Assembly (NCBI GenBank): GCA_002898175.1
Contig: BDSW01000208.1
Coordinates: 1 to 39,930 of the forward strand
Length of the DNA stretch: 39,930 bases
Source of the DNA: a bacterium BMS3Abin04
GTDB lineage: Bacteria; Bacteroidota; Ignavibacteria; Ignavibacteriales; Melioribacteraceae
Direction of reading: 5' to 3'
Positions 1 through 39,930 of the stretch are shown here, piece by piece. The notes under the pieces are model-generated. The model was not told the origin of the DNA and did not search any database. It saw nothing but the letters and a program-made list of their open reading frames with translations. Made by a program: the position numbers and the translations under genes. Position 1 is the first letter of the stretch. The number at the start of each line of letters is the position of its first letter.

Positions 1-347
1 CAATTTTCAATATTATATTAAATATTCTTTTAGTGCTTAAATATGGCTACTCTGTGTCAGCTTATATTATGGTAATATCATTTTTCATAATGAGTGTTTT
101 GACTTATTACTTTTCACAAAGATTATTTCATATACCTTATGAGATTAAAAAAATTACAACGCTGATATTGGTCGGTTCGGTTTTATTCGGGCTTTCAACA
201 TTAACCAATGACTCAGATTTATCAATCCGACTTTTTGTAAAATCGATGCTGCTAATTAGTTTCCCTGCCGTTTTATATTTTTTAAAATTTTATGAAAAAA
301 TAGAATTACAAAAAATTAAAGAAATATTTAGTAGTATTAAAAGATAA
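1..347 (+). CDS. Probable polysaccharide flippase (Wzx-like), 3' end only
   Basis: The frame is open from the left edge of the window, so the GTG at 33 is internal and only the C-terminal ~115 residues are present. They are hydrophobic, with about three membrane segments. The first readable residues (IFNIILNILLVLKYGYSVSAY) resemble the late transmembrane motif of Wzx/MATE-like lipopolysaccharide and O-antigen flippases, where a phrase of the type NIxLNxLLIPKYGxxGAA is common. The tail is short, charged and cytoplasmic-looking. The gene converges on the M14 peptidase gene. A flippase would move undecaprenyl-linked sugar units across the inner membrane. The assignment rests on this motif and hydropathy alone; another multi-pass membrane protein is possible. 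Confidence 0.55.
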   Translation, partial: IFNIILNILLVLKYGYSVSAYIMVISFFIMSVLTYYFSQRLFHIPYEIKKITTLILVGSVLFGLSTLTNDSDLSIRLFVKSMLLISFPAVLYFLKFYEKIELQKIKEIFSSIKR

Positions 348-452
348 GAAGCGTGAGATTTTGCGACGGCATCTTTATTTGCTTTATATTGCGATGAAAA
401 AATTATTTGGTTTTTCTCGTTTTGATTTTATTTACTATTACGACATTTGGCA

Positions 453-2357
453 CTATTTAACCAGCATCATCTTTTTTGCCTTCCTGAAACCGTCAATTTG
501 TAATTGGTAAATATAAGTGCCGCTTGCCAAGCGAGATGCATCGAAGGTTACTTTATAAATTCCCGGTGCTTGTTCTTGGTCAACTAAAGTTACAACTTCT
601 TCGCCCAGAATATTATAAATTTTTAGCTGTACAGATGCAAGATTTTGAGTCTCCACAGATGGAATAGAATACTTTATTGTTGTCGTTGGGTTAAACGGAT
701 TTGGATAATTTTGGAATAGTTGAAAACTATTTATAACGGGATTTTCTTCCACGGAAAGAATCGGGCTTACGTAAACAAGTCTAAAAGCATCCGCTACAAC
801 GCTTCCTGTAGAATTAGCTTTTACTTTAATGGAAACTTGATCGGAATTTGTCAGATATAAATCGTCTAAATAGTTCCACTGTCCTCCGTTTAATCTTTGG
901 GTTTTTGTTATAGTCGTATCCTTCCCGTTAGTTGTAATAATAAATTTGGTTTCATAAGAATAATTAGGATCCGTTTGCCACCAGCCGTAAAGGGTATAAC
1001 GGCTGCTTGGAGCGAGATGATCTGAACTAAACAAGGTATAAGCAGAAGTGTCGGTTGTTGGTAGCTCGTAATAATTATCACCGTAAAATTCTCGTCCGGT
1101 TTGTTTTGTTGTTATTGCCCCGTTAACTATTGCTTCTTTATTATCCAAAATCATCCGTTTTGGATGTGATAAACCTAAATATTCCGCAATTGAGAAAACT
1201 GTTCTTTTTCCTATCTCAAAAAGGTTTTCATTTGTTACTTCCAAGTCGTTAGAACTTTTTAAGTAGTTGTTGTAAGGTGTTTCATATGTTAAGGCCATAA
1301 CCGTAGAACCGTAACGGTTCCATAGCCATCCTTCCGGAAATTTTGATTTTAACGTGGATTCGTTAAAATCTTCTTGAGCGAAGTATGGGTTATCCGATGC
1401 ATTTAAATTTGCAAATTGATATTCCTTGCTATAAAAGAAATCGGATGTTGTTCCAGGCGTATGAATCCAAAATGTACAGTAGGATGAAGCTTGGGAGTGC
1501 ATATTTAGAAAATCAGAAATGATTTTGTCTGAATTTACTTCAATTAATCGTTGCTTCAATATTTTAACTTCTTCGGCAGTTTCGCTATCGATTTTATCCC
1601 AATTTGATTCTAGATCAATACCCTCAAAATTAGTTCTCGACCGCCCGTAATAAACACCATCTGGATTTACAAAGGGAACCATATAAAAAACAACCTTGGA
1701 TAAATAGTAGTTAACCACATCACTATTGCTTAATAATTCTTGAACAATCCCGTCAAAGTGCCATGAGCTTGGGGTTTCGCCTGGATGAGTTCTTGCGTGA
1801 ATCCAAACCTTTAATTTTGAACTGTCGGGTACGGAAGTATCTGTGATTTTCATTTCCTGCAAGGGTAAATTTTTTGGTGTGAAACCAATTGTATCTATAG
1901 TTACAAACGGACTTTTTTCCCATTCTTTTATTTGATGTTGTAAATAGTTGAAAGTATATGGTGTGTAGTATGCAACAAATACGGTATTTTGTTCGTAAGT
2001 CTTTTCAAATACGTTTACTTGGGGACTTTCGCCCTCCGTAAATCTTGAAAAACTTTTATTGTCGTATGAGTACATAGCTCTGGAGACATCACTATTACTA
2101 ACTTCTACACTGATTAATTTATTTTTAACACCGGAAATTCTAAAATAAAACCACCTCCCACCAATATCTTCATTTGTTGTAACAGTATAGTGAACGGAAT
2201 CTGTTGTTGTTACTGTTTTAAGATTTCCGCTTTCAAAGTCTGCATCAAACTTAACCTGCGGGTAAATCATTGTCGGTATTAATATTAAAGTGATTATGAA
2301 AAATAGTAGGTTGCTAAATTTACTGGAGATGTTCTTGTAATTCATAAAAAGCCGCAT
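453..2357 (-). CDS. Secreted M14 zinc carboxypeptidase with golvesin-like domain and T9SS sorting domain
   Basis: A 634-residue exported metallopeptidase. A hydrophobic stretch at about residues 15-32 is a signal peptide. Residues ~35-160 look like the beta-sandwich that precedes the catalytic domain in the cytosolic-carboxypeptidase branch of M14. The zinc site is visible: H191 and E194 (HPGE) and H287 (NMHSQ). Substrate-site residues NPDG (231-234) and RTN (241-243) are present, and E359 (YETP) is the likely catalytic glutamate. Residues ~420-530 (LYGWWQT, NGGQWN, VVADAFRLVYV) match the golvesin/xanthan-lyase-like beta domain found in bacterial exoenzymes. Residues ~545-634 form a type A T9SS C-terminal domain (YPNPFNP, GxYxVxFDASxLASGxYxYxL), so the product is probably exported through the type IX system and attached or released at the surface. 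The start ATG has no clear Shine-Dalgarno; Met5 is an alternative. Confidence 0.93.
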   Translation of the reverse strand: MRLFMNYKNISSKFSNLLFFIITLILIPTMIYPQVKFDADFESGNLKTVTTTDSVHYTVTTNEDIGGRWFYFRISGVKNKLISVEVSNSDVSRAMYSYDNKSFSRFTEGESPQVNVFEKTYEQNTVFVAYYTPYTFNYLQHQIKEWEKSPFVTIDTIGFTPKNLPLQEMKITDTSVPDSSKLKVWIHARTHPGETPSSWHFDGIVQELLSNSDVVNYYLSKVVFYMVPFVNPDGVYYGRSRTNFEGIDLESNWDKIDSETAEEVKILKQRLIEVNSDKIISDFLNMHSQASSYCTFWIHTPGTTSDFFYSKEYQFANLNASDNPYFAQEDFNESTLKSKFPEGWLWNRYGSTVMALTYETPYNNYLKSSNDLEVTNENLFEIGKRTVFSIAEYLGLSHPKRMILDNKEAIVNGAITTKQTGREFYGDNYYELPTTDTSAYTLFSSDHLAPSSRYTLYGWWQTDPNYSYETKFIITTNGKDTTITKTQRLNGGQWNYLDDLYLTNSDQVSIKVKANSTGSVVADAFRLVYVSPILSVEENPVINSFQLFQNYPNPFNPTTTIKYSIPSVETQNLASVQLKIYNILGEEVVTLVDQEQAPGIYKVTFDASRLASGTYIYQLQIDGFRKAKKMMLVK

Positions 2358-2517
2358 TGTTGAATAATAAAAATTTAAAATAAGTTTTCTATAACAAGCA
2401 TTAATTCTAAATATAATATTCGGAAAAATTGAGGAAATTTCAAATATGCGGAACTTTTTCTCTACTATGTGTTAAAAATAATTAGATCATTTATTGATGA
2501 GTGAGTTGGATAATAAG

Positions 2518-2531
2518 GTGATGCTCGTCAC
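2518..2531. promoter_or_regulatory. CRP-like palindrome, distal of a pair
   Basis: GTGA-N6-TCAC (GTGA 2518-2521, spacer TGCTCG, TCAC 2528-2531). This is the symmetric core recognised by CRP-family regulators, although the outermost pair (G/T) does not fit the TGTGA-N6-TCACA consensus. Its centre lies 27 bp from that of the better site at 2544-2559. No CRP-type DNA-binding protein is encoded in the window. Confidence 0.4.
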
Positions 2532-2543
2532 TGATTTTGAAAA

Positions 2544-2559
2544 TGTGAAGAAGGTCACA
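2544..2559. promoter_or_regulatory. CRP-family binding site, perfect core
   Basis: TGTGA-N6-TCACA reads exactly as the E. coli CRP core (TGTGA at 2544-2548, TCACA at 2555-2559), with A-rich flanks upstream. It lies 58 bp before the preferred start of the small membrane-protein gene at 2618, a normal promoter-proximal position. The match to consensus is direct. That a CRP/FNR-family protein of this organism uses the same half-site is inference. Confidence 0.55.
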
Positions 2560-2617
2560 ATATTAGCCTTTCGTTTTGTACATATTTGAGACAAAAATTA
2601 TGTGGGAAAGGTTAGAA

Positions 2618-2899
2618 ATGGAAAACATATCAAATAAACACCAGGCAGTAGTAAATGAAGGCTTAACTTCTTCATCAAAATCTTTGTTATTTCTCAAAAG
2701 GTATTTTTTAACTCCTTCCTCAGCAGGAATAATGGGCTTTGCTGCATTTTTTAGTTTAATTCTTTTTACAAAATTATTTTCGTACGTTTTTGGAATTAAT
2801 AGTGAGTTCAGTTTAGGAATAGCAGACGTATTTAATGCTGCAATTGGTTTTGTTTTAGTTTTTTCTTACAAATTTTTGGAAAATTTTAAGACCGACTAA
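2618..2899 (+). CDS. Small two-helix membrane protein, unknown function
   Basis: A protein of 93 residues from the ATG at 2618, which is preceded by a good Shine-Dalgarno (GAAAGG at 2606-2611, six bases away). The frame is open further upstream to a TTG at 2576 and an ATG at 2600, but those lack such a signal. The N-terminal ~28 residues are polar. Two hydrophobic segments follow: GIMGFAAFFSLILFTKLFSYVF and IADVFNAAIGFVLVFSYKFL. The tail is short and charged (ENFKTD). I do not recognise the family. The two CRP-like palindromes at 2518-2559 suggest regulation by a CRP/FNR-type factor. The gene converges on prfA with a three-base gap. Confidence 0.7.
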   Translation: MENISNKHQAVVNEGLTSSSKSLLFLKRYFLTPSSAGIMGFAAFFSLILFTKLFSYVFGINSEFSLGIADVFNAAIGFVLVFSYKFLENFKTD

Positions 2900-2902
2900 A
2901 AT

Positions 2903-3970
2903 TTAAGAATTAAGTTTATCGGCTCTATCGGCAATTTTAAGCTTTTCGATCAATTCGAAAAGATCCCCTTCCATAATGTTTGAAAGATTATAAAGCGTAA
3001 GACCAATCCGATGATCTGTAACCCTATTTTGCGGGTAATTATAAGTCCTTATTTTTTCGCTTCTATCGCCCGTTCTTACAATAGATTTTCTTTGTGCGGC
3101 AATCTCATCGTCTTTTTTTCGCTTTTCCAAGTCATATAGTCTTGTCTTTAACACCTTCATTGCTTTTTGCCTGTTCTTTAACTGGGAACGTTCGTCTTGG
3201 CATTGAACAACTATTCCGGTCGGAATGTGTGTAATTCGTACTGCGGTTTCAACTTTATTTACGTTTTGCCCTCCGGCACCGCCACTGCGGTAAATATCTA
3301 TTCGTAAATCATTTTGATCAATTCCAACTTCTACATCTTCGGCTTGAGGCATTACAACTACCGATGCTGCCGATGTATGTAATCTTCCGCTGGCTTCGGT
3401 AACGGGAACTCGTTGAACGCGGTGAACACCGCTTTCGAATTTGAGATCACCGTAAACTCCTTTCCCGCTTAAGCCAAGTACAATTTCCTTAATTCCTCCC
3501 ATAGTCGATTCACTTGCATCGATAATTTCTAACTTCCACCCTTTAAGTTCAGTAAACCTGGAATACATCCTAAATAAATCGTTAGCAAAAATCCCGGCTT
3601 CATCTCCCCCTGTGCCGGCTCTGATTTCCATTATTACATTCTTGTCGTCATCAGGATCTTTTGGAATTAGTAAAGATTTAATATCTTCTTCTAATTTAAT
3701 TTTTTCTTCTTCAAGTTCACCTAACTCTGCTTCTGCCATTTCTTTTAATTCATCGTCATCAGAAGAATGAATTATTTCCTTATTGTCTTCAATGTTTTTA
3801 ATTACGTCCATTAAATTGTTGTAAGCTTCTACTAATTCCGCCAGTTCGCTTCTCTTTTTGCTTAGCTCAATTAATTTTTCCTGATTGGATACAATTTCGG
3901 GATCGGATAATTGTATGTTAATTCCGTCGTATTTTTCTTTGATTTCTTTTAGCTTGTCAAGCAGTTCCAT
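2903..3970 (-). CDS. prfA: Peptide chain release factor 1
   Basis: A 355-residue class I release factor, normal length for RF1. The catalytic GGQ loop that triggers peptidyl-tRNA hydrolysis is at residues 233-235. The codon-recognition tripeptide is PVT (189-191), the PxT type of RF1 (UAA/UAG), not the SPF type of RF2. The acidic helical N-terminal region (1-105) and the following RAGTGGDEAGIFANDL block are typical. The ATG has a clear Shine-Dalgarno on the minus strand (GAGG, 3976-3979). The prmC gene that often follows prfA and methylates the GGQ glutamine is not adjacent; the next gene downstream is convergent. Function is confident. Confidence 0.97.
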   Translation of the reverse strand: MELLDKLKEIKEKYDGINIQLSDPEIVSNQEKLIELSKKRSELAELVEAYNNLMDVIKNIEDNKEIIHSSDDDELKEMAEAELGELEEEKIKLEEDIKSLLIPKDPDDDKNVIMEIRAGTGGDEAGIFANDLFRMYSRFTELKGWKLEIIDASESTMGGIKEIVLGLSGKGVYGDLKFESGVHRVQRVPVTEASGRLHTSAASVVVMPQAEDVEVGIDQNDLRIDIYRSGGAGGQNVNKVETAVRITHIPTGIVVQCQDERSQLKNRQKAMKVLKTRLYDLEKRKKDDEIAAQRKSIVRTGDRSEKIRTYNYPQNRVTDHRIGLTLYNLSNIMEGDLFELIEKLKIADRADKLNS

Positions 3971-4197
3971 AAGATCCTCATAAATGAAATCGAAATATAG
4001 TAAAGTTGATTTAGAATTACTAAGCTTGACAAACTAATATGGGTAAATGGATGAATGGTCGTGCTCGGAAAAATTTATTGTTAGTAAAAAGTTATAGATT
4101 AGTAAATTCTTTGTAAATGGCGCTTGGTTCTGTATTAAAGTGTTTTGTTCTTAGCTCTTTTCCGCTGAAAGACGGATTAAAAATTGTTGATTTTCCA

Positions 4198-4232
4198 CTC
4201 TCCATTATCAATTGTCAATTCTCCATTGATTT
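4198..4232. repeat. Short low-complexity intergenic repeat overlapping a gene end
   Basis: The seven-base word CTCCATT occurs at 4200-4206 and again at 4221-4227. Between them is CAATTGTCAATT. On the minus strand this supplies the last codons (W-R-I-D-N) and the stop codon of the glycosyltransferase gene. The composition, alternating CAATT and CTCCATT words, looks like a simple intergenic repeat, not coding sequence. From general memory, similar words are frequent in Bacteroidota-type genomes. Confidence 0.4.
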
Positions 4233-5524
4233 TCAATTTCCCTCAATAAATCCAAATATCTAATTTGTTCCGAAATAGAAGGAATTACATCTTTGTACTT
4301 TATACTATTTTTGACGTTTAGTATATTAATCAATTCATCAACAGCTTCGAACATATTTGTATCAGGATAAGCATTATCTCTTAAGTAGTGAATTAATTTT
4401 AAGGTTTTAAATCCATCGAACCATAATTTTTTCTGTAATTTAATTTGACCGCTTGATCTAGAATTTGTAAGGATTTTATTCCAATTTTCAGAAAATTTAT
4501 TTAGTTGAAGAAAGTTGTACAATGAGTTATCAATTATTTTTGCCTTGTCCAAATATTCCTGCGAAGTCAAAACTCTATCTGAATTAAAAATATCCAGCCA
4601 TTGTTTTAATATTTTGAAAGACTTCGGTGAATAAAGCAAATATTCATTTTGCTTGTGTAGAAGGAACCGTCCAACTCTCTGCCCGGTTCCGAAAGGAACA
4701 CGCCAAGAACTCCTCGCCGACGGATAAACAGTTGTTGAATCAATAGTATTTATCTCTACAACTTTGGCTAATTTTTCCATAAAGTAAAAATCTTCTCCGG
4801 CTTTCCTTTTATTCATCCCGCCGATTTTAATGTAACTTTCAAAATCTACAATAATTGTAGACCCTATTGTATGAATATCATATGGAGACCGTGCAAACTT
4901 AAGTCCTAACACGTAATACCTAAGAAAAATCTCATAATTTATAATTGCTAACTTATTTTCAATATCTTCGGGTAAAGAATGAGAAAAATTAACGTATGCT
5001 GCGGAAATATTTTCCGCATTAATTTTGTTTATGATTTCTGAAAGGTAATTGTTTTGAACCCGGCAATCTGCATCCAAAGCAGAAATTATTTTCTTATTTG
5101 GGGAATTATAATCAAACACTTTCAAAGCTGCGTCCATGCCAATTTTTCTTGCAAGACCAACTCCCCCGTTTTTTTCGGGTAATTCATTTTCTGATGAAGC
5201 TGCATCAATAAAATTTATATTCAACCCGTATTTATTGTTTTTCCGTAGCGACTTTAGATAAGCAAGTAAATTTAAGTTGTCTGTTTTTACGGTTTTGGAA
5301 GAACTTTTCAGATTATTTACAACAAAAATTAGAATAACTTTTTCTTTTTCTTTGTTTCTACTAAGAGAATCCAAAAGAATTTTTACGTTTTCAAATTCGC
5401 TAATTACGGGAATGACAACTGCTAATTCATATTTCTCTTTAGAACTGTTCAGCAATTCCCAAGTTTTTATGGAGTATTTTTCAATATATTTTTGAACAGT
5501 ATGTGGTAAATCGTTTCTTTTCAA
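4208..5524 (-). CDS. Family 2 glycosyltransferase (soluble)
   Basis: A 438-residue GT-A-fold glycosyltransferase without membrane segments or signal peptide. AVVIPVISEFENV (35-47) is the nucleotide-binding first strand. GGVGLARKIGMD (120-131) and the metal-binding DAD (151-153) follow, and GEDFYF (243-248) is the usual acidic acceptor-site motif. The C-terminal ~170 residues are helical and unassigned. The sugar donor and acceptor cannot be read from sequence. The only in-frame start after the upstream stop is TTG at 5522-5524, preceded by GGAAAA; an out-of-frame ATG lies just upstream. The last residues come from a short repeat at 4198-4232, so the original C-terminus may have changed. It is transcribed away from the giant coiled-coil gene, with a CRP-like site 58 bp upstream. 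Confidence 0.85.
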   Translation of the reverse strand: MKRNDLPHTVQKYIEKYSIKTWELLNSSKEKYELAVVIPVISEFENVKILLDSLSRNKEKEKVILIFVVNNLKSSSKTVKTDNLNLLAYLKSLRKNNKYGLNINFIDAASSENELPEKNGGVGLARKIGMDAALKVFDYNSPNKKIISALDADCRVQNNYLSEIINKINAENISAAYVNFSHSLPEDIENKLAIINYEIFLRYYVLGLKFARSPYDIHTIGSTIIVDFESYIKIGGMNKRKAGEDFYFMEKLAKVVEINTIDSTTVYPSARSSWRVPFGTGQRVGRFLLHKQNEYLLYSPKSFKILKQWLDIFNSDRVLTSQEYLDKAKIIDNSLYNFLQLNKFSENWNKILTNSRSSGQIKLQKKLWFDGFKTLKLIHYLRDNAYPDTNMFEAVDELINILNVKNSIKYKDVIPSISEQIRYLDLLREIENQWRIDN

Positions 5525-5930
5525 AGGTTTTCCATTTTGAAATAAATATTATTATTTCGATTAATTGCGCTGACTATTTAGCGTGACTCAAATCACAGTT
5601 GCCTATCATTTTGAGACAATTTTTAAGTATTAAAATTAAGTAATTCTAATTTGTATAAAATTAATATTTATGGCTTCCCTCTAAAAATCTTCGTAAAAAT
5701 TACGAAATAAGGTAATAAGCTTCCCTCTCAAATAGTATTAAGTTAAATTTTTTGAGAGAATATAAAAATATAATTTCGGCACAAAATTTGTTTTTTGGAT
5801 TCGAATCACATGTTTGTGAATTGTTATAAATACGTTTAATAAATAAATTATTGAATATAGCTTTATTAAGATAAACAGAATTAGAAAAAAATCGATAATC
5901 AAATAAAACAATTATATCATAGAGTAAAAA
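5525..5930. other. Divergent intergenic region (406 bp)
   Basis: This AT-rich spacer separates the leftward glycosyltransferase from the rightward giant gene. It holds a CRP-like palindrome at 5582-5597. It also has the ten-base direct repeat GCTTCCCTCT at 5673-5682 and 5719-5728, and an inverted repeat CTCTCAAA/TTTGAGAG (5725-5732 and 5751-5758, 18-base loop) that could form a hairpin in a leader RNA. A 78-codon minus-strand frame overlaps it but has no coding character. Confidence 0.6.
5582..5597. promoter_or_regulatory. CRP-like site between glycosyltransferase and giant gene
   Basis: CGTGA-N6-TCACA matches the CRP core in nine of ten positions (only the first T is replaced by C). It lies 58 bp upstream of the glycosyltransferase start and about 335 bp upstream of the giant gene, so the glycosyltransferase is the likelier target. 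It is the third GTGA-N6-TCAC word in the first 6 kb. Confidence 0.4.
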
Positions 5931-8900
5931 ATGCAAAATAATTTAAACTTAGCGCTTAAAAGCAATGAACTTTTTAAAAATGCTGATCTCACAAATTTTG
6001 ATCCTCATGAACTGAAAATTAAAATGATTACGTTAAGAGAAGGAGAAGTGCTGTTTCGAGACGGGGATCAAGCAAATTCTATTTATCTGATATTGGACGG
6101 CGAAATAAACCTCTTAAAAAGGAAAGCAATCGGCAAAACAAGCTCGTTTATTCTCAGTCAAAATGAGTTTTTCGGTCAAGATGAATTCTTTCTTAAAGCT
6201 CCACGTAAATCCACTGCTGTAGCGCTAAAAGATTCGTATATAGCCGAACTTTTTAGAAAGGACTTAAATAATCTTTTGCAGAACTATGACCAAATTTTTA
6301 ATAATATCAAAAAATCTGTTTCTAATATTGACAAATATACAAAAGAACAACTTGAACAATTAGTCGAGCGTGCCAGACAAGAAGCTCTGGGATTAGTGCA
6401 ACCTCCCAAACCGTCCATTTATGAAATTGATGCTAAAAATGAAAGAAATGAAGATAAAGAATTTGATCAAAAAAAGGAAAACAAACCGTTAGATGAAGAG
6501 ATCAACAATTTAAAGGTTGAGCTTAATGAATTAAAAAAAGATAATAAATTTTATAGCAAAGTTATTTTAGAAAAAGACAATTTAATTAATATGCTAAACT
6601 TGAAATTATCCGAATTAGAAAATAAATCTTATGAAAAATCTGAAAATGAGAATAATCTCAAAAGCTTAATTGAAGAGCAAAAACGAAGTATTTTAGAACT
6701 GCGGAATAAAAATGCCGAATATGAACAAAAATATTCAACGCAAAGAAATATTGTAGAGGACCAAAGTCAGAAATTAAAAAACAACCTTAATAAGCAAAGG
6801 GAATTAGAAGAAGAACTTGAAAACCGTAACGGTGCAATTGAAAGACTTCAAAATAATATCGAGGAATTAAAAGAAGAATTAGAAAATACTAAACATGGTG
6901 AATATTCAAAAGATGAACAAGTTACCGAATTAAGAGGAACGGTTAAGGAGCTTGAAGCAAGAATAGTACAATTAGACAAAGAAAAAACGGAATTTATTGA
7001 GAGTAAAACGGAAGATACTCAATCTATACTAAATAGAAATAGTGAACTGGAAAATCAGATAGCTGAACTGAATGAAAAATTAAGTGAATTTGAACAAAAA
7101 ATTTCTGTACAAGAAAACGTTGTTGAAGACCAAAGTAAAAAATTAAAAGACAATTTAAATAGACAAAGAGAATTAGAGGAAGAATTAGAAAACCGTAACG
7201 GTGCAATAGAGAGACTTCAGAATAATGTTGAGGAATTAAAAGAAGAACTTGAGAATACCAAACATGGCGAATATTCTAAGGATGAGCAAGTAAATGAATT
7301 GAGAGAAACGGTTCAAGAGCTTGAATCAAGAATATCGCAGTTAAATCAAGAGAAATCCGAAATACTTGAGAGTAAAACAGAAGAAACTCAATCAATATTA
7401 AATAGAAATAATGAACTCGAAAATCAGATAGCGGAACTCAACGAAAAACTGAATGAATTTGATAAAAATATAAAAGATTCTGAAAACGAAAATGTGCAAA
7501 AAGATAACTTTATAAACACGCTAAACGTTAAAGTTGAAGAGCTAAACCAAAAAATAGAAAGTTTTGACGACGTACAAGCTGAAAATATTAATATTATAGA
7601 AAATCAAAAAGAACACTTAAATGAGCTACAGCTTAAACTCAATAAGCTATTGGACGACAGTAAGTTACAAGAGTTAACAATTAAAAATCAGAAAGAAAAA
7701 ATTCTTGAATTTAAGGCTCTTGAAGCTAAATATATTGCAGCGGAACGAGCTAAAAATGAAATTTTAGGTGACCAAAGCTATAAGTTGGTTGAACTGGAAA
7801 AACTAAACGAAGAATATATAAACAAATTAGATCAGAAAGAAAGTCAGTTAAATGAAATTAAGGAAAAAGTAAACAGGTTTGAAAATGAAATTGAAATCTT
7901 TGAAGATCAACTTAAACAAAAGACCGGCTTAATAAATGAACAAAACGGTTTAATTGAAGAACTGAAGGAAAGCGAAAATAAATTAAACGAAGAGAAAAGA
8001 AATAATAGAACGTTAATTGATAATCTAAATGTCCAAGTAACAAAAATTTCCGAATATAAGACCGAACTTGAAAAGAAAATTGAGCTTAAGAACTCTGAGC
8101 TGAAAGAATTACAAAATAATATAGAAAACTTAAGAAACTCTGAAATGGAACTTAAGTTTACTGTTCAAGAGACTAATCAACTGCTCGATAAAAAAGAGTA
8201 TCAAATTGAGGAACTTAATTCTCAAAGAGAAAACTTAATAGCTGAAAACACAGATAAACGAAATTCAATTGATGATCTGAACAATAAACTAAGCGATTTG
8301 ACCGGGCAGCTTAAAACTGCGCTAGCCGACTATCGGCAAAGTGTTAGCAAATTAACTGAAAGCGAAAATATTATTGCGAATTTAAGAAGCGAGAATGAAC
8401 AAGTTAAAGATAATCTTGAAAAGACGAAACAATTTGTTGATCAAAAACTAAACGAATTAAACGAACTAAGCTTTAAATTAAATGAGCAACAAAAATCCAT
8501 TGAAGAGAAAAATGATCAGCTACATAAACTTAATATTAGAATAAATGAATTTGAAGCAACGGAATTACAACTAAGGGAATCTGAAAAAGAAAAAGTCGAT
8601 ACAATTCAAAAGCTGAACGATAATATTGTTCATCTAAATCAACGCATTGTTGATCTTGCTGCTTCCGAACAAGAAAAAGAAGAAACTTTGCAGAAATATA
8701 CTGCAAAAATAACTGAATTAGAATCAAAAACGAAAGAATTAGTAAAATCAGAAGAGGAAAAGAACAATATTATTGTTAAACAAACTCATTTAATTGCTGA
8801 ACTGGAAAATACAATTGCCGAGCAAAAACAGCTTGAAAAACAAAAGGATAAAGTTCTTGAACAGCTTAATATTGAAGTACATAACCTTAATGCGAAGGTA

Positions 8901-11900
8901 GAAAATTATAAAAAGGCAAATGAAGAACACGAAAATATTATTGAAAACTACAAAGGAAAAATTGATCAAAAATCAGAAGAAGTTAGTAGACTTAATATAA
9001 TTGTAGAAGAACTTGAACGACGTGAAAAACAGAAAAATGAATTTATAGAGAGCCAAGTAAAACAAATTTCGGAGCTTGAAACAATAGAATTAAATCTGAA
9101 AAAACTAGTAGACGAAAAAGAAAGTTTAATTAATGAATTTGAAGAAAAAGTAAATTCCTTAAATTCAACTAAACAAAATCTGGAAAACGAAAAACATAAT
9201 TTAGAAGATAAAATTAGAATTCTTGAACAAAATATTACTGAAAGTAAATTTGAGAATGAAAAACAGATTGAGATAACCAAACAGAAAGAAGAGGTAATAA
9301 ATAATTTAACAACTGAGATTGAAGAACACAAAAACGAAAAAAACAATTATTTTGGAAAGATAAAAGAGCTTGAAGAATCTTTGCTGAATCAGAAATTAAT
9401 GACCGACGAGTTACAGTCCCAAATTACTCAAGCTGTTGATCAAATAAATCAAAAGAACCGGTTGATTCATAATAAAGAGTCCGAAATTGCCAACTTAAAT
9501 GAAGAAATAAATTCACTTCATACTGCTATTGATAATTTTAAGGAGGAAATTGAGCAACAAAGCGAGAAAATTGCACAAATTAGTGTGGTTGAAAAAGAGC
9601 TTACGGATACAAAACGGGAAAAGAATGAATTAATAGAAACATTTAATAATCAAGCTGCTGAGTTAAATTCAAAAGTAAATCACTTAAGTATAGTTAACGC
9701 TGAAAAAAGCGCTGTCATTGAAAATCTTAATGTTAAGATAAAAAGTTTAATAGACGAAAGAGATTCGATAAAAAAATCTTTGGCGGAAAAAGATGTTTTT
9801 GCAGATGAAATGAACAAAAAGGTTGTTGAATATGAATCTAGATTCAGAGCGGTAAATGAAGAAAACGCCGTAAATAAAGAGCTTATTCCAAAATTACGAA
9901 ACGAAATATTATATCTTCGTGAGCGAGAAGCTGATCTGGAAAAAGCCGAAGATGAATATATGAATTTAAATCAAGAGAAATCAAATAAATTAAAAGAACT
10001 TGAATTAAAATTAGATGAATTAAATCAAAAGGCAACCGAAAAAAGCGAAATTGTTGAACGTCAAAGACAAGAAATTAATAAGCTTTTAAGTAATGATTTC
10101 ATGTTAAAAAATAGTCTGGAAGAAAGAGATAAATTTATATCAGAACTTAATACAAGAATAGCTGATTTTGAGAACAGGATAGATATTCTTGAAGAAGATG
10201 ATTATCAAAAAGCCGACGTTATTGAAAGTTTAACCAAGGAAGTTGAAAAACTAAATAAGCAGAAGAAAGAGCTGGAAGAATCAACAAATAATTATCTTAC
10301 AATTATTGAAAGTCTAAAAGATGAAAAAGAAGAACATAAAATTACTGCGGAAAACTATATAGAGTTAGTTGAGAAAAATTCATCGAAACTTAAGGAAAGA
10401 GAAAATCTGTTAAATGAATTACAAGAGAAAGTAGATGAATTAAGCAAAATTGTTCAAGAAAAAGATGAACTTATTAAAGAAAGAGATCAAAAGATTGAAC
10501 ATATTCTAAATGAAGAAGCAAACGTAAAAAATCACTTAGTCGAAAGATCTAAAATACTTGATGAGCTAAACGATCAGATTGCTAATTTAAATAAGAAAAT
10601 TCACTCGCTTGAGAATGAAAATAATGGCAAATCTGAATTGATCGATAATCTTAATAATGCCCTTCAAGAATTACGTAATGAGAAAAGCGAATTTGAAAAC
10701 ATGAAGTTTGAACAGACTAATAATGTTCAAAAACTTGAAGAAAGCATAAATTCACTTAAAGAACACTTAAACGAATATCGGAGCAAAGCGAAACTTCAAA
10801 GTGAAACTATAGATAATCAAAATAAACGAATAAATGAACTTGAAAATAAATTAAATTCAAAGGATTGTGAGTTTAAAGATAAAGAGAAAATGATTTCCAG
10901 ACTAACCAATGAAATTGATAAATTGCAGAAAAACGAGGAAGGATTAAAAGAATCTGAATATAAAATTAACGAATATACCGAGAAGTTTGAAAGCATACAG
11001 AACGAATTGGAGCTTCTTCGGGAAAAATCTGAAAATGATAATAGAGTTCGGAGTGAACAAAAAGAAATAATAGAAAAACAGGAAAAAGAAATTAGCGATT
11101 TGTTAGAAAAACTGAATGAACACGGTAATATCGATAATGATCTATCTGAAGAAACAAAAAAATTACGTGACCAATTAAATTATTATGAATCCATTATCGG
11201 AGAGAAAGAAACTACACTTCAAGAAAAACAAATTCTAATTGATAACTTAAACAGGCAACTGGAAGATATTAATGGGCAACTGTCACAAGACCAATTTAAT
11301 TCCAAAGACAAAGAAGATGAAATAAAAAAAATGCGCGAAGACATTGCCATTCTAAAATCGTTAAATCACGACCTGGAAGATTCAGAGAGTAAAAAAGATC
11401 TCAAAATGGAAGGAATGGCTGATCAGTTAGAAATTCTGAGAACGAAGATTGATGAATATGATTCTAAACTTAAAAACACCGAAAAGGATATTCAAGTTAA
11501 GATGGATCTTATATCAGGTTTAGAAGAGTATATTGAAAAAAATGAACTCGCTTCGAACGGTCAGAAATCTGAAGTTGAAAATCTAACTCAGGAAATGAAA
11601 AATATTAGATCAAGAATTTCCGAATACGAAGATAAAATAAGTTTACTTCAGAATGTTGTTACGGAGAGGGAACAGCAACTTAGTAAGATGAAGTTGGAAA
11701 AAAGAGAAGTTGAAATTAGTGATGAACAGAAGGAACAAATAATTGAACGTCAAGGAGAACAAATCGCGAAGCTGAAAATTTTGGAAGATGAGCTTAAGAA
11801 AATTGAGGAAAGTAAAAATGAACATCAAAAATATTTGGAAAGACAAGTTGAGGAATTGAGAGAAAACATTCTGCTAAGCGAAAGTGAAATTAATCAGAAG

Positions 11901-12575
11901 GAAGATATAATTGAGAGGCAAGTTCAGAAGATTGCCGAATTAGAAGCGCTGATAAGCGAAAATATAGCGGTTGAACCGGAAACAATGATCCAACCGGTGA
12001 ATAATGAGATTGCTGATGTCAAAACTCCTCAAAATAAAACGGGTGAAGAAGATAAGCATGATATTGATCTTGGAAATAATTTAGATGCAATTGAAGATGA
12101 AGAAAAATATCAAATTAGTAATGTAGATGATATGTCGGAACCGATAAATGAAACTTCCGATGAGGGCGAATTAACTGAAACTATAGAGCAGTATGATGAA
12201 ACAAATGCTGAAAGCTTTTTAGAAAAGTCTACTGAAGAATTTGCATGTACATTTAAAGACGGAATTAGTATTGTTACGGTAAATTTACCAAGAGCTACAA
12301 TGGAAAAAGCTGTCGACTTAAAAGACTTTATTCAAAAAGTTGTGGATGAAAACGGGAATAATTTAATCCTGGATTTATCACGAAGTGAATTTGTAGACTC
12401 AACAGTACTCGGAGTTTTGGTAAGTGCACTTAAGAAAGCAAAAGCTGCCGGCGGAAATTTAATTTTAGTCTGGGATGACCAAACCGAGTCTTCAATGTTC
12501 TATATTACAAGAATGGATAAAGTGTTTACAATCTGCAAAACAGTAAGTGAAGCATTGTTATGTTTTGACGAATAA
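5931..12575 (+). CDS. Giant cNMP-binding-like / coiled-coil / STAS protein (2214 residues)
   Basis: Three parts are visible. Residues ~14-130 are a cyclic-nucleotide-binding (CRP/PKA-type) beta barrel (EGEVLFRDGDQANSIYLILDGEI, then FFGQDEFFLKAPRKSTAV). Its phosphate-binding cassette is atypical: the usual Glu of FGE is Gln83, and K93-S94 follow Arg92 where a small residue then Ala is usual, so canonical cAMP/cGMP binding is uncertain. There is no helix-turn-helix. Residues ~187-2010 are near-continuous coiled coil, rich in E/K/N/L, with no tryptophan and a single proline (P1320). Residues ~2010-2100 are an acidic linker. Residues ~2103-2214 are a STAS domain (LILDLSRSEFVDSTVLGVL), as in anti-sigma-factor antagonists, keeping the serine (S2157) that SpoIIAA-type proteins phosphorylate. 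No signal peptide or membrane segment is seen, so it should be cytoplasmic. At 0.15 nm per residue the rod would be about 270 nm. A structural or scaffold protein joining a small-molecule sensor to a partner-switch domain is an inference. Confidence 0.9.
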   Translation: MQNNLNLALKSNELFKNADLTNFDPHELKIKMITLREGEVLFRDGDQANSIYLILDGEINLLKRKAIGKTSSFILSQNEFFGQDEFFLKAPRKSTAVALKDSYIAELFRKDLNNLLQNYDQIFNNIKKSVSNIDKYTKEQLEQLVERARQEALGLVQPPKPSIYEIDAKNERNEDKEFDQKKENKPLDEEINNLKVELNELKKDNKFYSKVILEKDNLINMLNLKLSELENKSYEKSENENNLKSLIEEQKRSILELRNKNAEYEQKYSTQRNIVEDQSQKLKNNLNKQRELEEELENRNGAIERLQNNIEELKEELENTKHGEYSKDEQVTELRGTVKELEARIVQLDKEKTEFIESKTEDTQSILNRNSELENQIAELNEKLSEFEQKISVQENVVEDQSKKLKDNLNRQRELEEELENRNGAIERLQNNVEELKEELENTKHGEYSKDEQVNELRETVQELESRISQLNQEKSEILESKTEETQSILNRNNELENQIAELNEKLNEFDKNIKDSENENVQKDNFINTLNVKVEELNQKIESFDDVQAENINIIENQKEHLNELQLKLNKLLDDSKLQELTIKNQKEKILEFKALEAKYIAAERAKNEILGDQSYKLVELEKLNEEYINKLDQKESQLNEIKEKVNRFENEIEIFEDQLKQKTGLINEQNGLIEELKESENKLNEEKRNNRTLIDNLNVQVTKISEYKTELEKKIELKNSELKELQNNIENLRNSEMELKFTVQETNQLLDKKEYQIEELNSQRENLIAENTDKRNSIDDLNNKLSDLTGQLKTALADYRQSVSKLTESENIIANLRSENEQVKDNLEKTKQFVDQKLNELNELSFKLNEQQKSIEEKNDQLHKLNIRINEFEATELQLRESEKEKVDTIQKLNDNIVHLNQRIVDLAASEQEKEETLQKYTAKITELESKTKELVKSEEEKNNIIVKQTHLIAELENTIAEQKQLEKQKDKVLEQLNIEVHNLNAKVENYKKANEEHENIIENYKGKIDQKSEEVSRLNIIVEELERREKQKNEFIESQVKQISELETIELNLKKLVDEKESLINEFEEKVNSLNSTKQNLENEKHNLEDKIRILEQNITESKFENEKQIEITKQKEEVINNLTTEIEEHKNEKNNYFGKIKELEESLLNQKLMTDELQSQITQAVDQINQKNRLIHNKESEIANLNEEINSLHTAIDNFKEEIEQQSEKIAQISVVEKELTDTKREKNELIETFNNQAAELNSKVNHLSIVNAEKSAVIENLNVKIKSLIDERDSIKKSLAEKDVFADEMNKKVVEYESRFRAVNEENAVNKELIPKLRNEILYLREREADLEKAEDEYMNLNQEKSNKLKELELKLDELNQKATEKSEIVERQRQEINKLLSNDFMLKNSLEERDKFISELNTRIADFENRIDILEEDDYQKADVIESLTKEVEKLNKQKKELEESTNNYLTIIESLKDEKEEHKITAENYIELVEKNSSKLKERENLLNELQEKVDELSKIVQEKDELIKERDQKIEHILNEEANVKNHLVERSKILDELNDQIANLNKKIHSLENENNGKSELIDNLNNALQELRNEKSEFENMKFEQTNNVQKLEESINSLKEHLNEYRSKAKLQSETIDNQNKRINELENKLNSKDCEFKDKEKMISRLTNEIDKLQKNEEGLKESEYKINEYTEKFESIQNELELLREKSENDNRVRSEQKEIIEKQEKEISDLLEKLNEHGNIDNDLSEETKKLRDQLNYYESIIGEKETTLQEKQILIDNLNRQLEDINGQLSQDQFNSKDKEDEIKKMREDIAILKSLNHDLEDSESKKDLKMEGMADQLEILRTKIDEYDSKLKNTEKDIQVKMDLISGLEEYIEKNELASNGQKSEVENLTQEMKNIRSRISEYEDKISLLQNVVTEREQQLSKMKLEKREVEISDEQKEQIIERQGEQIAKLKILEDELKKIEESKNEHQKYLERQVEELRENILLSESEINQKEDIIERQVQKIAELEALISENIAVEPETMIQPVNNEIADVKTPQNKTGEEDKHDIDLGNNLDAIEDEEKYQISNVDDMSEPINETSDEGELTETIEQYDETNAESFLEKSTEEFACTFKDGISIVTVNLPRATMEKAVDLKDFIQKVVDENGNNLILDLSRSEFVDSTVLGVLVSALKKAKAAGGNLILVWDDQTESSMFYITRMDKVFTICKTVSEALLCFDE
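6723..7460 (+). repeat. Tandem 369-bp duplication inside the giant coiled coil
   Basis: Two head-to-tail copies of 369 bp (123 codons): 6723-7091 (residues 265-387) and 7092-7460 (388-510). Several anchors recur at exactly 369 bp (GACCAAAG, GGTGCAAT, CATGG[T/C]GAATATTC, AAAATCAGAT). The proteins share long blocks such as RELEEELENRNGAIERLQNN and KHGEYSKDEQV, while third positions differ widely, so the event is not very recent. A length of 123 equals sixteen heptads plus one eleven-residue hendecad, which keeps the coiled coil in register. Confidence 0.95.
8580..8999 (+). repeat. Five 28-residue coiled-coil units
   Basis: Residues 884-1023 of the giant protein divide into five consecutive units of exactly 28 residues (four heptads). 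They start at SEKEKVDTI, SEQEKEETL, SEEEKNNII, LEKQKDKVL and ANEEHENII, each with an acidic/basic head, an I/L core and a Lys/Glu tail. The next similar motif (REKQKNEFI) is offset by seven residues. A 28-residue charge period is known from filament-forming rods such as myosin. The unit boundaries are read directly; filament assembly is inference. Confidence 0.7.
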
Positions 12576-12912
12576 GGAGTGGATTCAAAGTTTATATTAG
12601 TAAAAGATAATAAAGAGAACTTCTTCTTAAGAATTTAAATACCTTTTTAAGGTTTATAATTGATTTGTTTTTTTTCTGATAACATGGTGTTTTGAATATC
12701 GCTACATAAAAGACGTTATTAAATAATAAGAAATCAAGTTAAAAATTTTCTTAAAGTATTCTTCCGGAAATCCAACCTATAGCACTTAAACAATTTAGCA
12801 AGATAAAACATTGAATTTAATGTTATAAAATTGTAATTTTGTAGTTCTTTTTTTAGACTTTATTTTACTCTATTAAAAGAGTAATCTGTGAAAGCAAAAG
12901 GTAAGTTAAGTA
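12576..12912. other. Intergenic region before mnmE (337 bp)
   Basis: AT-rich sequence with several T-runs. I see no GC-rich hairpin that would terminate the giant gene, no tRNA and no small ORF with a credible start. The mnmE promoter is probably here. AAAGGTAAG, about ten bases before the mnmE ATG, is a plausible ribosome-binding site. Confidence 0.5.
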
Positions 12913-14271
12913 ATGCTTTACTCTCATGAAGATACTATCACGGCAATTGCAACCCCAATAGGAGTTGGAGCTATTTCTGTTATTCGTGTCAGCGGTTCCC
13001 AAAGTATAGAAAAGGTTGATTCTATTTTTCGTGGAAAGAAAAAACTTGAGGACTCAAAATCACATACAATTCATTACGGGAGAATATATTCTCAATCGAA
13101 CGAAGTTATTGATGACGTTTTGATTTCGATATTCAAAAAACCTAATTCTTATACCGGTGAAGATTCGATTGAAATAAGTACCCACGGAAACCCGTTGATT
13201 ACACAAAAGATTATTGATGCTTTGCTGGAAAACAATGTTCGCCTGGCGGAGCCGGGTGAATTTACAAAAAGAGCTTTTCTAAACGGACGGATGGATTTGG
13301 CTCAAGCCGAAGCCGTGGCTGATGTTATAAATTCAAGGACGGAAGTTTCGCTACACGGAGCAAGAAATCAATTGGATGGATTACTTTCAAAGAAAATTGA
13401 TTTATTGAGGGAAATGCTTATACACTCTTCTTCTCTTATTGAACTTGAACTGGATTTTGCCGAAGAGGATATTCAATTTGTTTCACTCAAGGAAGTAAAA
13501 GAAGAAATTGAAGATATAATTGCAGAAATTGAGGAATTATTGAAAAGTTATTCATTTGGGAAAATTGTACGTGATGGAGTAAAAGTAGCTTTGGTTGGAC
13601 AACCCAATGTGGGCAAATCTTCTCTCTTAAACTATATGTTAAAAGAATCAAGAGCTATTGTTAGTCACATTCCCGGAACTACAAGAGATGTTATTAGCGA
13701 AGAAATTTCCGTGGAAGGGTTGTTTATAAAATTGTTTGATACCGCCGGTATCCGTTTTGCTGAAGATGATATTGAAAAGGAAGGAGTTGAGAGAAGCAGA
13801 CAAGCAATTGAGAATGCAGATATAGTGATTTATATGTTTGATGTAACTTCAGATTTTGGGTTGGAGCTTTATGAAGAAATAGAGAAGACTATTCCTGAAG
13901 ATAGAATAATTACAGTAGCTAATAAAATTGATTTAGGTAAGGATTTAAGTCATTCAGCTGATGCTGAAATTTCCGCTTTAACCGGAGAAGGGATACCCGA
14001 ATTATTTAGTCTGCTTAAGGAGATATCCCTTGGCTCGAATATTTATACGGAAAAATCAGCCGTTGTTTCTTCTTTGCGGCATTATAATATCTTGAAAAAA
14101 GCAAAAGAGAATTTATTTAGTGCCGTAAAATCTATTGAAAACAAACTAAGTGGTGAGTTTATTGCTGTCGATTTGAGAAATGCGGAAAATTTATTAGGAG
14201 AAATTATTGGGAAGGTATCTACAGATGATATACTTAATAATATTTTCTCTAAGTTTTGTATTGGGAAATAA
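12913..14271 (+). CDS. mnmE: tRNA modification GTPase MnmE
   Basis: A 452-residue MnmE, full family length. With MnmG it installs the aminomethyl-type group on U34 of tRNAs reading split codon boxes. The N-terminal tetrahydrofolate-binding domain carries DTITAIATPIGVGAISVIRVSG and SYTGEDSIEISTHG. The Ras-like G domain inserted in the helical domain shows G1 GQPNVGKS (229-236), G2 GTTRD (255-259), G3 DTAG (276-279) and G4 NKID (337-340). The protein ends with the conserved FCIGK, whose cysteine is needed for modification. The stop codon is one base from a parS-like site, and mnmG follows after 117 bp, so the two partner proteins are probably co-expressed. Confidence 0.98.
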   Translation: MLYSHEDTITAIATPIGVGAISVIRVSGSQSIEKVDSIFRGKKKLEDSKSHTIHYGRIYSQSNEVIDDVLISIFKKPNSYTGEDSIEISTHGNPLITQKIIDALLENNVRLAEPGEFTKRAFLNGRMDLAQAEAVADVINSRTEVSLHGARNQLDGLLSKKIDLLREMLIHSSSLIELELDFAEEDIQFVSLKEVKEEIEDIIAEIEELLKSYSFGKIVRDGVKVALVGQPNVGKSSLLNYMLKESRAIVSHIPGTTRDVISEEISVEGLFIKLFDTAGIRFAEDDIEKEGVERSRQAIENADIVIYMFDVTSDFGLELYEEIEKTIPEDRIITVANKIDLGKDLSHSADAEISALTGEGIPELFSLLKEISLGSNIYTEKSAVVSSLRHYNILKKAKENLFSAVKSIENKLSGEFIAVDLRNAENLLGEIIGKVSTDDILNNIFSKFCIGK

Positions 14272-14272
14272 C

Positions 14273-14288
14273 TGTTTCACGTGGAACA
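14273..14288. promoter_or_regulatory. parS site (ParB-binding), exact consensus
   Basis: TGTTTCACGTGGAACA; on the other strand it reads TGTTCCACGTGAAACA, identical to the Bacillus subtilis parS consensus. It begins one base after the mnmE stop codon. parS sites nucleate ParB for chromosome segregation and cluster around the origin, and the mnmE-mnmG-rsmG region is a common place for them. parA and parB are not in this window. Confidence 0.85.
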
Positions 14289-14340
14289 AATTGGGCTGAT
14301 GATTTAAAAGTCGATAAATTTGTTCTAAAAATTTTTGGAA

Positions 14341-14356
14341 TGTTTCACGTGAAACT
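14341..14356. promoter_or_regulatory. Second parS-like site, 15/16
   Basis: TGTTTCACGTGAAACT matches the symmetric parS sequence TGTTTCACGTGAAACA at 15 of 16 positions. It is 68 bp from the first site, both in the 117-bp mnmE-mnmG gap. An imperfect inverted repeat (TTGGGCTGAT at about 14291, ATCAGTCCCAA at about 14362) brackets the gap between the sites. Close spacing of two sites supports a real ParB-loading locus. Confidence 0.75.
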
Positions 14357-14388
14357 GATATAATCAGTCCCAAGCAATGTAAATAAAA

Positions 14389-16275
14389 ATGGTAAACATG
14401 CTTAATTATGATGTAATTGTAATTGGTGCAGGACATGCAGGAATAGAGGCGGCTATTGCTTCTGCACGAATGGGCTGTTCTGTAGCTCTAATTACAATGG
14501 AGAAAAAGGCAATAGGCAGAATGTCTTGTAATCCTGCGATTGGCGGAAGTGCAAAGGGGCATATTGTTCATGAAATAGATGCTCTTGGCGGAATAATGGG
14601 ATTAATTGCCGACAGAACAGGAATTCAATTTAGAACCTTGAATAAATCTAAGGGTCCGTCTGTATGGGCTGGTCGCTGCCAATCGGATAGAAAATTATAT
14701 TCGGAAGAAGCCGGGGAAGTTGTTTTCGGTACACAAAATCTGGATGTAATTGAAGATTCCGTTAATGAAGCATTTGAAGAAAACAAAAAGATTGTTGGCG
14801 TAAAAACCGAAAAAGGGAAAGAGATAAATTGTAAAGCTCTTATTGTTGCATCCGGTACTTTTTTAAATGGAGTAATGTACACGGGTACCGACCCGAAAAT
14901 TGGTGGAAGATTTGGTGAACGTGCCGCGATTGGTTTAACAAAATCATTTTTGGATATGGGATTTGTTGCCGATAGGTTAAAAACGGGGACACCACCACGA
15001 CTTAAAAAGAACTCAATTGATTTTAGTGTATTAGAGGAACAACCGGGAGATGAAAATCCCCAGCCCTTTTCGCACAGAACGGATATTAAAAATTTTCCGG
15101 TTCTGCCACAAGTCTCATGTCACTTGACTTATACCGATGAGCATGTGCACAAAATTCTTGAGAAGGGTTTTGATAGGTCACCGATGTTTAAGGGACTTAT
15201 CACAGGTGTTGGTCCGAGATATTGCCCTTCCATTGAAGATAAAATTGTAAGATTTGCAGATAAACCCAGACATCAATTATTTTTAGAACCGGAGGGCTTG
15301 GACAGTGATCTAATTTATTTGAATGGGTTTTCTTCCTCTCTTCCTGAAGAAATTCAATTTGAAGCCGTAAGAGCAATTCAAGGACTTGAAAATATTGAAA
15401 TGGCTCGACCGGGTTATGCGGTTGAATATGATTATTTCCCTCCTTATCAAGTTGATTTAACTTTAGAAACTAAGCTTATTAAGGGTTTATACTTTGCAGG
15501 ACAAATTAATGGAACTTCAGGTTACGAGGAAGCTGCAGGTCAGGGACTTGTAGCAGGAATAAATGCAACTCTTAAAATTCAAGGACGAGAAGAGTTTGTG
15601 CTTAAAAGAAGTGAAGCTTACATTGGAGTTTTAATTGATGATTTAGTCGGAAAATCAACCGATGAACCGTACAGAATGTTTACTTCAAGAGCTGAGCATA
15701 GATTGATTTTGCGCCAAGATAATGCGGAAAGACGCTTGGTGAAATTTGGCTATGATTTTGGATTAGTATCAAAAGAATTATACAATGAGTTCAAGAAGAG
15801 TGAAGAACTGATGATTCAAGGTATCGATTTCGCTTCAAACTTAAGAATTAGTCCGAAAAATATAAACGGATTTCTGGCATCACAAAATTCATCGGTTATA
15901 GGTAACGGGGAAACAATAAGTAAACTGGTGAAGAGACCGGAATTAAAATTAAAAAATATTTTGGAAACATTAGACAAAAGTAGATTTCCACTTGTCGAGC
16001 CTTTACTAAATAATGAAGAATTATTGCAGAAATTAGAGATTGAGTTAAAGTATGAAGGATATATTAAGCGACAATATGAACTTGTTGAGAAAATGGAAAA
16101 ACTTGAGAACACAAAAATACCTTTAAACTACGATTATCACAATTTGAATACTATATCGGTTGAAGCTAGGGAGAAATTAGCGAAAGTACAACCACGTTCT
16201 ATCGGTCAAGCTTCGCGTATTTCCGGAGTTTCACCGGCTGACATTTCCATATTAACGGTTTATTTAAAAAATTAA
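14389..16275 (+). CDS. mnmG: tRNA uridine-5-carboxymethylaminomethyl modification enzyme MnmG (GidA)
   Basis: A 628-residue FAD-dependent partner of MnmE. VIVIGAGHAGIEAA (GAGHAG 13-18) is the FAD-binding Rossmann motif. SCNPAIGGSAKGH (46-58) and DRLKTGTPPRL are family signatures, and the C-terminal helical region (ISGVSPADISIL) that binds MnmE and tRNA is intact. Two in-frame ATG codons (14389 and 14398) could start translation; neither has a strong Shine-Dalgarno, and the second gives the shorter N-terminus usual in the family. The gene lies directly downstream of the two parS-like sites, so bound ParB could affect its transcription. rsmG follows after 16 bp. Confidence 0.98.
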   Translation: MVNMLNYDVIVIGAGHAGIEAAIASARMGCSVALITMEKKAIGRMSCNPAIGGSAKGHIVHEIDALGGIMGLIADRTGIQFRTLNKSKGPSVWAGRCQSDRKLYSEEAGEVVFGTQNLDVIEDSVNEAFEENKKIVGVKTEKGKEINCKALIVASGTFLNGVMYTGTDPKIGGRFGERAAIGLTKSFLDMGFVADRLKTGTPPRLKKNSIDFSVLEEQPGDENPQPFSHRTDIKNFPVLPQVSCHLTYTDEHVHKILEKGFDRSPMFKGLITGVGPRYCPSIEDKIVRFADKPRHQLFLEPEGLDSDLIYLNGFSSSLPEEIQFEAVRAIQGLENIEMARPGYAVEYDYFPPYQVDLTLETKLIKGLYFAGQINGTSGYEEAAGQGLVAGINATLKIQGREEFVLKRSEAYIGVLIDDLVGKSTDEPYRMFTSRAEHRLILRQDNAERRLVKFGYDFGLVSKELYNEFKKSEELMIQGIDFASNLRISPKNINGFLASQNSSVIGNGETISKLVKRPELKLKNILETLDKSRFPLVEPLLNNEELLQKLEIELKYEGYIKRQYELVEKMEKLENTKIPLNYDYHNLNTISVEAREKLAKVQPRSIGQASRISGVSPADISILTVYLKN

Positions 16276-16291
16276 ATTTAGGGGGTTTCTC

Positions 16292-16972
16292 TTGCTGCAG
16301 ACAGAAACATATTTAATGGAACTTAAAAGGTTGTTTTGGGAAAACAGTCTTAGCGTAAACGATTATCAACTTGAAAGGTTGGCACATTTCGCAGATATTG
16401 TTGTAGAAAAAAACAAAGATATTAATTTGATTTCAAGAAAGGATATAAATAATATTATTGAAAATCACATTTTTATATCAGCCTATATTTCGGAATTTTT
16501 GCCGGAACGTGCCTCGCGTTTTTTAGATATTGGTACGGGTGGAGGGTTTCCCGGTATTCCGCTTGCTGTTGTTAAACCCTTAATGCGAGGTGTCTTGGCG
16601 GACTCCACTACAAAGAAAATTGGCGCTGTTAAAGAGTTTATCCATGAACTTAAATTGGCTAATGTAACTGCAGAAAATTGCAGAGTTGAGAGCGAGGAGT
16701 TTAAACAGAAATATGACAATACATTTGACTTAATTGTGAGTAGATCAACTGTTCCTCTTATACTTTTATTCAGGTATGCGTTGCCATTAATCAAAGAAAA
16801 GGCTTATTTGATGACAATAAAAGGCGGAAACTTAACACATGAATTTAAAACAGCTGAAATGAAATATAAGTCTCATATTAAAAAATCAACTATTTTTGAA
16901 CTGGCTTACAAACCGACAAACGTAAGGAATGAAAAGGGTAAAAGACTAATATTACTGGAAATTACCAAATGA
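16292..16972 (+). CDS. rsmG: 16S rRNA m7G527 methyltransferase RsmG (GidB)
   Basis: A 226-residue SAM-dependent methyltransferase that modifies G527 of 16S rRNA (E. coli numbering); loss gives low-level streptomycin resistance in other bacteria. The SAM-binding motif LDIGTGGGFPGIP is at residues 78-90. FADIVVEKNKDINLISRKD (33-51) is the usual RsmG N-terminal phrase. The start is taken as TTG at 16292 because AGGGGG at 16280-16285 sits six bases upstream; the first in-frame ATG is eight codons later. It follows mnmG closely and overlaps murQ by four bases (ATGA), indicating one operon and translational coupling. Confidence 0.96.
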   Translation: MLQTETYLMELKRLFWENSLSVNDYQLERLAHFADIVVEKNKDINLISRKDINNIIENHIFISAYISEFLPERASRFLDIGTGGGFPGIPLAVVKPLMRGVLADSTTKKIGAVKEFIHELKLANVTAENCRVESEEFKQKYDNTFDLIVSRSTVPLILLFRYALPLIKEKAYLMTIKGGNLTHEFKTAEMKYKSHIKKSTIFELAYKPTNVRNEKGKRLILLEITK

Positions 16973-17892
16973 GTAAAGAACCAAATGAATTATTCGACGA
17001 AATAAGCAGATTATCAACTGAACAAAGAAATCCTAAATCGACTAATATTGATTTAAGTTCAACTGCTGAAATTTTAAAGATTATTAATGATGAAGACAAA
17101 ACTGTTCCCCATGCGGTTGAGAAAGAGCTTCCTTATATCGAAAAAGCTGTAGAATTTATAATTAAAGCGTTAAAAAAAGGGGGCAGACTATTATATTTTG
17201 GGGCTGGAACAAGCGGTCGGTTAGGTGTTGTTGATGCAGCCGAATGCCCTCCAACTTTCGGTACAGATCCGGAAATGGTTCAGGGGTTTATTGCCGGCGG
17301 TCCCCCTGCTATGTTTGTTGCGCAGGAAGGAGCTGAAGACTATGAGGAAAACGGTGCTATAGATGTGGAGAAAGCTAAAGTTACCAATAAAGATGTAGTA
17401 TGCGGAATTGCAGCCAGCAGAAGAACTCCTTATGTAATTGGAGCAATTAAAAAAGCAAAAGAATTAGGAGCGGTAACTCTATTTATAACTTGTACACCCA
17501 GAGAATCGTTTAATGTGGAAAATGTTGATATACCTATATGTCCTTATGTTGGACCTGAAGTTGTAATGGGTTCAACAAGGATGAAAAGCGGTACGGCTCA
17601 AAAGTTAGTGCTAAATATGCTAACAACTACTGCAATGGTAAAACTTGGCAAAACATACGAAAACATGATGATTGACCTTCAAATGACCAATAAAAAATTG
17701 GTTGAACGTTCTAAACGAATTGTTATGACGATTACCGGTGTAACTTACGAAGAAGCTATAAAATATTTAGAACAAGCCGGTTGGCATGTGAAAACAGCGT
17801 TGGTAATGATTCTTGCAAATGTTAACGTTGAAACGGCGAAACAAAGATTAGAACAAGCCGACGGATTTGTAAGGAAGGCAATAAATTTATAG
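16969..17892 (+). CDS. murQ: N-acetylmuramic acid 6-phosphate etherase MurQ
   Basis: A 307-residue SIS-domain enzyme that cleaves the D-lactyl ether of MurNAc 6-phosphate to GlcNAc 6-phosphate in cell-wall recycling. LLYFGAGTSGRLGVVDAAECPPTFG (74-98) is the sugar-phosphate site, with E92 matching the catalytic glutamate in DAAE. EGAED (120-124) supplies the second acidic site, and VMGSTRMKSGTAQK (199-212) is the second family signature. The start overlaps the rsmG stop (ATGA), so expression is probably coupled to a tRNA/rRNA-modification operon, not to other recycling genes. No anmK, nagZ or murNAc kinase is nearby. The next gene is convergent, 19 bp away. Confidence 0.97.
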   Translation: MSKEPNELFDEISRLSTEQRNPKSTNIDLSSTAEILKIINDEDKTVPHAVEKELPYIEKAVEFIIKALKKGGRLLYFGAGTSGRLGVVDAAECPPTFGTDPEMVQGFIAGGPPAMFVAQEGAEDYEENGAIDVEKAKVTNKDVVCGIAASRRTPYVIGAIKKAKELGAVTLFITCTPRESFNVENVDIPICPYVGPEVVMGSTRMKSGTAQKLVLNMLTTTAMVKLGKTYENMMIDLQMTNKKLVERSKRIVMTITGVTYEEAIKYLEQAGWHVKTALVMILANVNVETAKQRLEQADGFVRKAINL

Positions 17893-17911
17893 GGAATACT
17901 TTAATATTTTC

Positions 17912-18502
17912 TTATTTAAATAAATCTAAAATACTGCTTATCGGAATGTGAATCCCACCGAAAGAATTATTAGTACCGGAAGGATAATCATTTCCAAATA
18001 AGTTGTATTTTACTTTGTACATGTATAACATGTATTTTCTCATATTATCTCGAATTTTGTAATTTGGGAATTTTAATACTTTTATTCTCTCAGACATTAT
18101 GTATTCCAAAGATAAAAAATTGTGATTAGCGACTATTAAAGAATCCTTAAATTTAATAGAATCTTGTTTTTTGAGTGAATACACCGCTAATTCCTTTATA
18201 ACATTTTGAAAGTCTTTTGAAAAATAAATAAATTTAGTTTTAATCCTGTTTCGGACTTTGGGGAAATTGCTTTTATAATTTTTGCCCGGTTTTAGTTGAT
18301 TTGGTTTTCTCCTGTTTGCTTTTATCGCTCGTGCTGTATAGGTTTTGAATTTTATAGTAATAAGTTTTTCCGAGGATTTTAATTTGTTGTCAAAGTTAAT
18401 TAAATAGAAGATTAACAATAAGCACGAATGGATAATTAAAGAAATAATAATTGACCTAAAAAGGAAATAATCCTTTTTCACTTTGAAACTGTTCATTTTC
18501 AT
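17912..18502 (-). CDS. Basic membrane-anchored protein, TonB-like N-terminus
   Basis: A 196-residue protein with one N-terminal membrane segment (residues ~15-35, IIISLIIHSCLLLIFYLI) after a short basic cytoplasmic stretch, so it is probably N-in with a periplasmic body. The Ser...His pattern in that helix resembles the energy-coupling helix of TonB proteins. The following region is strongly basic with a proline/lysine/arginine segment (ANRRKPNQLKPGKN, ~62-75). No TonB C-terminal domain is recognisable; the end (GTNNSFGGIHIPISSILDLFK) is unassigned. It could be a degenerate TonB-like protein or an unrelated anchored protein. Two ATG codons two residues apart are possible starts. It converges on murQ. 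Confidence 0.6.
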   Translation of the reverse strand: MKMNSFKVKKDYFLFRSIIISLIIHSCLLLIFYLINFDNKLKSSEKLITIKFKTYTARAIKANRRKPNQLKPGKNYKSNFPKVRNRIKTKFIYFSKDFQNVIKELAVYSLKKQDSIKFKDSLIVANHNFLSLEYIMSERIKVLKFPNYKIRDNMRKYMLYMYKVKYNLFGNDYPSGTNNSFGGIHIPISSILDLFK

Positions 18503-18847
18503 GTTTATACTAAAAAGTGGAGATAATAATTTGAAGAGATCATTTGCTGCTCGCTGTTTTTTAGAAGTTCTCTATCTGCTTAAATAAAAAATGTTGTCGG
18601 ATGTTTTGGTTTAGTATTTAACAATTCTTATCTTCTTTTGTTGCGTTATAAATATTCTATTATTTTTAGAATTTCGTATCAATACTGTTTAACATTTATT
18701 GAGTGAGTTTTAGATTTGTTTTGATTACTTTTTTTTTCTAATCTTTACATAGTAAATTACAACGGAACAAGTGTGTTCATAAGATTAAACGAGCAACGTG
18801 ATCGATTTATTTAGGGCATAGAAACTAATTTATTTGTATTATGACTT
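18503..18847. other. Divergent intergenic region (345 bp)
   Basis: AT-rich spacer between the TonB-like gene (leftward) and the SIR2-like gene (rightward). The one structured element is the palindrome at 18765-18778. No ORF, tRNA or terminator-like hairpin was seen. Confidence 0.5.
18765..18778. promoter_or_regulatory. Palindrome upstream of the SIR2-like/PadR pair
   Basis: GAACA-N4-TGTTC (spacer AGTG) lies 70 bp before the SIR2-like start. It resembles a dimer operator and could be the target of the PadR-type regulator encoded two genes along. The Gram-positive LexA box needs GAAC-N4-GTTC; here those half-sites are six apart, so it is not a standard SOS box. Confidence 0.3.
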
Positions 18848-19969
18848 ATGGCAGAAACCAAACTAAAATTTCTAAATTATTCTCCTAACCGCGATGTGGT
18901 TTTTGTGCTTGGTGCGGGTGCTTCGCACCCTGACGGTGTGCCGCTGCAAAAACATATCCTTCCAATGATTCTTTCCGGCGGTATAAAAGAAATTCAAGAA
19001 TCTGAAATTGGAAAACAAGTTATTGAGTTTATTAAAAGCAACTTTGTATATAATTCGAAAAGGCACCAATATCCTCAGCTCGAGGCTGTTTTTGGTTTCC
19101 TGGACTATTTTATTCAACAAAATGAGAGTTTAAATTCTAAATATCCTAATTTCAAGATTAGAACTATTAAGGAATATTTAATTAAGTTGATTCACTATAT
19201 AGTTAATCTTCAAACGGATAAACCGAGTAAGTATTACCATTTGTTTTGGAAGGGTATTTTAGATAACAATAAAAATGTTTCAATTATAACCCTCAATTAC
19301 GATACATTACTCGAGCAAGCATTCGATTTTCTGTTTAAAAAATACGGTTATATTGATTATTGTTTTCACTTGATGAATTATGACAAAATTAAACCGTTAA
19401 AGAGATTTAACTTTTGGATAAATCCCCGCGAACCTGTGGTAAGAGAGAACGGTTATGATCCATCCGCATTCAAAATAATTAAAGTTCATGGAAGTTTAAA
19501 TTGGAAATATTGTAATTGCTGCAATCAAACTTTACTTACACCTTGGGACAGAAAAATTGATTTGCAAAGGGGAAAATTTTTAGGTTATACATATCCAGAC
19601 AAAGAAGAGTATGAATATCGTTGTCCGTTAGACGGTACCGAGTTTCAAACATTAATAATGCCGCCGTCTTATGTTAAATCATTAAATCAGCCGGTAATAA
19701 CTCAGTTGCTTTCAGAAGCAGCCAGAGAAATTAGAGATGCAAAAAAAATTATCTTTGTCGGTTACTCCGTTTCGGATGCCGATGTACATATTAAAGCATT
19801 GTTTAAAAAACAATTAAATCCCAACAAAGAAATAATTGTTATCAACACAAAAATATCGGATGCATTGAAGAATAAATATTATGCTTTAAGCGACAAAATT
19901 GAATTCAAAAATTTATCATTTGAAGAAATGGTAACTAATCCAAAAATCATGACTGATCTTTTAACTTAA
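18848..19969 (+). CDS. SIR2-like domain protein with cysteine cluster
   Basis: A 373-residue single-domain SIR2-like protein. The NAD-binding glycine motif is VLGAGASHPDG (20-30). TLNYD (148-152) corresponds to the Asn/Asp pair of sirtuins, and KVHGSLNW (212-219) carries the candidate catalytic His214. Four cysteines (C222, C224, C225 and C259) flank a loop as in a zinc site, although CxCC...C is not the usual two-CxxC pattern. IIFVGYSVSDADVHI (301-315) is the late Rossmann motif of SIR2-like families. Members act either as NAD hydrolases in antiphage defence or as deacylases. With no TIR, STAND or nuclease partner in view, the role is undecided. A PadR-type regulator follows after 14 bp and may control it. 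Confidence 0.85.
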   Translation: MAETKLKFLNYSPNRDVVFVLGAGASHPDGVPLQKHILPMILSGGIKEIQESEIGKQVIEFIKSNFVYNSKRHQYPQLEAVFGFLDYFIQQNESLNSKYPNFKIRTIKEYLIKLIHYIVNLQTDKPSKYYHLFWKGILDNNKNVSIITLNYDTLLEQAFDFLFKKYGYIDYCFHLMNYDKIKPLKRFNFWINPREPVVRENGYDPSAFKIIKVHGSLNWKYCNCCNQTLLTPWDRKIDLQRGKFLGYTYPDKEEYEYRCPLDGTEFQTLIMPPSYVKSLNQPVITQLLSEAAREIRDAKKIIFVGYSVSDADVHIKALFKKQLNPNKEIIVINTKISDALKNKYYALSDKIEFKNLSFEEMVTNPKIMTDLLT

Positions 19970-19983
19970 ATTGGGCTGGAATT

Positions 19984-20568
19984 ATGATTTCGAAACTTTC
20001 AACATTAATATTGGGGACGTTAGCGGAAAATAAAAAGAATCCGTATGAAATCACAAAAATGCTGGAAGCTCTTGAACTCAGAAGATGGTTTTCTATAGCC
20101 GATTCAACGGTATATGCCACGGTAAATTCTCTTAAGAAAAAAGGTTTAATAACCGGCGAAAAGATAAGAGAAGGTAACTTTCCGGTAAAGACGGTTTATT
20201 CTATAACTGCAGAAGGTGAATTTGAGTTACATCAGTCAATCTCAAACTATTTTGAAAAAAGTGATTCCACTACATCAGAGTTTGATATTGCTATCTTATT
20301 TATGCATAATTTGGGCAAGGAAGAATTGTTGAAAATTTTAAAATCGAAACTTGAACTGCTTGAAGTATCGAGCTACATGATTAAAAAAAGATTAGTGAAT
20401 CTTGAAAATAAAAGAGATAAACAGGTTACCGGAATAATTTTACTTAAGCACAGAATGTATTTTATTGAAGCGGAATCTAAAACGATTAAAGAATTAGTAA
20501 AACATGTTAACTTGGGAGAAAACCTTTCACCAAAACATCCGCTTGACTTAAGAATAAATAAAATATAA
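19984..20568 (+). CDS. PadR-family transcriptional regulator
   Basis: A 194-residue PadR-type repressor. The N-terminal winged helix is clear: LILGTLAENKKNPYEITKMLE (8-28), SIADSTVYATVNSLKKKGLI and the wing VKTVYSITAEGEFEL. The C-terminal half (~95-175) is the helical dimerisation domain usual for the longer PadR subgroup. The gene starts 14 bp after the SIR2-like stop, with GGGCTGG eight-odd bases upstream as a weak ribosome-binding site. Autoregulation through the palindrome at 18765-18778 is plausible but unproven. The ligand is unknown. Confidence 0.92.
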   Translation: MISKLSTLILGTLAENKKNPYEITKMLEALELRRWFSIADSTVYATVNSLKKKGLITGEKIREGNFPVKTVYSITAEGEFELHQSISNYFEKSDSTTSEFDIAILFMHNLGKEELLKILKSKLELLEVSSYMIKKRLVNLENKRDKQVTGIILLKHRMYFIEAESKTIKELVKHVNLGENLSPKHPLDLRINKI

Positions 20569-20759
20569 AAATCAAATATTAAAAAGATTCTGAATTCTGA
20601 TTTCCGGATTGATTTTAAATATTACATAACTTTAATACTTTAGATAAAAACAAATTTCCTAAATTTATTTACATAATAAACTTGTGTATGATAAACCATT
20701 ATATTTACCTGTTTGAAATATTAATTTGAAAATTAAATTTTATGGAATTGGAGGTAAGA

Positions 20760-21143
20760 ATGAATCTTAAAACAATTTATTTCATATTATTTTTAGGACT
20801 TTTTACTTTTGTATTTGGGCAAGTCAAAACTCCGCTGCCGCCGCAACCAAATGATGATAATTCAGCTGTTTTATTAAACATTGATGCAGTCGCTCAAATT
20901 CCCAATAATAATTTTGAGTTACCTACGGGTATTATTAAAAAATTATCCAAGCTTAATAATCTAAGCCGATTTTCTATTCAAGACGAAGATATAAGAAGAA
21001 GACTGAACGTTCGTATCCATTTCACAAATATGCACAGCTTCTTAAATTGGTACGAAAGCAAAGAAGCACAAACTTTGCTTAGAGAAATTAAGCAGACGTT
21101 TAAGAACAATTTTAAACTAAATTTTATTTATACTAAGATGTAA
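20760..21143 (+). CDS. Small secreted protein, unknown function
   Basis: A protein of 127 residues from the ATG at 20760, chosen because GGAGG (20750-20754) lies five bases upstream; an in-frame ATG at 20742 would place that signal inside the coding region. Residues 1-20 form a signal peptide (MNLKTIYFILFLGLFTFVFG) followed by Gln. The mature part begins with a proline-rich linker (TPLPPQPNDD) and then ~90 residues with alternating hydrophobic and charged positions ending in a basic tail. No family is recognised. It precedes a stretch of degraded small genes, and its neighbours suggest a formerly larger group of exported proteins. Confidence 0.75.
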   Translation: MNLKTIYFILFLGLFTFVFGQVKTPLPPQPNDDNSAVLLNIDAVAQIPNNNFELPTGIIKKLSKLNNLSRFSIQDEDIRRRLNVRIHFTNMHSFLNWYESKEAQTLLREIKQTFKNNFKLNFIYTKM

Positions 21144-21157
21144 ATACAAGGGCTGGA

Positions 21158-21561
21158 ATAAAAATTTAAACAAGATTTTTGTTGGCCGCTGCATCGGTTG
21201 TTGTATTTTTTCTGCTAACTATAACTTGTTCAACACCAGCGGAAGATAGATATGTTCATGGGTTGTGGGCTTCGGCTGATTCGTTAAAAGTGATATCTAA
21301 TGCAAATAAAGAAGTGAATTTTTCTTGTTTGTTAAAAGAGGGAACTCCCTGTGAGGAATTTGAAAGAGTTGAAACCAAAGTTGCTAACCAAAATGTTTCA
21401 GTACGGTTTTATTCTAAAGTAAGAAAATCTTCTATTAATTTAGAAGTTCTTACAAGTATAAAGTCCCATTCAATATTAAGTTAAATCCGGGCAAAAAGTA
21501 TACCTTTCACTTTTGGAAATTGGAAGGGGCTTCATTTAATACGGCAATAAATGTCAATTGA
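21158..21561 (+). pseudogene. Decayed small lipoprotein gene
   Basis: The frame from TTG 21179 encodes a lipoprotein signal sequence (VVVFFLLTITC, cysteine followed by STPAEDRY), then a beta-rich domain, and stops at 21484. From about 21455 the neighbouring frame continues convincingly (VPFNIKLNPGKKYTFHFWKLEGASFNTAINVN) to a stop at 21559-21561, consistent with loss of one base near 21455-21462. Upstream, the in-frame sequence ATA-AAA-ATT-TAA-ACA-AGA (from 21158), sitting after GGGCTGG where a start would be expected, suggests a lost ATG and a nonsense change. Either this is a pseudogene or the end carries a sequencing error and translation begins at TTG 21179. Confidence 0.65.
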
Positions 21562-21677
21562 AAGTTGGAGCAACAACTAAATTATTTCTTTATGCATACG
21601 CTTTAATCAACTAACTGCTGTTTACTTAATTATTTTTATTTAAATTTACAAAGTTCATCAAATACTTAAAAGCCGGC

Positions 21678-21950
21678 ATGGGTGATGAAATGAGAAATGG
21701 ATTGGGTGGAATTCCGTGTGAAGTAGTTGATCCCGAAAGCGGTTTGTCAATAAGTAAACTTGAATTTGTTGACGGAATTAAATATAATACAATCGCAGAA
21801 AAATTGCTGGTTTTTATGAATCTTACTACAAGCGTTAAAGTCTATAGTTTAGTTTATAACTTTTTCGGTTATGGCTAAATTGAAGATTTAATAAGAGAAG
21901 CGCTTCAAAAAGAATTTCCATATTTAACTATAGTCTTTGTAAATGCATAA
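21678..21950 (+). pseudogene. Nonsense-interrupted small ORF
   Basis: ATG 21678 opens a 66-codon frame (MGDEMRNGLGGIPCEVVDPES...) ending at TAA 21876-21878. The same frame continues as IEDLIREALQKEFPYLTIVFVNA to TAA 21948-21950, which has ordinary protein-like composition. A single sense-to-stop change would explain this. No family is recognised, and no clear Shine-Dalgarno precedes the ATG. An intact 66-residue peptide is the alternative. Confidence 0.4.
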
Positions 21951-21971
21951 ATCTAAAAAAAATAAACTATA

Positions 21972-22904
21972 ATGATAGCAACCGGAACACTTTCTGAACT
22001 TATTCAAAAATATTTAGGATTTTCACCGTATGCGCAATCCAATATTTTACTTTCATTAATTACTATAATTATTCTGTGGTTTTCACAAAGATTAGTTATC
22101 CGGTTAATTATATCGAGAATAGAAGATCCCCCGGTAAAGTACCAATGGCAAAAGATTATTAAATATATTGCTGTATTACTGGGAATAATTTTTATAGTAA
22201 GAATATGGTTCGGCGCTTTCAGTTCGCTAGGCACTTACTTGGGATTAGTTTCGGCGGGATTAGCAATAGCATTCAAAGATTTGCTTATCAATATGGTTGG
22301 TTGGTCATTTATACTTACACGTCAGCCATTTAAACTTGGAGACCGCATTCAGATTAACGATATAATAGGAGATGTAATTGATATAAGACTTTTTCAGTTT
22401 TCCGTAATTGAGATTGGTAATTGGGTAGATGCAGACCAAAGTACCGGTAGAATAATTCACATTCCAAACGGTATTGTATTTAACACTCCGCAGGCAAACT
22501 ATACTGCCGGGTTTGAATATATTTGGCACGAAATACCTGTTCAGATTACTTTCGAAAGCGATTGGAAAAAAGCAAAAGAAATTCTAACCGTTATAATTGA
22601 AAAGTATGCGCAAGAGTTTACAGGGAAGGCAGATAAAGAAGTAAAAAAAGCAGCAAAAAAATATTTTATTTATTACAAAAATCTTACTCCAATTGTTTAC
22701 ACAACAGTGAAAGACAGCGGGATAATGTTAACGTTAAGATTTATCTGTCATGCCAGAAAAAGACGTTCGGTTGAACAAATAGTTTGGGAAGATATTCTTA
22801 CCCGATTCGCCGAGTTTGACAATATTGATCTTGCATACCCGACACAAAGATTTTATAACAATCTAACCGAAGGTAAAGCCGGAACAAAACCTGCATCGAC
22901 GTAA
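21972..22904 (+). CDS. Small-conductance mechanosensitive channel (MscS family)
   Basis: A 310-residue inner-membrane channel that opens under membrane tension and releases osmolytes on hypo-osmotic shock. There are three membrane segments (about 22-40, 62-80 and 85-112). The pore-lining third segment (YLGLVSAGLAIAFKDLLINMVGWSFI) keeps the small-residue packing of MscS TM3 but with fewer glycines than E. coli MscS. RQPFKLGDRIQI (117-128) is the strongly conserved start of the beta domain, and IHIPNG the usual follow-on. The cytoplasmic vestibule ends in a proline-free tail. It follows a degraded region and is not obviously in an operon. Confidence 0.93.
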   Translation: MIATGTLSELIQKYLGFSPYAQSNILLSLITIIILWFSQRLVIRLIISRIEDPPVKYQWQKIIKYIAVLLGIIFIVRIWFGAFSSLGTYLGLVSAGLAIAFKDLLINMVGWSFILTRQPFKLGDRIQINDIIGDVIDIRLFQFSVIEIGNWVDADQSTGRIIHIPNGIVFNTPQANYTAGFEYIWHEIPVQITFESDWKKAKEILTVIIEKYAQEFTGKADKEVKKAAKKYFIYYKNLTPIVYTTVKDSGIMLTLRFICHARKRRSVEQIVWEDILTRFAEFDNIDLAYPTQRFYNNLTEGKAGTKPAST

Positions 22905-22987
22905 ATACTAATATAATCAAAATAGAATACCGTCTTTTTATTTTGTAATTTAAGTAGTATACTTTTCATAATTTTCTTGAGGATGTC

Positions 22988-23491
22988 ATGAAACATTCGG
23001 TTTTGGAAAAACAAAATAATTCAAAGCTATGTTTTGTTTGCGGAATTAATAATGAATTCGGACTAAAAGCATCATTCTATGAAGTGGAAAATAATGAACT
23101 AGTAGCTCTTTTTTCTCCGAGTAAATTTCATCAGGGTTACCCGGGAAGGCTGCACGGAGGGATTGCCTCTACTGTTCTGGATGAAACTATTGGAAGAACG
23201 ATACTAATCAAAGATAAAAACATATGGGGTGTTACTTTAGAATTGAATTTAAAATTCAGGAAACCAATTCCGTTAAATGAAACAGTTAGAGTAGTAGCAA
23301 GGTTAACTCAGGAAGGCTCGCGTACATTTGAAGGAACGGGTGAAATAGTTTTGGAAAACGGAGAAAAAGCCGTTACTGCGCATGGCAAATATTTTAAACT
23401 TCCGCTAGATAAAATAACGGATAAAGAATTTAAAGAAGATGAATGGTTTAATATTAAAAGCAAAAGCGATCCAAGGGAGATAAATATTTAA
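22988..23491 (+). CDS. Hotdog-fold thioesterase (PaaI/4HBT type)
   Basis: A 167-residue hotdog-fold protein. LCFVCGINNEFGLKASF (14-30) is the CxxCG...NxxGL opening common to this PaaI-like subgroup. LHGGIASTVLDETIG (55-69) carries the HGG motif and acidic residue of the active-site helix, and the beta-sheet strands follow (VTLELNLKFRKPIPL, GEIVLENGEKAVTAHG). It probably hydrolyses an acyl-CoA; the substrate is unknown. The ATG has a good ribosome-binding site (GAGG at about 22979). It stands alone between the channel gene and the small membrane peptide. Confidence 0.92.
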   Translation: MKHSVLEKQNNSKLCFVCGINNEFGLKASFYEVENNELVALFSPSKFHQGYPGRLHGGIASTVLDETIGRTILIKDKNIWGVTLELNLKFRKPIPLNETVRVVARLTQEGSRTFEGTGEIVLENGEKAVTAHGKYFKLPLDKITDKEFKEDEWFNIKSKSDPREINI

Positions 23492-23873
23492 TTTTATCTT
23501 ATTTAAAGTACTTATACTCATCTAATAATCTTAATCGTGCTCTTGTTCTTAATCATAATCCAGTTTCTTTCTTCTTCAAATGTAAAGACATTCAAAATTT
23601 TAATTACTTGGAGATTTTATGTCCTAATATTTTTTAAATTAAAAGTAAATAATATTTAAGTTAAAAGTGTAATTAAAACTGAAAGCTTGTTCTTAAATTT
23701 ACATTGTGAATTCATAAAATTGTAAGGTGATTTTACTTAAATTCTTATTTATTTTCATATTATGAAATTAAGTACAAGTTAATAAATATAAAACATGAAT
23801 AAATCGGACAAAATTATATTAAAACACTATTATATAGTGTTAAGTAGTCATTGATAAAAATAGGAGTAAATTT
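23492..23873. other. Intergenic region before the 47-residue peptide (382 bp)
   Basis: Very AT-rich. The only structured element is the palindrome at 23823-23841. No tRNA, terminator or decayed gene was recognised. Confidence 0.45.
23823..23841. promoter_or_regulatory. Perfect 8-bp-arm palindrome before small peptide gene
   Basis: AACACTAT-TAT-ATAGTGTT, 33 bp upstream of the ATG at 23874. It could be a dimer operator overlapping the promoter or a short hairpin in the leader RNA. The stem is AT-rich and not followed by a T-run, so it is not an intrinsic terminator. Confidence 0.45.
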
Positions 23874-24017
23874 ATGTTTAATCTAATGTCACTGGGAGGA
23901 ATACTTGGTCTCATTATTTGGCTTATTGTTATAATTTATATTATCACCTTAGCAATAAGATTAGTAAAAGGAATTGAAAGGATTGCAGATATTTTAGAGA
24001 GAAATAAATCTGGATAA
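23874..24017 (+). CDS. 47-residue single-helix membrane peptide
   Basis: ATG 23874 is preceded by AGGAG (23862-23866) at seven bases. The peptide begins MFNLMSLGGILGLIIWL and continues with a hydrophobic helix to about residue 28, then an amphipathic basic helix (RLVKGIERIADILERNKSG). Ribosome-binding site, length of helix and clean stop (24015-24017) all argue for a real gene despite its size. The architecture, one transmembrane helix plus a charged amphipathic tail, is common among small regulatory membrane peptides. No function can be assigned. It has its own palindrome upstream and stands alone, convergent with acuC. Confidence 0.7.
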   Translation: MFNLMSLGGILGLIIWLIVIIYIITLAIRLVKGIERIADILERNKSG

Positions 24018-24115
24018 ATATTCCTTTATTGCTGGTTTTGAATTGCAATGCAACTTTGATCAATTTGTATTTATCGCAAAATAAATTGGAAACTCCGGGT
24101 AGGAAAAGATGATTT

Positions 24116-25249
24116 TCAAAGCCAGTCTGCAGCAACATAATCCAGTAACCTCTGGATTAATTCTTTGTTGTGTCTATCTATTTCGGGTTTGCGCGGTATC
24201 GGGTCGTATGCCGGAATTTTATCGTGCAGATATTTCGGCATAGGTTTTCCCAATTTTTCTTGCCAGCGTTTGCGCCATTTTTCCGGGAGCTTATCGGGTA
24301 GATCAATGTTGTGGAGTAATAAAAATAGTAAAGTCCATATTCTTGAAGTAGCCGTAATAGAATAACCACCGCCAAGTGTAAAAAGAGCTCTACCTTTGCA
24401 ATTGTTGTCTATAATTTCAAAGATCTTTTTATAAAGCTTCTCAAAGTCATGAGTAGTAAGCATTAAATCAGCAAGAGGATCGGAAAAGTGTGGATCGGCA
24501 CCGGCTTGAATAACCAGAGCATCCGGACGAAACCACTCTAATGCAGGTACAACCACGCCTTCAAGAACTTCTAAGTAAGAATCTCCTTCCGTGAAGGGTT
24601 CTAAAGGTAAATTTAATTTTAATGAACGTCCCATTCCTCTCCCTAATTCGTGCAGCCATCCTGTTCCTGGGAAAAGATATTCACCGGATTCATGCATTGA
24701 AATTGTCATTACATTTTCATCGGAATAAAACATTTCTTGTACTCCATCACCATGATGGACGTCCACATCAAGATAAGCAACATGCCAGCCTTGATCAGTC
24801 ATATACTTAATAGCTAAAGCAAGATCATTGTACGTACAAAAACCCGCCGCAAGACTTTTATGTGCATGATGAAAACCTCCACCGAATTGAAGTACTTTGT
24901 GAGTTTTGTTTTCAACCAGAAGTTTTGCACCTAAAAGCGTTCCTCCAACTTGATAACGAGCTCCTTCGGTCATACCAAGTACAATAGGGTTATCCTGTGT
25001 TCCGAAACCATATGCTTCTGCTTCTGCTCTTTTTTCTCCTTTGCTTAGAGCCTCAACCACTTCAATATAATTTTTTGAGTGTATTACTTCCAAATCTTCG
25101 GGGGTTACAGGTTCGGGCTGAATAATATCGGTTTGAATACCAAGCTCTTTTAACAGGTCAAAAACCATTTCCACTCGTAATGGACTGAACGGATGTTCCG
25201 CTCCCAGATCGTATTCACCATATTTTGGATGGTATATTACTTTACACAT
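24116..25249 (-). CDS. acuC: AcuC-type deacylase (histone-deacetylase superfamily)
   Basis: A 377-residue zinc-dependent deacylase from the ATG at 25249; a TTG at 25267 would add six residues. Numbered from the ATG, the His pair of GGGFHHAH (127-128), the zinc ligands in LDVDVHHGDGV (D163, H165), D252 in QAGADPH and GGGYS near the end are the complete class-I-like HDAC active site. In Bacillus subtilis AcuC removes the acetyl group that AcuA puts on acetyl-CoA synthetase. Here the gene sits in a cluster with acs and a candidate acetyltransferase, so the same substrate is likely. The ATG lies inside the end of the acuB-like gene (13-base overlap), pointing to translational coupling. It has no sirtuin features. 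Confidence 0.93.
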   Translation of the reverse strand: MCKVIYHPKYGEYDLGAEHPFSPLRVEMVFDLLKELGIQTDIIQPEPVTPEDLEVIHSKNYIEVVEALSKGEKRAEAEAYGFGTQDNPIVLGMTEGARYQVGGTLLGAKLLVENKTHKVLQFGGGFHHAHKSLAAGFCTYNDLALAIKYMTDQGWHVAYLDVDVHHGDGVQEMFYSDENVMTISMHESGEYLFPGTGWLHELGRGMGRSLKLNLPLEPFTEGDSYLEVLEGVVVPALEWFRPDALVIQAGADPHFSDPLADLMLTTHDFEKLYKKIFEIIDNNCKGRALFTLGGGYSITATSRIWTLLFLLLHNIDLPDKLPEKWRKRWQEKLGKPMPKYLHDKIPAYDPIPRKPEIDRHNKELIQRLLDYVAADWL

Positions 25250-25866
25250 GAGATATGTATTGGCCAAAGGACTTCAAAGCCGATATCACATATAGCTTCG
25301 GCAAGTTTTCTTATTTCCATAGTATTAACACGTAGTACTAAACGTATTTTATCATTTTTTTCTTGGTACGTCAAAATTGAATGAATATTAATTTTTCTTT
25401 CTGCAAGAAGTGCCGTCAGTCGTGCAAGTTCACCCGATTTATCCGATAGGCGTATATCTAAGCGTCCGGATGGTTTATGTACTCCTGTTAAAAGCAGCAT
25501 TGCGTCCAGAATATCTGCACTTGTTACTATACCAACTAGCTGCAAATCCTCAATAACCGGTAAACATCCTATTTTTAATTCCCTCATTAACTGTGTCGCA
25601 ATCTCAACGGGGTCCGACGGGTTAGTGGTTTCGACCGGATGATTCATTATTTCTTTAACTTCCGCAGTTGGATTAAATGGTCTCTTTGCAAGCCGGCTTG
25701 TAGCTAAACGAAGATCACGGTCAGTTACAATTCCAACAAGTTTTTCATTTTCCATAACCGGGAGATGGCGAATTCCTTTATCCTGCATTAACTGATATGC
25801 GTCACATAAAGTCGTGTTCGGCTTTATCGTTAATGGATTTAAATGCATTATTTCACGAATTAACAT
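25237..25866 (-). CDS. acuB: CBS-pair plus ACT domain protein (AcuB-like)
   Basis: A 209-residue cytoplasmic regulator. Two CBS motifs (about 1-60 and 70-125, each with the [I/V]-G-I-V-T-[D/S] strand: VGIVTDRDL, VGIVTSADIL) form a Bateman module that usually binds adenine nucleotides. Residues ~135-205 (RLDIRLSDKSGELARLTALLAERKINIHSIL) are an ACT domain, a small-ligand sensor. The same CBS-CBS-ACT order occurs in AcuB proteins beside acuC in Bacillus, where the biochemical role is not well defined. It is placed between the acetyltransferase-like gene (24-base gap) and acuC (overlap), so it probably modulates the acetylation cycle in response to energy charge; that is inference. Confidence 0.9.
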   Translation of the reverse strand: MLIREIMHLNPLTIKPNTTLCDAYQLMQDKGIRHLPVMENEKLVGIVTDRDLRLATSRLAKRPFNPTAEVKEIMNHPVETTNPSDPVEIATQLMRELKIGCLPVIEDLQLVGIVTSADILDAMLLLTGVHKPSGRLDIRLSDKSGELARLTALLAERKINIHSILTYQEKNDKIRLVLRVNTMEIRKLAEAICDIGFEVLWPIHISCVK

Positions 25867-25890
25867 GATGGCCCTTTTATTTAATCATAC

Positions 25891-28299
25891 TTAATATGCC
25901 GGTCTTTTGGCTGCCGGATTAAGAGACATGGATAAATTTGAAATTAAAATTCGGTCCTTATTCACAGCCGCTTTTAACTCAAGCCTCCACAACCAAGGAA
26001 GTTCTTCGATCATTTGTGAAACTCTTCCTAAAATACTGCTAAAGTCTGTTCTATTTTCAATACATAAAATTTCTAATATTTCATCAATATCCTGATCAGT
26101 TAAAGGTGTAATTCGAACTATCTTTAAAGATGGTTTTTGAACTATTTCTATTAAAGGTCCGAATAATGGGTCCGGTTTTACCTTTAGAATAAATGGATTT
26201 CCTTCTTTAGAAGTTTGAGTAATGCTTAATCCGAAATTCATTAAAATATTTTCCGCTGTAGATATTTCAACTTTCACAATTTGTTGAGAAGTTAAATTGC
26301 TTAAAATTGATTGAATCTCTTGACGGGCAAGTTCGGGTTTTACATCTTCAAACCAAACAAGTTTGCCTGGAGGTTTGTTGCAGTATTCGGCATAACGAAC
26401 AATTCTTCCTAAAGCACGTGCTGCAGATTCGGGAAATCTGAATGCCGGAAACATCCTTTTGTTATTATGATTGCTGTCTTCCTTAACCAAGGAAATGGAT
26501 CCGGTTTCACCCATTAAACAAAGAAGTACGGGTTTTTTGTAACTCATTTCTTTTTCGGCTAACAATACTCCCCTGCGTATGGCCGCTGCAACATGTTCAG
26601 ATCCACACTGACCTACATATGCATAGCCGACTAACAGGGAATCAATATTTTCATTAACCAGCGCTTCATATACTTTTGTTTCATAACTTTCGGGGGAAGT
26701 AAATGCTCCTAAATTAACAAGTTTTGGTCCGGCAAGTTCAAGTCCATTAGATTCGCAAGTATCTGCAAAAATTGTTGCTACTCCTGCCGAATTTGCCAGG
26801 ATACTAACACGATTGCCTTTGGGTATAGGCTGGTGATCCAAAACTACGGCTACATCAAAGAGTTCTTCTAAAGTTTCGGTTAAAATAATACCGGTTTGTC
26901 TAAAGAGCGCTTCTACTTGTCGCGTCCCCCCGGATAAGGTTCCGCTTTTTGCTTCGGCTGTTTTTCTGCCTTCTACGCTGCGGGCGCTTTTTACACACAA
27001 AATTGGTTTTTTATAAGACATTCTTCTTGCAATTCTAACAAACCTTCTCGGATTACCAAAAGTTTCTAAATAAAGAATCGCCATTTTAGTGTTTGTATCT
27101 TCTTCCCAATAGAGCAGTAAATCATTTCCTGAAACGTCGGCGCGATTCCCCGCAGAGACAAATGTTGTAAATCCGACTCCCTTTTCCATTGCATATTCAA
27201 GAATGACCAATCCTAGCGCTGCTGAATGTGAAAAAAATCCGGCACTTCCCCGTTGAACAATATTGGGGGCTAAGCTTGCATTAAGATGAACTTTCGGATC
27301 GGAATTCATAAGTCCCAAACAGCTCGGACCTAGTAATCTGACGCCATGTTCTCTTACAAGTTTTACTAAGTTTTTTTGTCTTTTATTACCTTCTTCGCCT
27401 GCTTCGGCAAATCCTGCCGATACTACCAATAAACCTCTTGCTCCGGCGGTAATAGATTTTTTTGCTACTTCTAAAACTTTTTCTGCTGGAACAGATATTA
27501 CAGAAAGATCAATTTTCCCCGGTATTTCCTGAAGTGATGAATAGGCTTTTACCCCGTTTACAGAGGTAGCTTCCGAGTTTACAGGATAAATAGTACCTTG
27601 GAAATTACCGTTTAGAATATTTTTAAAAATCATATGTCCAATTGACGACGGATCTCTGGATGCCCCTACAACAGCTACTGATTTGGGTCGCAATAAAGGG
27701 GCTAAAGAGTTTGCAACAGCAATACGTTCTCTTAAATTTGATTTTCGCCAAGTTGCTGCTGCTCCGCTTGTTGGAAGCTCAACATGAACCGTATCTGAAT
27801 GCCAAACTTTATGAACCTCGAATCCTGAGCTTTTAAAAACATTAATCATAGGTTGATTATCGGGAAGCACTTCTGCTTCAAATTCTATATAACCGTTCGC
27901 TGCAGCTAAACCGGCGAGTCGTTCCAGCAATAGTGTGCTAATTCCTTTTCCTTGATAATCATCTTCAATTAAAAACGCAATTTCAGCCGATTTTTTATTT
28001 CCCATAGCAATATAATTACCAAGACCAACAATTTTGGATTCTGATCCTTCACTTGTAATTGCCAGTAAACATCCGGACTCGGTAAAATCTCCTTCACAAA
28101 GATTTTTAATTACATCGTGTGGAACTTCGGAGACAGCAGCCATAAAACGCATTCTTAAACTTTCTCTGGATACGCGTTTCATAAATTCTTTAACTTTGGG
28201 AATGTCATTTGGTAAGGCAGGTCTAAACATTAGACCCTGTCCATCTTTAAGTATTACATGCTCTTTATAAGCGAGACCTTCAGGAATTATACGGAACAT
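25891..28299 (-). CDS. GNAT plus acyl-CoA-synthetase-like protein acetyltransferase (Pat-type)
   Basis: An 802-residue two-part protein. Residues ~20-175 are a GNAT domain with the acetyl-CoA loop DDYQGKGISTLLLERL (113-128). Residues ~203-700 resemble NDP-forming acyl-CoA synthetases: CoA-binding Rossmann VAVVGASRDPSSIGHMIFKNIL (208-229), LGPSCLGLMN (323-332) and FFSHSAALG (355-363). The last ~100 residues are a shortened ATP-grasp-like region without clear ATP-binding motifs, so synthetase activity is doubtful. Pat of Salmonella carries the same modules with GNAT at the C-terminus; here it is N-terminal, a reversed order described for some actinobacterial Pat proteins. The neighbouring acs and acuC make Acs the likely substrate. 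It follows a strong terminator after acs and so may have its own promoter. Confidence 0.88.
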   Translation of the reverse strand: MFRIIPEGLAYKEHVILKDGQGLMFRPALPNDIPKVKEFMKRVSRESLRMRFMAAVSEVPHDVIKNLCEGDFTESGCLLAITSEGSESKIVGLGNYIAMGNKKSAEIAFLIEDDYQGKGISTLLLERLAGLAAANGYIEFEAEVLPDNQPMINVFKSSGFEVHKVWHSDTVHVELPTSGAAATWRKSNLRERIAVANSLAPLLRPKSVAVVGASRDPSSIGHMIFKNILNGNFQGTIYPVNSEATSVNGVKAYSSLQEIPGKIDLSVISVPAEKVLEVAKKSITAGARGLLVVSAGFAEAGEEGNKRQKNLVKLVREHGVRLLGPSCLGLMNSDPKVHLNASLAPNIVQRGSAGFFSHSAALGLVILEYAMEKGVGFTTFVSAGNRADVSGNDLLLYWEEDTNTKMAILYLETFGNPRRFVRIARRMSYKKPILCVKSARSVEGRKTAEAKSGTLSGGTRQVEALFRQTGIILTETLEELFDVAVVLDHQPIPKGNRVSILANSAGVATIFADTCESNGLELAGPKLVNLGAFTSPESYETKVYEALVNENIDSLLVGYAYVGQCGSEHVAAAIRRGVLLAEKEMSYKKPVLLCLMGETGSISLVKEDSNHNNKRMFPAFRFPESAARALGRIVRYAEYCNKPPGKLVWFEDVKPELARQEIQSILSNLTSQQIVKVEISTAENILMNFGLSITQTSKEGNPFILKVKPDPLFGPLIEIVQKPSLKIVRITPLTDQDIDEILEILCIENRTDFSSILGRVSQMIEELPWLWRLELKAAVNKDRILISNLSMSLNPAAKRPAY

Positions 28300-28345
28300 T
28301 TATTAACCACTTAAAATTTTATATATAAACATATAAAATTATCAT

Positions 28346-28384
28346 AAAAAAAGAGGTTTCAATCCGAAGAAAGAAACCTCTTTT
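28346..28384 (-). terminator. Intrinsic terminator after acs
   Basis: A perfect 12-bp stem, AAAAGAGGTTTC (28349-28360) and GAAACCTCTTTT (28373-28384), encloses a 12-base loop. For leftward transcription the hairpin is followed by seven T residues (complement of 28346-28352). It lies 12 bp beyond the acs stop codon and 47 bp before the acetyltransferase start, so most acs transcripts should end here. The A-run on the other side would also allow some rightward termination. Confidence 0.9.
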
Positions 28385-28395
28385 GTGAAAGAAAA

Positions 28396-30429
28396 TTAAT
28401 AAAGCTTTTTAATTTCTTCAACAATTTCCGGATTTGCCAATGTTGTAACATCACCGGCATCTTTTCCCGCAGCAATTGCACCAAGCACTCTGCGCATAAT
28501 TTTGCCTGAACGAGTTTTCGGCATATCGGGAACAATCCACACTCTACCCGGTTTTGCAATAGGTCCAATCTCTGAAGCCAAAGTATCAGAAATCTTTTTC
28601 TTTAATGCCTCTGTAGGCTCAATGCCGGGTTTTAAAGAGACAAAGATATGAGGAACTTTTCCCTTTATTGGATCTGCAACCGGAACAACAGCAGCTTCAC
28701 CAACTTCGTCAACCATAAGTCCGGCAGATTCAAGTTCTTTAGTTCCGAGACGGTGCCCGGCAACATTGATAACATCATCTATCCTACCGAGAATTCTAAA
28801 ATAACCGTCCGGAGCTTCTACCGCACCATCACCGGCAAAGTAAGGCCAATCATGCCAATCTTTACTTTCAGGATCTTTATTGTAACGAGCGAAATACACA
28901 TTCTTGAATCTTTCGTCGTCACCCCAGATAGTCATCATTAACCCGGGCCATGGATTACGAATTACAATATTACCGGCTTTCCCGCAACCTTTTGGAAGCG
29001 GATTTCCGTCGTCGTCCAAAATTTCGGGATAAATACCCGGTACACCGGGGCCAGTACTTCCCGGTTTCATTTTATGCAGACCTGGAACCGTAGAACATAA
29101 AAATCCGCCGGTTTCAGTCTGCCACCAAGTATCAACAATAACAGCTTCTTTTTTACCTACAGTATTATAATACCAACGCCAGACATTTGGTTCAATCGGT
29201 TCACCAACAGTAGTCATGTGTTTAAAATGATAATTATATTTTGCCGGTTCATCCGGACCAACTCGACGAAGAGCACGTATTGCCGTAGGTGATGTGTGGA
29301 AAATGTTTACATCGAGTTCTTCAGCAACACGCCATGGACGACCAGCATCGGGATGTGTTGGAACCCCTTCAAAAATAACGGAAGAGGCAGCAAGAGCCAA
29401 AGGTCCATAAATAATATATGAATGACCGGTAATCCAGCCTATATCCGCCATACACCAGTAAACATCTTCGGGATGAATGTCCTGAATATATTTTGATGTG
29501 CCTGTTACATAAGACATATAACCGCCTATAGAATGCTGAGCTCCTTTAGGTTTCCCAGTTGTACCTGAAGTGTACATCAAGAACAATGTATCGGTTGAAT
29601 CCAAACTTACAGGTTTGACTTTAACATTCCTATAGTCTTTTAATATGTCATTAATGAATACATCTCTTCCTTCTACAAGTGGTGTAGCTGCAGAATATTT
29701 GCCGGGATAACGCTGCCAAATCAGTACTTTTTCAACATGCTGTCCTTCTTCTTCCGCACGCCCGCAAGCAATATCTGCTTTTTCTTTGTGATCTAATAAT
29801 TTACCGCCGCGATAGTAGGAATCCGCTGTAATTAAAAATTTACTCTTTGCATCCACAATTCTATCGGCACATGCTTTGCCGGAGAATCCGGAAAACACTT
29901 GTGAATGTATTACACCGAGACGTGCACAAGCAAGCATTGTAATTGCTAATTCCGGTATCATGGGCATATGTAAAGTTACAGTATCACCTTTCTTAAGCCC
30001 GCAATAATCTCTAAGTACAGCTGCAAATTCATTTACTTTGTTATAAAGTTCCTGATAGGTCATATGAACAATAGGCTCATCTTCTGGTTCAGGCACAAAA
30101 TGAATGGCGGTTTTATTTTTATATTTGGCTAAATGTCTATCTATACAATTGTAACTAGCATTTAGCTTTCCGCCGACAAACCATTTCCAATGCGGAGGAT
30201 CACTGGTATCGAGGGTAGTGCCCCAATATTTATCCCATGTTAGCAAATCGGCATAATCTTTATAACATTCAGGAAAATTTTTCTCCCCAAACTTTTCTAA
30301 AATATCGGGGTCTGTTAAATTTGCTTGTGCTATAAATTTAGTATTTGGTTCAAAATATTCTTCTTCTTTCCAGTGTACAGCAATTTGGGCTTCGGAAACA
30401 ATATTTTCATCGTTTTTTTCATCAGCCAT
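28396..30429 (-). CDS. acs: Acetyl-CoA synthetase (AMP-forming)
   Basis: A 677-residue Acs that converts acetate, ATP and CoA to acetyl-CoA via acetyl-AMP. The phosphate loop TSGTTGKPKG is at 287-296. WWQTETGG contains the acetate-pocket tryptophan (W436, matching W414 of Salmonella Acs). GRIDDVINVAGHRLG is the hinge region. The acetylation motif PKTRSGK (637-643) is intact, with K643 equivalent to Salmonella K609, the lysine switched off by Pat-type acetyltransferases. Upstream by 39 bp is satP; downstream is a strong terminator and then the candidate acetyltransferase, acuB and acuC. AAGGAA upstream of the ATG is the ribosome-binding site. Confidence 0.98.
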   Translation of the reverse strand: MADEKNDENIVSEAQIAVHWKEEEYFEPNTKFIAQANLTDPDILEKFGEKNFPECYKDYADLLTWDKYWGTTLDTSDPPHWKWFVGGKLNASYNCIDRHLAKYKNKTAIHFVPEPEDEPIVHMTYQELYNKVNEFAAVLRDYCGLKKGDTVTLHMPMIPELAITMLACARLGVIHSQVFSGFSGKACADRIVDAKSKFLITADSYYRGGKLLDHKEKADIACGRAEEEGQHVEKVLIWQRYPGKYSAATPLVEGRDVFINDILKDYRNVKVKPVSLDSTDTLFLMYTSGTTGKPKGAQHSIGGYMSYVTGTSKYIQDIHPEDVYWCMADIGWITGHSYIIYGPLALAASSVIFEGVPTHPDAGRPWRVAEELDVNIFHTSPTAIRALRRVGPDEPAKYNYHFKHMTTVGEPIEPNVWRWYYNTVGKKEAVIVDTWWQTETGGFLCSTVPGLHKMKPGSTGPGVPGIYPEILDDDGNPLPKGCGKAGNIVIRNPWPGLMMTIWGDDERFKNVYFARYNKDPESKDWHDWPYFAGDGAVEAPDGYFRILGRIDDVINVAGHRLGTKELESAGLMVDEVGEAAVVPVADPIKGKVPHIFVSLKPGIEPTEALKKKISDTLASEIGPIAKPGRVWIVPDMPKTRSGKIMRRVLGAIAAGKDAGDVTTLANPEIVEEIKKLY

Positions 30430-30468
30430 AGCTTTATATTCCTTATTTTAATTTAAGAATATTATTAA

Positions 30469-31047
30469 TTATTTTTCACCAATTGGAAGAACTGTCTTTC
30501 CATAAGTTTCATTTATAACTAGCGCTAAAGAAAGGTAAACCGCAGACAATCCGCAGAATAATCCTTCCCATCCGGCAATTATACCAACTGTTGCACTTCC
30601 TGTTGCATCTTTAATTGCAAGTAGCCAAAATAGGATAAAAAGAGTAAAAAATACTACCTGCAAAGCTTTATTATGTTTAAGAGTTGCTACCCACATACCA
30701 AAAGTGAACAGTCCCCACATAAACAAATAAGCTACCATAGCTCCCTCTGCAGGCGCATCAAACCATTTCCAATGCCCGCCGAGAATAAGAAATACAAGTG
30801 TTATCCAGAACAGACCATACGAAGTAAATGCTGTAGTTCCAAATGTATTCCCTTTCTTCCATTCCATCCAACCTGCAAATACTTGTGCTAAACCCCCGTA
30901 AAAAACACCCATTGCAAGTATCATTGTCCCTAAATGAAAAATGCCGGCGTTGTGTAGATTTAGTAGAACAGTTGTCATACCGAATGCCATTAATCCTAAT
31001 GGAGCCGGATTTGCGGTTGTGTCTACTATACGAGTTTCTTCTGCCAT
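30469..31047 (-). CDS. satP: Acetate/succinate transporter (SatP, YaaH/GPR1/FUN34 family)
   Basis: A 192-residue inner-membrane protein with six predicted membrane segments. The family signature NPAPLGL is at residues 13-19, and the rest ([50 protein letters not shown]) aligns with the acetate-uptake fold. The ATG has an excellent Shine-Dalgarno (GGAGG, minus strand, 31053-31057). Its gene heads the acs cluster with a 39-bp gap and is the likely promoter-proximal gene of the acetate operon. Import of acetate feeding directly into Acs is the natural reading. A palindrome at 31096-31114 is a candidate operator. Confidence 0.95.
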
Positions 31048-31761
31048 GTTAACCTCCAGTAATTAAATTATTTATGGAATTATGAACTACAATTAATTTC
31101 ACCGTTAGTGAAATCGTATTATTGTTATGCTAAGTTAAGGGAATTGATGTGCAATCAGAGAAGGGTTTAGAATGATATGTATTAAAAAGTTGTGTTCAAA
31201 AAAACTTGTAGTATTTTGCGCCTTTGAAATGCAACCTTTATTATGGAAGATATTTAAAGACCTACTAACAAATCTATTGTTAAAAGAAAGTTTAGACCGT
31301 ACCATTTGCCAATATTAGTAACCTAAAATAATTGAATATTTTGGTTGACAAAAGAAAATCAGCCAATGTGTATTTATATTAAAGAATATATAAAGTATAG
31401 TCTTTTAATAAGAGAAGCTATAACAGGTTCTCTTAAAGATAGATCAAAAAATATATTTTGTAGTCATATAAACGCGGTGTAAAATTGCCTTATAGTATAT
31501 GTATTTATCATAAAAAATTCAAGTGTTTTTTTAATAAAAGTGAATTTTATTTTTTGGACTACCGAACTATAAATCAAATAAAGATTTGTTTTATTTTATA
31601 GTCATTAAGCAAATTGAACTATTAATATTTTGAACAATAAAATATCTTATCATTTGTATCAGAATTAAATACTATAAATTATTATTGTAATCATGGTTTG
31701 TTAAAAGCTAAAGATAAGCTCTGGGAAACAACATGTTATTGCAGTTGGGTTTATAAATTGA
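31048..31761. other. Promoter region of acetate genes and unassigned spacer (714 bp)
   Basis: The first ~70 bp carry the palindrome at 31096-31114 and presumably the satP promoter. The rest is AT-rich, with stop codons in all frames, and shows no tRNA, no terminator and no intact gene. It may be further remains of the decayed locus to its right, but I cannot show that from the sequence. Confidence 0.5.
31096..31114. promoter_or_regulatory. Candidate operator of the acetate cluster
   Basis: ATTTCAC-N5-GTGAAAT: perfect 7-bp arms with spacer CGTTA, centred 58 bp before the satP start codon. The arms resemble half a parS site, but the five-base spacer rules that out. They are the reverse order of CRP half-sites, so a CRP protein is not the expected ligand. 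The regulator is unknown. Confidence 0.45.
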
Positions 31762-31819
31762 ATGAAGAATATGTGGAATAGCTTTTTAATTTTTGCTGAG
31801 GTATAAGGTTAAGGGAATA

Positions 31820-32396
31820 TTGTTGGATATTAAAAGTAGACTTTATCTTTATGTCTTTTTGGTAATGGCATTATTTGTTGGGAATCCTTGGGGTTTTTAA
31901 GAACTAAATATTAATCCTATCAGCATAATAGCGGTCTTTATTTCGCTTATTTAGGATATTTTACTCGCAGCATTTTTATTTCTAAAAAGGATTTATGGAA
32001 ATCAAGAAATACTTTCCCGGTGTTTCTGCAATTAGTATTTTGATAATTATATTTTTTTCGGTAACTAAGATCACAAAAACAGTAATTTAAAATCCCATTG
32101 TTCTTTTTCTGGTTCCGGTTGTATTATTTAACTATTATATAATCCAAACTTATTTAAGCTTTCTTGCTGTTAAATGACTTAAATTAAAATACGAGGAAAA
32201 CATTATACTTATTATTGGCGCTGCTGCAAGTTTATAAGCCATATTATTAGCGGTTGCTGCAGCATTATTCAGCAGCTTAACGGTCTTTGCTTTATTGTTT
32301 TAACCAATAATGCAAATTTTATATTTACTACTTTTGATATATAAATTTGGACCAAAAATTAAAAGATCGCTCGGAGCAATAATTACGAAGGAATAA
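31820..32396 (+). pseudogene. Decayed membrane-protein gene(s)
   Basis: One frame from TTG 31820 (preceded by AAGGG) encodes hydrophobic protein (LDIKSRLYLYVFLVMALFVGNPWGF, INPISIIAVFISLI, DILLAAFLFLKRIYGNQEI) interrupted by TAA 31898-31900 and TAG 31952-31954, ending at TAG 32033-32035. A second frame starts with ATG 31995 (MEIKKYFPGVSAISILIIIFF) and runs 134 codons to TAA 32394-32396 with four internal stops: TAA 32088, TGA 32175, TAA 32235 and TAA 32301. Between stops the sequence is consistently membrane-like (VVLFNYYIIQTYLSFLAVK, ILLAVAAALFSSLTVFALLF). Such a frame-coherent series of stops is typical of an old pseudogene, either two overlapping genes or one with a frameshift. The short frame MKNMWNSFLIFAEV at 31762 may be an earlier remnant. 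The family is unknown. Confidence 0.65.
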
Positions 32397-32479
32397 TTCG
32401 GATTAGCGCAAAGAATTCTGTTAATGTTTTTAAGTCCTTTTTAAATTATATTTCATTTTTAAAATAAACGGAGAAAATA

Positions 32480-33673
32480 GTGCACGCATCAAAACGACTT
32501 AGTTATATAGGTGTCTCACCAACAATGAAGGTTTCTGCAAAAGCTAAAAAAATGAAATCCGAAGGAATTGAAGTAATTGACTTAAGCGTAGGTGAACCGG
32601 ATTTTCCAACCCCGGGAAACATTAAAGAAGCTGCTAAGCATGCAATAGATGATAATAGAACCAAGTACACTATAAATGTAGGTCTACCAGAACTAAGAGA
32701 AGCAATTGCAAATAAATTGAAAAGAGATAATAACCTGGATTATTCTATTTCAGAAATTGTTGTTTCCAGCGGCGCTAAGCAAAGTCTTTTTAATACGATC
32801 CTTTCCATGATTTATGTTGGTGATGAGCTTATTATTCCCGCACCATACTGGGTATCTTATCCACACATGGTAAGCATTGCCCAAGGAGAAACTGTTACAA
32901 TTAATACGGAAGAGGAGAACGGATTTAGGGTTACTCCCGAGCAATTGGAAAGTGCTGTTTCTCCTTTTACCAAAGGTATTTTAATTTGTAATCCTTCAAA
33001 CCCGACCGGATCGGCATATTCAAAAAAGGAGCTTGAAGAATTAATAGAAGTTTTAGATGGTAAAGAAATTTATATAATTGCAGACGAAATATATGAAAAG
33101 CTGGTTTATGACGATTATAAATTTGTGAGTATTGCTTCGTTTAGCGAAAAGATTAAACGTAAAACAGTTGTTATCAACGGAGTTTCAAAAGCATATTCAA
33201 TGACAGGTTGGAGAATAGGGTTCGCTGCGGGACCTGAAGAAATTATTGGCGGGATAAATAAAATACAAAGTCATAGCACCTCAAACGCTTCTTCTATTTC
33301 ACAATACGCTGCAATAGAAGCATTTAACGGTCCGCAAGAAGATGTTGAAAAAATGCGGGTAGAATTTCAAAAGCGTAGAAATTTTATTTACGATGCTTTA
33401 ACATCTATTCCTAATATTACTTGCTACAAGCCAAACGGAGCTTTTTATTTGTTCCCTAATATTTCAAGTTATTTGGGAAAATCGTATGGAAAGTATAAAA
33501 TCAATAATTCCGTTGATCTTGCTATGTACTTATTAGAAAGTGCGGAAGTTGCCGCCGTGCCGGGAAGTGCCTTCGGCTCTGAAGGATTTATAAGAGTTTC
33601 TTTCGCTACTTCCTTGCAAAATTTAGAACTTGCATTTAAAAGAATTCAAGAGGCTTTGATGCAATTAAGTTGA
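32480..33673 (+). CDS. aspC: Pyridoxal-phosphate aminotransferase, class I (aspartate-type)
   Basis: A 397-residue fold-type I aminotransferase of the AAT I-gamma type common in bacteria. SVGEPDFPTP (36-45) is the substrate arm. NPSNPTG (171-177) and ADEIYEKL (201-208) are the PLP-ring and phosphate signatures. SKAYSMTGWRIGFAAGP carries the Schiff-base lysine K237, and RVSFA near the end supplies the carboxylate-binding arginine. It most likely makes aspartate from oxaloacetate and glutamate; closely related enzymes also use prephenate or aromatic keto acids, which would suit the adjacent aroE. The start is GTG at 32480 with GGAG eight bases upstream. It converges on aroE, 10 bp away. Confidence 0.92.
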   Translation: MHASKRLSYIGVSPTMKVSAKAKKMKSEGIEVIDLSVGEPDFPTPGNIKEAAKHAIDDNRTKYTINVGLPELREAIANKLKRDNNLDYSISEIVVSSGAKQSLFNTILSMIYVGDELIIPAPYWVSYPHMVSIAQGETVTINTEEENGFRVTPEQLESAVSPFTKGILICNPSNPTGSAYSKKELEELIEVLDGKEIYIIADEIYEKLVYDDYKFVSIASFSEKIKRKTVVINGVSKAYSMTGWRIGFAAGPEEIIGGINKIQSHSTSNASSISQYAAIEAFNGPQEDVEKMRVEFQKRRNFIYDALTSIPNITCYKPNGAFYLFPNISSYLGKSYGKYKINNSVDLAMYLLESAEVAAVPGSAFGSEGFIRVSFATSLQNLELAFKRIQEALMQLS

Positions 33674-33683
33674 TTTTATAGAA

Positions 33684-34559
33684 TTATTGATTGAGTTGTG
33701 CGGTTAATTTTTCATATACTTCACTAACGTTCATCTCTTCCCCTGTCCAAAGTTCAAAAGATTTAGCGCCTTGTTCAATAAACATTTGTAGACCATTAAT
33801 AATTTTTGCACCCTTTGATTCTGCTAATTGTAAAAATTTAGTTTTTAGAGGATTGTAAACAACATCAAATACTATCTGACCTTCATGAAATGAATTGGGA
33901 AAATCAACGGGTGAATCATCTATATTCGGGTACATCCCCAATGATGTGGTATTAACAATTAGTTTAGAATTTTTAAATACATCAACCAGGTCGGGAGAGA
34001 CAAGTTCTAAAGGGGTGATATTATTGAAATGCATTTTGGAAGAAAAGTAATCTCTAAGGAATTCAGCACGCTGCAAAGTCCTATTTATAATATTCATTGA
34101 TTTAATTTTGTGATGTCTAATCAAGTTGTAAACTACACTCCGTGCAGCGCCGCCTGAACCAATTACAGTTACAATCGCCCCGTTTAATTCTTCTTTATAA
34201 GGTTGAAGACTTTTAGTAATACCATGTGAATCCGTGTTATAACCATGCAGATAGCCGTTTTCGTTTACAACTGTGTTAACGGCGCCAATAACACCGGCTT
34301 CTTCCGAAACATCTTCTAAATATTGAATTATTTTTTCTTTATGCGGCAGAGTTATATTAAATCCCCTGATTCCCAAAGCCAGCATACCTTTAATAGCATC
34401 TTCTAAATTATTGGAAGGAACATCAAAAGGAACGTAGATATAACTTAATTTTCCTAAGGCAAAAGAAATGTTTTGCATAAGCGGAGAAAGAGAGTGTTTA
34501 ATTGGATGACCTACAATCCCAATTAATTTTGTGTTATTGTCTATGATAGGATAAGTCAT
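33684..34559 (-). CDS. aroE: Shikimate 5-dehydrogenase
   Basis: A 291-residue NADP-dependent enzyme of the chorismate pathway, reducing 3-dehydroshikimate to shikimate. GHPIKHSLSPLMQN (17-30) binds shikimate. FNITLPHKE (67-75) contains the catalytic lysine K74, and GYNTDSHG gives the aspartate D110. The nucleotide-binding loop is VIGSGGAARSV (132-142). The length is normal. The start ATG lies 14 bp after the TPR gene's stop, so the pair is probably one transcript read leftward, possibly controlled by the FNR-type box upstream of the TPR gene. Other aro genes are not in the window. Confidence 0.97.
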   Translation of the reverse strand: MTYPIIDNNTKLIGIVGHPIKHSLSPLMQNISFALGKLSYIYVPFDVPSNNLEDAIKGMLALGIRGFNITLPHKEKIIQYLEDVSEEAGVIGAVNTVVNENGYLHGYNTDSHGITKSLQPYKEELNGAIVTVIGSGGAARSVVYNLIRHHKIKSMNIINRTLQRAEFLRDYFSSKMHFNNITPLELVSPDLVDVFKNSKLIVNTTSLGMYPNIDDSPVDFPNSFHEGQIVFDVVYNPLKTKFLQLAESKGAKIINGLQMFIEQGAKSFELWTGEEMNVSEVYEKLTAQLNQ

Positions 34560-34573
34560 TTATTAGTTCTTCC

Positions 34574-35986
34574 TCATCTGTTTCCAAAAAGTTTCCTAAA
34601 TAAGCCGGACTGAATAATGTTTGGAAAATCTAAATTAAAATGGTCTTTCAAATTAGGATCAATTAAAAATGATATTTTTAAATCGTTTATCGCATCGTCA
34701 ATAAATCTGAGGTAAAACTCGGTAACGGCTTTACCGTAGAGCGCTTCAGGAAAATTAGGTTGTAAAAGCAAACACTGTTTGTAGGCTTCTAAACCGTCCT
34801 TCCAGTTACCAACTTTCAGATAACCTTGAGCCAGTGCAAACCATGCATTAAAATTAGAACTATCTTTTGAAACTAGTTTTTTGTTTTTTAATATAATTTT
34901 GAACGACTTTAATACCCAATCGGATTTACCGTCGTTCCACGATGTATTAAAATTATGTTTTAGAAGAAGCGCTTTATTAAAATCTTTTTTTGCTAAACCC
35001 TCTATACCTTTCTTCATAAAACAATTTCCTCTTCCAAGGAAAGCTTCATAATAAGAAGAATTTAGTTTTAATGTTCTGTAATAATATTCGATTGCTTTAT
35101 CAATATAATCTAAATCCTCACAAATTTTAGCTAAATTAAGTAAGTTTAAATCATCTTTAGGGTCCAATTCTAAAACTCTTTTAAAAGCTTTATAAGCATC
35201 TTTTAATCGATTGATATTGGCATAAGCAATACCGCAATTAAACCATGCGTTTGTTAAGTTATCGTCAATAGCTAAAGCTAATTCAAAAGAATCAATAGCC
35301 TTTTCATAATCATTTAGCCGGGTTAATACAATACCTTTATTATACCATCCGGATGAACTATATGGTTCAATCTCTATGTAGTGATCGTAACAGTTTAAGG
35401 ATAAGTCCAATTGATCAGTACTTTCGTAACAATAACCCAATTCATACCATGCATCAGAATATTCTTTATCTATATTAAGTGCTTTAAGAAAATAGTGAAT
35501 TGCCAGCTCAAATTGTTCTTGCTTTTCGTAAATTGTGGCAATGCTAAATAGTGCTTCCTCGTTATTGGGATCAAATACTAAACTTTTCTTTAGAGATTCA
35601 ATCGAATCTTCAATCATACCAAGATTTTCTTCAGCGATGGATTTATTGATGAGGATTTCAGAATCGCTGGGGTTTAAAGAGAAAGCTTTATCAAAACATT
35701 TTAGTGCTTCGTCAAAAGCAAACAAGCTGTTCAGAAAAATACCTTTTGAATACCAAAGTTCAGAATTGTACGGAGCAATTTGAAGCGCGGCATCAGCTAA
35801 GAAAAATCCGTCTTCTATATAATCATATTCCAGGCATAATTGAATTACTTCTTCAATATTTTCAAGATAAGTGAACGCTTGTCCCGAAGATATATACTCT
35901 TTACATGCCTTTACTTTTAGAGTAAGCTCTTGATTACCTATAGAGGAATTTTCTTCATTATTAAAAAGATTATCAGAAAAATTCAT
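34574..35986 (-). CDS. Tetratricopeptide-repeat protein
   Basis: A 470-residue cytoplasmic protein made almost entirely of about ten to eleven TPR units (each ~34 residues, with the W/Y-x2-L/G...A-x3-Y/F-x3-A-x3-P spacing, e.g. AWYELGYCYESTDQLDLSLNCYDHYIEIEP). No signal peptide or membrane helix is seen; residues 1-40 are polar. TPR solenoids bind partner proteins, and the partner here is unknown. It is transcribed with aroE (14-bp gap). Genes of this type sit beside aroE in some Bacteroidota-type genomes, from memory and not checked. A perfect FNR-type palindrome lies 42 bp upstream of its ATG. Confidence 0.88.
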   Translation of the reverse strand: MNFSDNLFNNEENSSIGNQELTLKVKACKEYISSGQAFTYLENIEEVIQLCLEYDYIEDGFFLADAALQIAPYNSELWYSKGIFLNSLFAFDEALKCFDKAFSLNPSDSEILINKSIAEENLGMIEDSIESLKKSLVFDPNNEEALFSIATIYEKQEQFELAIHYFLKALNIDKEYSDAWYELGYCYESTDQLDLSLNCYDHYIEIEPYSSSGWYNKGIVLTRLNDYEKAIDSFELALAIDDNLTNAWFNCGIAYANINRLKDAYKAFKRVLELDPKDDLNLLNLAKICEDLDYIDKAIEYYYRTLKLNSSYYEAFLGRGNCFMKKGIEGLAKKDFNKALLLKHNFNTSWNDGKSDWVLKSFKIILKNKKLVSKDSSNFNAWFALAQGYLKVGNWKDGLEAYKQCLLLQPNFPEALYGKAVTEFYLRFIDDAINDLKISFLIDPNLKDHFNLDFPNIIQSGLFRKLFGNR

Positions 35987-36373
35987 TTTATTCTTGAATT
36001 TGTTTGAGTGAAAAACTATTACTATACTTGATCAAAATCAAGTTCAATTTGCAGTATGTTAAACTTTATTGAGAGTAATATTTGAGAATAATAAATTTGA
36101 TACTTGCATTTATAATTGTAGCAGTATACTATCGATTTTTTTTTCAACTGTCAGCGGAGCAGAACCTTTATAATAATTGTTAACGTTAAATTATATGTTT
36201 ACTTTTTAATAATATACAAATTAGACTTCTAATTACTAGTCCCAATTCTTAGTTTGTCCATGAATTTTTCTCATGTTGAATTTTTTGAAGCAAAAAATAT
36301 ATATAACTATTGATTGGCATAATTAACCAAACTACCTTAATTTTAGGTTAATAATAAATAATTACGTAATAAA
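35987..36373. other. Divergent intergenic region (387 bp)
   Basis: Spacer between the leftward TPR-aroE pair and rightward trkA. It contains the FNR-type palindrome at 36028-36041. An inverted repeat (ATTAACC 36322-36328, GGTTAAT 36346-36352) and the palindrome ATTACGTAAT (36361-36370), which abuts the trkA start, are weaker. No small ORF or RNA gene was recognised. Confidence 0.5.
36026..36043. promoter_or_regulatory. FNR-type box, perfect consensus
   Basis: ACTTGAT-N4-ATCAAGT contains the exact FNR consensus TTGAT-N4-ATCAA (36028-36041) extended by two matching bases in each arm. It is centred about 48 bp before the TPR start codon and would fit a promoter for TPR-aroE. FNR-family proteins respond to oxygen or related signals. 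Which regulator binds here is unknown, and no FNR gene is in the window. Confidence 0.6.
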
Positions 36374-37714
36374 ATGAAAATTATTGTTTCCGGTGCAGGA
36401 GAAGTTGGGTTTCATTTAGCCAAGCAGTTGGCAAGCGAAAACCACGATATTACCTTAATAGATATCGATAATGAAAAACTAGATAACATTGCTTCAAGCG
36501 TTGAAGTTATTCCCGTAAGCGGTTCTTCTACTTCCATTCGAACACTAAAAGAAGCTGATGTTGCAAATACCGATCTTGTTGTGGCAGTAACCTCTTTAGA
36601 GTCGGTCAATATAAACACAGCCATTTTGTCTAAGAAGTTGGGTGCGAAAAAGGCTATTGCAAGAGTAGAACATGCCGAGTATGTCTCTCCCGATCATTTA
36701 GAATTATTTAAATCGTTAGGTGTTGACCACTTAATTTATCCTGAAGAGCTAGCTGCTTTTGAAATCGTTAAGCTTATTGAAAGAGTTGCCGCTACTGATA
36801 TTATTGAGTTTGAAGAAGGTAAATTATCTTTAATGGGATTAAAGCTTGAACCTGATTTACCGATTGTGAGGAAGAGCTTAAAGCAGGTAGCTCAGGAGCT
36901 GGTAGATGTAAAGTTTAGGATAGTAGCTATACATAGAGGGTTAAGAACTATTATTCCAACCGGTAACGATGTGTTTCTACCATATGATCAAGTCTTTGTT
37001 ATAACAACTCCAAAAGGTATTGATGAGATTCAAAAGGTGGTTGGGAAAGATAAAATCAGGATGCAAAATTTAATGATTCTCGGAGGAGGTAAAGTTGGTA
37101 GAAAAGTTGCAAAGATGTTGGAGAATACTTTAAATATAAAATTAATTGATGCGGACAAGGTTAAATCAGAAGACCTTGCGGAATATTTAAGTAAAACACT
37201 TGTAATTCAAGGAGACGGAAGGAATATTGATTTATTAGCTCAAGAGGGCATTGTTGATATGGATGGTTTTATTGCTTTAACCGAAGACAACGAAACGAAT
37301 ATTATAACATGCCTTATGGCAAAACATTTAGGTGTTTCCAAAACCATAGCTCTTGTAGATAATGTTGATTATATTCCTTTAGCACATACGATCGGAATAG
37401 ATTCTCTTATCAACAAAAAACTGATTGCAGCAAATAATATTACACGTTTTATTCATAAGGCAAATATTATATCTATTATTAGTATGCAGGGAATAGATGC
37501 AGAAGTTCTCGAATTTAATGTGCTCCGAAAATCGCTTGCTACAAAAAAGCTTGTCAAAGATTTAAAATTTCCCAAAAATGCACTAATAGGCGGCTATATA
37601 CGGGGTGATGAAGGATTTATTGCCGAAGGTGGAACTCAATTTCAAGAGAACGATAAGGTTGTTGTTTTTGTTTTGCCCGGAGCTGCGGATAAAGTTGAAA
37701 AGTTTTTCAAATAA
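36374..37714 (+). CDS. trkA: Trk potassium-uptake NAD-binding subunit TrkA
   Basis: A 446-residue peripheral regulator with two RCK modules (N1-C1-N2-C2). Rossmann motifs are at GAGEVG (7-12) and GGGKVG (237-242). The acidic residue after strand 2 (IDIDNE) and the repeated lobes (residues ~150-225 and ~375-446, RCK_C) complete the full-length TrkA form. It binds NAD(H)/ATP and gates a TrkH/TrkG membrane channel. No trkH gene is next to it; the following genes are unrelated. The ATG has no strong ribosome-binding site and is preceded by the palindrome ATTACGTAAT. Confidence 0.95.
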   Translation: MKIIVSGAGEVGFHLAKQLASENHDITLIDIDNEKLDNIASSVEVIPVSGSSTSIRTLKEADVANTDLVVAVTSLESVNINTAILSKKLGAKKAIARVEHAEYVSPDHLELFKSLGVDHLIYPEELAAFEIVKLIERVAATDIIEFEEGKLSLMGLKLEPDLPIVRKSLKQVAQELVDVKFRIVAIHRGLRTIIPTGNDVFLPYDQVFVITTPKGIDEIQKVVGKDKIRMQNLMILGGGKVGRKVAKMLENTLNIKLIDADKVKSEDLAEYLSKTLVIQGDGRNIDLLAQEGIVDMDGFIALTEDNETNIITCLMAKHLGVSKTIALVDNVDYIPLAHTIGIDSLINKKLIAANNITRFIHKANIISIISMQGIDAEVLEFNVLRKSLATKKLVKDLKFPKNALIGGYIRGDEGFIAEGGTQFQENDKVVVFVLPGAADKVEKFFK

Positions 37715-37755
37715 GCATGTCTTTACATTATTAATTTAGAAGTATAAGGATATAA

Positions 37756-38529
37756 ATGAATTTAGTTAAACAGATTATTTTTTTGTTATTTCTTATTAGT
37801 AATGCACTAAGCGCTCAGCAAATTTATTTTTGCAAAAGTTTTACCGAAAACGGCAAACCTATCGAAGCAAGAAATGCTTGGAAAATAGAACCATGGGGAG
37901 GTCAAGTTTATATTTTATTCGATAATGAACATAAAACTATTGGGGATTCTTTGCTTTATTTGTTTATTGATAAAAAAGTAGATGGCACATTTAAACCGTT
38001 TGACAGCCAAATTATCAAGATAAACAAAAATGATAATTGGGCTGTTTTTAATTATGAATTTAAAGAAGCAGGTAAATATGAAGTTTATTTTCTGAATTCA
38101 TCTCAGACAAAATTGTCTATCGATACGGTTGATATTCAAATAGACACGGAATATTCTTCTTCAAAAATCGCAAACTCCTCCAGGTATTATGAAAACTGTG
38201 ATTTAACTTTCTGCGAGGTTGTTGTGGGCGGAAAACCTGTTAATGTTATTACTTCCTTATCCTTATCAAAGAATTTGGGTGTAGTTTATATTTATTTAAA
38301 AAACTATATGCCTTTTAAAACCGATACAATTAAAGTCCAAATTTGGTTAGATCAGGATAATGATTTTGAATATGAAAAAATTATCGGTTCAAAAATGTAT
38401 AAGTTAAACCCCGATTGGAAAGATACATTTTTTAAATATGTTTTCTCAAAACCCGGTAAGTACCAAATAAAAGTATTTAATCAAAATGATATTTTTATAG
38501 CCTCCGGACAAATTGAAGTTGTAAAATAA
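37756..38529 (+). CDS. Secreted protein with two homologous beta-sandwich domains
   Basis: A 257-residue protein with a signal peptide (MNLVKQIIFLLFLISNALSAQ, cut before or near Q21) and a good Shine-Dalgarno (AAGG). The mature part looks like an internal duplication: FCKSFTENGKPIEA...FNYEFKEAGKYEVYFLN and FCEVVVGGKPVNV...FKYVFSKPGKYQIKVFN share the C-x-x-x...GKP opening and the closing F-x-F/Y-x-[E/K]-x-GKY-x-[V/I] strand. Each domain is ~110 residues, resembling an immunoglobulin-like fold. The function is unknown. It sits between trkA (41 bp upstream) and rfbA (22 bp downstream), and may be transcribed with rfbA. Confidence 0.75.
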   Translation: MNLVKQIIFLLFLISNALSAQQIYFCKSFTENGKPIEARNAWKIEPWGGQVYILFDNEHKTIGDSLLYLFIDKKVDGTFKPFDSQIIKINKNDNWAVFNYEFKEAGKYEVYFLNSSQTKLSIDTVDIQIDTEYSSSKIANSSRYYENCDLTFCEVVVGGKPVNVITSLSLSKNLGVVYIYLKNYMPFKTDTIKVQIWLDQDNDFEYEKIIGSKMYKLNPDWKDTFFKYVFSKPGKYQIKVFNQNDIFIASGQIEVVK

Positions 38530-38551
38530 TATCTAAAATAAAGGTGAATAT

Positions 38552-39415
38552 ATGAAAGGAATAATTCTAGCCGGCGGAGCCGGAACGCGGCTTTACCCGA
38601 TAACCAAAGTATATAGTAAACAGCTCACAATAATTTACGATAAACCTTTAATTTACTATCCTCTTTCAATTTTAATGCTGGGTGGAATTAAGGAAATATT
38701 AATTATTTCTAACAAAGAAACCATTCCGCTTTATAAAAAACTTTTTTCGGATGGTTCACAAATAGGACTATCTATTACTTATCAAGTTCAAGATGCACCC
38801 AACGGAATTGCAGAATCTTTTTTAGTTGGGGAGGAGTTTATAGGAAACGATAGTGTTACTCTTATTTTAGGAGATAATATATTTTATGGGAAGTTAAACT
38901 TTTTATATAACGTTTTGGATGATCATAAAGAAGGAGCAAATATTTTTGCATATCAAGTAAAGGATCCTGAAAGGTACGGCATTGTTGAGTTTGATGAGGA
39001 AGGCAATGCTATTTCAATAGAAGAAAAGCCTAAAAATCCAAAATCACCATTTGCTGTTCCCGGTTTGTACGTATATGATAATAAAGTTATTGAAATTTCT
39101 AAAAATCTTAAACCTTCCGCTAGAGGCGAATTGGAAATTACCGATGTCAATAAAGTTTATATGAATTCGGGTAAATTAAAAGTTCAGCAAATAGGACGCG
39201 GTGTTGCTTGGCTGGATACCGGGACACCCGAAGCGTTGTTAAGCGCCTCTAATTTTTTTGGCGTAATTGATGATCGGCAAGGGTTAAAGGTCGCTTGTAT
39301 TGAAGAAATTGCTTATAAAAAGAACTTTATAACTAAAGCTCAACTACAAAGTTTAGTCTTGGAAATGCCGAATTCTTATTACAAGGATTATATGAAAAGA
39401 GTACTAGCCGAATAA
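38552..39415 (+). CDS. rfbA: Glucose-1-phosphate thymidylyltransferase
   Basis: A 287-residue RmlA/RfbA making dTDP-glucose, the first step to dTDP-rhamnose and other surface sugars. LAGGAGTRL (6-14) is the nucleotide-binding loop, D108 in GDNIFYG binds metal, and EEKP (157-160) and GVAWLDTGT are further signatures. The motif normally written KQLLPIYDKPMIYYPLS here reads KQLTIIYDKPLIYYPLS (24-39), so the usual Leu-Pro after KQL is Thr-Ile; the lysine is kept. rfbB, C and D are not next to it: the gene downstream is a convergent histidine kinase. AAGGTG upstream of the ATG is the ribosome-binding site. Confidence 0.95.
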   Translation: MKGIILAGGAGTRLYPITKVYSKQLTIIYDKPLIYYPLSILMLGGIKEILIISNKETIPLYKKLFSDGSQIGLSITYQVQDAPNGIAESFLVGEEFIGNDSVTLILGDNIFYGKLNFLYNVLDDHKEGANIFAYQVKDPERYGIVEFDEEGNAISIEEKPKNPKSPFAVPGLYVYDNKVIEISKNLKPSARGELEITDVNKVYMNSGKLKVQQIGRGVAWLDTGTPEALLSASNFFGVIDDRQGLKVACIEEIAYKKNFITKAQLQSLVLEMPNSYYKDYMKRVLAE

Positions 39416-39499
39416 TTTTTTAATGCTAAATTATTTTTACTTGGTTAGTTTAAATGAGTAACGAATTTCTACAGACTTTTATTTTGTAGACGTAGTATT

Positions 39500-39930
39500 T
39501 TATTTTACGTTATTGCATTCGAAAATAACTTTAAATGTGCTTCCCATTCCTTTTGTGCTTCTTACGGAAATAGAAGCGTTATTGAGTTTACAATATTGAT
39601 AAACCAGCGCTAAACCTAAACCTGTACCTTCAAATTTTCTGGTATAGCCGCCTTCTTCTTGAGTAAAAGGTCTAAATAAATTTGGTAAATACTCCTTCGA
39701 AATACCGATACCTGAATCTTTAACATTAACACACAATTTATCTTTTGCATTTCTATAAAGTTTTATCTCAATTTTTCCTTTTTCAGTATATTTAATTGCA
39801 TTATCAACTAAATTTGAAAAGATTTGTACAACGGAATATGAGTCTGCTACTATATAAGAAGAATGTGTTTTGTTTATAAATGCTAATTTGATACCTTTGC
39901 TATTTGCTAAACTTCTATATTCGTTTATTA
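39500..39930 (-). CDS. Sensor histidine kinase, C-terminal ATPase part (cut by window edge)
   Basis: The minus-strand frame is open from the right edge to the stop at 39500, giving ~143 C-terminal residues of a larger protein. The HATPase motifs are in order: N box FSNLVDNAIKYT, G1 VKDSGIGIS, F box LFRPFTQ and G2 GTGLGLAL. The protein ends soon after the last ATPase strand, so no receiver domain follows in the same frame. The phosphorylated histidine and sensor domains lie beyond 39930. A TTG at 39734-39736 lies inside the ATPase domain and is not a start. The signal and partner are unknown. Confidence 0.93.
   Translation of the reverse strand, partial: INEYRSLANSKGIKLAFINKTHSSYIVADSYSVVQIFSNLVDNAIKYTEKGKIEIKLYRNAKDKLCVNVKDSGIGISKEYLPNLFRPFTQEEGGYTRKFEGTGLGLALVYQYCKLNNASISVRSTKGMGSTFKVIFECNNVK

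Follow-up and report, generated by a model that had tools for sequence, protein, structure and literature searches.

The window, by which we mean the whole stretch of 39,930 nucleotides that was analysed, carries on its forward strand an open frame that runs from an ATG to a stop codon without a break and encodes a protein of 2,214 residues, Table 1. Pfam searches together with a coiled-coil register model place its parts in the order cNMP-binding domain, coiled coil, acidic linker and STAS domain, and both end domains score above the Pfam curated cut-offs. Neither a helix-turn-helix DNA-binding domain nor a membrane transport domain was returned by the Pfam scan of the full-length protein, and the coiled coil is hydrophilic. 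The first-pass annotation had described a single continuous frame of this kind, and the frame is indeed intact.

Table 1. Features of the cNBD-rod-STAS gene; residues are those of the encoded protein, positions those of the window.
Feature	Position	Strand	Basis
cNBD-rod-STAS protein, 2,214 aa	5931..12575	+	ATG start, single frame; orthologues
CRP-like cNMP-binding domain with flanking helices, residues 1-152 (Pfam core 34-119)	5931..6386	+	Pfam E 1.9e-16, AlphaFold, Foldseek
R92, phosphate-binding-cassette Arg	6204..6206	+	invariant in 12/12 rod proteins
Proline-containing hinge between cNBD and rod, residues 153-186 (P158, P159, P161, P186)	6387..6488	+	
Coiled-coil rod, residues 187-2010, ~271 nm if continuous	6489..11960	+	proline count, register model, periodicity
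In-frame tandem duplication within the rod, 369 nt (123 aa), 80-82% identical	6717..7462	+	
Longest single heptad register, residues 479-1668, with 28-residue four-heptad super-repeat	7365..10934	+	
Acidic, low-confidence (flexible) linker, residues 2011-2105	11961..12245	+	AlphaFold confidence, composition
STAS domain, residues 2109-2208	12255..12554	+	Pfam E 5.5e-11, AlphaFold, Foldseek
S2157, equivalent of SpoIIAA Ser58	12399..12401	+	alignment; PMC11418112

An AlphaFold model of the N-terminal end, built from 12 family members, shows a CRP-like barrel with helices, and the best Foldseek matches of this domain are cAMP receptor proteins/CRP, GlxR and PKA (E ~1e-10), in agreement with the cNMP-type barrel that had been proposed. 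In classical cAMP domains the Glu of the phosphate-binding cassette contacts the ribose. The corresponding residue preceding R92 is Q83 in the window protein, and it is Gln in the long rods and Tyr in most of the short ones. Because this ribose-contacting Glu is replaced, ligand sensing by the CRP-like end must be considered uncertain on the basis of its residues, even though the cassette Arg is invariant. A class III nucleotidyl cyclase is encoded in the same genome. The closest relatives of the domain are cNBD-GAF-HATPase paralogues of the same genomes (G000:C59, 727 aa, 41% identity), which end in a GAF domain and a histidine-kinase-type ATPase and have neither rod nor STAS domain; a tree of cNBD sequences is compatible with one or with several origins of the fusion (AU p 0.27 for one clade). 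Proteins with the order cNBD, acidic linker, GAF and HATPase range from 727 to 1,668 aa (L002 1191-3152; L073 3992-7099; L072 8200-13206). Their H-box reads LIQDIKKPI or IISDIKKPI and is devoid of the phospho-accepting His, and an ECF sigma gene is found near such proteins in L002, L073 and L079.

The central part of the protein is a real coiled coil by two measures: the spacing of hydrophobic residues peaks at a period of 3.500 with a power of 134, where 20 shuffles reach at most 9.1, and the register model keeps one heptad register over 1,190 residues. Single-register stretches in two orthologues amount to about 1,280 and 990 residues. P1320 is the sole proline from residue 187 to residue 2015, and the 1,824 residues of the rod, at 0.1485 nm each, correspond to a length of 271 nm, so that the earlier estimate of ~1,820 residues, one proline and ~270 nm is reproduced almost exactly. 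In the genus of the window the rod is built of ~65 copies of the 28-residue super-repeat, with a consensus of roughly xELxxKIxELxxxxxEKxxxIxxLNxKI; in half of the copies one of the four d positions is occupied by Lys. Identity between positions of the window rod spaced by a multiple of 28 exceeds that for other multiples of 7 by 0.031, whereas 1,000 heptad shuffles give at most 0.013, and the same signal is seen in two orthologues. The 28-residue repeat is absent from the rod of L083, and the rod of L086, from another genus, consists of 33-residue units with a period of 3.68, that is, of hendecads. The a positions of the core are mostly Ile, Leu or Val and the d positions mostly Leu, as is usual for parallel dimers, and from this core composition we predict that the chains pair in parallel as a coiled-coil dimer.

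Conservation is concentrated at the two ends. When the window protein is compared with its nearest orthologue, L080, identity drops from 80% in the first 150 residues to 25-43% along the rod and recovers to 65% at the C terminus. Most indels between long orthologues have lengths that are multiples of 7, but the alignment program favours such gaps in coiled coils and we give this no weight as proof. The 369-nt tandem duplication illustrates how the rod can grow. Estimated rod lengths across the family extend from about 45 to 314 nm, a roughly sevenfold range, with the short members at about 45-75 nm (about 45 nm in L101). Since length and type of repeat vary while the ends are kept, the family conserves a stiff helical spacer and not a fixed length or surface. 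The similarity between the length of the window rod and the width of a thin bacterial cell had earlier been taken to suggest a ruler; an exact ruler matched to cell width is ruled out by this spread of lengths, with complete members of 692-2,504 aa, and by the unrelated repeat types.

The linker that follows the rod is acidic, as had been noted, with 31% Asp/Glu and a net charge of -24. Beyond it, an AlphaFold model from 22 family members gives a STAS fold with a core pLDDT mostly above 90, for which the best Foldseek matches are anti-sigma-factor antagonists (E about 1e-7; the top hits have a TM by target of 0.73-0.85). Structure prediction on the two termini, the check that the first-pass annotation had called for, thus yields a CRP fold at one end and an anti-sigma-antagonist fold at the other. 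Each of the 22 STAS domains in the alignment has the motif D-S-T, and S2157, the residue that had been singled out as phosphorylatable, aligns with the first Ser of the SpoIIAA D-S-S; the S58/R67 numbering fits D57-S58 of SpoIIAA, so that this first Ser is phospho-Ser58 (PMC11418112). The rod STAS domain is predicted to be phosphorylated at the conserved Ser.

Separate searches with each end find both in the same ORF of other genomes, confirmed by Pfam in orthologues of 2,504, 2,389, 1,769, 1,205, 886, 843, 726 and 692 aa, the first three of which answer the earlier suggestion to look for co-occurrence of the two domains in proteins of more than 1,500 residues. The arrangement is present in at least 15 of 79 Melioribacteraceae genomes (Ignavibacteriota), in two of them cut by contig ends, and a scan of named genomes places these ORFs in Melioribacteraceae/Ignavibacteria MAGs of several genera. 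When 391 genomes of the class were scanned, the long ORFs among the matches listed, which reach down to E about 2e-28, were all in Melioribacteraceae. The gene lies in the window between a glycosyltransferase-like gene and mnmE, and the order prfA, glycosyltransferase-like gene, rod and mnmE is kept in G002; another independently assembled orthologue shares one flanking gene. An apparent lack of the rod in G003 is doubtful because mnmE, its neighbour, is missing there too, making an assembly gap likely, and this case was set aside. The source of the window is a draft genome of 391 contigs, probably metagenome-assembled, and it could be argued that two or three separate genes were wrongly joined. 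The frame is open throughout, however, and independently assembled genomes of several genera have the same architecture, with both ends in one ORF; such a chimera is ruled out by these same-ended orthologues, and we regard its likelihood as negligible. We found no description of the cNBD-rod-STAS architecture in the open-access literature and no Pfam or NCBIfam model of the whole, in line with the earlier statement that no family with such ends on a long soluble rod was known. The proteins are a real but undescribed family, whose job is likely to be that of holding a regulatory switch at a distance.

Components with which a STAS domain might work are encoded in the genome of the window, which has 11 SpoIIE matches and four stand-alone HATPase_c_2 (RsbW-like) kinases (G000:C144, C123, C280, C213), none adjoining the rod gene. 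In rod-less relatives there is a conserved cluster of a small STAS gene (STAS-A) followed by a PAS-histidine kinase, an NtrC-like sigma-54 regulator, a second STAS gene (STAS-B) and a receiver-PP2C. Stand-alone STAS-A, counted at 62% identity or more to the STAS-A of G009, is found in 31 of the 79 family genomes and rods in at least 15, and no genome has both; the chance of zero overlap is 2e-4 when genomes are counted and 0.014-0.066 when genera are. STAS-B sits between the sigma-54 regulator and the receiver-PP2C in G009, G011, G033, G006, G053 and six short-rod genomes, and it is missing from each of the five members of the window's lineage that were examined (G000, G001, G002, G003, G007), where kinase, regulator and receiver-PP2C are present. 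The module of G010 also has no STAS-B, though no rod was found in that genome. The rod gene of G007 is directly upstream of the kinase, regulator and receiver-PP2C genes, on the same strand and with a gap of 493 bp. Taken together, these data point to the rod STAS domain as a substitute for the small STAS proteins of the module, but fall short of proof. In a tree of STAS domains the rods fall into one clade of weak support (74/53) with no tie to STAS-A. A conserved operon of rod and module was considered and rejected, as the neighbourhood is limited to G007 and has no counterpart in the sister L082. A conserved signalling cluster at L125 3383-16462 comprises genes for a sigma-54 activator, a Ser/Thr kinase with PEGA, a kelch protein, STAS-A, a U32 peptidase, an MFS protein, a PAS-kinase, an NtrC-like regulator, STAS-B and a receiver-PP2C. 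G010 also contains three tandem STAS genes near a CheW-like gene (L131 13470-15800); the product of one of them is extended at its N terminus by about 370 aa that are acidic and apparently disordered.

The reading that we prefer, and to which we assign an even chance, is that a very long (dimeric) rod holds a partner-switch STAS domain at one tip and CRP-like domains at the other. In a parallel dimer the two CRP-like domains would lie together, with the two STAS domains at the opposite end on their flexible acidic linkers. One of the RsbW-like kinases of the genome would phosphorylate the STAS domains, and a SpoIIE-type PP2C would reverse this, the best candidate being the receiver-PP2C (G000:C215, L155 1722-2864) of the histidine kinase/sigma-54 regulator module. 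A two-component signal would thereby decide if a partner is captured at the STAS end. The opposite, CRP-like end might bind a small ligand or a docking site, fixing the position of the rod, which would itself be spacer and tether, loosely constrained in length and changing by gain or loss of coiled-coil modules; rods of varying size and construction are as would be expected of a spacer. It is less likely that a mechanical signal travels directly from one end of the rod to the other, because it would be damped by register shifts and by the hinges at both ends (the Pro-containing segment 158-186 and the acidic segment 2011-2105). The earlier suggestion of a scaffold with a sensor at one end and a partner-switch module at the other therefore survives as the best reading, given the loss of STAS genes and the arrangement in G007, in a form without an exact ruler. 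More tentatively, somewhat short of an even chance, we propose a 'remote' partner switch in which STAS domains are carried on dimeric rods of 45-314 nm with a CRP-type sensor or anchor opposite, signalling depends on where the ends are, and the rod has been rebuilt from different repeats with the ends kept. The usual picture of partner switching is one of small STAS proteins that diffuse; a STAS domain fixed to the end of a rod of up to about 300 nm would, if true, make it spatial. Such a family would also serve as a natural experiment that shows which properties of a coiled-coil spacer have to be kept, with heptads in 28-residue units in some rods and hendecads in others, and the module supplies concrete candidate partners.

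A cytoskeletal role, in which the protein would assemble through its rod like an intermediate filament and its ends would regulate assembly or recruit clients, is unlikely in our judgement. The very long, regular coiled coil with its 28-residue super-repeat is what draws attention to it, as 28-residue repeats also occur in myosin tails, where they serve lateral assembly, and two orthologues give weak matches to the crescentin rod. These reach 20.6 and 53.9 bits against a Rod_CreS cut-off of 100, however, and the window protein has no Rod_CreS match in Pfam at E 0.01. Nor does the window rod have a convincing long-range charge period when compared with a heptad-shuffled control; the differing repeats of L083 and L086 imply that there is no shared assembly surface, and the rods of the short members reach only about 45-75 nm. 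Fast sequence divergence, the large range of lengths, the tandem duplication and the differing types of repeat could alternatively mean that the rod has little specific function, the ends working as in shorter proteins and rod length drifting almost neutrally through duplication of helical repeats. The long single registers of the window protein and two orthologues require selection for a continuous coiled coil, and neutral drift is correspondingly very doubtful.

A quite improbable alternative is that a nucleotide-like ligand, bound at the CRP end, acts through the STAS end on a cation-chloride cotransporter (CCC), which would be controlled in this way, the rod providing reach. Regulation of transporters by STAS domains has precedents in MlaB and SLC26 (PMC7367683), and a prokaryotic CCC gene is directly downstream of short rods, on the same strand, in G400/L089 (21 bp), G401/L088 (49 bp), G119 and G413, and one further gene away in G018. 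Orthologues are present, unlinked, in G000, G001, G002 and G007, and overall CCC genes occur in 9 of 15 rod genomes and 9 of 63 others (Fisher p 6e-4, kinship ignored). Yet six rod genomes have no CCC orthologue (G008, G014, G016, G020, G300, G410), nine rod-less genomes do have one, and the gene is unlinked in every long-rod genome in which it is found. Short-rod genomes keep STAS-B and more often have an adjoining CCC gene, which suggests another client in that branch, and ion transport may be this client. The CCC genes beside short cNBD-rod-STAS genes are located at L089 10375-12525, L088 880-3036 and L165 4339-6489.

Among known systems the rod protein would work most like the STAS switches controlled by a receiver-PP2C, by analogy, and yet it is no single-domain antagonist. 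HsbA/HsbR of Pseudomonas, SypA/SypE of Vibrio, SpoIIAA and RsbV share with it the STAS fold and the conserved phosphorylatable Ser, and the pairing of a receiver-PP2C with STAS proteins in HsbR/HsbA (PMC6482189) and SypE/SypA (PMC4517449) recurs in the conserved module of the rod family, where, unlike in the HsbR/SypE-type systems, kinase and PP2C are not parts of one fusion protein. HsbA, SypA, SpoIIAA and RsbV are STAS proteins of about 110 aa, whereas the rod STAS domain is the tip of a protein of 692-2,504 residues with a CRP-like domain. Like the rod protein, FrzS and AglZ of Myxococcus begin with a signalling fold and continue as a coiled coil, which serves to place a regulator in the cell; FrzS consists of a receiver domain, a 258-residue coiled coil and a C-terminal tail (PMC1974792). 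The N termini of FrzS and AglZ are receiver-like, in contrast to the cNBD of the rod protein, neither has a STAS domain, and the FrzS coil is about seven times shorter than the window rod. SulP/SLC26 transporters have STAS and, in some cases, cyclic-nucleotide domains, and both STAS and cNMP-type domains are found among Aspergillus SLC transporters (PMC5541321); unlike the rod protein, SulP/SLC26 proteins are membrane transporters with no coiled-coil rod. Crescentin and FilP are long cytoplasmic coiled coils without CRP-like or STAS ends, and CRP/FNR regulators share the cNMP beta-barrel but have the C-terminal HTH that is missing here.

Several other features of the window deserve mention. 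Positions 24116-31047 hold genes for acetyl-CoA synthetase-like, GNAT-acyl-CoA ligase, CBS-ACT (AcuB-like), histone-deacetylase-type (AcuC-like) and GPR1/FUN34/yaaH transporter proteins, likely a locus for acetate use and reversible lysine acetylation. The adjoining 1.4 kb (31048-32479) are AT-rich and have no ORF of 80 aa or more, tRNA or Rfam match; Rfam and tRNA scans of the whole window were empty. A SIR2_2-domain protein is encoded at 18848-19969, and its N terminus closely resembles that of a protein on the rod contig of G007 (L071 16660-17775). In L132 a small ORF (12077-12361) opens with about 15 Arg-Leu dipeptide repeats. Finally, positions 453-2357 of the window encode an M14 carboxypeptidase with a golvesin-type domain and a type IX secretion tail.
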